From: a virus
IMG/VR virus record: IMGVR_UViG_3300031963_000233
Coordinates: 1-49,097 of that record
Length of the DNA stretch: 49,097 nucleotides
Reading direction: 5' to 3' (one strand)
Part shown: piece by piece, positions 1 through 49,097 of the stretch
How the letters are laid out: each line of letters begins with the position of its first letter
Position numbering within the stretch: the first letter of the stretch is position 1
Translations under genes and position numbers: made by a program
Notes under the pieces: model-generated
Seen by the model: the letters and a program-made list of their open reading frames with translations, nothing else
Told to the model about the DNA's origin: nothing
Databases searched by the model: none

Positions 1-23
1 GAATTGTGGACACCTTTTTCAAT
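1..23. other. Fold-back assembly or amplification artefact
   Basis: Bases 1-24 are the exact reverse complement of bases 66-89, and base 24 is where the sequence begins to match the far end of the window. At the other end, the bases before the shared segment (up to 48971) continue the same reading frame with natural coding sequence. The first 23 bases are therefore most simply a chimeric snap-back end rather than genome sequence. They slightly alter the apparent N-terminus of the first reading frame. Confidence 0.8.
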
Positions 24-149
24 CCAACCACTTAAATCACCGTACACATACACGGGCGTGGAACGGATTGAAAAAGGTGTCCACAATTCAGCCGTTGCGG
101 GATTTATTCCGTTCGGTAACCATGCTTTAATTCAGCACAGAACTTTCCG
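24..149. repeat. Terminal direct repeat, left copy
   Basis: Identical over 126 bases to 48972-49097. It lies inside the putative portal gene, whose frame is the same in both copies, so joining the ends restores one continuous gene. This is what a circular assembly of a circularly permuted or circular phage genome looks like. A true fixed-length terminal repeat cutting a gene in half would be unusual. Confidence 0.95.
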
Positions 150-1062
150 TTCCGTTGAAGCATTGTTCGGATACCCTCGGATGTCCGAAGTTGAGTTGCC
201 GTGCGACCAATGTGTGCGTGGTCAAGTGTCATGTTCCCCATGTGAGGAATTCCCCGACGGCATGAAGCCATGTTCGGAATGTAACGGGTCAGGTTATTTG
301 TCGCTTCAGTCACCGTTCAAAATATATAAACGGAAACTATTCCCCGATGCACCTGAATTAAATGCCAATGTCCGCCCCGTGGAATTCTTTACGCCCGATA
401 TTGGGATATTGAACTACAATGCAGACGCATGGCGGAAAACACTTCAGTTAGGTGAAGATGCTATTTACATCCAACAACGGGTTGAAACGGGTAATGTAGA
501 ATCAGCCGCATCCCGTGAAAAAACAATGGAGTCCATGTACGCATGGCTTGGACGCATTTCATCGGTCATCTATTCCAATATCCAAAACGCACTTGACAAT
601 TATTCAGCCATCACAAACGGGGGCGCTATCGTTTTAAATAGACCTATGTCGTTCGCTATTATGAGCGAAATTGAGGCATTCCAATACCTGAACACCATCG
701 TTACCACGGATGCCCCGACATTTATCAAGTCCACGCATATTGAAAATTTCCTGAATAAATATGTAAGCAAAACCAACCCCATCATTAAGGTCGTGGATGT
801 ATTAAAACGGGTTGACCCTTTTGTGTTTTATACCGTTGCTGATTTGAAAGCGTTATCCGATGCGGGTGTTATCTCCGATTCAGATTGGAGGACTCACGCA
901 TACGCATACCCCTTAATGATGCAAATGGTTACCCGTGACCCTGAATTGCTTGTTCAGGATGTGGCTGAATTAGAGCTTTTATTGGCTTCAGAGATAGCCA
1001 AAAAACAACCCATATCATCAGCCGACGAAATCAGAAACGCAGTCCTACCGCCAATTACATAG
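24..1062 (+). CDS. Putative portal protein, C-terminal part (joined with 48274-48971)
   Basis: This is the downstream part of a 578-residue protein that starts at 48274 and crosses the circular join; reading restarts in frame at the CAA codon at 25. The portal call rests on size and on its position directly before a MuF-like head protein, the usual portal-MuF order; I do not see a diagnostic motif. Around residues 293-319 of the joined protein there is a cysteine cluster with three CxxC pairs, the last followed by NGSG, resembling half of a DnaJ zinc-finger region. That is not typical of portals. The C-terminus (from about residue 520) is helical and charged. An alternative is another head-neck structural protein. 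Confidence 0.5.
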
Positions 1063-1073
1063 GCTGAATAACC

Positions 1074-1919
1074 ATGGCAACCTACGCCGAACTTGAGAAA
1101 GAACTCGTTTCTCTTGCACCCGATAAAATCGTTGACCGAATCAATGAAGAATTTGAACGAATTATCAAGGGGGTAATAGAAGAAAGCCTTGTCACATCGG
1201 GCGGTACAGTTACGGGATTAACGGGAACGGCGGGGGAAATCGTCAAAAAGAGTATAAAAGATTTCGTTCAAAGCGATGTTTACAAGGCGGGGATGAAATC
1301 TCTACTCCGCAACATCAACGGAATTGCTGACACAAAAATGTCTTTATACAAAGACGCCGGGTTCAGTATACCGACGACATCGGTCACGGATGCTCAACGA
1401 TTGGCAACCGACAAATTCATTGATGCCCTGAACGAAGACGGACTTAATGCCCGATTCAATCAAATACTACGGACATCAATTTACGATTCAATTCAGGAAG
1501 GATTAAGTCAGAATGATTTAATAAAACGAATAAATGAGTCCTTGGTCAAAAAGGATACGCCAATAATGTCGTCCCATGTCAATCAGATAGCACAATCTGC
1601 GGCGGATTCTTATTCCAAAGTAATTGACCAAACCGTATGGGATAAATACCAAGATAAAATCACGCACATACGGGTAGTCGGTTCATTGATTGAGACATCG
1701 TCGCCCCAATGCCGTAAAGCCGTGGAACAATATGACCGAGAAATTCCAATAGGTAAGGAACTCAATGAATGGATTGCTTTTGCCAAAAAAAATGGCGGAA
1801 GCGAAGATTTGACCGTTGACACATTGCCGACACTTGGTGGGCATTATGCTTGCCGTCATCAATGGATTCCTGTAATTAAACCCGATTCAGCGTTGGAAGG
1901 TGATGAAGTATTATCGTAA
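1074..1919 (+). CDS. MuF-like minor head protein (phage head morphogenesis domain)
   Basis: 281 residues. The C-terminal third carries the MuF/SPP1 gp7 pattern: a beta segment THIRVVGSLIETSSPQCR, then GGHYACRHQWIPV near residues 256-268, where the Cys-Arg-x-Gln-Trp-x-Pro signature is clear. The N-terminal part is helical and includes a Gly/Thr-rich patch (TSGGTVTGLTGTAGEIV). Proteins of this family sit inside the head near the portal and are needed for head assembly; some are carried into the cell with the DNA. It starts 11 bases after the portal stop, consistent with co-transcription. The Cys at the paired positions (SPQCR and YACRH) suggests metal or disulfide pairing. Confidence 0.75.
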   Translation: MATYAELEKELVSLAPDKIVDRINEEFERIIKGVIEESLVTSGGTVTGLTGTAGEIVKKSIKDFVQSDVYKAGMKSLLRNINGIADTKMSLYKDAGFSIPTTSVTDAQRLATDKFIDALNEDGLNARFNQILRTSIYDSIQEGLSQNDLIKRINESLVKKDTPIMSSHVNQIAQSAADSYSKVIDQTVWDKYQDKITHIRVVGSLIETSSPQCRKAVEQYDREIPIGKELNEWIAFAKKNGGSEDLTVDTLPTLGGHYACRHQWIPVIKPDSALEGDEVLS

Positions 1920-1949
1920 TTTTGGTGGTGGATAAAACAAAAATTTAAA

Positions 1950-2165
1950 ATGAGCAATGTATTGGAATTGGTATTGAAAGGTGAAACTATTTATTTGGAA
2001 CACCCGTCCGATGATGAAATACTGATTAAAATAGATTCCAAATTCAACACATTTGTGAAACCAAAAAAAGGGACTGAATACGAAATTTTTGAAATATCCA
2101 ATATAATTGTGGAAGCAGTCGCCAACAATGTTCTTGTAACCGAAAATCAATACAACAAATTTTAA
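1950..2165 (+). CDS. Small hypothetical protein in head gene cluster
   Basis: 71 residues, beginning MSNVLELVLKGETIYLEH. Not recognised. It alternates hydrophobic and charged residues as a small beta-rich domain would, with no cysteine and no membrane segment. It lies between the MuF-like gene and a 328-residue structural candidate and ends one base before that gene starts, so it is part of the head operon. A role in head or neck assembly is only inferred from position. Confidence 0.6.
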   Translation: MSNVLELVLKGETIYLEHPSDDEILIKIDSKFNTFVKPKKGTEYEIFEISNIIVEAVANNVLVTENQYNKF

Positions 2166-2166
2166 T

Positions 2167-3153
2167 ATGCTGACTTGTTTAGACATTCTGAAAATCAAAG
2201 ATTATTGCGACCCTACGGAAACCGGGCCTTTCGTATCCGACTTCGTAGATGTTAATAACATTTTGTTTGCCCACTTGGCAGACCCCGATGAACAAACGGG
2301 CAAAGCGTACGCATTGGAACTACTCGAATCCGCTAAAGCCGAAATTGAAGCGGATTTACTTTTGTCCGCATCGGATGGATATTCGGTTAAAAATGTAGTT
2401 TACCACTACGCCAATACTTGCAGATTTTCAGACAGTTATGTCGCAACATGGGGAGTATCAATTACCAATTTTTACAGGTCACCTAATTCAGTTCTGAATA
2501 TTCCAACCATAAATTTCAAGCCTGAATTTACAGGTTCGTTCAATTTGGTCATTGATGACGGCAAAACTAAAACAATCATCCCCGCAACCGCTACCGAAAA
2601 GATTGAAAACACCATCGCCGTGGATTATAAGACAACCGAGAAAACGGTTAGAATTTACGCCGAAGACCCTACATTAAAATTCGCCCTTCAATCATGTACC
2701 ACGGGCGGATGCGGTTCTTGTGCATCAAAGCGGGGGATTTTTGTATCTGCCACGGGGTGGAACGGTTCGGCGGTGACTTCACAACCGTCAGGATTCATTC
2801 CAACGGCCTTTATTTCATGCAATCTTGATGCGGTGATATGTAATGTCATCAAAAATTACAAGCCGTTAATCGCTAAAGCATTGGCTTATAAGGTCGGCAT
2901 TGATGTATATAACCGACTTCTGATAAGTCCCCGAATGAATGATTCCACGCTGAACATAGACGGGGATGCCGCACGGTCGTATTTAAACACCCTTGTAGCC
3001 AAATACAGAGAACTTATGTTTGGCTCGGCACAAGCATACGGTAACGCCGCTACGACGGGGATTATTTCGGTCATCCGCCAATCGTTCAAAACCATGAACG
3101 ACCCTTGCGTTGAATGTCGGGCATCCATGTCCACTATCACGGCGACATTATGA
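2167..3153 (+). CDS. Putative head-neck structural protein, cysteine-rich
   Basis: 328 residues, not recognised as a known family. It contains a compact cluster SCTTGGCGSCASKRG near residue 180 with four cysteines, and a CVEC pair near the C-terminus. The N-terminal region is helical (ALELLESAKAEIEADLL), the middle beta-rich. Its place after portal and MuF and before two connector-like genes suggests a head-completion or adaptor role. Its stop codon overlaps the next start as ATGA, so the two are translationally coupled. The cysteine content matches a pattern seen across the virion proteins of this genome. Confidence 0.55.
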   Translation: MLTCLDILKIKDYCDPTETGPFVSDFVDVNNILFAHLADPDEQTGKAYALELLESAKAEIEADLLLSASDGYSVKNVVYHYANTCRFSDSYVATWGVSITNFYRSPNSVLNIPTINFKPEFTGSFNLVIDDGKTKTIIPATATEKIENTIAVDYKTTEKTVRIYAEDPTLKFALQSCTTGGCGSCASKRGIFVSATGWNGSAVTSQPSGFIPTAFISCNLDAVICNVIKNYKPLIAKALAYKVGIDVYNRLLISPRMNDSTLNIDGDAARSYLNTLVAKYRELMFGSAQAYGNAATTGIISVIRQSFKTMNDPCVECRASMSTITATL

Positions 3154-3608
3154 AACTTGAAATAACCGAAATATTAAAACGGTTAAAAAAGTACGGGGAA
3201 TCAACGACGCCTGTGGACAATATCGTTGTAGCCATGAACCAAACCCGAGGCATGGTACTTAATCGGATATTTAATTCTGAACGGGGTACGAAGGATGTCA
3301 ACGGTGCGGGACTTGGCAAATATTCCAACGCATACGCCAAATACAGGCAATCAAAAGGCCGTCAAACAAATGTTATTGACCTTGAATTCACAGGTTCATT
3401 GCGTCGGGATATTAAAGTTGTTCAATCGGACAACAAAGTAGCCATCGCAATTGTGTCCAATACGGAACGGCTGAAATCTTCGTATTTGGAAAAGAATTTC
3501 AGGAAAGATATATTTTCGGTGTCGGTTGATGAACGGAAAGAGTTCAACCGTGTATTAAGTAAACTGTTTGCGGAAGACATTAATTTCATTTTAGAAGGTG
3601 AATCTTGA
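3150..3608 (+). CDS. Putative head-tail connector / tail completion protein
   Basis: 152 residues from the ATG at 3150, chosen because it overlaps the upstream stop (ATGA); an in-frame ATG at 3114 would bury 40 bases of the previous gene. The segment GLGKYSNAYAKYRQSKGR followed by LEFTGSLRRDIKVV resembles virion-morphogenesis and HK97 gp10-type tail completion proteins, where a basic loop precedes an LxxTGxLxxxI motif. Position between head genes and a tail-terminator-like gene fits. Family assignment is by eye and would need a profile search. Confidence 0.5.
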   Translation: MKLEITEILKRLKKYGESTTPVDNIVVAMNQTRGMVLNRIFNSERGTKDVNGAGLGKYSNAYAKYRQSKGRQTNVIDLEFTGSLRRDIKVVQSDNKVAIAIVSNTERLKSSYLEKNFRKDIFSVSVDERKEFNRVLSKLFAEDINFILEGES

Positions 3609-4089
3609 CAACATAGTATGCCAAAAATTGGCCGGATTGTTCGGTCGTTTTTACCCCGAAGCATCAATTGAAAACATTGACGGGGTGGACATGGCAGTCC
3701 ATTTTACAGGCACGGATTTCCATTCTTTGCACCCAAAAGACAACGAATGCGACTACGCATATATCCGCCCCATTGATTCAGCCATCCGTCAAATAGACCT
3801 TGGGGGGTGTAACAAAGCCAATTATGTCAAGGAATATTACAGACTTGTAATAGTAAAAAAGGGCGGTAAAGTATCGGGATTCCAACTTTTACAACAATTT
3901 TCAGCCGTCATGTCGGAAGTCGGATTGCCAAAGTTTACGATAAATAATATCAACACGGATTCATCAGCCATTTACAGGCTTGAATCAGGATTATTCAAAA
4001 AGAATATTAAAATCAAAGGATTTACCTACCTTGCGATTGATTTTTCAATTGAGACAAAACTTTCAACTTGTGACATCCCCGTATGCTGA
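3598..4089 (+). CDS. Putative neck / tail terminator-type protein
   Basis: 163 residues. The start is a GTG at 3598 overlapping the previous gene by 11 bases; no ATG lies near. The sequence has a mixed alpha/beta layout (N-terminal helix, then strands around YYRLVIVKKGG and TYLAIDFSIETKL) like small tail terminator proteins, which cap the tail tube and join it to the neck. No decisive motif is visible; the call depends on position directly after the connector candidate. Confidence 0.4.
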   Translation: MNLDNIVCQKLAGLFGRFYPEASIENIDGVDMAVHFTGTDFHSLHPKDNECDYAYIRPIDSAIRQIDLGGCNKANYVKEYYRLVIVKKGGKVSGFQLLQQFSAVMSEVGLPKFTINNINTDSSAIYRLESGLFKKNIKIKGFTYLAIDFSIETKLSTCDIPVC

Positions 4090-4409
4090 ACTGCGATAAT
4101 TGTACCTACGATTTATGTCATGTTCTCGTTTGTGATAATGAGGCGGAATTAATTGTACCCGCAACGGCCACAGATTCGGGTAATTATTTGCTTGTAATTG
4201 AATATCTGAATACGGCCAAAGTATACCAAACAACGCTTACGGCGGGGTCACCAATTGTATTCCCCATGACGCATCTTAACGAAAATTATTGCTACACGGG
4301 GTACATCGTCGGCCCGGACGGGTTGTCCGTCCCTGTGTTTGACACCACAACTTCAACGGCATACGGAAATATCCGGTTTTGCACACACCCTAAATACATC
4401 CATACTTAA
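4083..4409 (+). CDS. Small cysteine-rich hypothetical structural protein
   Basis: 108 residues starting MLNCDNCTYDLCHVLVCDN, with four cysteines in the first 17 residues and more near the C-terminus. The rest reads as a beta-sandwich (LIVPATATDSGNYLLVIEYL), similar in feel to small decoration or tail-domain proteins. It overlaps both neighbours by a few bases. Function unknown. Confidence 0.5.
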   Translation: MLNCDNCTYDLCHVLVCDNEAELIVPATATDSGNYLLVIEYLNTAKVYQTTLTAGSPIVFPMTHLNENYCYTGYIVGPDGLSVPVFDTTTSTAYGNIRFCTHPKYIHT

Positions 4410-4798
4410 TGACAGACCTATACGAACTTGCGGGAATCGTCGGGTTATTCAGAATGTTAGTTTATGCGTTGGGCGATGTACACAAAGAGTACAACCCCCA
4501 AGCAATACTTTCACGGGTAACATACTTCATCGCATTAATCAGAATTAAACAGTTGGGCGTAGATGCCCCTAAATTGACTTATAGGCCATCTTCAATGGCT
4601 GAATTGAACAATACCCGTTCCGTTATGATGTACACCGTAGAGACCGCTAAACAAGGCGGTGGGTGGGTTAATGCCGTCGGGTTTTGTCCCGTTTGTACCT
4701 CATTTTGGTTTATGCTCGTTGCCGTGCTACCATTTTACGGGGTATTCGGATTCGGAATATCTTTATTACTAACCAAAATTTGTATCAAATGGACATAG
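4409..4798 (+). CDS. Small membrane protein with CPVC motif
   Basis: 129 residues. The C-terminal third is strongly hydrophobic (FWFMLVAVLPFYGVFG onward, one or two membrane spans), and a shorter hydrophobic stretch lies near residues 40-50. A CPVCTSFW motif directly precedes the membrane segment, reminiscent of DUF1360-type CPxCxxFW membrane proteins. Its ATG overlaps the upstream stop. A membrane protein in the middle of a head operon is unexpected; function not known. Confidence 0.5.
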   Translation: MTDLYELAGIVGLFRMLVYALGDVHKEYNPQAILSRVTYFIALIRIKQLGVDAPKLTYRPSSMAELNNTRSVMMYTVETAKQGGGWVNAVGFCPVCTSFWFMLVAVLPFYGVFGFGISLLLTKICIKWT

Positions 4799-5160
4799 TC
4801 GCATTTCATCCCGGGAATTTGCAAGGCAGAACGACCGAGGAACTTCGTAATCTCACGCCCGAAAACATCAAGGTACTTGCTGAACGGTATCCGTTTATGA
4901 ACCCTGATTTAAGAATTGCCCGTAAAAACGATAAGAAAATCGTTTCCCCCGCAACATGGAAATCGCTGAACGCATTGCTGAAGGCGGGGCATCCGTTTGA
5001 GATTGTTGGCACGAAATGGGGTGAACCTAAAAAATCAATAGAACAAATAGTTGAATCCGTGCAACCGTTGGCACAGGCCGAATACATCCAACCCGAAAAA
5101 CCAATTTTCCAACAACCAAAAGGAAAACCGGGTCGTCCGAAAAAACAACCAATAAACTAA
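4789..5160 (+). CDS. Hypothetical protein with basic AT-hook-like tail
   Basis: 123 residues from the ATG at 4789, which overlaps the previous gene by 10 bases; upstream in-frame starts would lie deep in that gene. Residues 8-70 form a compact domain (LTPENIKVLAERYPFMNPDL) often seen in small phage proteins placed before scaffold genes. The C-terminus is Pro/Gln-rich and ends KGKPGRPKKQPIN, with the GRP core of an AT-hook, suggesting DNA or acidic-partner contact. Function unknown. Confidence 0.5.
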   Translation: MDIVAFHPGNLQGRTTEELRNLTPENIKVLAERYPFMNPDLRIARKNDKKIVSPATWKSLNALLKAGHPFEIVGTKWGEPKKSIEQIVESVQPLAQAEYIQPEKPIFQQPKGKPGRPKKQPIN

Positions 5161-5169
5161 TTATAACCA

Positions 5170-6015
5170 ATGACAGACAAACTACTTAAAGAACTTGGTG
5201 TAAGCGAAGAACTCGCTTCATCATTAACAGAAGAAAAATTGGCCGATGTAAAGTCGGCCATCGTTGACAAAATCAAAACAGAATTGCTTGAACAGGAAGA
5301 TTTTTATGCTTCGTTGGATGTATCCAAACTGCCAAAAGAGTTTTCAAAATCCCATTTTGACGAGGGTGTCCGTAAAGTAAACGCTTTGTCACGCCAAGCG
5401 GTCGACAAACATTTGGGCATTTCTGAAGAAGATAAAAAAGCGTGGAATCAGGACGAAGTGCGGGATATTCATAAATATATCGCCAAAGCCGTGGGGGTAT
5501 ATAAATCCAAAACGGGTGTTGGCTCGGATGATATCAGCAAACTTCAGGATGAAAACATGAACCTTAAATCCGCTCTTGCTGAACGGGAAGAATCCATCAA
5601 ATCGCTCAACGACAAATTTGAATCAGAATTATCCGCCCGTTTGACCGCCAAAGAAACCGAAACCCTTGCCATGCTTGAGGCATCACGGTTACAATCGGCC
5701 ATACCTGTCCCCGTGGGTTTGATATTTGACAAAGTGTTTTCGGGTATAAAATCAAAGTATTCCGTGACCGTTGAAAACGGTATTGCGGGTGTCCGTAAAA
5801 AAGACAACCCTTCATTCCGTGTACCAACTGCCGATAACAAAGGATATCTTACATTGGCTGATGTATTGCAAGAAGAATTGAAAGCCATGGGTGTATGGAA
5901 AGAAGAAGAGAAAAAAACCGAACCGGTCAGGATTTCCGTTGAACCGGGTAAAGGCGGAAAAATTTCTGAAAAAATAAAAGAAGCAATTGAGCGGGAAAAC
6001 GCTCTTTTTAATTAG
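5170..6015 (+). CDS. Putative scaffolding protein
   Basis: 281 residues, rich in Glu and Lys, with a coiled-coil region at about residues 120-165 (KLQDENMNLKSALAEREES) and a charged C-terminus ending in a basic helix (KISEKIKEAIERENALFN). These are features of scaffolding proteins, which template capsid assembly and leave or are degraded afterwards; the C-terminal helix typically binds the capsid protein. It lies directly before the capsid gene and is followed by a terminator, so it ends the portal-scaffold operon. Confidence 0.6.
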   Translation: MTDKLLKELGVSEELASSLTEEKLADVKSAIVDKIKTELLEQEDFYASLDVSKLPKEFSKSHFDEGVRKVNALSRQAVDKHLGISEEDKKAWNQDEVRDIHKYIAKAVGVYKSKTGVGSDDISKLQDENMNLKSALAEREESIKSLNDKFESELSARLTAKETETLAMLEASRLQSAIPVPVGLIFDKVFSGIKSKYSVTVENGIAGVRKKDNPSFRVPTADNKGYLTLADVLQEELKAMGVWKEEEKKTEPVRISVEPGKGGKISEKIKEAIERENALFN

Positions 6016-6050
6016 TTTTGTATCGGTTAAGGTAAATGAACAAAGGGGTT

Positions 6051-6078
6051 AAAAGCCGGGGTAACACTCGGCTTTTTT
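6051..6078 (+). terminator. Rho-independent terminator after scaffold gene
   Basis: Stem AAAAGCCG at 6051-6058 pairs with CGGCTTTT at 6069-6076 around a 10-base loop and runs into a T-tract. It separates the head-assembly operon from the capsid transcription unit. Confidence 0.8.
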
Positions 6079-6205
6079 CATTATTATTATGTAACCGATT
6101 CCGCAAAAGGAAAACTATTTGCCCCGTTTTGCAATTATTTTACGATGCCCTTATACAAGATACCCAAAACAAATATACTTTCGCTCACAATTAGGCATAT
6201 ATCCG

Positions 6206-6251
6206 CCGTAGGATAGGGTCGTCACGACCGAAAACCAAAATCAATCTACGG
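6206..6251 (+). promoter_or_regulatory. Structured 5' leader of the capsid gene
   Basis: CCGTAG (6206-6211) is complementary to CTACGG (6246-6251), enclosing an inner hairpin GGTCG-TCA-CGACC (6217-6229). The structure lies in the 254-base gap before the capsid start and would sit in its mRNA leader, where it could stabilise the transcript or tune translation. I could not find a convincing consensus promoter here; TACTTTCG at 6176-6183 is one mismatch from TAnnTTTG but lacks a clear -33 element. Confidence 0.4.
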
Positions 6252-6269
6252 ACATTTTAATCTAAATAT

Positions 6270-7352
6270 ATGCCAATTACCAATCCTTCTTTATTTCAGA
6301 CTTGTATTCCCAAAACCGCAGGCCTCGTTGATTACTTCGGTCGCAATGTACCCGAAGGCAGAGACCTCGGCCAATTAGCCTTTTTGCAATTCCTTCTTTC
6401 TTCTCAAAATCTTTCGGGTGTTCGCCGTTTGTCCGATGACATCCTTGGCGTTCCCGGTAAAAAAAGAGCGGTAAGAATGCAATTCAATACCCCGCTTTGC
6501 GTGAAAGTTTGTACCACCCCGTGGAACTGTCTTGACCCAAAGTGTGAGATTTCCCCCGCAATTCAATTCGCTGATTTTGAGATTCTTACCCAATATCATG
6601 TATGTTGTGACAACGGAGAACCCGGTGCAATGACATACGACGAAGCACAATTCGTTCAGTATTGTGAATTGAACGATGCAACCTTCATGCAAGACCGTTT
6701 TGCTGAATTTGATATGCAAATGCTGAAGGCTCTTGATGTTGAAATGGTTCAATTGCTTCGCACACTCATTCCCGCAACGAAAGAAATCACCATGCCGTTC
6801 TTCAAATTGAACACGGCTTCAGGTTTCAACGCTCTTACCGACGATTGGCTCTATTGGGTATCCGAAACCATCGCCGACGAAGGTATGGATTTCTCCAATT
6901 ATGTATTGTTCGGTGGCCGTTTCATTAAGGCTATTCAGCACAAATACAAAATTGCGACCGCATCAACCGAGGGTTACGATATCACCAAAACTGCGGGTGA
7001 CCTTCCTATGATGTATTACGACCGTAACTTTGATTCCATTTTCGGAACAAATTCTTTCGTTGCCATTCCGCTGAACGCTCTGCAATTGGTAACATGGAAT
7101 CAATTCACAGGTGACAAAGTATTCCGTGGTGAGACTGCCATCAACGCAACTAAAACCGCTCCTCTTGGAAACGGTGCAAGTTTGACTTTTGATTATCAGT
7201 GGAGACGGGACATTGAATGTCCGAAATACACTTATTTCCCTTCTTTGTATGCGGAACTGATTAAGGCAATCCCCGGTTCATGCACGAACCCCGATGCCGA
7301 CGGTATCCTCGTGTTCAAAGATTGTAATGTTCAGACGCTTCCCGTCTGCTAA
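6270..7352 (+). CDS. Putative major capsid protein
   Basis: 360 residues. Called capsid because it follows the scaffold candidate, has the right length, and has its own structured leader and strong terminator, as expected for the most abundant virion protein. The internal pattern of long helices and strands (DEAQFVQYCELNDATFM, then LYWVSETIADEGMDFSNYVLFG) fits an HK97-fold coat protein of the Bacteroidota phage type. Cysteines are concentrated in CVKVCTTPWNCLDPKCE (about residues 74-90) and near the C-terminus, which could form disulfides in place of chemical crosslinks. No sequence motif proves the fold. Confidence 0.65.
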   Translation: MPITNPSLFQTCIPKTAGLVDYFGRNVPEGRDLGQLAFLQFLLSSQNLSGVRRLSDDILGVPGKKRAVRMQFNTPLCVKVCTTPWNCLDPKCEISPAIQFADFEILTQYHVCCDNGEPGAMTYDEAQFVQYCELNDATFMQDRFAEFDMQMLKALDVEMVQLLRTLIPATKEITMPFFKLNTASGFNALTDDWLYWVSETIADEGMDFSNYVLFGGRFIKAIQHKYKIATASTEGYDITKTAGDLPMMYYDRNFDSIFGTNSFVAIPLNALQLVTWNQFTGDKVFRGETAINATKTAPLGNGASLTFDYQWRRDIECPKYTYFPSLYAELIKAIPGSCTNPDADGILVFKDCNVQTLPVC

Positions 7353-7356
7353 AGGT

Positions 7357-7383
7357 AAGCCTAAAACACACCCCGCAAGTGTG
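7357..7383 (+). other. Capsid 3' UTR element complementary to the tail-gene leader
   Basis: Positions 7357-7381 are the reverse complement of 47561-47583 apart from a 2-base insertion. Within it CACAC (7367-7371) and GTGTG (7379-7383) form a hairpin presenting the loop CCCGCAA; the distant leader carries TTGCGGG. Both lie in plus-strand transcripts, so the two RNAs could pair. Alternatively it is a copied fragment without function. Confidence 0.5.
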
Positions 7384-7393
7384 AAGGCCTAAG

Positions 7394-7420
7394 GTGGGGG
7401 GGATAACCCCCCGCTTTTTT
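7394..7420 (+). terminator. Rho-independent terminator after capsid gene
   Basis: GTGGGGGG (7394-7401) pairs with CCCCCCGC (7407-7414) around a GATAA loop and is followed by six T. It closes the single-gene capsid unit. Confidence 0.85.
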
Positions 7421-7437
7421 AATAACCTTACGACGAT

Positions 7438-8043
7438 ATGAACCTCAAAAAATTAGAATCAAAACTGCCTGAAATCGTCTTCGCTCAATTGCCGTTGGTG
7501 ATTGAGAAATTTGAGGTTAATTCCAATCTTCGGTTGGCTCATTTTTTATCTCAATGCGCTCACGAATCAGGTGGATTCAAAGCCGTTCAGGAAAATCTGA
7601 ATTACTCAGCCGACGGATTACGGAAGATATTTCCTAAATATTTCCCTACACCTGAACTCGCCAAACAATACGAACGCCAACCCCAAAAAATCGCTAACCG
7701 TGTTTATGCAAACCGCATGGGTAACGGTGACGAAGCATCGGGTGACGGGTTTAAATTCCGTGGCCGAGGCTACATTCAATTGACGGGAAAATCCAATTAC
7801 ATTGATTTCAATAAGTTTCTCTCCGGTGAAAGCGTCATTGAATACCCTGATTTAGTTGCCACAAAATACCCGTTGTTATCAGCCGCATTTTTCTTTTGGA
7901 AAAACAAACTGCACACTCTTGCTGACAAAGGCGGTTCAATTGCCGATGTAACTTCATTGACAAAGCGTGTCAACGGTGGAACTCATGGACTTGATGACAG
8001 ATTAAAACGGTTTGAGGATTTTAACAACACACTCAATGCCTAA
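7438..8043 (+). CDS. GH19-family endolysin (chitinase-like muramidase)
   Basis: 201 residues covering essentially one catalytic domain. Glycoside hydrolase family 19 features are visible: QCAHESGGFKAV near residue 40 with the first catalytic Glu, GNGDEASGDGFKFRGRGYIQ near 95-115 with the second acidic residue and the substrate-binding RGRGYIQLTG, and the C-terminal VNGGTHGLDDR. Such proteins cut the peptidoglycan backbone at lysis. No signal peptide or cell-wall binding domain is present, so it depends on a holin-type protein; candidates lie at 18.1-19.9 kb. Its 3' end overlaps the next gene by 8 bases. Confidence 0.85.
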   Translation: MNLKKLESKLPEIVFAQLPLVIEKFEVNSNLRLAHFLSQCAHESGGFKAVQENLNYSADGLRKIFPKYFPTPELAKQYERQPQKIANRVYANRMGNGDEASGDGFKFRGRGYIQLTGKSNYIDFNKFLSGESVIEYPDLVATKYPLLSAAFFFWKNKLHTLADKGGSIADVTSLTKRVNGGTHGLDDRLKRFEDFNNTLNA

Positions 8044-9154
8044 TATTCAAACATTATTTGTCATTAAAGCCGAGGACGGGACACTCGTTCAAGCTGATAC
8101 AGGATACGATTTAAGTACCGTTGTCGGTGGAATTGAAGTCCCTAAAGAAGTCGGCTCGGCTTACATAATTATCAATTCTGACGGGACGGTATCCGAATAC
8201 ACATACCCAAAAGGTGGAAGTAAATATGTTACCAAAGTCACCAACCAAGCCACGGGTGAAATTGCATACCTTGATGAAAAACCGGGCGAAGTATCCGATT
8301 TGCTGACCAATGAAAACTGCGATGCGTGTGTCGATGACCGTTCATCCGCCGTTACGATTGATTCATCATGTGATGCTCCCGTCTATGTCAAAATATGTGA
8401 CCCCGTCGGTCAAGACAGAGAACTTATTTTCACCGATTCCGAACCCGTATGCGTAGACAACGGTGGGGATTTGACCACATGGCTTGTCCGTGAACGCATT
8501 GTATGGGATTCAGTCACATATCAGGAAATCAGTAGGGTCACCGAATACTCGGCCGATGGGTTGTCTTGGTCAACGACCGCACCAACAGGCACGATTACAG
8601 TAGGTTCATGCGAAGCACCCGTATTATCATGTGAGTTAATCATCACCACACCCGTACCGCTTTGCGTTCGGTTTGCTGACCCAAATGCAAACACTGACCC
8701 TTGTTGTGGCGTTACGGCTTACCTTTATCAGTCATGGGTTACCCGTGAAGTTATCAATTGGGACTCATCCGCTTGTATTGAAATAAGTCGGGTGGTGGAA
8801 TATTCATCCGATGGTGTCACATGGTCAACAATTGCACCCGCAAACGCCACGCTTGGTGAATGCCCCGAACAAAATCCTGTTTGTTGCTCAAATGTTGGTT
8901 GTTGCCCACAGATATGCGAAGCCAACGGCGATGATTTATCTACTTTGTGTGCGTCACATAACTTCAGTTTCACTAAACCCGAATGTTGCAAAGTACTTGT
9001 TGAAACATCTATTGGAAATTTCACTATACCCGCAAACATTCAATCTTATGTCACTTCAGATTTTAAATGCACTTTCACCGTGGACAATGTATCCGTTGTT
9101 TCGGGGACTTGTTCGCTCTCGGATGTTCATATTATAGGTAATAAACTTAATTAA
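8036..9154 (+). CDS. Cysteine-rich repeat-containing virion protein
   Basis: 372 residues from the ATG at 8036, overlapping the endolysin stop. Two internal copies of a module are plain: one around residues 155-200 (IVWDSVTYQEISRVTEYSAD, then GLSWSTTAPTG) and one around 240-285 (VINWDSSACIEISRVVEYSS, then DGVTWSTIAPA). A cysteine-dense stretch (CCSNVGCCPQIC) follows. The beta-rich, Thr/Ser/Cys-rich composition fits an extracellular tail or decoration protein stabilised by disulfides. No enzyme motif is seen. It opens the series of surface proteins that runs to 16.3 kb. Confidence 0.55.
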   Translation: MPNIQTLFVIKAEDGTLVQADTGYDLSTVVGGIEVPKEVGSAYIIINSDGTVSEYTYPKGGSKYVTKVTNQATGEIAYLDEKPGEVSDLLTNENCDACVDDRSSAVTIDSSCDAPVYVKICDPVGQDRELIFTDSEPVCVDNGGDLTTWLVRERIVWDSVTYQEISRVTEYSADGLSWSTTAPTGTITVGSCEAPVLSCELIITTPVPLCVRFADPNANTDPCCGVTAYLYQSWVTREVINWDSSACIEISRVVEYSSDGVTWSTIAPANATLGECPEQNPVCCSNVGCCPQICEANGDDLSTLCASHNFSFTKPECCKVLVETSIGNFTIPANIQSYVTSDFKCTFTVDNVSVVSGTCSLSDVHIIGNKLN

Positions 9155-9160
9155 TCAACC

Positions 9161-10108
9161 ATGAATTCAATTCAATTTTTCAACTCAACCTCCTCAGGTA
9201 GCGATAAGAAAGCATCAAAGCCTGTCGTCATTCAGGAATCATTAACCATCGCCAACGGCACGGGCGGAGTACTTCAGCCGCTTGTTGATGTCCCCGCCGG
9301 GGATTGTGCGGGTTACGGCGGACAGATTGTAAATAAGGGGTGCTACGACCTTCAGGTTACCGCCAAATATCTTGATGGTGGTGATTGTGATTCGTGTACC
9401 GTTGACACGCTTACGACCACTTGCGTGACATTCTATGTACCCGCAAATTCAGTATTTCCCGTTCCCGATGGTTTCTTTGTGAAACTGCTTGTAGGAACGG
9501 TTGATTCAAACAAAGCATTGGTAAACAATACCACCGCCGTGGATGTAAGCATTTATTCGGCACATGCTCCTTCATGTAACGGTTGCGTGGCCGCTCCCGC
9601 ATCAACCCCCGCCTTTGATGGTGGACGGGTTACGGTTCAAGGCGGTGCGGGATGGAGTACAGAAATTAATGGTTTCCCGACAGGTGGCGTTAATGTATGG
9701 CTTTGGAATGTGGACAACAATTTCAATTTGTCGCTGAACGGCCAATCAATTGCATCCGTGCAAGAAATCAATATGGAAGAAGGCAAACTGCAAACTTACC
9801 TTGACGGTGGTCTTACCGCTGATGATTTGATTTTCACCTCGGACAATGCTTACATTTTTGGTGGTTTCCCTTACGATTACCCGTCCGATGCCGTTGACCC
9901 GCTCGTTAAAGTAAACATTTCAGCCGCCGGGGCAGTTACCGTCACCGCATGGAGAGACGATGCTTACGAACCCGTTAAGTTTAAAAACGGTGCAACTTTC
10001 AGAACTCTTGCACCCGTTACCGACGAATGTGGAACAAATGCTATTAACTTTGGGCAGTCTGATTTGGAGTCACCAACAAACGCACAAGTGAGAGTGTTTT
10101 CAGCATAA
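9161..10108 (+). CDS. Virion surface protein, paralogue of the 10127 gene
   Basis: 315 residues. The first about 140 residues match the whole 146-residue product of the next gene closely, sharing MxSIQFFNS, DCxxYGGQIVNKGCYDLQ, GGDCDSCTVDTLTT, PDGF and a terminal SAHxPSCxGCV. The C-terminal half (from about residue 150) is a separate beta-rich domain with AGWSTEINGFPTGGVNVWLW. This points to duplication of a domain with or without an added head piece. Likely an exposed virion component; no activity identified. Confidence 0.55.
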   Translation: MNSIQFFNSTSSGSDKKASKPVVIQESLTIANGTGGVLQPLVDVPAGDCAGYGGQIVNKGCYDLQVTAKYLDGGDCDSCTVDTLTTTCVTFYVPANSVFPVPDGFFVKLLVGTVDSNKALVNNTTAVDVSIYSAHAPSCNGCVAAPASTPAFDGGRVTVQGGAGWSTEINGFPTGGVNVWLWNVDNNFNLSLNGQSIASVQEINMEEGKLQTYLDGGLTADDLIFTSDNAYIFGGFPYDYPSDAVDPLVKVNISAAGAVTVTAWRDDAYEPVKFKNGATFRTLAPVTDECGTNAINFGQSDLESPTNAQVRVFSA

Positions 10109-10126
10109 AAAATAAATATAAATCTC

Positions 10127-10567
10127 ATGCAATCAATTCAATTCTTTAATTCGTCATCGTCATCATCGTCACTTGTTGCCGTTGCTCCTGTCGTTCATCA
10201 GGAATACCTGACAATTTCAGCGGGTACGGGTGCGACACCACAAGATTTGCTGAACATTCCCGCAGGGGATTGTTCGGCTTATGGAGGTCAAATCGTAAAT
10301 AAAGGATGTTACGACCTTCAGGCCGACATCACTTATCTGACAGGCGGTGATTGTGATTCTTGTACCGTTGACACATTGACCACCGAAGTAATATCCATCT
10401 ACATTCCCGCTAATTCTGTTTTCCCGATTCCTGATGGATTTTATCAACTTGTACAGGTATCAACCGTTGACTCAAGTAAAACCGCAATTTCAAATACCAC
10501 CGATGTAACGGTAAGTCTGCATTCAGCACACTCACCTTCTTGTGGTGGTTGTGTTCAGGCTCAATAA
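10127..10567 (+). CDS. Virion surface protein, single-domain paralogue of the 9161 gene
   Basis: 146 residues corresponding to the N-terminal domain of the preceding protein. After the start comes a Ser homopolymer (SSSSSSS, residues about 9-16), then the conserved cysteine framework with GDC, GCYD, GDCDSC and a final PSCGGCV. The even spacing of cysteines suggests disulfides or metal binding outside the cell. It may supply a small free domain that assembles with the longer protein. Confidence 0.55.
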   Translation: MQSIQFFNSSSSSSSLVAVAPVVHQEYLTISAGTGATPQDLLNIPAGDCSAYGGQIVNKGCYDLQADITYLTGGDCDSCTVDTLTTEVISIYIPANSVFPIPDGFYQLVQVSTVDSSKTAISNTTDVTVSLHSAHSPSCGGCVQAQ

Positions 10568-10601
10568 TCATTTTAAAAGGCAATTCCGTAAATAATACTA
10601 A

Positions 10602-12596
10602 ATGGAAAACATCTCTTTCAACCAAACTTGCCAAAGCAATAGTGCACTATATCAGGCGTGTGCCGATGGTGTACCGTACCTCGTACTTGTAAAAGACGGG
10701 TGTTGCGATGATAATGTATTGAAGTACATTAACATGGAAGATGGCTCGTTAACCACTACCCGTCCGACTAACCTTGTAATGGGTGCTTGTGACGAAGCGG
10801 TAAGCGGTAATTCCAATGTGTGTTTTGAGTTTACGGTTAACAATGCCGTAGTTTCCATCCGTGTGGCAACCGTCAACGGTGTGGTTACTTATTATGAAAA
10901 TGATGTTGAGGTCACCAATTCAACCCGTATCAGCGAAATTGATGCTTTGATTGAAGGAGCAACTGCCGATAATGTGGTCTGTTGCCCGAATTGTCAAACG
11001 ATTCCTGACGGTCAGGTATGTTATGAAATAACGACTACCAAAACATATCAGGCGGCGGAAGCCTTTGATATTGAAAACGGAACACCCGGAGTTCCTGAAT
11101 ACATTGCAAAAATTTATCTTCGCAACATTGCGACGGATACAATGATGCAAGAAATAAATTTTTCACCCGCACTTCAGGTGTGGAATGGAACATCTCGTAT
11201 CAGCACGGCGGCTTTAACGACCGCATTGACCAATGCAGGGTACCTTACAAAATGGCAACTTGCTGACCCAAGGATTGACCGTTTTGAGGTTCAGAATGAC
11301 GGTAACATCACTCATGTTTATGTTTTTGATGAAGCCGATGCGTACACTAATGCCAACCGTATTGCGAATCATGGCGTAGATTTTTCATTAAGTAGCACAG
11401 GTTCTCCCATCTCTTTTGGTCAACAATTCGGAACTTACACAAATGTGACAAGTACATCCGTTTCGTCATATAAAACTGTGACCGCCAATGGCATTACCGA
11501 TTACTACAAAGATGATGTATTGTTGACCAATGCGACAGATATTGAAGCCGCACAAACTGCGATATTGACCGCATTGCCTGAAAATGTAATATGTTGCCCT
11601 GATTGTGGTGGCGGTGGCGGTGGAACATTAACCAACACGCTGACTGCGGGGCATGACATCGGAACTTATACCGACGGCGACGGTAATGTGACCACCATCA
11701 GAGAAACGGTTACTTCAGTTGAAACCAATTCTGACGGTTCGTTTACATTCACTAACGAAGAAGGTACTGAAACAATTATACCCGTAACACCATGTAAGTC
11801 GTTTTATGAAAAACAGACTTTCACGGCGACGGCGGGACAAACAACCTTTACATTGCTGACCGCTCCTTCAGGTGATATTCATTTTAGCCGTAATGGTTCA
11901 ACGCTACACGATTTAGCGGCGGCGGTGTCGGGAACGACGGTTACTTATGTACCCGCTCAAAATAACAATGAACCTTTACTTGCAAATGACCGTATTGACA
12001 TCTCGTATGTCTACACCATTTGCACAGGCACGGCTACCGTTGTTGATGGCTCTGAAACCAAAGTCACGGCGGGAACAAATACCACCGTTACAGGTACAGG
12101 AACTATCGCCGACCCGTATGTTGTATCAGCAACGGGCGGAAGTACTGCGGGCATCGGTAACTATGCCGTGTTGAGCAATTTGTCGGGACAAGCTTTATCA
12201 ACCGGAGTTACGATTGATTGGCAAAGCATAAATGATTCCTACGGTTCGCTTGTCGTCGCAGACCCCGGCACAAACACTTTGTTGTTAAAGGCGGGATATA
12301 TCTACGAAATTGAAACCGAAATGCAAATGCAGTTTGCTAACTCAGGCTCGTTCATGAATTACGGAATATACCGTGGCACAACTGCGGCAAGTCAGACCAC
12401 AGCGGTTGGAACAAAAGGTAAAATACGACCTAACACCGAAACTTTCGCCAACGGTATGTTTGACATCCCCGCTCAAGGCTTTGTTGTCGCAACAACCGAC
12501 ACTTATGTTTCATTAAAAGTTGATAACGGAAATGGAACAACACAGAACTACGAAGGTGCTACATTTTTCAAGGCTAAAGTAATCGGCAAAATCTGA
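10602..12596 (+). CDS. Large modular virion protein, probable tail fibre or decoration
   Basis: 664 residues, clearly modular. Two copies of a unit with GVVTYYENDVEVTN / GITDYYKDDVLLTN end in CCPNC (about residue 126) and CCPDC (about residue 330). A six-glycine linker follows the second, then a Thr-rich segment (TYTDGDGNVTTIRETVTSVE), and the last about 140 residues form a jelly-roll-like domain with LLLKAGYIYEIETEMQ, resembling the C1q-like proteins encoded next. Such C-terminal domains commonly trimerise and bind receptors. It abuts the next gene with ATGG overlapping the stop. Confidence 0.55.
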   Translation: MENISFNQTCQSNSALYQACADGVPYLVLVKDGCCDDNVLKYINMEDGSLTTTRPTNLVMGACDEAVSGNSNVCFEFTVNNAVVSIRVATVNGVVTYYENDVEVTNSTRISEIDALIEGATADNVVCCPNCQTIPDGQVCYEITTTKTYQAAEAFDIENGTPGVPEYIAKIYLRNIATDTMMQEINFSPALQVWNGTSRISTAALTTALTNAGYLTKWQLADPRIDRFEVQNDGNITHVYVFDEADAYTNANRIANHGVDFSLSSTGSPISFGQQFGTYTNVTSTSVSSYKTVTANGITDYYKDDVLLTNATDIEAAQTAILTALPENVICCPDCGGGGGGTLTNTLTAGHDIGTYTDGDGNVTTIRETVTSVETNSDGSFTFTNEEGTETIIPVTPCKSFYEKQTFTATAGQTTFTLLTAPSGDIHFSRNGSTLHDLAAAVSGTTVTYVPAQNNNEPLLANDRIDISYVYTICTGTATVVDGSETKVTAGTNTTVTGTGTIADPYVVSATGGSTAGIGNYAVLSNLSGQALSTGVTIDWQSINDSYGSLVVADPGTNTLLLKAGYIYEIETEMQMQFANSGSFMNYGIYRGTTAASQTTAVGTKGKIRPNTETFANGMFDIPAQGFVVATTDTYVSLKVDNGNGTTQNYEGATFFKAKVIGKI

Positions 12597-13078
12597 TGGC
12601 ATACAACCTGAATATTGACCGCTTCGGAAATGAGCAACAAAACGGCGTGGTAGGTCATGCCGTCTACGCTCATAGTCCAAATGTGGCTTCTATTCCAAAC
12701 AACACGCAAACAAATGTGACTGCATACGGAACAACCGTAGTTAATACAGTAGGCGGTAGTTGGAATGCGACAACGGGCGTATTTACTTGCACAAGGGCGG
12801 GGAACTATCAGGTGTACGGTCATTTGGAGTGGTTTTCCGGTTCGTGGGTGATAGGGAATAGTTTCACGACTCAACTTCTCAAAAACGGGGCGGTGTTTGC
12901 CGCATCACGGGACATCATTCAGGCCGCTCATACATCGGTTCACCAATCCCTTCCTACGAGCGGTATTGTGACTCTTGCCGTTGGGGATACGGTGCGTATG
13001 TCCTCCATACAAGTGACCGGTGCGACTCGGGCGTTGACTGCATCTGTGTTTACTTCATTCCACATTCACGAAATTTAA
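12596..13078 (+). CDS. C1q/TNF-like virion protein, first of two
   Basis: 160 residues. After a short N-terminal tag (YNLNIDRFGNE) the protein shows the layout of C1q-like jelly rolls: a strand with GGSWNATTGVFTCTRAGNYQVYG, central polar strands, and LAVGDTVRMSSIQV before the last strand. These domains form trimers and often mediate receptor or glycan contact. The next gene shares the tag and the same layout, so the pair arose by duplication. No longer collagen-like stalk is present, so it probably attaches through its N-terminus. Confidence 0.5.
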   Translation: MAYNLNIDRFGNEQQNGVVGHAVYAHSPNVASIPNNTQTNVTAYGTTVVNTVGGSWNATTGVFTCTRAGNYQVYGHLEWFSGSWVIGNSFTTQLLKNGAVFAASRDIIQAAHTSVHQSLPTSGIVTLAVGDTVRMSSIQVTGATRALTASVFTSFHIHEI

Positions 13079-13081
13079 AAT

Positions 13082-13588
13082 ATGGCTTACTTTAAAAATA
13101 TTGACCGCTTTGGTAATGAGTTGATAGATTATTACCCACCGCAAACCGTTCAGGCGTTTAAAAATTCGTCTCAATCAATACCGAATTTGGCTGACACGAC
13201 TGTCTCGGGATGGACTAACCAATTAGACACGAGCAACGGTGCATGGAATTCAACCACAGGGGTGTTTACTGCCAACAGGGCGGGATATTACAGAGTATCA
13301 GGATATGTTGTTTATACCAACGGACAAACATGGGCCTCATCCGTGGTTGTTTCAACTCATATTTCAAAAAATAATTCGAGATATGCCGTTTCGTTTACTT
13401 CAGAAGAGGTTAACCACAATCAGCATGTTATGACGCCTACCGTTACGGCGGTCGTTCAATTAAATGTCGGTGAAACAATAAGCCTTACAACTTGGCAAAA
13501 TAGTGGAAGTGCAAAGACTTTATGGTTTCAGTCAATTACCACATTTCCTAATTTCCCGTTTTTCATTTCAATAAACGAAATCGTTTAA
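13082..13588 (+). CDS. C1q/TNF-like virion protein, second of two
   Basis: 168 residues with the N-terminal tag YFKNIDRFGNEL, the strand WNSTTGVFTANRAGYYRVSG and VQLNVGETISLTTWQNSG at the positions seen in the preceding protein. Outside these landmarks the two have diverged strongly, as expected for receptor-binding domains under diversifying selection. It starts three bases after the previous stop. Confidence 0.5.
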   Translation: MAYFKNIDRFGNELIDYYPPQTVQAFKNSSQSIPNLADTTVSGWTNQLDTSNGAWNSTTGVFTANRAGYYRVSGYVVYTNGQTWASSVVVSTHISKNNSRYAVSFTSEEVNHNQHVMTPTVTAVVQLNVGETISLTTWQNSGSAKTLWFQSITTFPNFPFFISINEIV

Positions 13589-13595
13589 AATAGTT

Positions 13596-14411
13596 ATGGC
13601 AACATACATCATCAAGGCGACATACATAGGCTCCAATGCGGGGCCTTTTGACATTGTTGATTCGCTTGGAAATACTTTGGCGACAGGCATAACCGCCGCC
13701 GAAATCCTTGCGGGTTACCAAGTAACCGTTGATGATGCGGCCACATCTGTAACATTGTTATCGGCTGATTGCGGTTCGTTTGTTATTCCGATTGTCCCGG
13801 GGACGACGACGACTTCAACAACAAGCACGACATCAACTACGACGGTCGCCCCGACAACCACGAGCACGACTTCCACAAGTACTACCACAAGTACTACCAC
13901 ACTTGAACCAACCACAACGACTTCTACAAGTACTACCACAAGTACAACATCAACGACCACATCAACTACATCCACAACATCCACCACTACTTGTGATTGT
14001 TCAATCACGGCTGAAGGTGATGTGTATGTTTATGAAGGTCCGGCTGAAGCAAGCACGACGACCACGACCACTACGGCCGCCCCGTTTTATTGCACGATGC
14101 CTCAATATACTGCGACACGGACGACGGCTAATCAAAATACAGACTGTGAATACAATGCTATTTTGGTAACAGCTGAATATCCTCCAACTTGGGGCATTGA
14201 TGTCGGAATTGTTCATGTAACAGATGAAAATGGAAATATATTAGGCAGTCCGCAACAAGTCTGCAGTCCATACCCTGAGCAAAATTCTTACTTTATTAAC
14301 TATGATTTGGGGCCTAATGTGGGGTATCTTTTAGATAATGGTGCAACGACATTAACAATCACCGCACAAGGCCCGAAATGTTTTAATTCAGTAACGGTAA
14401 CTGTTCAATAA
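13596..14411 (+). CDS. Surface protein: shared N-terminal module plus Thr/Ser mucin-like linker
   Basis: 271 residues. Residues 1-62 are a module repeated in three other proteins of this genome (FDIVDSLGNTLATGITAA, then VDDAATSVTL). Residues 67-132 are almost only Thr and Ser with occasional Pro, followed by a CDC motif; a second short Thr tract lies near residue 153. The C-terminal domain (about 160-271) is beta-rich with cysteines. The linker looks like an O-glycosylation target and two glycosyltransferase-like genes lie 2.7 kb downstream. A valine-rich antisense frame over the linker is an artefact of the repeat. Confidence 0.6.
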   Translation: MATYIIKATYIGSNAGPFDIVDSLGNTLATGITAAEILAGYQVTVDDAATSVTLLSADCGSFVIPIVPGTTTTSTTSTTSTTTVAPTTTSTTSTSTTTSTTTLEPTTTTSTSTTTSTTSTTTSTTSTTSTTTCDCSITAEGDVYVYEGPAEASTTTTTTTAAPFYCTMPQYTATRTTANQNTDCEYNAILVTAEYPPTWGIDVGIVHVTDENGNILGSPQQVCSPYPEQNSYFINYDLGPNVGYLLDNGATTLTITAQGPKCFNSVTVTVQ

Positions 14412-14412
14412 T

Positions 14413-15153
14413 ATGGCAAAAAGTATAAATATAACCTACGCCCTTATTGGTGCTTGTCACACAACTTTCACCATAACCGACAATCTTGGTAATGTAGTGG
14501 CTCAAGGTGTAACGGGTGCGGAATTAACTCAAGACTTTAATGTTTTGGTTGACGATGCCGCAACTTCAATCACGGTTCATTCCGAGAATTGTTCGGTAAC
14601 GCACAACCTTGATTTGCCTGAATGTTTATTGGCGGGTATTGAAGTGACAAAAGAATGTAGTTGTTATGTTTCACCTGAAAGTTCTTCAATAAGGGCTGGT
14701 AGTAAAGGAAGTAATTACGGCGGTTACGGTGAATATCCGCCTGATAAACTTTACCAACTTTCTCCAATTTGGGATAAATGTGTCGGGGGTTATACTTTTG
14801 ATGGTTATTATACAACTTGTTCCGATTTAAGAGCAGTATTACTTTGGCCACCCGATGCGTGTGACGATAAACGGGTTGAAATTATTTTGTATAGAGGGTC
14901 GGATTATACTGATAAAAGCATTATTCTCACAAGCAGTTCGTTTTACGCAAGTAGTGATGAACTAAAAGCGGGGTGGATGGTTCCAAGCATAATTCAATGG
15001 AATGATGGTTCTTCATCGCCGTGGTCTCCAAATAGCGGCCGTGGATGGCTTGCCGGTGTTCATTTCAAAACAGAATGCGGTGAGTATAAAATGTACAACT
15101 ACGCAACTTATTTTGAGACCTATGCACCATTTGGTTCCAACGGACTTTATTAA
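14413..15153 (+). CDS. Surface protein with the shared N-terminal module, no Thr linker
   Basis: 246 residues. The first about 60 residues match the module of the preceding protein (TFTITDNLGNVVAQGVTGAE, VDDAATSITV). In place of the Thr/Ser linker there is a Ser/Gly/Tyr-rich stretch (SPESSSIRAGSKGSNYGGYG), and the rest is an aromatic, cysteine-containing domain with no recognisable family. It starts two bases after the previous stop. A receptor-binding or decoration role is inferred from company. Confidence 0.5.
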   Translation: MAKSINITYALIGACHTTFTITDNLGNVVAQGVTGAELTQDFNVLVDDAATSITVHSENCSVTHNLDLPECLLAGIEVTKECSCYVSPESSSIRAGSKGSNYGGYGEYPPDKLYQLSPIWDKCVGGYTFDGYYTTCSDLRAVLLWPPDACDDKRVEIILYRGSDYTDKSIILTSSSFYASSDELKAGWMVPSIIQWNDGSSSPWSPNSGRGWLAGVHFKTECGEYKMYNYATYFETYAPFGSNGLY

Positions 15154-15161
15154 TTTGTCAC

Positions 15162-16271
15162 ATGAAATTCAAAGTTAAACTTTCACAAATAGGCTCGTCC
15201 AACACGACCTTTACCATTAAAGACCAAACAGGTCTTGTACTTGCCACGGGTGTGACCGCCGCCGAATTGCTTGCGGGTTATGAATTTGTAGGTGCAAGTG
15301 GTGTGACTGAAATCATTGTATCGGGTGACAACCCTTGCTTTAATTCAATATCAACTACTAATATCGTAGATGTCACCCCGACAACAACGACATCAACTAC
15401 CACAACTACCACAACTACCACGACAACTTGTGATTGTGGAAGAAGTGGTCTGAAGGTTACAATTGTTGATGGAAAATTTAACTTAATATATGACCAAATT
15501 TCGCCTTGCTTAAAAAGTGAGCTCGTAAACATAGTTGACGATTTAGGCAATGTTTATCTTTTAGGCAATGTAACTTCAAGATGGCCGTTAACTTTTGATA
15601 CAATCGGTGGCCCGGCATTGCTTACTATTCCTGACCCGATGCCAAGCACGATTACCGTCAAATATTTTGATGCTAATGTATGTGCCGCATTTGAGGATAG
15701 TGCTTCCGTGCCAACGACGACCACATCAACCACAACTTTACCGCAGTTAATTCCATTCCCCGCCGGTGAACCTACAACATTTCCGCCAAATTATGCCTGT
15801 GATTCATATATAGCAAATGGGCCTACACTTACCGTGTATTCACTTGATAATCCTCTTGTTGTTGGAAGTACTCTTTCCAATTCAGACGGAACACCACTTG
15901 CGGTTTTGGATGCTTATTATCCTATTGAAATAAGTTCCGGACGGATATTAATTTACAGAGTAAATTCATTAAGTCAAATTGAATCTATTACGCTTCAATG
16001 TTTAAATACATATTTTCAAGCTACTAACATTGTTCCTTTTGCTGATGTTTGTAATGAATTCGGAACAATTGGTATAACTCAAAATGTATCAATTCATTCC
16101 ATTGACACGCTTGCCATCGGAACGCTTATTTACAGATTTGAAAACGGAAATATTGTTCCATGGAATCCGGGTTCATTTTTTGGAATCAGCGAAGACGGCG
16201 TGACTGCGAAGATTTATGGAGTAGATGAAACGACTTCAACTATTAACTATATTGATCCGTCATTCTGTTAA
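15162..16271 (+). CDS. Surface protein: shared N-terminal module with two Thr-rich linkers
   Basis: 369 residues. The module at residues 1-60 (TFTIKDQTGLVLATGVTAAE) is followed by a Thr tract at about 71-89 ending TTCDCG, just as the 13596 protein has TTTCDC after its linker. A second, shorter tract lies near residues 182-195. Between and after the linkers are three beta-rich domains. The repeating domain-linker-domain plan suggests an extended, glycosylated fibre on the virion. The next gene, a glycosyltransferase candidate, starts right after the stop. Confidence 0.55.
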   Translation: MKFKVKLSQIGSSNTTFTIKDQTGLVLATGVTAAELLAGYEFVGASGVTEIIVSGDNPCFNSISTTNIVDVTPTTTTSTTTTTTTTTTTCDCGRSGLKVTIVDGKFNLIYDQISPCLKSELVNIVDDLGNVYLLGNVTSRWPLTFDTIGGPALLTIPDPMPSTITVKYFDANVCAAFEDSASVPTTTTSTTTLPQLIPFPAGEPTTFPPNYACDSYIANGPTLTVYSLDNPLVVGSTLSNSDGTPLAVLDAYYPIEISSGRILIYRVNSLSQIESITLQCLNTYFQATNIVPFADVCNEFGTIGITQNVSIHSIDTLAIGTLIYRFENGNIVPWNPGSFFGISEDGVTAKIYGVDETTSTINYIDPSFC

Positions 16272-17189
16272 ATGCGACTGATTTACTTATGTTCCCAACC
16301 CGCAACCCTCTATTACGCTTGGCAAGTAGAGGTCATGCTGACCAACTTTCTTGAAGTCGGAATAAATCCAACCGACATCCACATCGTTTCAAGTCATTAC
16401 GGGGTTGTCCCCGAAGCTTGGAACAAATTGGTGGCTAAATTCAAGGGCGTGAAATTTGCGTTTTACAGGGACACAAGGTCAAATCCGTCTTACATTTCAT
16501 CCGTCCGTCCGCACATACTTGAGAAGCATTGGTTGGCAAACCCGTCACTTGCTCAATCTCGTGTATTGTACCACGACTGCGATATTCTGATTCCACGCAA
16601 ACCTGATTTTGATTCATTGCTTGAAGATTCAAATGTCTATGTAAGCGACACGGTGTCATACATCGGGGCGAAGTATATCTCATCCAAGGGGGAAGACTAC
16701 CTTGATTTGATGACAGATATTGTCGGGGTGAATAAACAGACCGTCATTGATGAGGAACAAAATAGTGGCGGGGCACAGTACTTGTTGAAATATGTGGATG
16801 CCAAATTTTGGAATAAAGTATACTACGATTCCGAAACATTGTATCGGGTAATCACTCGTAAAATAGCCAAAGACAAACCGAACCATCCGCTTCAGATATG
16901 GACGGCAGATATGTGGGCGGTGTTATGGAATCTGTGGTGGTTGAATATGCGTGTTAAGGTAACGCCGTTGCTTTCATTTTGTTGGGGAACATCGCCTGTT
17001 GAACAATACGATAAGCATCAAATCTACCACAATGCGGGTGTCACATCGGGCGAGTCAATGTTTTATAAGGCGGCATATATCAATAAATTGCCTTACTATT
17101 TAGACCTTTCAAAGATTGACCAACGGTTCGCCAATTATAGATACGCTGAACATATTGTCAAGGTCGGTAAAACCTCTTGCCTGAAATGA
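16272..17189 (+). CDS. Putative GT-A glycosyltransferase (peptidyl O-glycosyltransferase-like)
   Basis: 305 residues. N-terminal MRLIYLCSQPATLYYAWQVE resembles the start of plant and algal peptidyl-Ser galactosyltransferase / hydroxyproline arabinosyltransferase-type enzymes. SRVLYHDCDILIPRKP (about residues 97-112) supplies a DxD-type motif for metal and sugar-nucleotide binding, and LQIWTADMWAVLWNLWW (about 203-219) and IYHNAG correspond to acceptor-side motifs of that group. Target and sugar are unknown; the Thr/Ser linkers of the adjacent surface proteins are the obvious candidates. It overlaps the next gene as ATGA, implying coupled translation. No signal peptide, so it would act in the cytoplasm before virion assembly. 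Confidence 0.6.
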   Translation: MRLIYLCSQPATLYYAWQVEVMLTNFLEVGINPTDIHIVSSHYGVVPEAWNKLVAKFKGVKFAFYRDTRSNPSYISSVRPHILEKHWLANPSLAQSRVLYHDCDILIPRKPDFDSLLEDSNVYVSDTVSYIGAKYISSKGEDYLDLMTDIVGVNKQTVIDEEQNSGGAQYLLKYVDAKFWNKVYYDSETLYRVITRKIAKDKPNHPLQIWTADMWAVLWNLWWLNMRVKVTPLLSFCWGTSPVEQYDKHQIYHNAGVTSGESMFYKAAYINKLPYYLDLSKIDQRFANYRYAEHIVKVGKTSCLK

Positions 17190-18031
17190 AAATATTATGG
17201 GCGACATACGGCGGGAAAGATGTCACCAACACCGTTGCCAATAAAGTCAAATCAGACAGATTGGTAATCAAAGCATCTAATTCGGTATTCGGTGATTTAT
17301 TGCCCGGGGTTAAAAAATCTCTTCAGGTTATGACCGATGTAGGATTTTTCACCGCCGAAGAAAACGATTGGCTGATGGCTCCTAAACCAAAGAGCAAACG
17401 GGCGGGTGTGTGGTATTCCAACAACAACCACGAAGGCACGAATAAAGCAAGTCTGATGAATCTTCAGAAACTGCGTGGTGGTGACATTTACACTTCGGTA
17501 TGGGAATCAATTAAAGGTAATCCGTTCCCTGAATTTGTAAGTTCTTATAAAATATCAAGCCATCTGAACATCGCCATGCAAGTTCTTGGTTTGTTGTATG
17601 TGCTGAAACAAACGGGTGACTACGACTATGTTTCATTCCTTGAGCATGATGTATTGTACCCCGCCGATTATTTTGAGATTGAAATACCTGAAGAAACCAA
17701 GATTGCGGCCAACATGAACTACCACGGGATATGCCCGAATGGATTTCAGAAAAGAATGGCTGACCATGAACCTTTGCACCAATTGACTATGGAAGTTGGT
17801 TTTGCCATTGCTCATTTTGAGGCACTTGTTTTATCGTGCATCCAATCGGGTGGCGGTGGATTGGTTGAACCTAACGACAAAAAGGTTAGGGTTCACTCAA
17901 AGGGTAAGGCAATCCATGTCAACCATGGCAAAAACTTTACATCCCATTACAACATATATTCAAAAGAAACTACTCAACACGATGAAGAATGGGGTTCGGC
18001 TGAAGAACTTATTAAATGTTTAAACATATAA
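17186..18031 (+). CDS. Putative second glycosyltransferase-like protein
   Basis: 281 residues from the ATG at 17186 (overlapping the upstream stop). DYDYVSFLEHDVLYPADYF near residue 155 has the acidic EHD motif and flanking hydrophobic strand typical of GT-A folds, and VHSKGKAIHVNHGKNFTSHY near the C-terminus resembles the acceptor/nucleotide loop with paired His. The preceding gene is a clearer glycosyltransferase, so the two may add successive sugars. The family is not identified and a role in another nucleotide-sugar step is possible. Confidence 0.45.
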   Translation: MKILWATYGGKDVTNTVANKVKSDRLVIKASNSVFGDLLPGVKKSLQVMTDVGFFTAEENDWLMAPKPKSKRAGVWYSNNNHEGTNKASLMNLQKLRGGDIYTSVWESIKGNPFPEFVSSYKISSHLNIAMQVLGLLYVLKQTGDYDYVSFLEHDVLYPADYFEIEIPEETKIAANMNYHGICPNGFQKRMADHEPLHQLTMEVGFAIAHFEALVLSCIQSGGGGLVEPNDKKVRVHSKGKAIHVNHGKNFTSHYNIYSKETTQHDEEWGSAEELIKCLNI

Positions 18032-18069
18032 ATCCATGCTGATTCACATCCCTAAATACTGTTGCGTCA

Positions 18070-18086
18070 TTGACACATCTTGTCAA
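18070..18086. repeat. Short inverted repeat between operons
   Basis: TTGACA (18070-18075) and TGTCAA (18081-18086) face each other around five bases in the 89-base gap after the glycosyltransferase pair. No T-tract follows, so it is not a standard terminator; it might be a protein-binding site. Confidence 0.3.
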
Positions 18087-18120
18087 GTAATTGGTTTAAC
18101 ATTAACTGCCGTATAACTAT

Positions 18121-18385
18121 GAAAAAGTTTCTTTACGAATTATTCCGTGATGACAACAATCTGAACGAAAAGTCTATTGTTGGTTTCCTCGCATTCGGTA
18201 TGATGGTCATGTCATTCCTGATAGACATCGTAACAGGATGGATGGGGCGTGAGTTTCTTATCAATGAATTCATTTACGATGGATTTCTTGTAATAACGCT
18301 TGGCTCGTTTGGTATTGCATCTATTGACAAATTCATCAACAACAAATCATCCAAAAACAATGGAGGAACAGAAACCGAAGCCTAA
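18121..18385 (+). CDS. Putative holin-like small membrane protein
   Basis: 88 residues from the ATG at 18121. Two hydrophobic segments, about residues 20-38 (IVGFLAFGMMVMSFLIDI) and 53-70 (DGFLVITLGSFGIASIDKF), with a short charged N-terminus and a hydrophilic Asn/Ser/Lys C-terminus: the two-span plan of class II holins. It begins a run of small membrane-associated genes with overlapping ends, typical of a lysis cassette, though the endolysin is 10 kb away. Confidence 0.5.
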
Positions 18386-18707
18386 AAAATCTAAGCCTAA
18401 AAAGAAGGCTGAACCAAAAGAAGGCGGAATAAAGATTGGCGGGATTACCATGCCCGTTTCGTTTGAGCAATTTGCCAAGAATCCCGTAGCCGCCGTTGGG
18501 TTTTGTTTGCTTGTTGCCGTGGGGTATTTATATCTTGACGGTAAGGGGCAATTTCAGGAATTGATTGACGGGCAAGGTCAAAAAATACAAACACTTGAAG
18601 TGAAGGTTGACGCATTGCATGACCGACTTCGCAAAGCCGATTCGCTGATGTCGGCGGCACAGTCAAAAATCAAAACGCTTGAAGACATAGGTCAAATACC
18701 GAAATGA
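18360..18707 (+). CDS. Single-span membrane protein with coiled coil
   Basis: 115 residues from the ATG at 18360, overlapping the previous gene by 26 bases. A very basic, Lys/Pro-rich N-terminus (residues 1-24) precedes one membrane segment (PVAAVGFCLLVAVGYLYL) and a coiled-coil tail (GQKIQTLEVKVDALHDRLRK). This is the form of an inner-membrane spanin or an antiholin-type protein. The basic N-terminus would face the cytoplasm. Function inferred from form and place only. Confidence 0.5.
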   Translation: MEEQKPKPKKSKPKKKAEPKEGGIKIGGITMPVSFEQFAKNPVAAVGFCLLVAVGYLYLDGKGQFQELIDGQGQKIQTLEVKVDALHDRLRKADSLMSAAQSKIKTLEDIGQIPK

Positions 18708-19057
18708 TGAATGGAAAAAAAATTACGGCCTTTTTGGTTGTCGTTATTTTGTGCGGTTGCTCTCAATATGATTCGTATAAAGGCGGTTTGGATTCATTGG
18801 TTTTTGCCAATGTTGACAACCGCTTGGATTCGTTGGCGGTGGGTATTGTATCCACTGATTCCGCAATAAACAAAGGGTTCAAACAAATTGCATCCACCAT
18901 TACGGGACTTAAAGAAAAAGTTGTTAAACTTGAAAATGAGGTAAAACAATTACGGAATGAAAACAAGAAATTGCGTGAGATTATTAATACTTATCGGAAT
19001 GGTGGTAAGCCTTTCGGGTTATTGCCAATTGAAGAGAGCAGAAATAAGAATAATTGA
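18704..19057 (+). CDS. Putative spanin-like lipoprotein with coiled coil
   Basis: 117 residues. N-terminal signal sequence (KKITAFLVVVILCGCSQ) ending in a lipobox-like LCGC, so the mature protein would be lipidated at that Cys and sit at the outer membrane. A coiled coil follows at about residues 65-95 (LKEKVVKLENEVKQLRNENK). This matches an outer-membrane spanin or other envelope-fusing lysis lipoprotein. The last 100 bases are overlapped in another frame by the next gene, which is the architecture of Rz/Rz1-type pairs. Confidence 0.5.
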   Translation: MMNGKKITAFLVVVILCGCSQYDSYKGGLDSLVFANVDNRLDSLAVGIVSTDSAINKGFKQIASTITGLKEKVVKLENEVKQLRNENKKLREIINTYRNGGKPFGLLPIEESRNKNN

Positions 19058-19379
19058 CGGCGACACCGTTCTTATCATGCCGTCTAAAATCGGCAATGAT
19101 TTAAACCAATCGTTTCTTAAATTATCCGATTCTTTAAAGTCAGCATCATCACGGTATAAAAAACTTGAAACCAAGTATTTGTCCGAACAAATAAAACATC
19201 TTGAATACCAAAAGGGGGCGGAGGCTAAATTGATCGCCAACAAAGTATTGCTTGACCAAATGAACAAATATGTGGATGATGAACGGCGTAGGCATAAAGT
19301 TGACCGTGTGATTGATTGGGTGGCGTTCACAGGTGTGATATTGTTCATAGGCGTGTACGCTGATTTCACAAACCAATGA
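18957..19379 (+). CDS. Putative spanin-partner envelope protein
   Basis: 140 residues, starting inside the preceding lipoprotein gene in a different frame (101-base overlap). Residues 8-25 (LLILIGMVVSLSGYCQ) form a signal peptide or anchor; the middle is a long coiled coil (LKSASSRYKKLETKYLSEQI); the C-terminus has another hydrophobic segment (WVAFTGVILFIGVYADF). The protein would span the periplasm. Overlap and coiled coils suggest it works with the lipoprotein to disrupt the outer membrane. Confidence 0.5.
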   Translation: MKTRNCVRLLILIGMVVSLSGYCQLKRAEIRIIDGDTVLIMPSKIGNDLNQSFLKLSDSLKSASSRYKKLETKYLSEQIKHLEYQKGAEAKLIANKVLLDQMNKYVDDERRRHKVDRVIDWVAFTGVILFIGVYADFTNQ

Positions 19380-19948
19380 AAAAAACAATATTTTACCTGA
19401 TAGTTGCTTTCCTGATTGGGATGTACCTGATTATGTGGTTTACCAAAGACCGCCAAGTTGAAAAGACAATCATTGACGGACAAGTTTACGAAGTAATCAA
19501 AAGAGAAATAGATACCGTTGTTGTAACACATATTCAGACTGTCGTCAAACAAGGCAAGGATGTGTTCCATGACCGCCCTGTGTATGTGCCTGTTACGGGT
19601 GTTGTGGATACGGCGGCAATATTAAGGCACTACAATTCATTACAGGCCATTACAGACACTTTAACGCTCGACCGTGGTGTTGGTATGGTTGTAATAAAAG
19701 ACACGCTATATCGCAACCAATTGCGTTCCCGTGTATATGAAGCTACGCTGAACCAAACGACCATCTCTGAAAAAGTATTCCTGAAAAAGCCGAACAAATC
19801 TCATTTATGGGTCGGAAGTCAGGTGGCGGATGTAGGTCTTTCAGCGGTTATCGGATACCAACCAAAAAAAGGAACCTCAATGTATGAGGTCGGCGTGAAT
19901 GTTCTGAACCCCGGGGGATTCGTAGGAGTGCGGTTTAGAATTAAATGA
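19376..19948 (+). CDS. Membrane-anchored periplasmic hypothetical protein
   Basis: 190 residues with an N-terminal membrane anchor (TIFYLIVAFLIGMYLIMWF) and a beta-rich remainder (VYVPVTGVVDTAAILRHY and a terminal VGVNVLNPGGFVGVRFRIK that looks like outer-membrane-type strands). It overlaps the previous stop as ATGA and closes the envelope gene set. Similar anchored proteins occur next to lysis genes of Bacteroidota phages; function not established. Confidence 0.45.
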   Translation: MKKTIFYLIVAFLIGMYLIMWFTKDRQVEKTIIDGQVYEVIKREIDTVVVTHIQTVVKQGKDVFHDRPVYVPVTGVVDTAAILRHYNSLQAITDTLTLDRGVGMVVIKDTLYRNQLRSRVYEATLNQTTISEKVFLKKPNKSHLWVGSQVADVGLSAVIGYQPKKGTSMYEVGVNVLNPGGFVGVRFRIK

Positions 19949-19963
19949 TTTGCCCTATCTTTG
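19934..19963 (+). promoter_or_regulatory. Bacteroidota-type promoter, probably leaderless transcript
   Basis: TATCTTTG (19956-19963) matches the TAnnTTTG -7 element exactly; TTTA at 19934-19937 sits 18 bases upstream as a -33 element. The ATG of the next gene begins only 4 bases after the -7 element, so transcription would start at or next to the start codon. Confidence 0.6.
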
Positions 19964-19967
19964 AGTC

Positions 19968-20402
19968 ATGGTTGAACTCAAATTTTTAAACTTGTCTTTA
20001 TTCCAAAAAGTGTACGCCCCAAACATGACCGTCTATCGGATATCATCAGGCAAGTACACCAAGCAAGAAGCCGAAACTTTAAAAAAGGCATTGACCAAAT
20101 TCAAGACTGACATTGAAGCCATGGTTAATAAATCGGTCATCATGCACGATACAGATTCGGCGTTCACATTGCCCATAGAATTTGAATTAGGCGACCCGTC
20201 TCAACCCGCCATTGATATACCCGACCCGCAACCGAAGTTGCCTGTAATGTCAAATAAACGGGCAAAGCCGACCGTTCCCAATGTGCCGTTGAAACCCGCA
20301 CCTAAAGAAAAGGTTGTAATACCAAATCTTGAACCGTACAAGTTTGCCGAACGGCCGACACGGATGCCCCGTAAAACCGTTATGAGTTGGAGTCAGGATT
20401 AG
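19968..20402 (+). CDS. Hypothetical protein with Pro-rich C-terminal half
   Basis: 144 residues. N-terminal half is a small helical domain (KYTKQEAETLKKALTKFKTD); the second half is Pro/Lys-rich and disordered (DPQPKLPVMSNKRAKPTVPN). Own promoter with a likely leaderless start. It faces the minus-strand block and overlaps the 3' end of the first minus-strand gene by 23 bases, with no terminator visible between them. Function unknown. Confidence 0.5.
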   Translation: MVELKFLNLSLFQKVYAPNMTVYRISSGKYTKQEAETLKKALTKFKTDIEAMVNKSVIMHDTDSAFTLPIEFELGDPSQPAIDIPDPQPKLPVMSNKRAKPTVPNVPLKPAPKEKVVIPNLEPYKFAERPTRMPRKTVMSWSQD

Positions 20403-20664
20403 CAGACGGCAAATCAACTTCACCGTCAAGACGGATGTATTCTTCCAATGCAAGTGTGTCGTCGGCATAAAGTTCCACACGGTGGATGATGCCGTCATCG
20501 TCAATACCTCTTGAAGATTGTATGGCGGCGTTCACCAATGCGAAAAAATTGTAAGGATTGTCTTCGTCAATGTTAGTGAATGAATGTGGCGGGGCGACGG
20601 CTTCGTGTGTCACAGGGTCAATAGGCACGATATAGAATGCCTTTATAAAATCGGTGTTATCCAT
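20380..20664 (-). CDS. Small acidic hypothetical protein
   Basis: 94 residues from the ATG at 20664 (the frame opens earlier with TTG only). Acidic, with FIKAFYIVPIDPVTHEAVAP and LYADDTLALEEYIRLDGEVD. Not recognised. It is the last gene of the minus-strand operon, directly after the glutamine amidotransferase, so it may belong to the amidoligase group. Its 3' end overlaps the convergent plus-strand gene. Confidence 0.5.
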   Translation of the reverse strand: MDNTDFIKAFYIVPIDPVTHEAVAPPHSFTNIDEDNPYNFFALVNAAIQSSRGIDDDGIIHRVELYADDTLALEEYIRLDGEVDLPSANPDSNS

Positions 20665-20672
20665 ACCCAAAA

Positions 20673-21407
20673 TTAATTTATTTCAGGTAATAGACCATAT
20701 ATTCGGGCACAAGGTTCGCAATAATCAAGACGGCGTTCCCGATATGTTTCAAGTGGTGCGGTGCAGTTCATACAACCACGGTCGTAGGATTTATGACCGT
20801 TCCAAATAAAGGAATAATCATAAGGGGGAATTTTGTTGAGTTTTTTACCCGTGGTGCGAGAATGCCCCGACTTGTAAGAACCGTTTGAGAACCAATTGCC
20901 GTTGTGCCATTGCCCCGCCTGTTCGTTAATGATTACCGATTTACCGTCTGAATCAAGGAACACGATTTTAGAACCGTTGCCAATATCACGGGCGACATCG
21001 GATTGGTCTTGTCGGTTAAGATAGAATTTTGGGTTTTTAAGTTTCAAGACCGTTTCGTTGTAGGTAACGGTGTCCGACTTCCCGACCAAAGGCGTGATGG
21101 GTATGATACCGTTATGAGCAAACGCAAGGTTTCGGTTAACACGGAACGGGTGACAGTTTTGTAAGTTGATTCCGCCATGGGTGGCTATCCGAAAATGAAG
21201 AACGATAGGTGAATCGGGGTTAGATTTTTTTATCTTTTTGTACAAGCGGAATATTCGGTCATGGTCATCAAGTGTTCGGTCAATGACAAGTCGGTTTTTC
21301 CTGATGTAAAGAATTCCCGTCCCGTCAGGATTCCGTTCCTGACAGGTGTTGAAAGTTTCACGGGAAATAGCGGGGGCGTTAGCGGGGTTCAGAATGATGA
21401 TGCACAT
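20673..21407 (-). CDS. Class II glutamine amidotransferase (Ntn hydrolase)
   Basis: 244 residues. It begins MCIII, so removal of Met exposes Cys as the N-terminal nucleophile of the class II GATase fold. NPDGTGILY (26-34), HFRIATHGG (71-79), CHPF (85-88) and AHNGII (97-102) are the glutamine-binding and oxyanion-hole motifs of YafJ-type enzymes. The enzyme releases ammonia from glutamine for a partner. A C-terminal zinc-ribbon-like extension with CMNC and CEPC is additional. The gene upstream encodes an amidoligase-like protein, its likely partner: families of this type are known to co-occur. Confidence 0.8.
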   Translation of the reverse strand: MCIIILNPANAPAISRETFNTCQERNPDGTGILYIRKNRLVIDRTLDDHDRIFRLYKKIKKSNPDSPIVLHFRIATHGGINLQNCHPFRVNRNLAFAHNGIIPITPLVGKSDTVTYNETVLKLKNPKFYLNRQDQSDVARDIGNGSKIVFLDSDGKSVIINEQAGQWHNGNWFSNGSYKSGHSRTTGKKLNKIPPYDYSFIWNGHKSYDRGCMNCTAPLETYRERRLDYCEPCARIYGLLPEIN

Positions 21408-21418
21408 AGTTATAAGGT

Positions 21419-22564
21419 TTAAAGGGTGTTAACGATTGCCATAGCGTGTTCCAAGGTGTAGTTGTTATAGTTTCCGTAGGTACGGGCGGCAACCACAGTA
21501 CGAGTCAGCATGGATTTAAGTTTGGCGGGGGTGTAGATTTTACGAAGATGTTTGCCAAGTGAAGTGTTCGGTCTGACCGCATTTTTGATGAGGTTGATGA
21601 TTCCGATTTCGGCGTCAGTATGGAAAGAGTGGTAAGACCGTGGGGACACAAGTATCCGCATCAGTTCCACCCGCCATTTAAGTTGTTCCAAGTTATTCAC
21701 GGCGGGGAAAATCCGAAGTTCAATTCGGTTGTTTTTCAAGGCCAAAGATTGGTATTTGTTACCGCCCGAGTGCATGATGTCAGTCCAAGTTTTCGCACCG
21801 CAATAGTGGTTGCGAACCCGTGAAGGATACATCCCATACAACAGGTTGATTGAGTGTTCAAAAAGTTTCGCAGTTTGAATGGTAGACAAACCACGGCGTG
21901 AAATGTTGATGTGGCCACCGCAACGGGATGAAGCGTTACCGTTGATGAGGTTTTCAACAGGTTTTAAAGAGGCATTAATCACAGATTCGTTGTGCAACGG
22001 AAGAACGGGGGAAACCATTTCGTATCCGATGTTGGAATCAAGTGAACCGTCCCGTTCGAGTTTCCAACCCGATTGGGCAAGCACGGCACGGGCAGATTTA
22101 TTGTGGGTCAGAATGATGTCCGACTCTTTTTCAATTTCAAGACCAATCAGGAAATTATCATCGGCTGAAGTCACATCAACATTGATGCCCGAGTGGTAGT
22201 TCAAAAGACGGGATTGGTGGGCGTTGGTAAGTTGAGTCATTGGATACCATCCACGGCGACGGTCAAAGTTATTTTCGTGTTGGTAACCGTAACCAAGTGA
22301 GTAAGCATATTCAGGGAGCATGTATTCGTTGTTCACGAAGGCAATCAAACCGTGGGCCTTATCGGAATCAGAACACATCAATGGGTTCACATGGATGATT
22401 GAGCGATTACGGGACACCGCCACGGTAACGGCTTGGCAAGTCAGGTAAAGTTGTTTGCGGGACAAAGTGAAATCGTAAGCGGCAACATTACCGGGGGCGA
22501 TGGGGTGAGGGATAGGTTGGTTTTTCATGGTTTCGGGGTTTTGGTTTTTTTTGTTCCGAATCAT
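21419..22564 (-). CDS. Putative amidoligase (COOH-NH2 ligase, glutamine-synthetase-like fold)
   Basis: 381 residues from the ATG at 22564, chosen because a CCGTTATTT promoter-like element ends 2 bases upstream; an ATG at 22528 is the alternative. The core has IGLEIEKE (about 140-147), RDGSLDSNIGYEMVSPVLPL (171-190), CGGHINIS (215-222) and NRIELRIFPA, which are the ATP/metal-binding signatures of the putative amidoligase family (PF12224 type). Such enzymes join an amine or ammonia to a carboxylate. With the adjoining amidotransferase it could amidate or crosslink a peptide, protein or small metabolite. The N-terminal 130 residues are specific to this phage protein. Confidence 0.75.
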   Translation of the reverse strand: MIRNKKNQNPETMKNQPIPHPIAPGNVAAYDFTLSRKQLYLTCQAVTVAVSRNRSIIHVNPLMCSDSDKAHGLIAFVNNEYMLPEYAYSLGYGYQHENNFDRRRGWYPMTQLTNAHQSRLLNYHSGINVDVTSADDNFLIGLEIEKESDIILTHNKSARAVLAQSGWKLERDGSLDSNIGYEMVSPVLPLHNESVINASLKPVENLINGNASSRCGGHINISRRGLSTIQTAKLFEHSINLLYGMYPSRVRNHYCGAKTWTDIMHSGGNKYQSLALKNNRIELRIFPAVNNLEQLKWRVELMRILVSPRSYHSFHTDAEIGIINLIKNAVRPNTSLGKHLRKIYTPAKLKSMLTRTVVAARTYGNYNNYTLEHAMAIVNTL

Positions 22565-22566
22565 GA

Positions 22567-22578
22567 CACAAATAACGG
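22567..22578 (-). promoter_or_regulatory. CCGTTATTT promoter-like element before the amidoligase
   Basis: Minus-strand CCGTTATTTGTG, followed after 2 bases by the ATG at 22564. The same 9-base core occurs in front of four other genes. A second candidate -7 box, TACATTTG, lies just upstream on the same strand with TTTT 19 bases before it. Confidence 0.5.
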
Positions 22579-22615
22579 TCGACAAATGTAATAAAAAAAA
22601 CATTTGCTGAAAAAG

Positions 22616-22646
22616 TTATCCACAATTTATCCACAATTTATCCACA
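22616..22646 (+). promoter_or_regulatory. Three phased DnaA boxes
   Basis: TTATCCACA at 22616-22624, 22627-22635 and 22638-22646, all perfect matches to the DnaA box consensus TTATnCACA, spaced exactly 11 bases so they face one side of the helix. The 40 bases 22598-22637 are identical to 27434-27473. The cluster lies in the 154-base gap between the VRR-NUC and amidoligase genes, otherwise AT-rich with no gene seen. It may be a replication origin or a site where host DnaA controls the operon. Confidence 0.75.
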
Positions 22647-22718
22647 TTCTAAAAAACATTATGTTAAATAGAATTCTTCCAATCTTCAGAAGAACCTCTG
22701 TAATTCGTTTATAGGCTA

Positions 22719-23117
22719 TTATTTTTTTCGGGGCATAGACATATATTCGTCTATGATTCGTTTGGCTTCGTCAAATTGTACGACGAAACAAGCCTTATAT
22801 CCAAGTGTGGTTAATCTTGCCAATACCAATCTTTGTTCTTCAAGATGAAGGTTTCGTTTTAATGTCCCATCTTTTTTGTAAGGACTTTCTCGTTTAAGTT
22901 CCAACGCCAAACCATGATACCCGCCCGTGGGGTAATAAATAAAAATGTCAGGCCATGCCCGGCATGACTGCAATTGCTTGTGTCGGACGGCTTGAAACAT
23001 AGACATTCTCATGCCTGAAGAATAATCCGTTCTGAACAAAATCTCAGGGTAACTTAATTTAAGATATGTAACAACCGCAAGATGAATGTCCGCTTCCCGT
23101 GACCGTATTCTTTTCAT
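22719..23117 (-). CDS. VRR-NUC domain nuclease
   Basis: 132 residues, the usual size of phage stand-alone VRR-NUC proteins. AWPDIFIYY (Asp 57) and LALELKRE (Glu 73, Lys 75) form the PD-(D/E)xK active site, preceded by an N-terminal helix with EADIHLAVVTYL. Expected to cut branched or single-stranded DNA during replication or recombination. The ATG lies one base after a CCGTTATTTTCG element, so the transcript may be leaderless. Confidence 0.75.
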   Translation of the reverse strand: MKRIRSREADIHLAVVTYLKLSYPEILFRTDYSSGMRMSMFQAVRHKQLQSCRAWPDIFIYYPTGGYHGLALELKRESPYKKDGTLKRNLHLEEQRLVLARLTTLGYKACFVVQFDEAKRIIDEYMSMPRKK

Positions 23118-23118
23118 G

Positions 23119-23130
23119 CGAAAATAACGG
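23119..23130 (-). promoter_or_regulatory. CCGTTATTT promoter-like element before the VRR-NUC gene
   Basis: Minus-strand CCGTTATTTTCG ending one base before the start codon; TATTTTCG is one mismatch from TAnnTTTG. No clear -33 box. Confidence 0.5.
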
Positions 23131-23169
23131 CATACAGTCCTTCGTACCCCGGGATGGTTTTAAAATTAC

Positions 23170-23370
23170 TCATATTTTAAACCGTGTTTCGGGTGAATTT
23201 ACATTTGCTTCAGGGAATTTGTTAAGAACATCACGACCATGGGCATCACGATAATGAACATAGTATTCGTTCACGCACAACACATTAGTTTTTACTTCCC
23301 GTTCAACTTCACGGGTTTTAATGACATCTTTTGAACAGATGGGGCAAAAGGTTTTTATTTCGGTTTTCAT
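23170..23370 (-). CDS. Small zinc-finger-like protein
   Basis: 66 residues from the ATG at 23370; the longer open frame would overlap the next gene. CPIC near the N-terminus and a lone Cys at residue 32 suggest metal binding, followed by a charged region (VIKTREVEREVKTNVLC). Not recognised. Short length and place among replication genes only. Confidence 0.45.
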   Translation of the reverse strand: MKTEIKTFCPICSKDVIKTREVEREVKTNVLCVNEYYVHYRDAHGRDVLNKFPEANVNSPETRFKI

Positions 23371-23425
23371 AAGGTAAAAAAAAGGCGGGAAAAAATGGCC
23401 GTCACCGACCCCCGCCCGTAGTTGA

Positions 23426-23674
23426 TTAAAATGGAGGTTCGTTTTGTTTTTTAGGTTCGCTGATTCGGATGGTGTAGTCAGGGCGGTTTTGATTTTCTCC
23501 TTTCTCATTTGGGAAAGCAACAAGTTGATGCTTTTTGCCGTCAATTTCCACGGTGATTGAAAGATATTCCTGACCTTTTATTGAGCGTTTCACCCAAATG
23601 CCGCCGACATTTTTTGCCGAGGTTTTACCGTTTCCTTGGTTGTTTCCCTGATTGTTTTGATTTTGATAGTACAT
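23426..23674 (-). CDS. Small DUF736-like protein with SSB-like C-terminal tip
   Basis: 82 residues. Asn/Gln/Gly-rich N-terminus (residues 1-18), then a compact beta domain with GGIWVKRSIKGQEYLSITVE and PDYTIRIS, which resembles the DUF736 plan. It ends KKQNEPPF. The short acidic-hydrophobic end recalls the C-terminal tip through which single-stranded DNA binding proteins recruit partners; two other replication genes here end similarly. It could be the phage SSB substitute; no OB-fold signature is certain. Confidence 0.5.
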   Translation of the reverse strand: MYYQNQNNQGNNQGNGKTSAKNVGGIWVKRSIKGQEYLSITVEIDGKKHQLVAFPNEKGENQNRPDYTIRISEPKKQNEPPF

Positions 23675-23688
23675 GGTTGTTTTAGTTA

Positions 23689-24089
23689 TTATTGGTTTAA
23701 AAATTCATTTAGTGATTTGTCCCCGTTGAATACATCACCCAAAGATATTTTAGGTTTCAAGCCGACACGGGACATTATCTCATCGGCTTTTCGTTTTCCA
23801 TCGGGATGTTCGTAATACAGGATTGGTTTGCCAAGTCCCATCTCCAATGCCCATTGTTGGAATCCGTCTTTGATAGTTTTCGTTTTTTCATCCAATTTAT
23901 CAGCGGTTTTTTGTTGTTTAATTTCAGAAACAATAAATCGTTTTTGAGTGCATACATTTCTACCGATGAACGAACGGAATATTTCACGAATCTTATTTCT
24001 TGTACCGAAGATTCCGTTATGGTTGCAACGGGTATATCGTCGTAGCATATAGTTGTTGGGGTTAAGGTTAATCGTTTTCTCCTTTCCAT
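23689..24089 (-). pseudogene. Hypothetical gene split by a frameshift at an A6 run
   Basis: Two frames share this interval. From the ATG at 24089 the first frame reads natural protein (LTLTPTTICYDDIPVATITE, VEMYALKNDLLF) and then turns implausible before stopping at 23775. The -1 frame is implausible upstream but natural downstream (DKLDEKTKTIKDGFQQWALE, GRKADEI-like and KISLGDVF) to a stop at 23689. The switch falls at or near a minus-strand run of six A around 23908-23913. One more A, or a -1 ribosomal slip, gives a single 133-residue protein. Function unknown; it lies between the exonuclease gene and the SSB-like gene. Mutation, sequencing error and programmed shift are all open. Confidence 0.5.
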
Positions 24090-24784
24090 TTCCGTATGAA
24101 AGATTGTTTAATCCGTTCGGCTTTCTCAATTCGTTCCACCATGTTTTTTTGGACAGATTCGTTTGCCTTGATTTCAACAAAGAACATCCGTCGGTCAACG
24201 GGTAGGTCAAATGTGTGTTCCACCTCGCCCGTGTAAAGATTGGTGAAATCTTTGGCAAGGTAATATGCGAGAAACGAAGTCGGCGTTTTAGTCGCCAACA
24301 TTTGGAATTGCAATTGGTAGTAATAAGTTTTAGTTATCCCGCCGAATTCATCGTCTTTGTCTGATTTCAGATACCAAGTCAATTCTTCAAAAAATGTAAC
24401 GGGTTGAGGACATTTGACATCAAGCACGGCAATAGGTTCAAGGTTGTCGTACAGTACGCCGTCGGGCGATGCCCCCGCAATCGGACTTATCGGGTAATAT
24501 TCCTTGGAGCAATATGTGAACGGTAATCCCGTCATTGAGCAAAACGAATCAAAAGCTTCTTTCTCGTTTGACACCCCGTGTTCAATTGCTGATGAAGTAA
24601 ATTTTTTGCGGAATCCCGTGTATTCCTCAATTGCCTTTTCCATTACATAAGTCATCGCAGTTTCGGACAATTTTCCCGCATCTTTGTCGGCTTTAGAACG
24701 GGGGTCTGTAAAGAGTTTCCAAATTTCTGAAGCCGTGAATCGGCCTATCCGTTTCCGTGCCCATTCATCATGTGAATTTAACAT
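24068..24784 (-). CDS. YqaJ-type / lambda-exonuclease-like recombination nuclease
   Basis: 238 residues, full length for the family. N-terminal RIGRFTASEIWKLF is the family's opening motif; GASPDGVLY (Asp 108) and VLDVKCP (Asp 122, Lys 124) form the PD-(D/E)xK core, and YYYQLQFQMLAT is the following YQxQxQ-type helix. It digests one strand of double-stranded ends to expose single strands. An ERF annealing protein is encoded two genes upstream, so the pair makes a phage recombination system. Confidence 0.85.
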   Translation of the reverse strand: MLNSHDEWARKRIGRFTASEIWKLFTDPRSKADKDAGKLSETAMTYVMEKAIEEYTGFRKKFTSSAIEHGVSNEKEAFDSFCSMTGLPFTYCSKEYYPISPIAGASPDGVLYDNLEPIAVLDVKCPQPVTFFEELTWYLKSDKDDEFGGITKTYYYQLQFQMLATKTPTSFLAYYLAKDFTNLYTGEVEHTFDLPVDRRMFFVEIKANESVQKNMVERIEKAERIKQSFIRKWKGEND

Positions 24785-24809
24785 AAAAATTAAATTGGTT
24801 TATTTTGAT

Positions 24810-25178
24810 TTAAACAGTTCCTGTTACCCATCCCGTGATAAGATTTCGCACCCCTTGGGTGGATAAATTCGTAGACCCGAAATCAGTAGGGTCTTTTTTG
24901 TTATTCCCGCAAACAATGATTCGTCCGAATATAGGTTGTTTGTACCCCGAAAGCATTGTTCCGTATTTTACTTTTTTGATTTCAGCATGACCCGAAAAAA
25001 GACCTTCTTCATCCACAAGAAGATTCGTTACTCCGTCAAGTCGCACGAGTTCAAATAAGTCGCACCCCGCCCCGATTGTTTTGGTGATTCCATCAACGGT
25101 AAGGGACATTTCAAATGAAGTAACTTCCCGCACGAAAGGGTCAATTACGCATACCTTGATTTTAGTGGTTTTATTCAT
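24810..25178 (-). CDS. DUF3846-like hypothetical protein
   Basis: 122 residues. IGAGCDLFELVRLDGVTNLLVDEEGLFSG and PIFGRIIVCGNNKK follow the pattern of small DUF3846-type proteins (a question about a residue of plasmid/phage origin of unknown role): beta strand, then a VDEEG turn, then a hydrophobic strand with GxxVVxG. It overlaps the ERF gene by 8 bases. Function not known. Confidence 0.4.
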   Translation of the reverse strand: MNKTTKIKVCVIDPFVREVTSFEMSLTVDGITKTIGAGCDLFELVRLDGVTNLLVDEEGLFSGHAEIKKVKYGTMLSGYKQPIFGRIIVCGNNKKDPTDFGSTNLSTQGVRNLITGWVTGTV

Positions 25179-25767
25179 TTGTAATCAACTGTTTTTTACG
25201 GTCGGACAATGCACGGAGTAATTTAGGTTCGTTGTTACAGACCTCTTTATTTTCGTTGTATAAGGTCGTAAGTTGTTCCACCGTGGTGGCGTTTTTGACG
25301 GCAGTCATAAATGAACCAAGCGTGGCTTCGTTTGTGGGTGCAGTTGCAGTTGTCGGTTGTGTTGCACGGCCGTGGTCGTTCGTTGCATCCGAGTCCGCCA
25401 CATCGTCAAGACCGAAAAGGTTTGAAAGTGCATATTTCCCCGCATACGATGAAGCCGTCCCCGTGAGTTGTGGTTCGTCCATCCCTTTGCGTGATTCTGA
25501 TTCCCGGGCAAACCCCGTAGCCGTGTAAGTCGTTTCGCCGTTGGATAATGTGGCGACTGCTTTAACATAGATTCGGTTGCCTACCAAAATGATGTCATCA
25601 TTTACCGTGACATAGAATCCAAGCGGGTTGATTATCAATTTCACGGCTTCCAAGATATCTTCTTTGGAGCGGTATTTATACCCCGCAAATTTGTTTAATT
25701 GGTTTTTTGGGGCTTTCACCAAGGCCTGAATTTGGGCGAAGGTGACGGGTTGGGTTGATTGCTTCAT
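25171..25767 (-). CDS. ERF-family single-strand annealing protein
   Basis: 198 residues. The ERF core is clear: FAGYKYRSKEDILEAV (about 27-42), DIILVGNRIYVKAVATLSNG and KGMDEPQLTGTASSYAGKYA then LSNLFGLDD, the conserved GxDxxQxTGxxxSYAxKYAL box. ERF proteins anneal complementary single strands during phage recombination and genome circularisation. The C-terminal 60 residues are Thr/Ala-rich and then helical. Works with the YqaJ-type exonuclease nearby. Confidence 0.9.
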   Translation of the reverse strand: MKQSTQPVTFAQIQALVKAPKNQLNKFAGYKYRSKEDILEAVKLIINPLGFYVTVNDDIILVGNRIYVKAVATLSNGETTYTATGFARESESRKGMDEPQLTGTASSYAGKYALSNLFGLDDVADSDATNDHGRATQPTTATAPTNEATLGSFMTAVKNATTVEQLTTLYNENKEVCNNEPKLLRALSDRKKQLITNE

Positions 25768-25985
25768 TTTTCTAAAGATGGTTGAATTTCGGCAATAAGA
25801 ATATCAGCGGAAAATGATGATTTAAGCACATCTTTAGACACGATAGCCGTGGCGTGGGCAACCGCCTCATCAAAAGTTCGGGTTATTCCGACGGGAACAG
25901 AATCCAAATAGAAGTCGTCTTTTCGGACAATGATGGCTTCCGTTGATGTGCCATATCTGTAATAGTGGAGCGTGTATTTGCTCAT
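25764..25985 (-). CDS. Small hypothetical protein
   Basis: 73 residues from the ATG at 25985; an upstream TTG would extend it by 16. MSKYTLHYYRYGTSTEAIIV followed by a helix. Overlaps the ERF start by 4 bases. Possibly a small accessory factor of the recombination operon; no family recognised. Confidence 0.5.
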   Translation of the reverse strand: MSKYTLHYYRYGTSTEAIIVRKDDFYLDSVPVGITRTFDEAVAHATAIVSKDVLKSSFSADILIAEIQPSLEK

Positions 25986-26029
25986 AGTATAGAAGGGGTT
26001 AGTTTGTTTTTCAAATATAAATAAAGTTT

Positions 26030-26275
26030 TCAATAGACATACAATCGGACAATGTTGTCAGCTATTTTTTTTCGGGAATATTTCCTGTCTTTCGGAAGTT
26101 TTCCTCTCTTGACCCATTTTGCTATTCTTGCGGTCATCCGAAGACCGTCAAAGTGTGAATGTCCGACTTGCACATCTACATAATCGCCCGGTTTCATATT
26201 CCGCACGGCGAGAAAGAAAGGACAGTCATAATCAAGTTGGAGCATTTTTGGTGAGGTTGTTTGTTCGTTGTTCAT
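26030..26275 (-). CDS. Small basic hypothetical protein
   Basis: 81 residues. MKPGDYVDVQVGHSHFDGLR suggests a small beta barrel, followed by a basic stretch (AKWVKRGKLPKDRKYSRKKI) likely to bind nucleic acid. No family recognised. Confidence 0.5.
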   Translation of the reverse strand: MNNEQTTSPKMLQLDYDCPFFLAVRNMKPGDYVDVQVGHSHFDGLRMTARIAKWVKRGKLPKDRKYSRKKIADNIVRLYVY

Positions 26276-26303
26276 ACAAATTTTAGGTTGGTTTGTTTTT
26301 TTG

Positions 26304-26465
26304 TTAGTTTATAAATAGATAAAAAAATGCTGAAGTAACGGCCATGCCAAGCACAATGCCGAGAATTGAACCGACGGTTATGCAAATGAATAAGTCCTGT
26401 CTCATTTCGTCCGCCCAATAAATCCTTTTGGCACGACGAACAACTGCGGTGGAGTGAATTTTCAT
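26304..26465 (-). CDS. Small single-span membrane protein
   Basis: 53 residues. Basic N-terminus (MKIHSTAVVRRAKRIYWADE), then one strong membrane segment (LFICITVGSILGIVLGMAVT and on). It is preceded by the TAACCCCTAAAAAAAA leader that recurs before three neighbouring genes, which supports it as a real gene. Function unknown; small membrane proteins in early regions often interfere with host envelope or defence systems, but nothing here shows that. Confidence 0.5.
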   Translation of the reverse strand: MKIHSTAVVRRAKRIYWADEMRQDLFICITVGSILGIVLGMAVTSAFFYLFIN

Positions 26466-26478
26466 TTTTTTTTAGGGG

Positions 26479-26772
26479 TTATTTTTTAAACACAGATTTC
26501 CAATTTTTTGCCCGTTCTTTCCGTTTGCCGTAGTTTAAGCCACGGTACATTGGATAAGTTTCCTGAAGTTTTTGTCTGCACCGGCGGATGGATTCGGCGG
26601 GGGTAAAATGACCTTTTGAATATTCGCTTAAGAATTCAATAGCGGATATGTTAGGGTTAGTTTTCATTTCGGCTTCGGTGAACCATATCACCGAGCATAG
26701 CAAGTCATCGTTATCCCGTGTGCGTGGGTCTTTCTCAAGTACATATTGGATGCGGTCAATTAGTTTGCTCAT
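26479..26772 (-). CDS. Hypothetical helical phage protein
   Basis: 97 residues, helical throughout. PAESIRRCRQKLQETYPMYR followed by GLNYGKRKERAKNWKSVF is a pattern common in small phage proteins of replication regions (Arg-rich helix, Pro, RGxxYxxR, Trp). Function unknown. The leader has the TAACCCCTAAAAAATAA sequence. Confidence 0.5.
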   Translation of the reverse strand: MSKLIDRIQYVLEKDPRTRDNDDLLCSVIWFTEAEMKTNPNISAIEFLSEYSKGHFTPAESIRRCRQKLQETYPMYRGLNYGKRKERAKNWKSVFKK

Positions 26773-27114
26773 TTATTTTTTAGGGGTTAAAGGGGTTTCA
26801 ATAAGATTGTCCATAATTTCGTTAAGATGGTCAACAAAAATGTCGGAGACGGTTTCGGTAATCTCGCCATGTCGGTCAATTAAGTGAACATCGTACAGGT
26901 CTTTCCATGAAAGCGTCACGGCGACCCATCCTTTGTGTAAGCGACCCGATACCTTGTATAAAAGGCAATTTCCATTGTGCATTTCTTTTTTCGAGACACC
27001 CCATGACCAATAAGCCATGCGGTAATAAGAAACGGCGGAATGAGTTTCGGAGGCGTCAAAATCCCGCTCACCGATTTTTTTAGCCACGGAATTGCGTTTA
27101 GATGCGGTAGTCAT
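26773..27114 (-). CDS. Hypothetical protein
   Basis: 113 residues, mixed alpha/beta with several Trp (SYYRMAYWSWGVSKKEMHNG, WVAVTLSWKDLYDVHLIDRH). Not recognised. It starts after a TAACCCCCCCCTTAAAAAA leader and ends one base before the next gene start region. Confidence 0.5.
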   Translation of the reverse strand: MTTASKRNSVAKKIGERDFDASETHSAVSYYRMAYWSWGVSKKEMHNGNCLLYKVSGRLHKGWVAVTLSWKDLYDVHLIDRHGEITETVSDIFVDHLNEIMDNLIETPLTPKK

Positions 27115-27135
27115 TTTTTTAAGGGGGGGGTTAGA

Positions 27136-27363
27136 TTATTGGTATTGGAACATGAATTTTTTTGCGTTCAAGTCACACACGCCACAGTAATTAATCATAT
27201 CAGAGAAATTGTAAGTGACGGCAAAGGCGATATTGTTAGCACCGTTATTAAGGGCGGTGAAATACATCGCATCTTCGTAAGTATGGAATGCGTGGATAAT
27301 TCCGTTGGGTTTGTTTTCGCTGAAACCAAGAACCCAAAAATTAGCAGTTTGACGAGTTTTCAT
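27136..27363 (-). CDS. Small conserved duplicate gene, early copy
   Basis: 75 residues. About half of the residues match the 74-residue product at 47149-47373: ANFWVLGFSENKPNGIIHAF, ALNNGANN and INYCGVCDLN. The shared core ends in a CGVC pair. Both copies have the same upstream arrangement: TGTAAATAACGG on the plus strand, a leader of similar length and a DnaA box pair. Function unknown; a small metal-binding or redox-active protein is possible. Confidence 0.6.
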   Translation of the reverse strand: MKTRQTANFWVLGFSENKPNGIIHAFHTYEDAMYFTALNNGANNIAFAVTYNFSDMINYCGVCDLNAKKFMFQYQ

Positions 27364-27401
27364 TTTTTTAAGGGGTTAAATTTTTTCGTTTTGTTTGATG
27401 A

Positions 27402-27413
27402 TGTAAATAACGG
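27402..27413 (-). promoter_or_regulatory. CCGTTATTT promoter-like element, 27-kb duplicate cassette
   Basis: Minus-strand CCGTTATTTACA, 38 bases before the ATG at 27363. TTTG lies 23 bases upstream of the TATTTACA part, and the same spacing is found in the 47-kb copy. Confidence 0.45.
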
Positions 27414-27451
27414 AAAAAGTTTCCACATGTTCCAAACATTTGCTGAAAAAG

Positions 27452-27471
27452 TTATCCACAATTTATCCACA
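27452..27471 (+). promoter_or_regulatory. Two phased DnaA boxes
   Basis: TTATCCACA at 27452-27460 and 27463-27471, 11 bases apart, within a 40-base block identical to 22598-22637. They lie between the helicase stop and the small duplicate gene. Confidence 0.75.
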
Positions 27472-27472
27472 A

Positions 27473-29491
27473 TCAAAACGGCGGGGAAGAATCATCCCAA
27501 TCGGGTAGTATAGTCGTGGTATTGGTTTTCGGTAATGCCGACAATCGTAGTTCTGTTTGTTCGTCGGAACGGTCGTATTTAGGCTCTGTAAACGAACGAA
27601 CGACAACGGGTTTAACCGATGTATATCCGTAAGGTTCGGGTGGCGCTGAAGTCACGGATTGACGCCGAGGGCACTGTCTGAATTGTTCGCCGATAAGCGT
27701 TCGCATCGGGTCAAGTCCACCAAATAAGAAACGGCGTGACGACCAATCAAAAGTAAATGCGGACAATCCTTTTTTGCCAACCGTTTTTTGCCGTCTTATT
27801 TTTTTGGAATGCAATTCCGCATCCGTACCCGTCGGATTAGTTTGGTGTTGAGGTCGGTGGAAGATTACGATATTGTCCGACTTGTTATTCCACATCGCCC
27901 CGTCTGCCAAATCAAAAACATCGGGGCAAGGATAATTCCCCGTGCCATCTTTTTGAAGTTTGTGCGGATGTGCGACCATGGTAAAGTAAACATTGTTTTG
28001 TTGGGCAAATCGACTAAAGTCCGATAAAACAAATTCAAGATATTTGTCCGTCCGACCGCCCGCACGATTGTAATCGTTGGTTAGCTGATTAAAAGGGTCA
28101 ATGATTACCCCGTCAATTTTTTCCTTGACGATTAGTTCCAAAAACCGCTCCTTGACATATTCAGGGGTAGGCGTTAATTCAGCGGGATAAATGAAAAAGA
28201 AATGCGATGAAACCCAACGGTAGGCCTTCAGGTAATCGTCTTGAGTTGGTTTGTTAGGATTGTTTGGCGTCAGTTCACACGCAAGTAATATTTCCACGAG
28301 GTCATGGTAGAATTCATGTGCGGGGTTGTCTTCGGGGGCAAAAAGTGCCCATTTTTCGTCGTATTTCAAAGACCGCATTAATAACATCCATTTTAAAAAT
28401 GTTGACTTGCCATAGTTTCCGATGCCCGATAAAACGGTCAAATCACCCCGGCGCATTTTCCAACGGTCGTCTATGTCGGGTACACCGATTCCTTTGACAT
28501 TTTCGTACCCGTTCAAATAGATTGAAAGTGATTGTTCTTCAACGGATTCACCCCATATTACATCTTTCGGTTTAAGGTCATTGTACGGTGTGCCATCAAT
28601 TGAATCAACATCTTCGTTATTGCTGACCGTATAAAAGCGTTCGTTGGTTAATTCGGCAGAAGCGAAAATATTCGTTTTGTAGCCGTGCGTGACCGTTTTA
28701 TGAAGTTCGGTTAATTGGAAATCCGAACTCGTTTCAAACCGTGAGGCAATAAGATTTTTCGCCCGTTCTTCGGGGATACCGATTCGGCAACACGCAGATG
28801 CAAGTTTGAAAATGAACAGATTCCGTTCGCCTTTCTGAAATGAATTACCTTTATTCGCCAACCAAGTCAGCATCCGATTAAATTTCTCATCATCCGATTT
28901 CAAAGGCACGGATGGGGGTGAATCGGGTCGGGTGAAGGTTTCTTCGGTATCAGGAAACGGGGCAATATATTCGTCCGATTCTTTGACAAGTATTTCAGGG
29001 TCATACGATTCAAAACATACACGGGAAACATTCACGCCTGATTTATCGGCCGTATAAGGCTGAAAATACGATGCAAGAGCGTTGAAATGTTCCCGATGTT
29101 TATTCGGGTCGGTTACGACGGCCAACGCTTTAACGCCGTTCCCTGAAGGGGAAATCCATGACGCAAGAATGAACGGTTCATCAAATAAAAATTGCTTTAG
29201 TTCGTCGGGGTCGGGGACATTATCAAAATCAAGCACGATTAACGAAGACGGTTCAATCAAATCCGAATCTTTACGGCCGACGAATTTGCCCGAAAACAAA
29301 ACGCAAGGCAAGGCGTTTTTCATGGCAGATTTCCGTTCGGCGTCAAGTTCGTGCCTGATTTCCGTCACTCGTGGTTTTGATTTCCCGTTTCTGATTCGGT
29401 CAAGTATTTTGGAGACCGTTATGTAGTAGGGTTGGGATGAATACAAATCTTTATATATGGTGATTTGTGATTCAAGATATTGTTGTGACAT
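27473..29491 (-). CDS. Primase-helicase with BT4734-like N-terminal domain and DnaB-like ATPase
   Basis: 672 residues from the ATG at 29491 (an ATG at 29512 is also possible). Counting from the longest reading, residues about 60-190 resemble the BT4734-like/VirE N-terminal domain of Bacteroidota mobile elements, with LIVLDFDNV, SPSGNGVKALA and RVCFESYDPE, thought to have a primase-type fold. A helical linker follows, then a RecA-type helicase core: Walker A GNYGKST (370-376), FAPED, Walker B GVIIDPFN (473-480) and TMVAHPHK. It would unwind and probably prime the phage fork. The protein ends LPDWDDSSPPF, an SSB-tip-like end. First gene of the minus-strand operon. Confidence 0.75.
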   Translation of the reverse strand: MSQQYLESQITIYKDLYSSQPYYITVSKILDRIRNGKSKPRVTEIRHELDAERKSAMKNALPCVLFSGKFVGRKDSDLIEPSSLIVLDFDNVPDPDELKQFLFDEPFILASWISPSGNGVKALAVVTDPNKHREHFNALASYFQPYTADKSGVNVSRVCFESYDPEILVKESDEYIAPFPDTEETFTRPDSPPSVPLKSDDEKFNRMLTWLANKGNSFQKGERNLFIFKLASACCRIGIPEERAKNLIASRFETSSDFQLTELHKTVTHGYKTNIFASAELTNERFYTVSNNEDVDSIDGTPYNDLKPKDVIWGESVEEQSLSIYLNGYENVKGIGVPDIDDRWKMRRGDLTVLSGIGNYGKSTFLKWMLLMRSLKYDEKWALFAPEDNPAHEFYHDLVEILLACELTPNNPNKPTQDDYLKAYRWVSSHFFFIYPAELTPTPEYVKERFLELIVKEKIDGVIIDPFNQLTNDYNRAGGRTDKYLEFVLSDFSRFAQQNNVYFTMVAHPHKLQKDGTGNYPCPDVFDLADGAMWNNKSDNIVIFHRPQHQTNPTGTDAELHSKKIRRQKTVGKKGLSAFTFDWSSRRFLFGGLDPMRTLIGEQFRQCPRRQSVTSAPPEPYGYTSVKPVVVRSFTEPKYDRSDEQTELRLSALPKTNTTTILPDWDDSSPPF

Positions 29492-29547
29492 GGGAGCAAA
29501 TATGGGAAACATATTCAACAAAAGCAATCAGCGAAAAAAAAAATTAA

Positions 29548-29582
29548 TTTGTTTTATTATTCATGTTTATGTTGTATGTTTG
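29548..29582 (+). promoter_or_regulatory. Bacteroidota-type promoter for the rightward accessory operon
   Basis: TTTG (29548-29551), 23 bases, then a perfect TATGTTTG (29575-29582). The expected start leaves an about 105-base leader before the ATG at 29696; the leader holds a small CCCCG/CGGGG stem. It lies in the divergent gap opposite the helicase. Confidence 0.55.
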
Positions 29583-29695
29583 CTTGTCAATCCGACCCCC
29601 GTGTGCCCGGGGATGTAAAAAATTTAATGAACCCAAAGGTGGGAGTACCGTGGCACAACGGGAAACCGCCCGAGGGTTTTTTATTAATAAAAAAA

Positions 29696-30229
29696 ATGAG
29701 AAAATCATTCCAATTTTACCGAAGTTACGCAGATGTCGCACTTCGGTTAAACTCTTCAGACCGTCTCGCATTTTACGATGCGTTAATCAGCCGACAATTT
29801 ACGGGGGTTGAACCTGTAAACCTTCCAACAATGGCGGACTTTGCATACCACTCGCAAAGGCATTCAATTGACCAACAAATCATAGGGTATGAAAGAGCGA
29901 CAAAATCATCGTTGACCGCACCCCTCCTACCCAACCCCCCCACCGACCCCCCCACCGACCCCCATGGCAACCCTCCCCCCCGACCCCCATGGCAACCCAC
30001 CCCCCAACCCACCCCCCAACCCACCCCCCAACCCCCCGGGTGGAATGGGAATGGGAATGGGAATGATAAAGGGAATGATAAAGGGAATGATAAAGGTAAT
30101 GGGAATAATACAGATTGTAACTTTACAGTAACTATCCCCGCACATGAGGAATCGCCGATGGATTCACAAACAGGCACGAACACGAATAAAACCGATGGCA
30201 CGCAAGACACGGATGACTTACCCTTTTAG
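29696..30229 (+). CDS. DUF6291-like N-domain, repeat linker, SSB-like C-terminal tip
   Basis: 177 residues from the ATG at 29696. The N-terminal 70 residues (MRKSFQFYRSYADVALRLNS, AYHSQRHSIDQQI) resemble DUF6291-type domains found at the start of phage replication-initiation proteins. A long disordered linker is built of Pro repeats (PTQP-type and PPTD) and of NG/NDKG repeats. The end reads QDTDDLPF, close to the SSB tip that recruits repair and replication proteins. It could be a replication adaptor; not proven. Confidence 0.5.
   Translation: MRKSFQFYRSYADVALRLNSSDRLAFYDALISRQFTGVEPVNLPTMADFAYHSQRHSIDQQIIGYERATKSSLTAPLLPNPPTDPPTDPHGNPPPRPPWQPTPQPTPQPTPQPPGWNGNGNGNDKGNDKGNDKGNGNNTDCNFTVTIPAHEESPMDSQTGTNTNKTDGTQDTDDLPF
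29928..30106 (+). repeat. Low-complexity tandem repeats (C-rich, then GGGAATGATAAA)
   Basis: An extreme C-rich, almost G-free stretch with repeated CCACCGACCC and CAACCCACCCCC units runs into GGGAATG and GGGAATGATAAA units in tandem. Both are in frame with the 29696 gene. The copy number probably varies and assembly may be collapsed here. Confidence 0.7.
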
Positions 30230-30368
30230 CGTGGCAATAGATGCCCGTAATTTGCCCTACAATCAATTATCGCCCCTTGGGTGGTATGTTGGGTCGTTTT
30301 TCGTGCATGATGTCTGTAATGAGCTAAAAATGGCCTTAAATCGAATGTATAATAAATCAACCAAATAA
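30195..30368 (+). CDS. Small hypothetical protein
   Basis: 57 residues from the ATG at 30195, overlapping the previous gene by 35 bases (ATG at 30213 is the alternative, 51 residues). NLPYNQLSPLGWYVGSFFVH is aromatic-rich. Not recognised. Confidence 0.4.
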   Translation: MARKTRMTYPFSVAIDARNLPYNQLSPLGWYVGSFFVHDVCNELKMALNRMYNKSTK

Positions 30369-30373
30369 ATGAC

Positions 30374-30640
30374 ATGGCAAAAAACAGATTCAGCAATCAA
30401 AAACCTGTAAATTATTCACGCTCATTCAGATGGGGGGTGTCCGAATACGATGAACGGCGGCCTGTAAAAAAACCATTAACTGAACAACAAATTGCCAATC
30501 TACGGTTTCTGTTTTGTTTTAAATTGACCACATGGGAAAGTAATTTTGTGAATACTGCCATTGTCAGGAATTTAGAATTATCGGAAAAACAATCCGATAT
30601 TTGCTCGCAGATATTAAAAAAATACAAAGTAAAATTATGA
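30374..30640 (+). CDS. Small hypothetical protein of replication region
   Basis: 88 residues. The C-terminus (TTWESNFVNTAIVRNLELSE, then KQSDICSQILKKY) has the WExxFxxS...LSxKQxxxLxxIxxKY pattern common in short phage proteins near replication genes. Precise role unknown. Confidence 0.5.
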   Translation: MAKNRFSNQKPVNYSRSFRWGVSEYDERRPVKKPLTEQQIANLRFLFCFKLTTWESNFVNTAIVRNLELSEKQSDICSQILKKYKVKL

Positions 30641-30777
30641 TGCAAATAATCGTACTCGTAGTAGTCTTCATTTTGATTTCCCTTGCCGTAGCATTGGTAT
30701 GGGTTGATGGAATTGATTTTATGAAAGACAACCACCCTGATTACAAAGGAGAAGATTTGTTTGATGAAGAAAAATAA
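30637..30777 (+). CDS. Very small single-span membrane protein
   Basis: 46 residues: a membrane segment (IIVLVVVFILISLAVALVWV) and an acidic C-terminus (DYKGEDLFDEEK). The ATG overlaps the previous stop as ATGA. Function unknown. Confidence 0.45.
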   Translation: MMQIIVLVVVFILISLAVALVWVDGIDFMKDNHPDYKGEDLFDEEK

Positions 30778-30789
30778 AAAAGTTCATGG

Positions 30790-30819
30790 TTGTTTTATTC
30801 AGCAATTCCGTTATTTTTG
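30790..30819 (+). promoter_or_regulatory. Bacteroidota-type promoter with CCGTTATTT core
   Basis: TTG (30790-30792), 19 bases, then TATTTTTG (30812-30819), a perfect TAnnTTTG box; it forms part of CCGTTATTTTTG (30808-30819). The ATG at 30835 is 15 bases downstream, so the leader is very short. Confidence 0.65.
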
Positions 30820-30834
30820 TGCAAACAAATCACA

Positions 30835-31110
30835 ATGACTAATTTAATTCCATCAGACCCTACTGTACCACCACTTCATTATGTGGACATGAACAAAGCC
30901 ATTGTCCGCATAGTTACCTCCGTGCCATGCAAGGGCGGGTACATTGACCTTGTAACTACCGACAATCTTGAAGTCAGGAACATCATGGCTAAAATAAGAA
31001 CCTTGGCTAAAAACCACCCCGAATTGGGCAAATTTGTAAGAAGACGGATTAATCCGAACACTACACGAGTGTACAGGATATGCCCGAATGAAATAAAGGG
31101 GGTAATATGA
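30835..31110 (+). CDS. Small hypothetical protein
   Basis: 91 residues from the ATG at 30835. KAIVRIVTSVPCKGGYIDLV and a basic C-terminus (FVRRRINPNTTRVYRICPNE). The tail overlaps a 29-bp direct repeat (31087-31115) that recurs at 31932-31960; in the presumed ancestor its TGA overlapped the ATG of the methyltransferase-like gene now 840 bases away. Confidence 0.55.
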   Translation: MTNLIPSDPTVPPLHYVDMNKAIVRIVTSVPCKGGYIDLVTTDNLEVRNIMAKIRTLAKNHPELGKFVRRRINPNTTRVYRICPNEIKGVI

Positions 31111-31115
31111 CCAAC
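31087..31115 (+). repeat. Direct repeat flanking the inserted PP-loop gene, left copy
   Basis: Matches 31932-31960 at 28 of 29 positions (G/C difference). It includes the stop of the upstream gene and an ATG with a short dead-end frame (MTNSNENN) resembling the start of the 31952 gene (MTNEIKNN). Confidence 0.85.
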
Positions 31116-31119
31116 TCAA

Positions 31120-31923
31120 ATGAAAACAATTCATTCTTTATCAGGAGGTAAAACCTCAAGTTATATGGCAGTTCATTACCCTGCTGATTATAATATTTTT
31201 GCTTTAGTTACTATTGATGATTTATCTTGTTCTCCAAATAAAGACCTTGTTAAAAAGATATCTGATAAAATAGGTAAAGAGTTTATCGCAACCGCTGAAG
31301 ACGATAAGACATTGATTGCAATGCTTGATTTAGAGCAAAAATTAGGAAAAGAGATTATTTGGGTAGTTGGGAATTCTTTTGATAATGTTATTAAAAAGGC
31401 TACCATATTGCCTAATATGATGAGGAGATTCTGCACAAGTGAAATGAAGATGAAACCGATATTTGATTGGTGGCAAAAAAATATAAACGAGACGATAAAA
31501 ATGGGTGTTGGTTTTAGATATGACGAAAAAGAAAGAGCTGAAAGGTTTTCAAAGTCATTTAAAACTATTGTAGGAAAACATCCAAGTGGTAAGAATAAAT
31601 GGGCAGAAATGGAATGGCGAGAAGGTTGGTTTCCTTTAATAGATAACAAAATAGGGCATTATACAGTTTATCAATGGGCAGAGAAGTCAGGAATAGAATT
31701 TCCTAAAGATTCAAATTGTGTAGGGTGTTTTTGGAAACCTGTTCAGCAATTAAGAAAGAATTGGGATGATAACCCTGAAAAGATGACTTGGTTTGCTAAT
31801 AAAGAGGGTAAATCACATTGGAAAGAAGAAATAACATATAATCAAATTAAAAAGGTAGGTCTTCAGCAAGACTTCTTTTTCGGTACCGGTTCAGGTTGTC
31901 AGGCGGGATTTTGCACAGATTAA
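31120..31923 (+). CDS. PP-loop ATPase, PAPS-reductase-like, with cysteine C-terminus; inserted gene
   Basis: 267 residues. SGGKTSS at 8-14 is the PP-loop that binds ATP; MMRRFCTSEMKMKPIFDWW near residue 105 matches the conserved RRCT..LK.. segment of phage PAPS-reductase/adenine-nucleotide-hydrolase-like proteins, and the C-terminus holds NCVGCFWKP and GCQAGFC, likely iron-sulfur ligands. Such enzymes activate a substrate by adenylation, commonly in sulfur transfer to nucleic acids. The gene is markedly more AT-rich than its neighbours and lies between 29-bp direct repeats, so it seems a late arrival. No target is known. Confidence 0.7.
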   Translation: MKTIHSLSGGKTSSYMAVHYPADYNIFALVTIDDLSCSPNKDLVKKISDKIGKEFIATAEDDKTLIAMLDLEQKLGKEIIWVVGNSFDNVIKKATILPNMMRRFCTSEMKMKPIFDWWQKNINETIKMGVGFRYDEKERAERFSKSFKTIVGKHPSGKNKWAEMEWREGWFPLIDNKIGHYTVYQWAEKSGIEFPKDSNCVGCFWKPVQQLRKNWDDNPEKMTWFANKEGKSHWKEEITYNQIKKVGLQQDFFFGTGSGCQAGFCTD

Positions 31924-31931
31924 ATTAATTT

Positions 31932-31960
31932 AATGAAATAAACGGGGTAATATGACCAAC
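31932..31960 (+). repeat. Direct repeat flanking the inserted PP-loop gene, right copy
   Basis: Right partner of 31087-31115, containing the ATG of the methyltransferase-like gene. Confidence 0.85.
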
Positions 31961-32491
31961 GAGATTAAAAACAATCTTTCAAACAAAGACATCATGGACT
32001 ATTCCGAATTCCCGGAGTACGACATCTTGTACACCGACCCGCCTTGGGAAAACCGCATGGTCAAAGTATTTCAAACCATGCTTAAAAAAGATACGGGCAT
32101 TGTAAAAAACCATGATATTGTAGGTATTCTTAACCAATTGGCACGGCTTTCAAACACCAATAAACCTGTGGTTATTGAATATAGCCAAAAAGGTGTAGAA
32201 CTTGTTATTCAGATAATGGCTCAACACGGTCATAAATACCTCAAAACTTATCATTGCGTTCAGAAAAATAAAATGCCCTTTGTAATACTCACATTCAACA
32301 TTGATGTTCCGATTGACACCACTGTCACAGGCTACAACATCGTAACTCAAATGTTGCTTAAAACAGATTACAAGGTTGTTTTTGACCCGTTTGCGGGTAT
32401 CGGACAAACTAAAAAAGCCGTTAACATGGCGGGGAAATCTTACATTGGTTCTGAATTGAACCCCAAACGATACGCCCAACTCATCAAATAA
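31952..32491 (+). CDS. DNA methyltransferase-like protein (DPPW type)
   Basis: 179 residues. YTDPPWEN at about 27-34 is catalytic motif IV of amino-methyltransferases (N6-adenine or N4-cytosine), and VVFDPFAGIGQTKKAV with YIGSELNPKRY at about 140-172 is the SAM-binding motif I and its following strand. Motif order (IV before I) is that of the beta class. At 179 residues it is shorter than usual and has no recognisable target-recognition domain; the neighbouring related gene may complete it. No restriction enzyme gene is seen. Confidence 0.7.
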   Translation: MTNEIKNNLSNKDIMDYSEFPEYDILYTDPPWENRMVKVFQTMLKKDTGIVKNHDIVGILNQLARLSNTNKPVVIEYSQKGVELVIQIMAQHGHKYLKTYHCVQKNKMPFVILTFNIDVPIDTTVTGYNIVTQMLLKTDYKVVFDPFAGIGQTKKAVNMAGKSYIGSELNPKRYAQLIK

Positions 32492-32496
32492 CAGGC

Positions 32497-33069
32497 ATGA
32501 TATATCATTCAGCGTTAAAAAAATTCAAAGAATGGAAAAAAGAGGAATGCTACGAATTCCAATCGCCTGACATATCAGCTTATGTTTTCAATGCTTTTGA
32601 TGGCATCCATGAACAAATCAAAACCGTAGATTTCATATATACCGAACCACCTTTTTTGGCGGGTTATAAGATATTTAACGACCGAGCAAATCCAACAGAA
32701 TCCCGAAAATGGTCTGAATTAATCACAAAAATAGGCACGACACTTATGGAACTTGACAAACCATGTTACATCATGGGTGGAGGTCAATTAAAATCTTCGC
32801 TTAAAGGATGGAAAAACCAACCCGTGTTGTCATCTATCCACGAAGGGGCGGGGTTCATTTTTTACAATAAAACTATACCTGATTTCAAGCCTAAAACTAC
32901 TTTAAGCCTTATAAAAACTTTGTATGAGCAATACGATGTCGGCGGTGATATTACTTGCGGGTACGGGTTACTTGGATATATGGCCAAAAAACAAGGCAAA
33001 AAAGCCATCTTAACCGATTACAACCCATATTGCATCGGATACATCAAACAGGAAAGCTCTAAATGGTGA
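32497..33069 (+). CDS. Degenerate methyltransferase-like partner protein
   Basis: 190 residues with the same motif order as the preceding protein: YTEPPFLAGY (about 48-57) in place of DPPW, and GGDITCGYGLLGYMAKKQGK then LTDYNPYC (about 146-175) in place of the FDPFAG segment. The Asp-to-Glu change in motif IV may reduce or alter catalysis. Six bases separate the two genes. They could form a heterodimer with one active subunit, as do some eukaryotic MTA70-type pairs. Could also be an inactive paralogue. Confidence 0.5.
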   Translation: MIYHSALKKFKEWKKEECYEFQSPDISAYVFNAFDGIHEQIKTVDFIYTEPPFLAGYKIFNDRANPTESRKWSELITKIGTTLMELDKPCYIMGGGQLKSSLKGWKNQPVLSSIHEGAGFIFYNKTIPDFKPKTTLSLIKTLYEQYDVGGDITCGYGLLGYMAKKQGKKAILTDYNPYCIGYIKQESSKW

Positions 33070-33689
33070 TGGCAACCGGGAAATTCGTCAAGAATACCAA
33101 GTACTACCGAGGCACGGTCTACGAATTCAACTTGCCGACAGGATGGTCATGCCCGTTCGCCCTTGAATGTAAGGTCAATGTCGACCGTATTACCGGCAAA
33201 TTTGACATAGCCGGCGGGGTGTACCGGTGCTATGCCGCATCACCCGAACGATTCCCCGGCGTACGCAAGCACCGTTGGGACAATTACGAAGCCGCCAAAA
33301 CCCTGCAAATCCCCGAACCGCCAAAAAACTGCACCGCCATCCGAATCCACGCCGCCGGGGATTTCTTCAACCAAGCGTATTTCGACGCATGGATTGAATA
33401 TGCCCGCAAACACCCTCAAATCGAAATGTGGGCTTATACCAAGTCAATCGGGTATTGGGTGGCACGCATCAACGACATCCCGTCCAACCTCATCTTAACG
33501 GCGTCTTATGGCGGCCGGCAAGACCACCTCATCGAACCCAACAACCTCAAAAATGTAATCGTCTACAACGACATCAACATTGTACCCAATGACCGGCCAA
33601 TCGACCGTAACGACGATTATGCTCGGATGCCCAACATCAATTTCGCCTTGCTTGACAACATGAAATACTCTAAAAAAGCCAACCAATGA
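33069..33689 (+). CDS. GP88-like phage protein
   Basis: 206 residues from the ATG at 33069, which overlaps the previous stop as TGATG; an ATG at 33063 is possible. NLPTGWSCPFALECK, CYAASPERF, IRIHAAGDFFNQAYFDAWIE and MWAYTKSIGYW are the hallmarks of the phage GP88-like family (gene product 88), conserved but of unknown function. The Cys and His-Asp residues suggest a metal-dependent enzyme. Its presence between methyltransferase and ParB-like genes is a hint of nucleic-acid chemistry. Confidence 0.65.
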   Translation: MATGKFVKNTKYYRGTVYEFNLPTGWSCPFALECKVNVDRITGKFDIAGGVYRCYAASPERFPGVRKHRWDNYEAAKTLQIPEPPKNCTAIRIHAAGDFFNQAYFDAWIEYARKHPQIEMWAYTKSIGYWVARINDIPSNLILTASYGGRQDHLIEPNNLKNVIVYNDINIVPNDRPIDRNDDYARMPNINFALLDNMKYSKKANQ

Positions 33690-34234
33690 AAATCGAACAC
33701 ATCCCAACCACCAAAATCAAAGCAAACCCGAACAATCCAAGGGTAATCAAAGACGACAACTTCCGCCGTCTTGTAAATTCAATCAAAGATTTTCCGCAAA
33801 TGTTGGAAATCAGGCCGATTGTCGTTAACGATGAAATGGTAGTTCTTGGCGGAAACATGAGACTTCGTGCGTGTCAGGAACTTGGTCTGAAGACCATCCC
33901 CGTCATCAAAGCGTCCGAACTTACCGAACAACAACAAACCGAATTCATGCTGAAAGACAACGCATCAGCGGGGGCATGGGATTTTGATGCCCTTGCCAAT
34001 ACATTTGACGATAAGACATTATTTGATTTCGGGGTAATAAACGAAGATATTTCCAAGGCCATGGAATCTTTCCAACCCGAACTGCAACCCGAAACCGGAT
34101 ATTCTGAAATTACAGACGAAGCCATCAGGAAAGAGGCACAAAAATTGGCTGAACAAATGATGGCTGAAAAAAATACCATGCCTGTAACTTGTCCACATTG
34201 CGGAAACGATTTCTACACACACTTGAATAAATAA
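33686..34234 (+). CDS. ParB/Srx-type nuclease-like protein with zinc finger
   Basis: 182 residues, ATGA overlap with the previous gene. The ParB N-terminal fold is clear: TTKIKANPNNPRVIKDDNFR, RPIVVNDEMVVLGGNMRLRA with CQELGLKTIPVI. The C-terminus has CPHCGNDFYTH, a zinc knuckle. Phage ParB-like proteins are nucleotide-binding or DNA-cleaving factors rather than partition proteins; this one often accompanies methyltransferases. There is no HTH core for a true partition role. Confidence 0.7.
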   Translation: MKIEHIPTTKIKANPNNPRVIKDDNFRRLVNSIKDFPQMLEIRPIVVNDEMVVLGGNMRLRACQELGLKTIPVIKASELTEQQQTEFMLKDNASAGAWDFDALANTFDDKTLFDFGVINEDISKAMESFQPELQPETGYSEITDEAIRKEAQKLAEQMMAEKNTMPVTCPHCGNDFYTHLNK

Positions 34235-34242
34235 TACCGACA

Positions 34243-35469
34243 ATGCCCGTATCGTATCTTAATCAAACCGTATTGGAGGCCGCTAAAGAACGGATACGAT
34301 ATCTATTTAACGAGTTTCCGAATGTAATAGTCGGAATATCAGGGGGCAAAGATTCAACTGTCGTATTCAATTTGTGTTTGGAAATTGCGGAAGAAATGAA
34401 CCGTCTGCCGTTACACACAGTTTGGATTGACCAAGAAGCCGAATGGCAAGGAACGGTAGATTATGTCCGTGACATCATGTATGACAAACGGGTTAAGCCT
34501 GTGTGGTTGCAAGTTCCTTTTAAAATGACAAACAACGCATCCACGACGGAACGCTTTGTATCTGTTTGGAATCCTGATTTACCGCCCGAACAATACATTC
34601 ACCCAAAAGACCCGATTGCATACCATGAGAATATTTTCGGTAAAGACCGATTTCATGATATGTTTAACGGCGTAGTGCAAACATTATTTAAGGGGCAAAA
34701 AGCTTGTTTGATAGGCGGGGTTCGTACTGAAGAAACGCCAAAACGGTTCATAGTTCTTACATCGGGGTCACCGACATACAAACACATTACTTGGGGTAAA
34801 ATCATCAATAAAAAAACAGAACAATTCGTTTTTTACCCTATATACGATTGGCGTGTTACGGATGTGTGGAAATACATCCATGATAATAAAGTTCCTTATA
34901 ACCGAATCTACGACGAAATGTACAGGCACGGTGTACCCGTCAAGGATATGCGGATAAGCAACTTGCACCATGAAACCGCCGTTCAGAACATTCTACTTGT
35001 CCAAGAGATTGAACCGCAAACATGGAATAAATTGGCTGACCGAATTGCGGGGGCAAATACAATCAAGCACATCAAAAAAAATGCTTTCCAATGCCCGACG
35101 GAACTTCCGCCAATGTTTAACGATTGGGTAGATTACACGGAATATCTTGCCGACAAACTTATACCGAATCATGAACTTAAATCAAAGTTCCACGAAATCG
35201 TTGGCCGGAAACTTAAAATAGTCACCGACGAACGGGTAAAAACCGATTTCCTGAAAGTAGCCATCAACACGATACTTTGTTCAGATTTTGACTTTACCAA
35301 AATAACAAACTTCTTTGCAACAAGGCATTTAAGGGCATACATCCAAGCGAAAAATGGTCTTGCCACAATTGACGATGTGCAATACGCCAAATATCTTACA
35401 ACCGAACAAATACATGACATCATTTCAAGACATACCAACCGAACCAAAGGAACGGATTCAGGCAATTAA
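34243..35469 (+). CDS. IbrA-like PAPS-reductase-family protein (DUF3440 type)
   Basis: 408 residues. IVGISGGKDSTVVFNL has the PP-loop (33-39); EAEWQGTVDYVRDIM, GVRTEETPKRF and YPIYDWRVTDVWKYI match the extended PAPS-reductase layout of IbrA-like proteins, which carry an additional C-terminal domain. Their biochemical reaction is unresolved; in E. coli, IbrA and IbrB affect expression of surface-protein genes and related pairs are common in phages. The next gene encodes the IbrB-like partner and overlaps by 56 bases. Confidence 0.75.
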   Translation: MPVSYLNQTVLEAAKERIRYLFNEFPNVIVGISGGKDSTVVFNLCLEIAEEMNRLPLHTVWIDQEAEWQGTVDYVRDIMYDKRVKPVWLQVPFKMTNNASTTERFVSVWNPDLPPEQYIHPKDPIAYHENIFGKDRFHDMFNGVVQTLFKGQKACLIGGVRTEETPKRFIVLTSGSPTYKHITWGKIINKKTEQFVFYPIYDWRVTDVWKYIHDNKVPYNRIYDEMYRHGVPVKDMRISNLHHETAVQNILLVQEIEPQTWNKLADRIAGANTIKHIKKNAFQCPTELPPMFNDWVDYTEYLADKLIPNHELKSKFHEIVGRKLKIVTDERVKTDFLKVAINTILCSDFDFTKITNFFATRHLRAYIQAKNGLATIDDVQYAKYLTTEQIHDIISRHTNRTKGTDSGN

Positions 35470-36064
35470 CAAACTGCGTGAACAACTTCACGAGTTATCA
35501 CCGATTGACCAACCCGTAGACCTTGTATTGTGGGTGCCTATTGAAAAGGTGTCGCCAAACGATTACAACCCGAATTCCGTGGCCAAGCAAGAAATGGGGT
35601 TACTTTACAAATCAATCAAGCACGATGGTTACACGCAACCGATTGTAGCCGTTCGGGATGAAGAAAAAGACCGTTATTTAATCGTTGACGGATTCCATCG
35701 GTATTTCACCGCTAAAACGAACAAAGACATTCTTGACCGTAACCATGGAACTGTTCCCGTGGTTGTCATCAAGAAAGACCTCAACGAACGCATGGCGGCA
35801 ACCGTCCGTCACAACCGTGCAAGGGGTGAACATTCCGTTGCGGGGATGTCAAACATGGTTTTTGAGATGCTTCAGAACGGATGGACGGATGCTCAAATAT
35901 GCAACCATCTTGGACTTGAACCCGAAGAAATCATTAAACTGAAGCACATTACAGGGTTTTCAAAATTGTTTGAGAATGCTGAATACAACCAAGCGTTTGA
36001 ATCCACGCACCAAATCAAATTAAGATTGAAACATAACCAACAAAACGATGGCAAGGTGGCTTAA
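35414..36064 (+). CDS. IbrB-like ParB-domain protein
   Basis: 216 residues from the ATG at 35414, within the end of the IbrA-like gene. VDLVLWVPIEKVSPNDYNPN then IVDGFHRYFTAK and ATVRHNRARGEHSVAGMSNM are the ParB/IbrB fold with its catalytic-type GFHR and HNRARG loops. A helix-turn-helix (GWTDAQICNHLGLEPEEIIK) follows. Overlap with the PP-loop gene implies a fixed protein ratio. DNA binding is likely. Confidence 0.75.
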   Translation: MTSFQDIPTEPKERIQAINKLREQLHELSPIDQPVDLVLWVPIEKVSPNDYNPNSVAKQEMGLLYKSIKHDGYTQPIVAVRDEEKDRYLIVDGFHRYFTAKTNKDILDRNHGTVPVVVIKKDLNERMAATVRHNRARGEHSVAGMSNMVFEMLQNGWTDAQICNHLGLEPEEIIKLKHITGFSKLFENAEYNQAFESTHQIKLRLKHNQQNDGKVA

Positions 36065-36386
36065 AGGGGTGACACCCGACGGTGCAAAACCGTTCAAAAA
36101 AGGGTTTGACGAAAGACGGGCGGGGGGACGACCAAAAGGAATTGAAAATTCAAAAACCCGATTGCTTCGTTTATTGGCATTAACAACCAAGCAAAAAAAC
36201 CCCGTAACAGGCGAAACCGAAGAATTCACGGTGTTGGAACGGATGGACATGGCACTTGTCAACAAAGCATTAAAAGGCGACCGTGGTGCTTATAAAGAAC
36301 TTCTTGACAGACTCGAAGGTCAGCCAAAACAAGAAATTGAAACAACTCAAACCGGGCCTATCTCTATCAAATTAATAGAGAAATGA
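36048..36386 (+). CDS. Putative terminase small subunit (DUF5681-like)
   Basis: 112 residues. KPFKKGFDERRAGGRPKGIE is the signature of DUF5681-type proteins frequently encoded directly before large terminases, and ALVNKALKGDRGAYKELLDR follows. It overlaps the upstream gene by 17 bases and the large terminase start by 4. Likely recognises the packaging start and binds the large subunit. Confidence 0.65.
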   Translation: MARWLKGVTPDGAKPFKKGFDERRAGGRPKGIENSKTRLLRLLALTTKQKNPVTGETEEFTVLERMDMALVNKALKGDRGAYKELLDRLEGQPKQEIETTQTGPISIKLIEK

Positions 36387-37687
36387 TTTCAGAAACCGAA
36401 ATTGAAGTCCCCATACCAACGCTACACCCCGGGCAACGGCACATTCTCAAGAATGCCCGACGGTTTAATGTTATTTCATGCGGACGAAGATTCGGTAAAA
36501 CAGAAATGGCCAAACGGTTGCTATTAATCGGTGACGACAATGGCGCTATCAACGGTTACCCCGTAGCATATTTTTGCCCGACATTCAAAATGTTATCTGA
36601 AGTATGGCGTGGGGTAAACCAAATGTATCAGTCAATCATAAAAAACAAGAGTGAGCAAGAAAAACGCATTGAGTTCATAACAGGCGGGGTGATTGAGTAT
36701 TGGTCAATGGAAAACATTGATTCCGTCCGAGGCCGTAAATACAAAAGGGTTGTCATTGACGAAGCCGCCATCGTTTCGGGTGAACGGCTGAAAATGGCAT
36801 GGGAGCAATCCATCCGCCCGTTGCTTACCGATTACGAAGGTGATGCGTGGTTTTTATCCACACCGAAAGGAAAGAAGCATTATTACGCAACCTTGGCGGG
36901 AAACCACGAAAAAGACCCCCAAAGATGGGCGTTTTTCCAAATGCCTACCACGGCTAACCCGTACATCAACCCCGACGAAGTTGAATCGGCAAAAAATGAA
37001 CTACCGCCCGTCGTTTTTGCACAGGAATATTTGGCTGAATTTACCGACATGGCATCGGATAATTTGTTTATCTACGCTTTTGATAGAAAAAAACACATTC
37101 CAACCGTACCATATACATACGACAAAGCGTTGCCCGTTTACATTTCAGTTGACTTTAATGTGAGTCCGATGACCGCCATCGTGGTACAAATGGACTTACA
37201 TCAGCGGTTTATTAGGGTAATCGGGGAATACAGGCTTATGAATTCCGATGTATTTGCTTTATGCGACCGAATCAAGCAAGATTATGATACCCGTTTTATT
37301 TACATTACAGGTGATTCAGCGGGGTGGAACAGGTCGGCGGGTAATCGGGGGCATAAATCTATGTATGACATCATACAGGGGCAATTAAACCTTAATTGGA
37401 CGCAAATAAAAACACCCCGTGGTAAACCGTCAGGATATGTGGCCGAAAAACGGCAAGTGACAAATTCGCTCCTTGCCCGACATCCCGACTTTACATTTTC
37501 CAATTGCCCTTTTTTGATTGATGATATTGAGAATGTTGACGCAAACGAAAGTGGCCAAATGGATAAATCGGATTTAAACCGCACCCATTTACTTGACTGT
37601 CTTTGCGATTTCCTCTACGCTCAGTGCAGAACATCGCTAAAAACATTAAGTAGTCTAAAACATCAACCAAATGAAATACATAGTTAA
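36383..37687 (+). CDS. Terminase large subunit
   Basis: 434 residues with both domains. ATPase: SCGRRFGKTEMA Walker A (33-40), the YFCPTFKM loop, and RVVIDEAA Walker B with catalytic Glu (122-129), then LLTDYEGDAWFLSTPKGKKH as the coupling motif. Nuclease: YISVDFNVSPM (about 251-261), FIYITGDSAGW (about 304-314) and a C-terminal SDLNRTHLLDCLCDF, the RNase H-like acidic residues. It cuts and pumps phage DNA into the head. Confidence 0.9.
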   Translation: MISETEIEVPIPTLHPGQRHILKNARRFNVISCGRRFGKTEMAKRLLLIGDDNGAINGYPVAYFCPTFKMLSEVWRGVNQMYQSIIKNKSEQEKRIEFITGGVIEYWSMENIDSVRGRKYKRVVIDEAAIVSGERLKMAWEQSIRPLLTDYEGDAWFLSTPKGKKHYYATLAGNHEKDPQRWAFFQMPTTANPYINPDEVESAKNELPPVVFAQEYLAEFTDMASDNLFIYAFDRKKHIPTVPYTYDKALPVYISVDFNVSPMTAIVVQMDLHQRFIRVIGEYRLMNSDVFALCDRIKQDYDTRFIYITGDSAGWNRSAGNRGHKSMYDIIQGQLNLNWTQIKTPRGKPSGYVAEKRQVTNSLLARHPDFTFSNCPFLIDDIENVDANESGQMDKSDLNRTHLLDCLCDFLYAQCRTSLKTLSSLKHQPNEIHS

Positions 37688-38258
37688 TACTTGCAAAGGG
37701 CGGGAATTATTGGCGGCCAAACTTGTCAGACAACTTCCGCCTGAAACCATCGTAAACTTCGACGATTTCAAAACACCACCTTCCAAATTCCGTAGCACGG
37801 GATGGCTGAACTTACAACGGGGATGGAAATTGGCGGGGGATGATTCAGCCGTTGTATTCCAAGATGACATAGTTTTGACGAATAATTTCATGGAAAAACT
37901 TACCGCCGCAATTAATCAATACCCCGACGAAGTCATTCAGTTTTTCTCATTACGCCCAACGGATACGGAGACCCGTTTTAAACCCGGTAAAAACTTCGCA
38001 AGTGAATTGTGTTATTATTTACCACGGGGCGTAGCAAAATTGATTTACGGGCATTCTATTGCGTTTTACGAGGCATTAAACCCGCTTACATCGGAACATA
38101 AGTATTGCCCGTCGGATACTTGTATTGCTGAATGTTTTGGAATCCATAAAATGAAGTATTTAGTATGGGTTCCTAATTTGGTTGACCATCTTGGTGTGGA
38201 ATCCAAAATAAATCCTCGTCGGCAGAAAGACAGACATTCAAAATCGTTTATCATGTAA
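37671..38258 (+). CDS. Putative glycosyltransferase (GT-A, GT25-like)
   Basis: 195 residues, overlapping the terminase end by 17 bases. AVVFQDDIVLTNNFMEKL (about 63-80) has the DD motif and hydrophobic strand of GT-A enzymes, and HLGVESKINPRRQ near the C-terminus resembles the GT25 acceptor loop. It lies in a cluster with tRNA-Cys and a sulfotransferase-like gene, so it may act in glycan decoration of virion or host surface. Donor and acceptor unknown. Confidence 0.5.
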   Translation: MKYIVNTCKGRELLAAKLVRQLPPETIVNFDDFKTPPSKFRSTGWLNLQRGWKLAGDDSAVVFQDDIVLTNNFMEKLTAAINQYPDEVIQFFSLRPTDTETRFKPGKNFASELCYYLPRGVAKLIYGHSIAFYEALNPLTSEHKYCPSDTCIAECFGIHKMKYLVWVPNLVDHLGVESKINPRRQKDRHSKSFIM

Positions 38259-38264
38259 AACCAA

Positions 38265-38335
38265 GGACAAGTGGCCGAGTGGTTAGGCATGGCTCTGCAA
38301 AAGCTCCTACGCAGGTTCAAATCCTGTCTTGTCCT
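38265..38335 (+). tRNA. tRNA-Cys (anticodon GCA)
   Basis: Acceptor stem GGACAAG (38265-38271) pairs with CTTGTCC (38328-38334). The D arm is GGCCGAGTGGTTAGGC, the anticodon loop CTGCAAA (38295-38301) gives GCA, and the T arm has GGTTCAAATCC. CCA is not encoded, as is usual outside some bacteria. It is the only tRNA I find. It lies 7 bases after the glycosyltransferase-like gene and 14 before the sulfotransferase-like gene. Confidence 0.9.
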
Positions 38336-38349
38336 CAAATAAATAACCA

Positions 38350-38982
38350 ATGAGTCTTGTAATTGAAAACAAACTGTTATTTGTCCACACTAAAAAAACC
38401 GGTGGGACATTTATCAAGCATACATTCATGCGGTCGGGATATAAGATAACCAACCCATGGCGTGAAGAAGAAAGCCAAATCTTTGAACACATGCCTGTCA
38501 GGGAATTGCATCAAACATTCCCCCAATTGAAAGAAATACCGTCATTTTGTTTCGTCCGTGACCCAATTCAATGGTATCGGTCGCTTTATTGTTGGTTGGC
38601 GGTAATGAAAAACCCCACAGGGTGGAAGGCGGACATCAATCAGGAAAGTTTTGAAAAGTACATGGAAAATGTTTTTGAGCATTTCCCCCGTTACGCATCG
38701 CATCAGATACTTGTCCCCGCCGGGTACGGGTTCAATGTGTTAGACAATCAGATATTCGGGACTCGTGTTGTAACAGATATCGGTAAATACGAAACCTTGT
38801 TACAGGATTTATACGCCATCGCTGACCGTCATGGGTTACCACTTGACCCGTCATTATTGCTGAATCATAAACGGTCAAAAGAAGCGGGAAACATATCAGA
38901 TATATATGTTCCAATATCAATTGCTCAACGGGTAATTGAAGAAGAAAAAAATGTTTATAAACTGTTTTACAACATCAGATAA
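38350..38982 (+). CDS. Putative sulfotransferase-family protein
   Basis: 210 residues. LLFVHTKKTGGTFIKHTFMR (about 9-28) carries the 5' phosphosulfate-binding loop, and CFVRDPIQWYRSLYCW (about 62-77) matches the 3' phosphate-binding RDPxxRxxS segment of PAPS-dependent sulfotransferases. Such enzymes move sulfate from PAPS to sugars, proteins or lipids. In this context a glycan or virion protein is likely. It overlaps the tail chaperone start by one base. Confidence 0.65.
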   Translation: MSLVIENKLLFVHTKKTGGTFIKHTFMRSGYKITNPWREEESQIFEHMPVRELHQTFPQLKEIPSFCFVRDPIQWYRSLYCWLAVMKNPTGWKADINQESFEKYMENVFEHFPRYASHQILVPAGYGFNVLDNQIFGTRVVTDIGKYETLLQDLYAIADRHGLPLDPSLLLNHKRSKEAGNISDIYVPISIAQRVIEEEKNVYKLFYNIR

Positions 38983-39539
38983 TGTGGAATTTATCAAATA
39001 AGACGGCATCGGAATTAATATACCGAAACACCAACACGGGCGAAGAATGTCGGTTTTCAAAGATATACGACCACCCCGAACTTGGTGTGTTTTATATCGT
39101 TGATAACATTCTTACCTTGCCGTATCAACGCAAGTATTTATTTGACCTTGCGGGGCAAATGGAACGAGTGGGTATTGAAAAAACCGAACTTACCGCCAAC
39201 ATAGAACTCATCCTCAATTTGTTACGGGAAAAAAAGCAAGGGTTTGACCTTGACATTTACGCCATTGCATCCCGAATACACGCCACCCTGAAAGACCAAT
39301 GGGATTACCACAAAACTGCCCTTTTTGCCTGTGCTTTGTGCATCATCCAAGACGGGGACAATATCGCATCGTTTGACCAATCCGAAGCCGTCCGTCGTAT
39401 CAACACTTGGGAAAAAGACCGAACCATGCTCTCTTTTTTTTTGACCGCTCTAAATCAGTTATTGACGCCGGTGAACGAATCCTTCAGCGGACTTACCCAA
39501 GCCTTTTCAACAACGGGACACCCATCCAAGGCCAAATAA
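38982..39539 (+). CDS. Tail assembly chaperone, unshifted product (gpG-like)
   Basis: 185 residues. Placed directly before the tape measure gene, with a helical composition (ANIELILNLLREKKQGFDLD) and a second frame that extends it after a nine-T run, so it acts like the G product of lambda-type tails: it coats the tape measure protein during tail assembly. The sequence after the slip site in this frame (ALNQLLTPVNESFSGLTQAF) is the short form's own end. Confidence 0.6.
   Translation: MWNLSNKTASELIYRNTNTGEECRFSKIYDHPELGVFYIVDNILTLPYQRKYLFDLAGQMERVGIEKTELTANIELILNLLREKKQGFDLDIYAIASRIHATLKDQWDYHKTALFACALCIIQDGDNIASFDQSEAVRRINTWEKDRTMLSFFLTALNQLLTPVNESFSGLTQAFSTTGHPSKAK
39434..39442 (+). other. 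Programmed -1 frameshift site (nine T)
   Basis: T run in which the 0-frame reads TCT TTT TTT TTG. The heptamer T TTT TTT (39434-39440) is a perfect slippery site; after slipping, decoding continues TTT GAC CGC. The shifted product would be 246 residues. A sequencing error in the homopolymer (one missing T) is the alternative. Confidence 0.65.
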
Positions 39540-39721
39540 CCACCGAAAAAGCCTTTAAATTAATTGAATCCAACGCCACACAATTACAACTGTTCACCCG
39601 AACGGTGACCAACGGCTCACTTACCGACCGTGACCGATTATTGGAATATTCAGTAGGCTCATACTATAACGAACTTAACCTTTTCATTTTGGAGAATGAA
39701 AAATCCAAAAAAGGGCGTTAA
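39440..39721 (+). CDS. Tail chaperone frameshift extension (gpGT-like T domain)
   Basis: 93 residues in the -1 frame after the slip site, ending at 39721: FDRSKSVIDAGERILQRTYP and then KAFKLIESNATQLQLFTRTV. It has no good start codon at the correct place, is directly followed by the tape measure gene, and is natural protein sequence through its length, which supports translation only by frameshift. The T domain recruits the tail tube protein. Confidence 0.6.
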   Translation, partial: FDRSKSVIDAGERILQRTYPSLFNNGTPIQGQITTEKAFKLIESNATQLQLFTRTVTNGSLTDRDRLLEYSVGSYYNELNLFILENEKSKKGR

Positions 39722-39739
39722 GTTTGAAGAAATTTTTGT

Positions 39740-42700
39740 ATGAGCGAAATATTCAGCGTAACATTTGACGCATCGTCATTCGTTGACGGGGTAAATGAGG
39801 CCGTAACTGCATCCGAGAAACTTGAATCATCAACGGATACACTGAACAAATCATTGACCGATGTCGCAAAGAACGCCGCCAAAGTCAATTTCGCCAAGCC
39901 AATATCAGAAGTCAACGGATTGACCCAATCCATGCGACAATTCAAGGACGAAACGGGTAAACTGAATTTATCCAAAGTAAATCAGTCAATTGAAGAATTC
40001 AGCCAAAACATCCCTCAACTTGAGAAATTACTCGCCGACCTTAAAACGGAACTTGCACAAATGTCCGAATCCGACGAAGGATTCAAAGAATTGTCATCAG
40101 CCGTCAAAAAGGTAGAAACAGGCCTGAAATCATTAAAAACAAACACCGACAACACAGGCGGGGCATTCATACCGTTAAGATTACGACTGCGTAACGCCCG
40201 ATTGGAATTACAACAATTGGAAGATGCGGGTCAGGAAAACACCGAACGGTACAAACAATTACAAATCGAAGCCGCCGCATTAACCGACCAAATCGGCGAC
40301 CAATCCGAAGCCATCCGCTCCCTCGCATCCGATACCTTCGCCCTTGACGCCACAGTCGGAACAATCAAACAAGTAGCAAGCGGTTTCCAACTCGTCGCCG
40401 GCGCACAAGCATTGTTGGGCGGTGAATCCGAAGAAACCCAAAAAACCCTGCAACGGTTACTTGGCATAATGTCCGTCGTCAATGGATTACAAGAATTACA
40501 AGCATTCCTGACAGGACAATCAGCCGCCAAACTTGCCCTCCAAACCGTGTGGACAAACGCCCTCGCCGTTTCACAACGATTACTCGCAATATCCACAACC
40601 ACCGCATCAACTGCCATGAAAGGATTGGCCGCAAGTATAGCCGCAACAGGTATCGGTGCAATCGTCGTCGTCGTCGGGTTATTAATCAACGCCCTGATAG
40701 AATGGGCAAACCAATCAGAAGAAAACGAACGGGAAAACATCAGGTTAGGCAATTCAATTGAATCGCTGAACAAACAACTTGATGATAACATAACCATATT
40801 AAACCGCCGTAAAGAGGTAGCCGTCGCTCAAGCACAGGCACAAGGGAAATCAGAAGAGGAACTGTACGAACTTAAACGAAAGTTTGACGAAGAAGAATTA
40901 AGTTTGTTAAAAACCGATTACGATGCAAAACTGAAGTTGTTGATGGATTCATACGACAACGAACGCATCACGGACGAACGGAAACGGGAGATAAGGGACG
41001 AATACGCAAAAGCCGAAAAATCATGGCTTGACGCATCATCCAAATTAAATGTCAGTTTTTGGGATGAACAAGCACGGCTGAACCAACGGGGTAAAGACCT
41101 TGCCGAAGCATACGCCCAAAAATTGATTGAACTTACCAACAAGGTTAAAACCGAACGGGAAAAACTTGGCGGGGTATCCGATGCCGAAATAACTGCCCGA
41201 TATAAACGGGAATACGATGTTGAAGCCGCCGCCATACGCAAACAATTCAAAGACCTTGGGGACGAAAAGGTAAACGCATTGCTGACACAAGCCAAGGCAA
41301 TCAACAATTTGCAACGGGATGCCGAAATAGGGGAAAACAAGAAAGGGCGTGAGGAGGCACAAAAATCAATTATAGACGATTTAAAATCCCGACAATCCGA
41401 AATAACGGCCGCACGGATTGAATTGATTACGGACGCTTATACGCAGTCACAGGCGGTAATTAAGCAAACACAGGATGATAATGTCGCCAACATCCAAAAA
41501 AACCTTGCTGAATTCAAGGCCAAAATCAATGATGCTTTATCCAAAGGTCTGATTTCAGGGGAATTCGCCGCCCAACAAATCGCTACGGCCGAACAACTTG
41601 CCCTTGATGCTCAATTGGTGGTCATCCAAAAGGCTCAACAAGATGTTTTAACATTGAATCGTGAGTTTTTTGACCAACGAATTGCCGACTTGGAAACATT
41701 CGCCCAACGGTCAAACGACAAAATCACACAAGCATCGGCATCGGAAGTACTTGTTCAGGCTCAAGCATTGGCTAAAAATGAAATCACTTATGAGCAATAC
41801 GAACAAAATATCACCGATATACAGGATAAATACGCCAAACTACGGCTTGAAGAATCCATCCGTAATTACCAAAACCAATTAACCGCCCTTGAAACCCAAC
41901 TTATCGGTGAATCGGATGAAAAAATAAAGGCTCAATTACAGTCACAAATAACAACAATCAAGGCGGGGATTGACACCGCAACCACGGAACTAATCACTTA
42001 CGGCAAATCAGCATCAGCATCCGCCCGTGCGGGGTTGTCAGGTATTGATACCATTGTTGCCGATATATTCGGAATTGACCCCGAAAAAGGTGGTGAGGAA
42101 ATAAAGGCAATTGAAAAATTGATTACCACCACATATCAAAGCATTGCGTCCTTTGCCAAAGCATCGTCACAGGCTGAAATTGACGCTATTGACCGTGCCA
42201 TAGTCAAACAACGGGAAAAACTTGATACCGCCCGGGCATTGGCCAAAGAAGGTAGCCTTGAATCATTACGGATTGAAGAAGAACGGCTTGACAAATTGGA
42301 AAAACGCCGTGAAGAAGCCGCCCGTCGTCAGTTACGGATTGATGCCGCCATACAATCGTCGCAGATACTTGTTGCCGTTGCAGGTGCCGCCGCACAGATT
42401 GCCAAGGGTGGAACGGTAAATGTGCTTACGGGTCTTGCATCGGTCATTGCGGCCATAGGGGCGGGAGCGTCGCTTGTGCGTCAATTACAGGCCGTACAAC
42501 CAACGGGATTCTTCCGTGGTACGGATTATGTCAGCCGTGGAAACAACCCCGTAGGACGGGATACAATACCCGCACGATTGCACGAAGGTGAGGCCGTCAT
42601 ATCAGCCGACACTAACCGACGGTACGCCCCATCCATTCAAGCCATCCGCCGAGGACTATTGCCCGAAAATGTCATGAACTCTTTCGTTAAGAATTACACG

Positions 42701-42928
42701 GGGGGTATCCGATACGATAGTGTAAAGAATGCGTTGGACAACCGAAAATCAGCATCAACCCAAAACTTTGATGAAATGAACAACCGCCTTGCCCGTCTTG
42801 AATCGGTGATGACCTCAACGGCCGATGTGCTGAAATCACTTGATGTCAATGTTAGAATGGATAAAGATGGTTTTTCAGCCGCCATATCAACTTATATGAA
42901 CCGTCGTAATAAAGCATTCAATTCGTGA
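39740..42928 (+). CDS. Tail tape measure protein
   Basis: 1062 residues, the longest protein in the window, which together with its place after the chaperone identifies it. Long coiled coils fill residues 60-270 and 400-870 (KYQDKITDI-type helices, KREKLDTARALAKEG). A hydrophobic block near residues 285-330 (LAASIAATGIGAIVVVVGLL) could enter the host membrane at ejection, and a second lies near 900-930. The C-terminus contains GFFRGTDYVSRGNNPVGRD with HEGEAVISAD, the common tape measure end. Length sets the tail at about 150-160 nm by the usual rule of 0.15 nm per residue (family rule, not measured). Confidence 0.85.
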   Translation: MSEIFSVTFDASSFVDGVNEAVTASEKLESSTDTLNKSLTDVAKNAAKVNFAKPISEVNGLTQSMRQFKDETGKLNLSKVNQSIEEFSQNIPQLEKLLADLKTELAQMSESDEGFKELSSAVKKVETGLKSLKTNTDNTGGAFIPLRLRLRNARLELQQLEDAGQENTERYKQLQIEAAALTDQIGDQSEAIRSLASDTFALDATVGTIKQVASGFQLVAGAQALLGGESEETQKTLQRLLGIMSVVNGLQELQAFLTGQSAAKLALQTVWTNALAVSQRLLAISTTTASTAMKGLAASIAATGIGAIVVVVGLLINALIEWANQSEENERENIRLGNSIESLNKQLDDNITILNRRKEVAVAQAQAQGKSEEELYELKRKFDEEELSLLKTDYDAKLKLLMDSYDNERITDERKREIRDEYAKAEKSWLDASSKLNVSFWDEQARLNQRGKDLAEAYAQKLIELTNKVKTEREKLGGVSDAEITARYKREYDVEAAAIRKQFKDLGDEKVNALLTQAKAINNLQRDAEIGENKKGREEAQKSIIDDLKSRQSEITAARIELITDAYTQSQAVIKQTQDDNVANIQKNLAEFKAKINDALSKGLISGEFAAQQIATAEQLALDAQLVVIQKAQQDVLTLNREFFDQRIADLETFAQRSNDKITQASASEVLVQAQALAKNEITYEQYEQNITDIQDKYAKLRLEESIRNYQNQLTALETQLIGESDEKIKAQLQSQITTIKAGIDTATTELITYGKSASASARAGLSGIDTIVADIFGIDPEKGGEEIKAIEKLITTTYQSIASFAKASSQAEIDAIDRAIVKQREKLDTARALAKEGSLESLRIEEERLDKLEKRREEAARRQLRIDAAIQSSQILVAVAGAAAQIAKGGTVNVLTGLASVIAAIGAGASLVRQLQAVQPTGFFRGTDYVSRGNNPVGRDTIPARLHEGEAVISADTNRRYAPSIQAIRRGLLPENVMNSFVKNYTGGIRYDSVKNALDNRKSASTQNFDEMNNRLARLESVMTSTADVLKSLDVNVRMDKDGFSAAISTYMNRRNKAFNS

Positions 42929-44898
42929 ACAAGGCTCTTACCATACGGATACGCCGACATCAGCATCTTGATAAAGACGGCAAACCAATCATCGTAACCT
43001 GTAATAGCAATGTTATCGGATGGAGTGGCGGAACGGTTGACGGCTCATGGTACGATGCTACCGATTATGTCCAAGGACTTGACGAATTCCAATTGGTCAC
43101 CCGTCAGGATATAACCACCGAAAAAAAACGGGAAGCAACGGCATCATTGTCCGTAACATTCACAGGTGCTATCGCTGAAATAATCAAATCATGGCTCTTG
43201 TCAACGGATTGCGACTATGTTAATTACTTTGATTGCGAAATCACCGACAACATTTGCGGGATAACTTACAATAACTACGAACTGAAAGCGGACAACCTTG
43301 AATATTGCTCGGATTTCGTCTGTTCGTTCACCTTGTCATTGCGTGAATCGGATACCCAACAAAAAACCTTACGCAAGTTGTCCATCCATGACAATTGGCA
43401 GAAATGGTTTACCGAAGACGGGGGTAAAAACCATCCGACATTTCAGGTAGTCATTCAAAAAGATATCACATCAATGGGAATGCAAGGCGGTTCATTATTG
43501 GCACAGATGGCCATGATTGACGCCGTCCCCGGGGTGACGGGATACATCGCCGAATATTTAACAGACGAATCGTACGAAGAGAAAATCAAAAGAGTACTCG
43601 GTTTCGGGTATTATGCCCCCGCACCCCGTATCTATGACATATTGCTGAACGCTTGTCAACGGTCAGGCATCACAATGGATACGCCGTTTAACCCCGGGAA
43701 AGCACTTTACAACGATTGCCTTCTGACCGTACCTAATGGAACATACCACACGGACTTTGATTATTCACCCGCATGGCGTCCGTCACCAAGTCAGAAATTC
43801 ATAGAATCCAACGCATACACATGGCCTGTCAATGAATTCCTTGATGAACTATGTCGTCTTTACAACATGAAGTGGGATGTCATCAACGGAGTTCTGAAAA
43901 TTGAATTTAATCAGGATTTGATTACCGTAACACCCGCTATGACGGTTGGAAATGATTACGACTCAATTTGTTATGAGTATTCGCTGAACAAAAAACCCGC
44001 TTACGGTCGGTATGAATACGGCGTTGACGGGGGCGACTTTGTTTCGGGTCAAGTACAAACCCAATACAACGACAATGTAGATTACGACCCGCAAACGGAC
44101 AACCCGATGCTTGAGGGTGATAAGACCAAACAATTAAAGTTTGCCCCGACGGGGTTTTATTGCGATTCATTCGGTGAAGAATATTTAAACACATCGTTGC
44201 GGTCAATGAAAGTAGCCGCTTCAGGTATAGTAGTAGTTCTCGCCGTTACGGTGGTGGCTTTATTTGGTGGTATCGTATCTGCCCTTGCCGCCACGATATT
44301 AGCGGGATATGTTGCTTCGGTAATGATTAAAATTCAAACCATTGCCAACCAATTTAAATCTTCGTTCGGATGCGGCACGAATTTTTCGGGAATCATTCGG
44401 GTATCTTCGCCCGGCATCATAAACTCACCAAGGGTTATCCGATACGACCCGTCAACCCCGCTGAACAATGCCAAAGTTGTCAAACAACAAGCATCCACGA
44501 TACCGATAAACACCCGCTACAACACGGCATCTGTGTCGTATGCCAATAATTTCAGCGGTACTTACACTTATCAAACCATTACCAATGTCTACAATTACCC
44601 CTTATTTTTTGATTCGTTTTACAAGGGCAATTTGTACGACACATACCATGAGAAAACTGATTCCCCTATATTTGTCAACTTCTCAAACAAAGTCGTTACC
44701 GCCGTCATACCGATGTGTTGTGAATATTTGAATAAAATAGGGTTAGAAAACGGGACGGAATCAATCGTAGGGAAAATAGTTGAAATACCCGACGGGTCTA
44801 TTTCGGGAACGGGATATAAATACATACTTGTCACCGAAGTAACGGTTGATTACCAAACGATGAGCATCACCATAAAAGGCCAACAGATTTACCGATGA
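42925..44898 (+). CDS. Distal tail protein with hydrophobic segment
   Basis: 657 residues, ATGA overlap with the tape measure stop. N-terminal 170 residues (GSWYDATDYVQGLDEFQLVT, LSLRESDTQQKTLRKL) resemble the beta-sandwich of distal tail or tail-tip proteins. A strongly hydrophobic stretch at about residues 430-468 (IVVVLAVTVVALFGGIVSAL and on) is unusual for a soluble tail protein. Cysteines are paired in CDYVNYFDCEITDNICG and CGTNFSG. Probably part of the tail tip. Confidence 0.5.
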   Translation: MNKALTIRIRRHQHLDKDGKPIIVTCNSNVIGWSGGTVDGSWYDATDYVQGLDEFQLVTRQDITTEKKREATASLSVTFTGAIAEIIKSWLLSTDCDYVNYFDCEITDNICGITYNNYELKADNLEYCSDFVCSFTLSLRESDTQQKTLRKLSIHDNWQKWFTEDGGKNHPTFQVVIQKDITSMGMQGGSLLAQMAMIDAVPGVTGYIAEYLTDESYEEKIKRVLGFGYYAPAPRIYDILLNACQRSGITMDTPFNPGKALYNDCLLTVPNGTYHTDFDYSPAWRPSPSQKFIESNAYTWPVNEFLDELCRLYNMKWDVINGVLKIEFNQDLITVTPAMTVGNDYDSICYEYSLNKKPAYGRYEYGVDGGDFVSGQVQTQYNDNVDYDPQTDNPMLEGDKTKQLKFAPTGFYCDSFGEEYLNTSLRSMKVAASGIVVVLAVTVVALFGGIVSALAATILAGYVASVMIKIQTIANQFKSSFGCGTNFSGIIRVSSPGIINSPRVIRYDPSTPLNNAKVVKQQASTIPINTRYNTASVSYANNFSGTYTYQTITNVYNYPLFFDSFYKGNLYDTYHEKTDSPIFVNFSNKVVTAVIPMCCEYLNKIGLENGTESIVGKIVEIPDGSISGTGYKYILVTEVTVDYQTMSITIKGQQIYR

Positions 44899-46226
44899 AA
44901 CTTACACCATACCCCGAACTTGGCAAAACGACGGCTGAAATAATAGCCGAAAACCCCGAGGGATTTAACGCTAATTGCAATTACGGGAAACAATGCCCAT
45001 TCTATGCCATGCCGATAACTGCGGGAATATCTCCCGACTTGTATTGGTACATTGAAGCTGAATACCCCGTAGCATCTGTATCATTGATAGCATCGGACAT
45101 ATCAGCCACTTGTAACGATTCAGGAACTGCGGGAACTTATCCATGGACACCATCGGCAACGGTATCGGGAACAGACGGGGACGGCAACAGTTATGTAGTT
45201 ATAAACGGGATATCCGACCTTCCGACGGCAAAGTATTTCCAATTATTCGCACAGGTTACTTATTCCAACGGGTTAATAAGAACATTTTTTTCCGAACCGT
45301 ATGAAAACGATATATGCTCATCAATTGATGTAGTTTATTCGTGCTATTCAACAACGGACAACGGCGGATACGATGTCAACGGAGCGTGGATAGGCACGGC
45401 AACCAATCCCGTGAATGTGGGTGCGGGGGGATACGACCCGACGCTACGGTATTACAATAATTACCCCATCAGGGATTTAAGGGTAAATTGGAATGGTTCA
45501 CGCACGGAATTTCAAGCATTGAATTACAAGCCTGTAAAGTCCATTAGAAGCATTAGTTACTTAATCACGACCGAACCCATCCCGTATTGGTATGAAGCGT
45601 CTATATCGGCCGCTTTTGCCCGTGGCGTGGTTAAAATCAACGGCCAAATATATACGATAACTGATTACACTTCGGCAATCATCGGAGAACCATGTTGTGA
45701 ACGGGGAGTTATATCAGCAACGGCAACGAAGACGGATACTTCCACGATGTCATGCTCAACGGACGGATGTCAGCCTACGGTGTATGTCCCCGACTGCACG
45801 ATTGGAGATATTACCGTTGTGAATAATACGGATTGCTCAATGGGATTCCTGACAGTTGTTAAAGGTGGCACGATTGCGACCACAACAACTTCAACCACAA
45901 GCACTACATCCACAACGACAACTTCAACGACAAGCACAACGACGGTTCAGCCAACAACTACAAGTACCACGACAACGACATCTACGACGACAACATCCAC
46001 AACGACCCAACCTCCAAACCTTGAATATTATGAGTTGACCCGTTGCGACAATGGAGCAATTGCATATAGTGAAGGTTACACCGTTGGAAGTTTCGCATTG
46101 GATGAACAGGTTACCGGGCCTAAACTAATTATATACCGAATAACCAATATCTTTGCGTCACCACCTTCAGGCACTTTATTCGCAATAACTACAAACGGCA
46201 CTTTCGGGTGCGACAACATACCTTAA
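44895..46226 (+). CDS. Tail-tip surface protein with Thr/Ser mucin-like linker
   Basis: 443 residues, overlapping the previous stop as ATGA. The first 320 residues form beta-rich domains with many cysteines (MSCSTDGCQPTVYVPDCT). Residues 326-373 are the Thr/Ser linker, the same sort as in the 13596 and 15162 proteins. A small domain with ITNIFASPPSGTLFAITTN ends the protein. Likely receptor-binding or an exposed tail-tip component that is O-glycosylated. Confidence 0.5.
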   Translation: MKLTPYPELGKTTAEIIAENPEGFNANCNYGKQCPFYAMPITAGISPDLYWYIEAEYPVASVSLIASDISATCNDSGTAGTYPWTPSATVSGTDGDGNSYVVINGISDLPTAKYFQLFAQVTYSNGLIRTFFSEPYENDICSSIDVVYSCYSTTDNGGYDVNGAWIGTATNPVNVGAGGYDPTLRYYNNYPIRDLRVNWNGSRTEFQALNYKPVKSIRSISYLITTEPIPYWYEASISAAFARGVVKINGQIYTITDYTSAIIGEPCCERGVISATATKTDTSTMSCSTDGCQPTVYVPDCTIGDITVVNNTDCSMGFLTVVKGGTIATTTTSTTSTTSTTTTSTTSTTTVQPTTTSTTTTTSTTTTSTTTQPPNLEYYELTRCDNGAIAYSEGYTVGSFALDEQVTGPKLIIYRITNIFASPPSGTLFAITTNGTFGCDNIP

Positions 46227-46229
46227 ACT

Positions 46230-46856
46230 ATGGCAACAGTTAACATCACCATCACACTTGCATCAGCGGGAACGGACGCCGGACCTTTTGATATCACCGA
46301 TAACCTTGGCAATACATTAGCCACGGGCGTGACCGCCGCCCAATTATTGGCGGGATATGTCATAGCCGTGGATGATTCAATCACTACGATAACCGTTTGC
46401 TCAACGGGGACTTGTGACAATTGCCGTTCGGTGGATGTGAATCTTTCCCCCGTGTTGGGTAACTGTATTTCGTACAGGTTTGAATTGACCAACCCGCCTG
46501 ATTCGGGGTGTCGTTCTTATCGGATTACGGCCGACCCCGACATCTCACCAAACACAAGTTTCCAAGGTACGCCATGCGGAACAACAACACCGCAGACATA
46601 TACATTAAGTCCCTCACAAAGCATCACGCTTTGTTTGGAATCACCGCCAACGGGTGGGCAGATATCATATACTCAAACCGACAGAGATTGCGGGTATTTT
46701 GAAACGACGATAACTTACACGGATTGCGAAGGACTGCAAAAATCAGCCGTCATATCTACGAATTCGGCTGAAGTTACATTGTGTGCTATTGAGGGGGAGT
46801 ATTCGGTCAACGAATCTTATGTGACGGTGACCAATTACGGAGCGTGTCCGTCGTAG
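46230..46856 (+). CDS. Surface protein with the shared N-terminal module, tail-locus copy
   Basis: 208 residues. Residues 1-60 match the module of the 13596 protein almost word for word (FDITDNLGNTLATGVTAAQL, VDDSITTITV), though 32 kb away; CSTGTCDNC follows. The C-terminal domain (about 75-208) is beta-rich with CTL-, CRS- and CGYF-type cysteines. Three bases separate it from the gene upstream. It faces the minus-strand gene at 46859. Confidence 0.5.
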   Translation: MATVNITITLASAGTDAGPFDITDNLGNTLATGVTAAQLLAGYVIAVDDSITTITVCSTGTCDNCRSVDVNLSPVLGNCISYRFELTNPPDSGCRSYRITADPDISPNTSFQGTPCGTTTPQTYTLSPSQSITLCLESPPTGGQISYTQTDRDCGYFETTITYTDCEGLQKSAVISTNSAEVTLCAIEGEYSVNESYVTVTNYGACPS

Positions 46857-46858
46857 AA

Positions 46859-47134
46859 TTAATTTGGTTTAGCGTAGATTATTCGGATGAAAGAATGACC
46901 ACCGACGGGTTTGGGTTCAACAATTTTGGAGACCTGATACCCCGCCGATAAAAGCATCGATTCATACCTGTTGAATTTGCCCGAGGTGGATTCCCCGTTC
47001 AGTTCAATGATGTCGTACCCCTGTGTGATAGATTCAAATTCGCCCATTTTGTGGACGGTGATGTTTATCATCCGTTCGTTACGGTATTCCATTTTGGTGA
47101 TAAGTCGGCCGAGGGTGATGGTAGTTGATTTCAT
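46859..47134 (-). CDS. Hypothetical protein
   Basis: 91 residues, mixed alpha/beta (IDIIELNGESTSGKFNRYES-like), Gly- and Ser-rich, not recognised. Minus-strand, paired with the duplicate gene at 47149, so two early-type genes stand between the late tail genes and the tail tube gene. Confidence 0.5.
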   Translation of the reverse strand: MKSTTITLGRLITKMEYRNERMINITVHKMGEFESITQGYDIIELNGESTSGKFNRYESMLLSAGYQVSKIVEPKPVGGHSFIRIIYAKPN

Positions 47135-47148
47135 GGCAATTGGTTGGA

Positions 47149-47373
47149 TTATTGGAATAAATAGGGTTTCATGTTGATATTACAAACGCCGCAATAATTT
47201 ATTAAGGTTTTAAAATCATTGGACATCAGAAACATTACATTGTTTAGGCCGTTGTTGTTAAGTCCGGTGAAATACAAAGCATCTTCTTCAGAATTAAAAG
47301 CGTGTACATTACCGTTAGGTTTGTTGTTAGTAAAACCAAGTACCCAATAGTTAGCAATTTTAGAAGTTTCCAT
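47149..47373 (-). CDS. Small conserved duplicate gene, late-locus copy
   Basis: 74 residues from the ATG at 47373, chosen by alignment with the 27136 gene. Shared: ANYWVLGFTNNKPNG, HAF, LNN, INYCGVCN. An in-frame ATG at 47409 would add 12 residues. Upstream elements match those of the 27-kb copy, so the whole cassette was copied with its control region. Confidence 0.6.
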   Translation of the reverse strand: METSKIANYWVLGFTNNKPNGNVHAFNSEEDALYFTGLNNNGLNNVMFLMSNDFKTLINYCGVCNINMKPYLFQ

Positions 47374-47411
47374 TTTTTTAGCGTTTAAATTTATTTGTTT
47401 GTTTTTCATGA

Positions 47412-47423
47412 TGTAAATAACGG
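47412..47423 (-). promoter_or_regulatory. CCGTTATTT promoter-like element, 47-kb duplicate cassette
   Basis: Minus-strand CCGTTATTTACA, 38 bases before the ATG at 47373, with TTTG 23 bases upstream of TATTTACA, as at 27.4 kb. Confidence 0.45.
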
Positions 47424-47461
47424 AAAAAGTTAGTACCCAAAACAAATAATTGTAAAAAAAG

Positions 47462-47481
47462 TTATCAACAATTTATCCACA
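47462..47481 (+). promoter_or_regulatory. Two phased DnaA boxes (one degenerate)
   Basis: TTATCAACA at 47462-47470 and TTATCCACA at 47473-47481, 11 bases apart, next to the duplicate cassette, as at 27.4 kb. Confidence 0.65.
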
Positions 47482-47524
47482 ATGTGTTTTTAGTGCTTAA
47501 TTCAAATAAAAAATATTGATACTA

Positions 47525-47555
47525 TTTGTAGATGTGAATAATTGACCTACATTTG
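47525..47555 (+). promoter_or_regulatory. Bacteroidota consensus promoter for the tail tube gene
   Basis: TTTG (47525-47528), 19 bases, TACATTTG (47548-47555): a perfect -33/-7 pair. The mRNA would start near 47562, exactly where complementarity to the capsid 3' UTR begins. Confidence 0.8.
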
Positions 47556-47560
47556 TCCAT

Positions 47561-47583
47561 CACTTGCGGGGTGTTTTAGGCTT
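47561..47583 (+). other. Leader element complementary to the capsid 3' UTR
   Basis: Reverse complement of 7357-7381 with a 2-base difference. It would be the first 22 or so bases of the tail tube mRNA and exposes TTGCGGGG. Confidence 0.5.
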
Positions 47584-47606
47584 GTTAACCATTAAACAAC
47601 ACAAAA

Positions 47607-48206
47607 ATGCCTGTAAATTACAGTAACTTTCTTTCTTCATGTGCCTGTACGGTAGATGCACTTCCTGTAAAAACTACCGATGCTTGCGATTGCACCACTT
47701 GGACAGGACGCCTTAACGACCTGTATTTCATTGAATGTTCCGAAACCATTAACGCCGCCAACCTCGTTGACACATCTTGGTGGCAAGCGGCCATTGACAA
47801 TGGCAAAGTGTTTAACCTCGGTATCGGAATCGGTTCGTACGCCAAGAAAAACATTACCACTTTTGATAAGGGCGGATGTGGAACTGCAACCGTGGAACAA
47901 ATTGAATGGGCATTGACATACAAAATCTTTTGTGTGGATAAATCAACCCAATTCTACAACCACGAATTTGCCGATACCATGCTGAAAGGTGCTTACCGCA
48001 ATTACAACCTTATTGCCCGTTATTGCGACGGGGATGAAATCATTCTTCCAATCGGAAAAGTAAACCTGTCCGATTTTGATTCAGCATTGCCCGAATCAAC
48101 CGAAGAATTTATGTCGTTTACTTATGAGTTCTCATGGAAAGGATTGTGGGTGCCTGCACCGTTGACCGTTGCGGGATTAAATTCCGTCCTTCCTAAAGCC
48201 GTGTAA
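47607..48206 (+). CDS. Putative major tail tube protein
   Basis: 199 residues. Own strong promoter, short leader and strong terminator, as for the capsid gene, so a very abundant structural protein. Length is typical of siphovirus tail tube proteins and the beta-rich C-terminal half (YEFSWKGLWVPAPLTVAGLN) fits. Cysteines cluster near the N-terminus (CACTVDALPVKTTDACDC). Separation from the other tail genes is unusual. No diagnostic motif. Confidence 0.55.
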   Translation: MPVNYSNFLSSCACTVDALPVKTTDACDCTTWTGRLNDLYFIECSETINAANLVDTSWWQAAIDNGKVFNLGIGIGSYAKKNITTFDKGGCGTATVEQIEWALTYKIFCVDKSTQFYNHEFADTMLKGAYRNYNLIARYCDGDEIILPIGKVNLSDFDSALPESTEEFMSFTYEFSWKGLWVPAPLTVAGLNSVLPKAV

Positions 48207-48229
48207 TTGACCATAAACCGAAACCTAAC

Positions 48230-48262
48230 GGGGGGTGGGGTTATCCCGTCCCCCTTTTTTTT
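48230..48262 (+). terminator. Terminator after the tail tube gene
   Basis: GGGGG (from 48231) pairs with CCCCC (48250-48254) over an internal mismatch and a GGG/CCC inner stem around TTAT, followed by eight T. It stops the tail tube transcript just before the portal gene. Confidence 0.75.
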
Positions 48263-48273
48263 AATATCACCCA

Positions 48274-49097
48274 ATGACCAAATACGACGCTAATAATGTT
48301 GGAGAACTTATCAAAAAAATCCAAACGGGTGGCATTGCTGAATACCAACAATACTTTTGGAACAAATTAAAAAAGGCTCTCGTCGTACATACCGAAGGTC
48401 GGTTATTTGATAAAGTCATCACGGTATTTAATAACGAAGACCCCGAATCTTCAAAATTCGTACTTAACACCTACGAATCTGTAACAAAAGGGTCGGTGTG
48501 GCGTGGCATAGACAACTTATCCCGCATTTTTAATAGCACGGGGTTTGACATCACGGGCGACCCGTCAACAATTCAGACCCTTTCAGAACAAGATTTCTTT
48601 GGGAAGTATGTCAATGATTTCATCAACATATCCACCGCCCGAGACCCGAACACCGTGCAAGTATGGGTCAAAAACGACCAAGACGAATGGGTTTCACGAT
48701 TTATTGAGACACAATTTATCCTGTTGCTGAACGATGATGAAATCGGGTTCATTGATATTGAACATAGTACTTACGAAATTCAAGTCGACCGTTCCCGCAT
48801 TGGTTCGGTGACAAATGTTTTGCACGACCACCGAAAAATCACTAATTCGTATTACGAAGGAACTGTATATACATTCGGCACGAAAGTCAGATATATCTAC
48901 ATTAACAAAGAACAATTTATTCAGGCCGACTACAACCAAGGAGAGGCCGAAATAAAAATTGAAAACTTCAGCCAACCACTTAAATCACCGTACACATACA
49001 CGGGCGTGGAACGGATTGAAAAAGGTGTCCACAATTCAGCCGTTGCGGGATTTATTCCGTTCGGTAACCATGCTTTAATTCAGCACAGAACTTTCCG
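48274..49097 (+). CDS. Putative portal protein, N-terminal part (continues at 24)
   Basis: First part of the 578-residue protein described at 24-1062; unique bases 48274-48971 give residues 1-232 and the remainder repeats the left end. It starts 12 bases after the terminator of the tail tube unit, so the portal operon must have its own promoter or depend on read-through; I see no good TAnnTTTG box between. N-terminal half is helical (LSEQDFFGKYVNDFINISTA) with strands around IGFIDIEHSTYEIQVD, compatible with a portal. Confidence 0.5.
   Translation, partial: MTKYDANNVGELIKKIQTGGIAEYQQYFWNKLKKALVVHTEGRLFDKVITVFNNEDPESSKFVLNTYESVTKGSVWRGIDNLSRIFNSTGFDITGDPSTIQTLSEQDFFGKYVNDFINISTARDPNTVQVWVKNDQDEWVSRFIETQFILLLNDDEIGFIDIEHSTYEIQVDRSRIGSVTNVLHDHRKITNSYYEGTVYTFGTKVRYIYINKEQFIQADYNQGEAEIKIENFSQPLKSPYTYTGVERIEKGVHNSAVAGFIPFGNHALIQHRTF
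48972..49097. repeat. Terminal direct repeat, right copy
   Basis: Identical to 24-149; see the left copy. Confidence 0.95.

Follow-up and report, generated by a model that had tools for sequence, protein, structure and literature searches.

Phage-encoded amidoligases have been described together with a class II glutamine amidotransferase in several groups of phages. The pair of genes is annotated in mycobacteriophage Marvin (Mageeney 2012, cited in PMC10580990) and in more than 30 genomes of OM43 phages (PMC10580990); in Marvin and in the OM43 phages MEP401 and MEP402, the same two genes are found in the same order, overlapping or adjacent. An amidoligase and a class II amidotransferase also belong to the cassette of phiEco32, LUZ24, RIO-1, and PSA-HP1, where they are encoded close to early genes; this cassette, however, adds genes for a gamma-glutamyl cyclotransferase, an ATP-grasp protein, and a COOH-NH2 ligase. 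Amidation of peptidoglycan for superinfection exclusion was proposed for the phiEco32-type phages (Iyer et al. 2009, cited in PMC10580990), and a similar 'peptidoglycan modification cassette' appears in PMC5498523 and PMC11945000.

The DNA analyzed here (henceforth the window) is the IMG/VR virus record IMGVR_UViG_3300031963_000233 in its full length of 49,097 bases, which encodes a terminase large subunit. The host of this virus is probably a Bacteroidota bacterium, since the relatives of its primase-helicase in sequenced phages stem nearly all from phages of Flavobacterium, Cellulophaga, and similar hosts. The minus-strand operon in which the pair is situated (Table 1) also comprises the genes for this primase-helicase, an ERF annealing protein, a YqaJ exonuclease, and a predicted nuclease. 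The pair fits the type of MEP401, MEP402, and Marvin in that both genes neighbour each other on the same strand and are conserved jointly, and gp07 of MEP402 exhibits 38% identity to the amidotransferase of the window over residues 1-179. From the phiEco32-type cassette the locus differs in gene order; moreover, a cyclotransferase, an ATP-grasp protein, or a COOH-NH2 ligase was found neither in the operon nor in the Pfam matches (E <= 0.01) of the 52 other window proteins, among the 25 of 27 families listed.

Organization of the locus

An earlier note on this DNA had read the two adjacent minus-strand genes as an amidoligase and an amidotransferase on the basis of short motifs, all of which are present (GLEIEKE, CGGHINIS, and NRIELRIFPA in the former; HFRIATHG, CHPF, and AHNG in the latter). 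The gap between both genes, given there as 9 bp, amounts to 11 bp (21408-21418). Concerning the amidoligase start, ATG 22564 (381 aa), from which the earlier note had counted, and ATG 22528 are equally likely as the one given in Table 1. The small acidic protein that the note had placed after the pair is indeed encoded next in the operon, its ORF beginning 8 bp past the amidotransferase stop.

Table 1. Position of the features of the amidoligase-amidotransferase locus and of the related integrative elements
Feature	Sequence	Position	Strand	Remark
Amidoligase with predicted glutamine-synthetase-like catalytic domain	Window	21419..22603	-	ORF of 394 aa from ATG 22603
Class II (N-terminal Cys, Ntn-type) glutamine amidotransferase	Window	20673..21407	-	
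Zinc-ribbon-like C-terminal segment of the amidotransferase	Window	20709..20774	-	C212xxC215 ... C230xxC233
Acidic protein, 94 residues	Window	20380..20664	-	ATG 20664; pI 4.05; next operon gene
-7-like element TACATTTG	Window	22583..22590	-	Cf. Bacteroidota TAnnTTTG; just upstream of ATG 22564
Three DnaA-box-like TTATCCACA	Window	22616..22646	.	11-bp spacing; upstream of the amidoligase
Integrative element: backbone with pair, serine recombinase, and HerA-like gene; exchanged defence genes as cargo	L107	2886-11889		
Integrative element: same organization	L108	6359-11092		

The -7-like element carries little weight as evidence, 41 such matches being present in the window against 50 expected. 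The exact DnaA-box TTATCCACA occurs eight times in the window against 0.58 expected, a number reached by none of 100 shuffles. Besides the three copies upstream of the amidoligase, two copies with the same spacing of 11 bp (27452-27471) follow just past the primase-helicase gene, and single ones are located at 36854, 47473, and 47933; the clusters might constitute a replication origin or an operator.

Among the further genes of the window, two encode PAPS-reductase-like proteins (31120-31923 and 34243-35469; phrog_424 and phrog_2302), which, together with a DUF3440 match and two ParB_N proteins from the Pfam scan, recall an IbrA/IbrB-like module. A sulfotransferase-like gene (38350-38982; phrog_3347, E 2.9e-12) is situated near a tRNA-Cys gene (38265-38336). 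The early operon additionally contains a DUF3846 protein (24810-25178), which remains below the Pfam cut-off. Gut Firmicutes contigs likewise encode a DUF3846 protein immediately behind the pair (L098:4098-4436) and carry DUF4313 as well.

Family, fold, and catalytic residues of the two proteins

The assignment of both families proposed in the earlier note is upheld by homology, predicted folds, and complete sets of catalytic residues; the Pfam profiles agree with it for one protein only. The amidotransferase passes GATase_4 (PF13230; E 4.6e-7, 29.5 bits vs a cut-off of 23), whereas the amidoligase misses the cut-off of Amidoligase_2 (PF12224; 16.0 bits vs 22, E 0.012). PF12224 is, however, matched by 25 of 37 homologous paired amidoligases (E <= 0.01; best 1.1e-53), and a leave-one-out model built from 34 relatives, with the window excluded, finds the window protein at E 2.2e-41. 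Its assignment therefore rests on this homology and on the fold rather than on its own Pfam score.

In the AlphaFold model, the catalytic domain of the amidoligase spans about residues 150-394 of 394, whereas the N-terminal part of about 148 residues is without a confident model. The predicted fold is that of glutamine synthetases, in agreement with the earlier note: all of the 36 best PDB matches are glutamine synthetases and gamma-glutamylmethylamide synthetases (GmaS), the best with 1.6e-5 and a probability of 1.00. A sequence search of the PDB with the amidoligase, as single sequence or as profile, gave no match. The catalytic ExE, E, H, and ExR of the family are present in the window protein (E156, E158, E195, H231, R262, E295, and R297). 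Among 35 non-redundant pairs, H231 and R297 are conserved in all, D185, R262, and E295 in 34, and E156 and E158 in 33.

For the amidotransferase, which also matches PHROG phrog_25883 (4e-16), the model suggests an Ntn glutaminase fold, matching the glutaminase domain of GlmS (1xff, E 8.6e-7, probability 1.00), EgtC, and PurF. As in class II enzymes, a cysteine occupies position 2, accompanied by the arginine, the Asn-Gly oxyanion site, and the aspartate that binds glutamine; no member of the whole set (C2, R73, H86, N99, G100, and D112) varies among the 35 non-redundant pairs. The zinc ribbon noticed earlier is supported by its four cysteines (C212, C215, C230, and C233), none of which differs between the window protein and its seven closest relatives, although the model confidence in this segment is low.

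Linkage of the genes and their occurrence outside phages

The pairing of amidoligase and amidotransferase in viral contigs is close to obligate; a pair not kept together in related phages would have spoken against the reading of the earlier note. Scanning viral contigs for the amidotransferase alone yielded 186 relatives, 80 of which were kept; an adjacent amidoligase on the same strand accompanies 79 of them, and the sole unpaired one starts 66 bases from the contig end. In the reciprocal scan for the amidoligase alone (131 relatives, 80 kept), an amidotransferase is encoded on the same strand in 76 cases, in 69 of these within 100 bp, and the four unpaired genes are all situated at most 403 bases from a contig end. 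The two scans overlap in some contigs and are thus not independent. With either window protein as a single sequence, or with a two-sequence amidoligase alignment, the viral contig scans gave nothing. Since the pair is kept in dozens of independent contigs, chance adjacency is excluded.

The genes frequently overlap or almost touch, usually with the amidoligase first, the reverse order being found as well. The pairwise distances of the two proteins are modestly correlated (Mantel r 0.30; the highest of 5000 permutations reached 0.19). In three loci (L070, L074, and L082), a single amidoligase is flanked on both sides by amidotransferase genes, which differ in their C-terminal regions. Arrays of CxxC are found elsewhere at the C-terminus of the amidotransferase, at the N-terminus of the amidoligase, in both, or in neither; because both proteins are free of CxxC pairs in many loci (43 of 93 in one count, 28 of 76 in the amidoligase-first scan), the pair does not depend on the zinc ribbon. 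Genes for replication are found beside the pair most often, and a cyclotransferase or an ATP-grasp protein is encoded nearby in a minority of loci only. A third conserved partner was not found, no neighbour family occurring in more than 4 of 40 amidotransferase clusters. The two-gene pair is the smallest version of such an arrangement, and its members are almost never apart.

The phage setting assumed in the earlier note applies to the window and to the viral contigs, but is too narrow, as the pair is also found on conjugative and integrative elements. In Chitinophaga eiseniae (L094), the overlapping genes lie between PRTRC_B/ThiF and traN, traM, traK, traJ, and traG, within a Bacteroidota conjugative transposon. 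In two further Bacteroidota genomes, which belong to one family, the pair is part of a block of 6.2 kb that is 83% identical between both and contains, in addition, genes for a serine recombinase and for a HerA-like protein; in the surrounding region, one genome has a gene similar to the T4SS coupling protein, the other a tyrosine integrase. The conserved block extends for about 64 bases beyond the amidotransferase stop. The two genomes diverge directly at this edge: in one it is adjoined by a type IIG restriction-modification gene, by a short pAgo and its Aga partner, and by a TIR protein, in the other by QatB, QatC, and QatD. The element is a possible cargo hotspot in which new defence systems might be discovered. 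Observed in two related elements only, the defence neighbourhood of the pair is suggestive and not established; this neighbourhood alone does not make the pair a defence system, because the pair belongs to the backbone of the element and not to the swapped cargo. Overall, few Bacteroidota chromosomes carry the pair (1 of 398 genomes in the order of Chitinophaga, 3 of 395 across the phylum), and plasmid matches comprised mycobacterial records and one from Ideonella only.

Possible reaction, target, and role

In the chemistry of these families, Ntn enzymes convert glutamine into glutamate and ammonia, and glutamine-synthetase-like enzymes activate and amidate a carboxylate at the expense of ATP. 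As the linkage is near-obligate, we infer that the two proteins form a complex and work as one enzyme. The amidotransferase would hydrolyze glutamine by means of its N-terminal cysteine and hand the ammonia over to the amidoligase, which would use ATP to convert a carboxylate of the substrate via an acyl phosphate into the amide. The target would most likely be a carboxylate of a cytoplasmic macromolecule containing peptide, either the peptide part of a peptidoglycan precursor or a protein modified at acidic residues, and the zinc ribbons recurring on either partner would aid in binding it. Since the pair is carried by tailed phages, a conjugative transposon, and an integrative element, its purpose is probably connected with conflict between the mobile element and its host or a rival element, be it the exclusion of competitors or the evasion of a host response. 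Taken together, we regard it as fairly probable, judging from sequences and models, that the two genes encode a single two-subunit glutamine-dependent amide ligase with a peptide-containing macromolecular target and a role in such conflicts.

As to the target, the sequence evidence reaches as far as the alternatives of the earlier note, namely modification of peptidoglycan, modification of a protein, or synthesis of a metabolite. Amidation of the stem peptides of host peptidoglycan precursors (at the carboxylates of D-Glu or meso-DAP), by which superinfecting phages would be excluded, is a possible though by no means favoured explanation. LtsA/AsnB provides a precedent for a class II amidotransferase amidating meso-DAP, and in two phages (L002 and L011) a fusion of the amidotransferase with a gamma-glutamyl cyclotransferase connects the pair with the larger cassette of phages. 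In the window and in nearly all other two-gene loci, however, the cyclotransferase, the ATP-grasp protein, and the COOH-NH2 ligase are lacking, and the pair is surrounded by genes of replication and recombination rather than of the cell wall. The pair is also present on conjugative and integrative elements, and its carriage by conjugative ones would fit only if the effect were a general exclusion. Cell wall modification with superinfection exclusion has, moreover, been the label on phage amidoligases for years, and the passages of PMC10580990, PMC5498523, and PMC11945000 that put it forward for them cite no experiment. It appears about as likely as the published wall proposal that a protein is the target, with the zinc ribbon serving to bind it. 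The pair might then modify a host or phage protein, counter a host defence, or defend its carrier, as an early-expressed function of mobile elements. This reading is tentative: the ribbons suggest a macromolecular partner, and the position in an early replication operon, the copy beside PRTRC genes on the conjugative transposon, and the copy in the element backbone adjacent to swapped defence genes all agree with it, but the defence context is confined to two closely related elements of one family, and there the pair stands outside the exchanged cargo. Production of a small amide metabolite, or modification of a nucleobase precursor for phage DNA synthesis, is improbable. The recombination and replication genes in the operon, as well as the replication genes around other pairs, would agree with it; enzymes of nucleotide modification, in contrast, are neither present beside the pair of the window nor enriched in related loci, and other pairs reside on conjugative elements.

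The earlier note had considered the acidic protein as the substrate, which would amount to an arrangement resembling that of Pup or of RiPPs; its gene follows immediately in the same operon. Modification of small acidic proteins by glutamine-synthetase-like ligases is indeed known from pupylation. The protein has no relative, however, among the ORFs of the compared pair-bearing loci or in the viral collection, the genes that follow other pairs differ from one another in size, charge, and family, and its C-terminus reads ...NPDSNS instead of ending in Glu or Gln. A conserved substrate and a pupylation-like system were both rejected on these grounds, and a dedicated substrate of either kind is highly improbable.

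That the pair exists beyond phages, and in two cases next to defence genes, speaks for a role more general than the one implied by the label on phage amidoligases. Tentatively, the pair may represent a general conflict module of mobile elements that amidates a target in a protein or in the envelope and thereby disarms a host response or excludes competitors, in phages, the conjugative transposon, and the integrative element alike. Being small enough to be expressed, assayed, and knocked out, the pair renders the question of the substrate testable.

Compared with known enzymes, the amidoligase resembles glutamine synthetase and GmaS in its predicted fold and in the ExE, HxH-like, and ExR motifs of the active site, but shares with them only about 12-16% identity and has its partner glutaminase encoded in a separate gene. 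The amidotransferase has the predicted Ntn fold, the N-terminal cysteine, and the complete glutamine-binding set in common with the glutaminase domain of GlmS, EgtC, and PurF, whereas it is devoid of a fused synthase domain, possesses a zinc ribbon instead, and has a glutamine-synthetase-like ligase as partner. Among the phage pairs, MEP402 exhibits CxxC pairs in the N-terminus of the amidoligase and none in the amidotransferase, the reverse of the situation in the window, and Corazon, which is of the Marvin type, possesses them on both proteins. In published work, as far as an incomplete literature search extends, the reciprocal near-obligate linkage, the variable placement of the ribbon, and the conjugative and defence-linked integrative contexts were not found. 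Such pairs as such are known already from phages of Methylophilales (the OM43 phages) and Mycobacterium (Marvin), hosts that differ from that of the window, which adds a member from a probable Bacteroidota phage.
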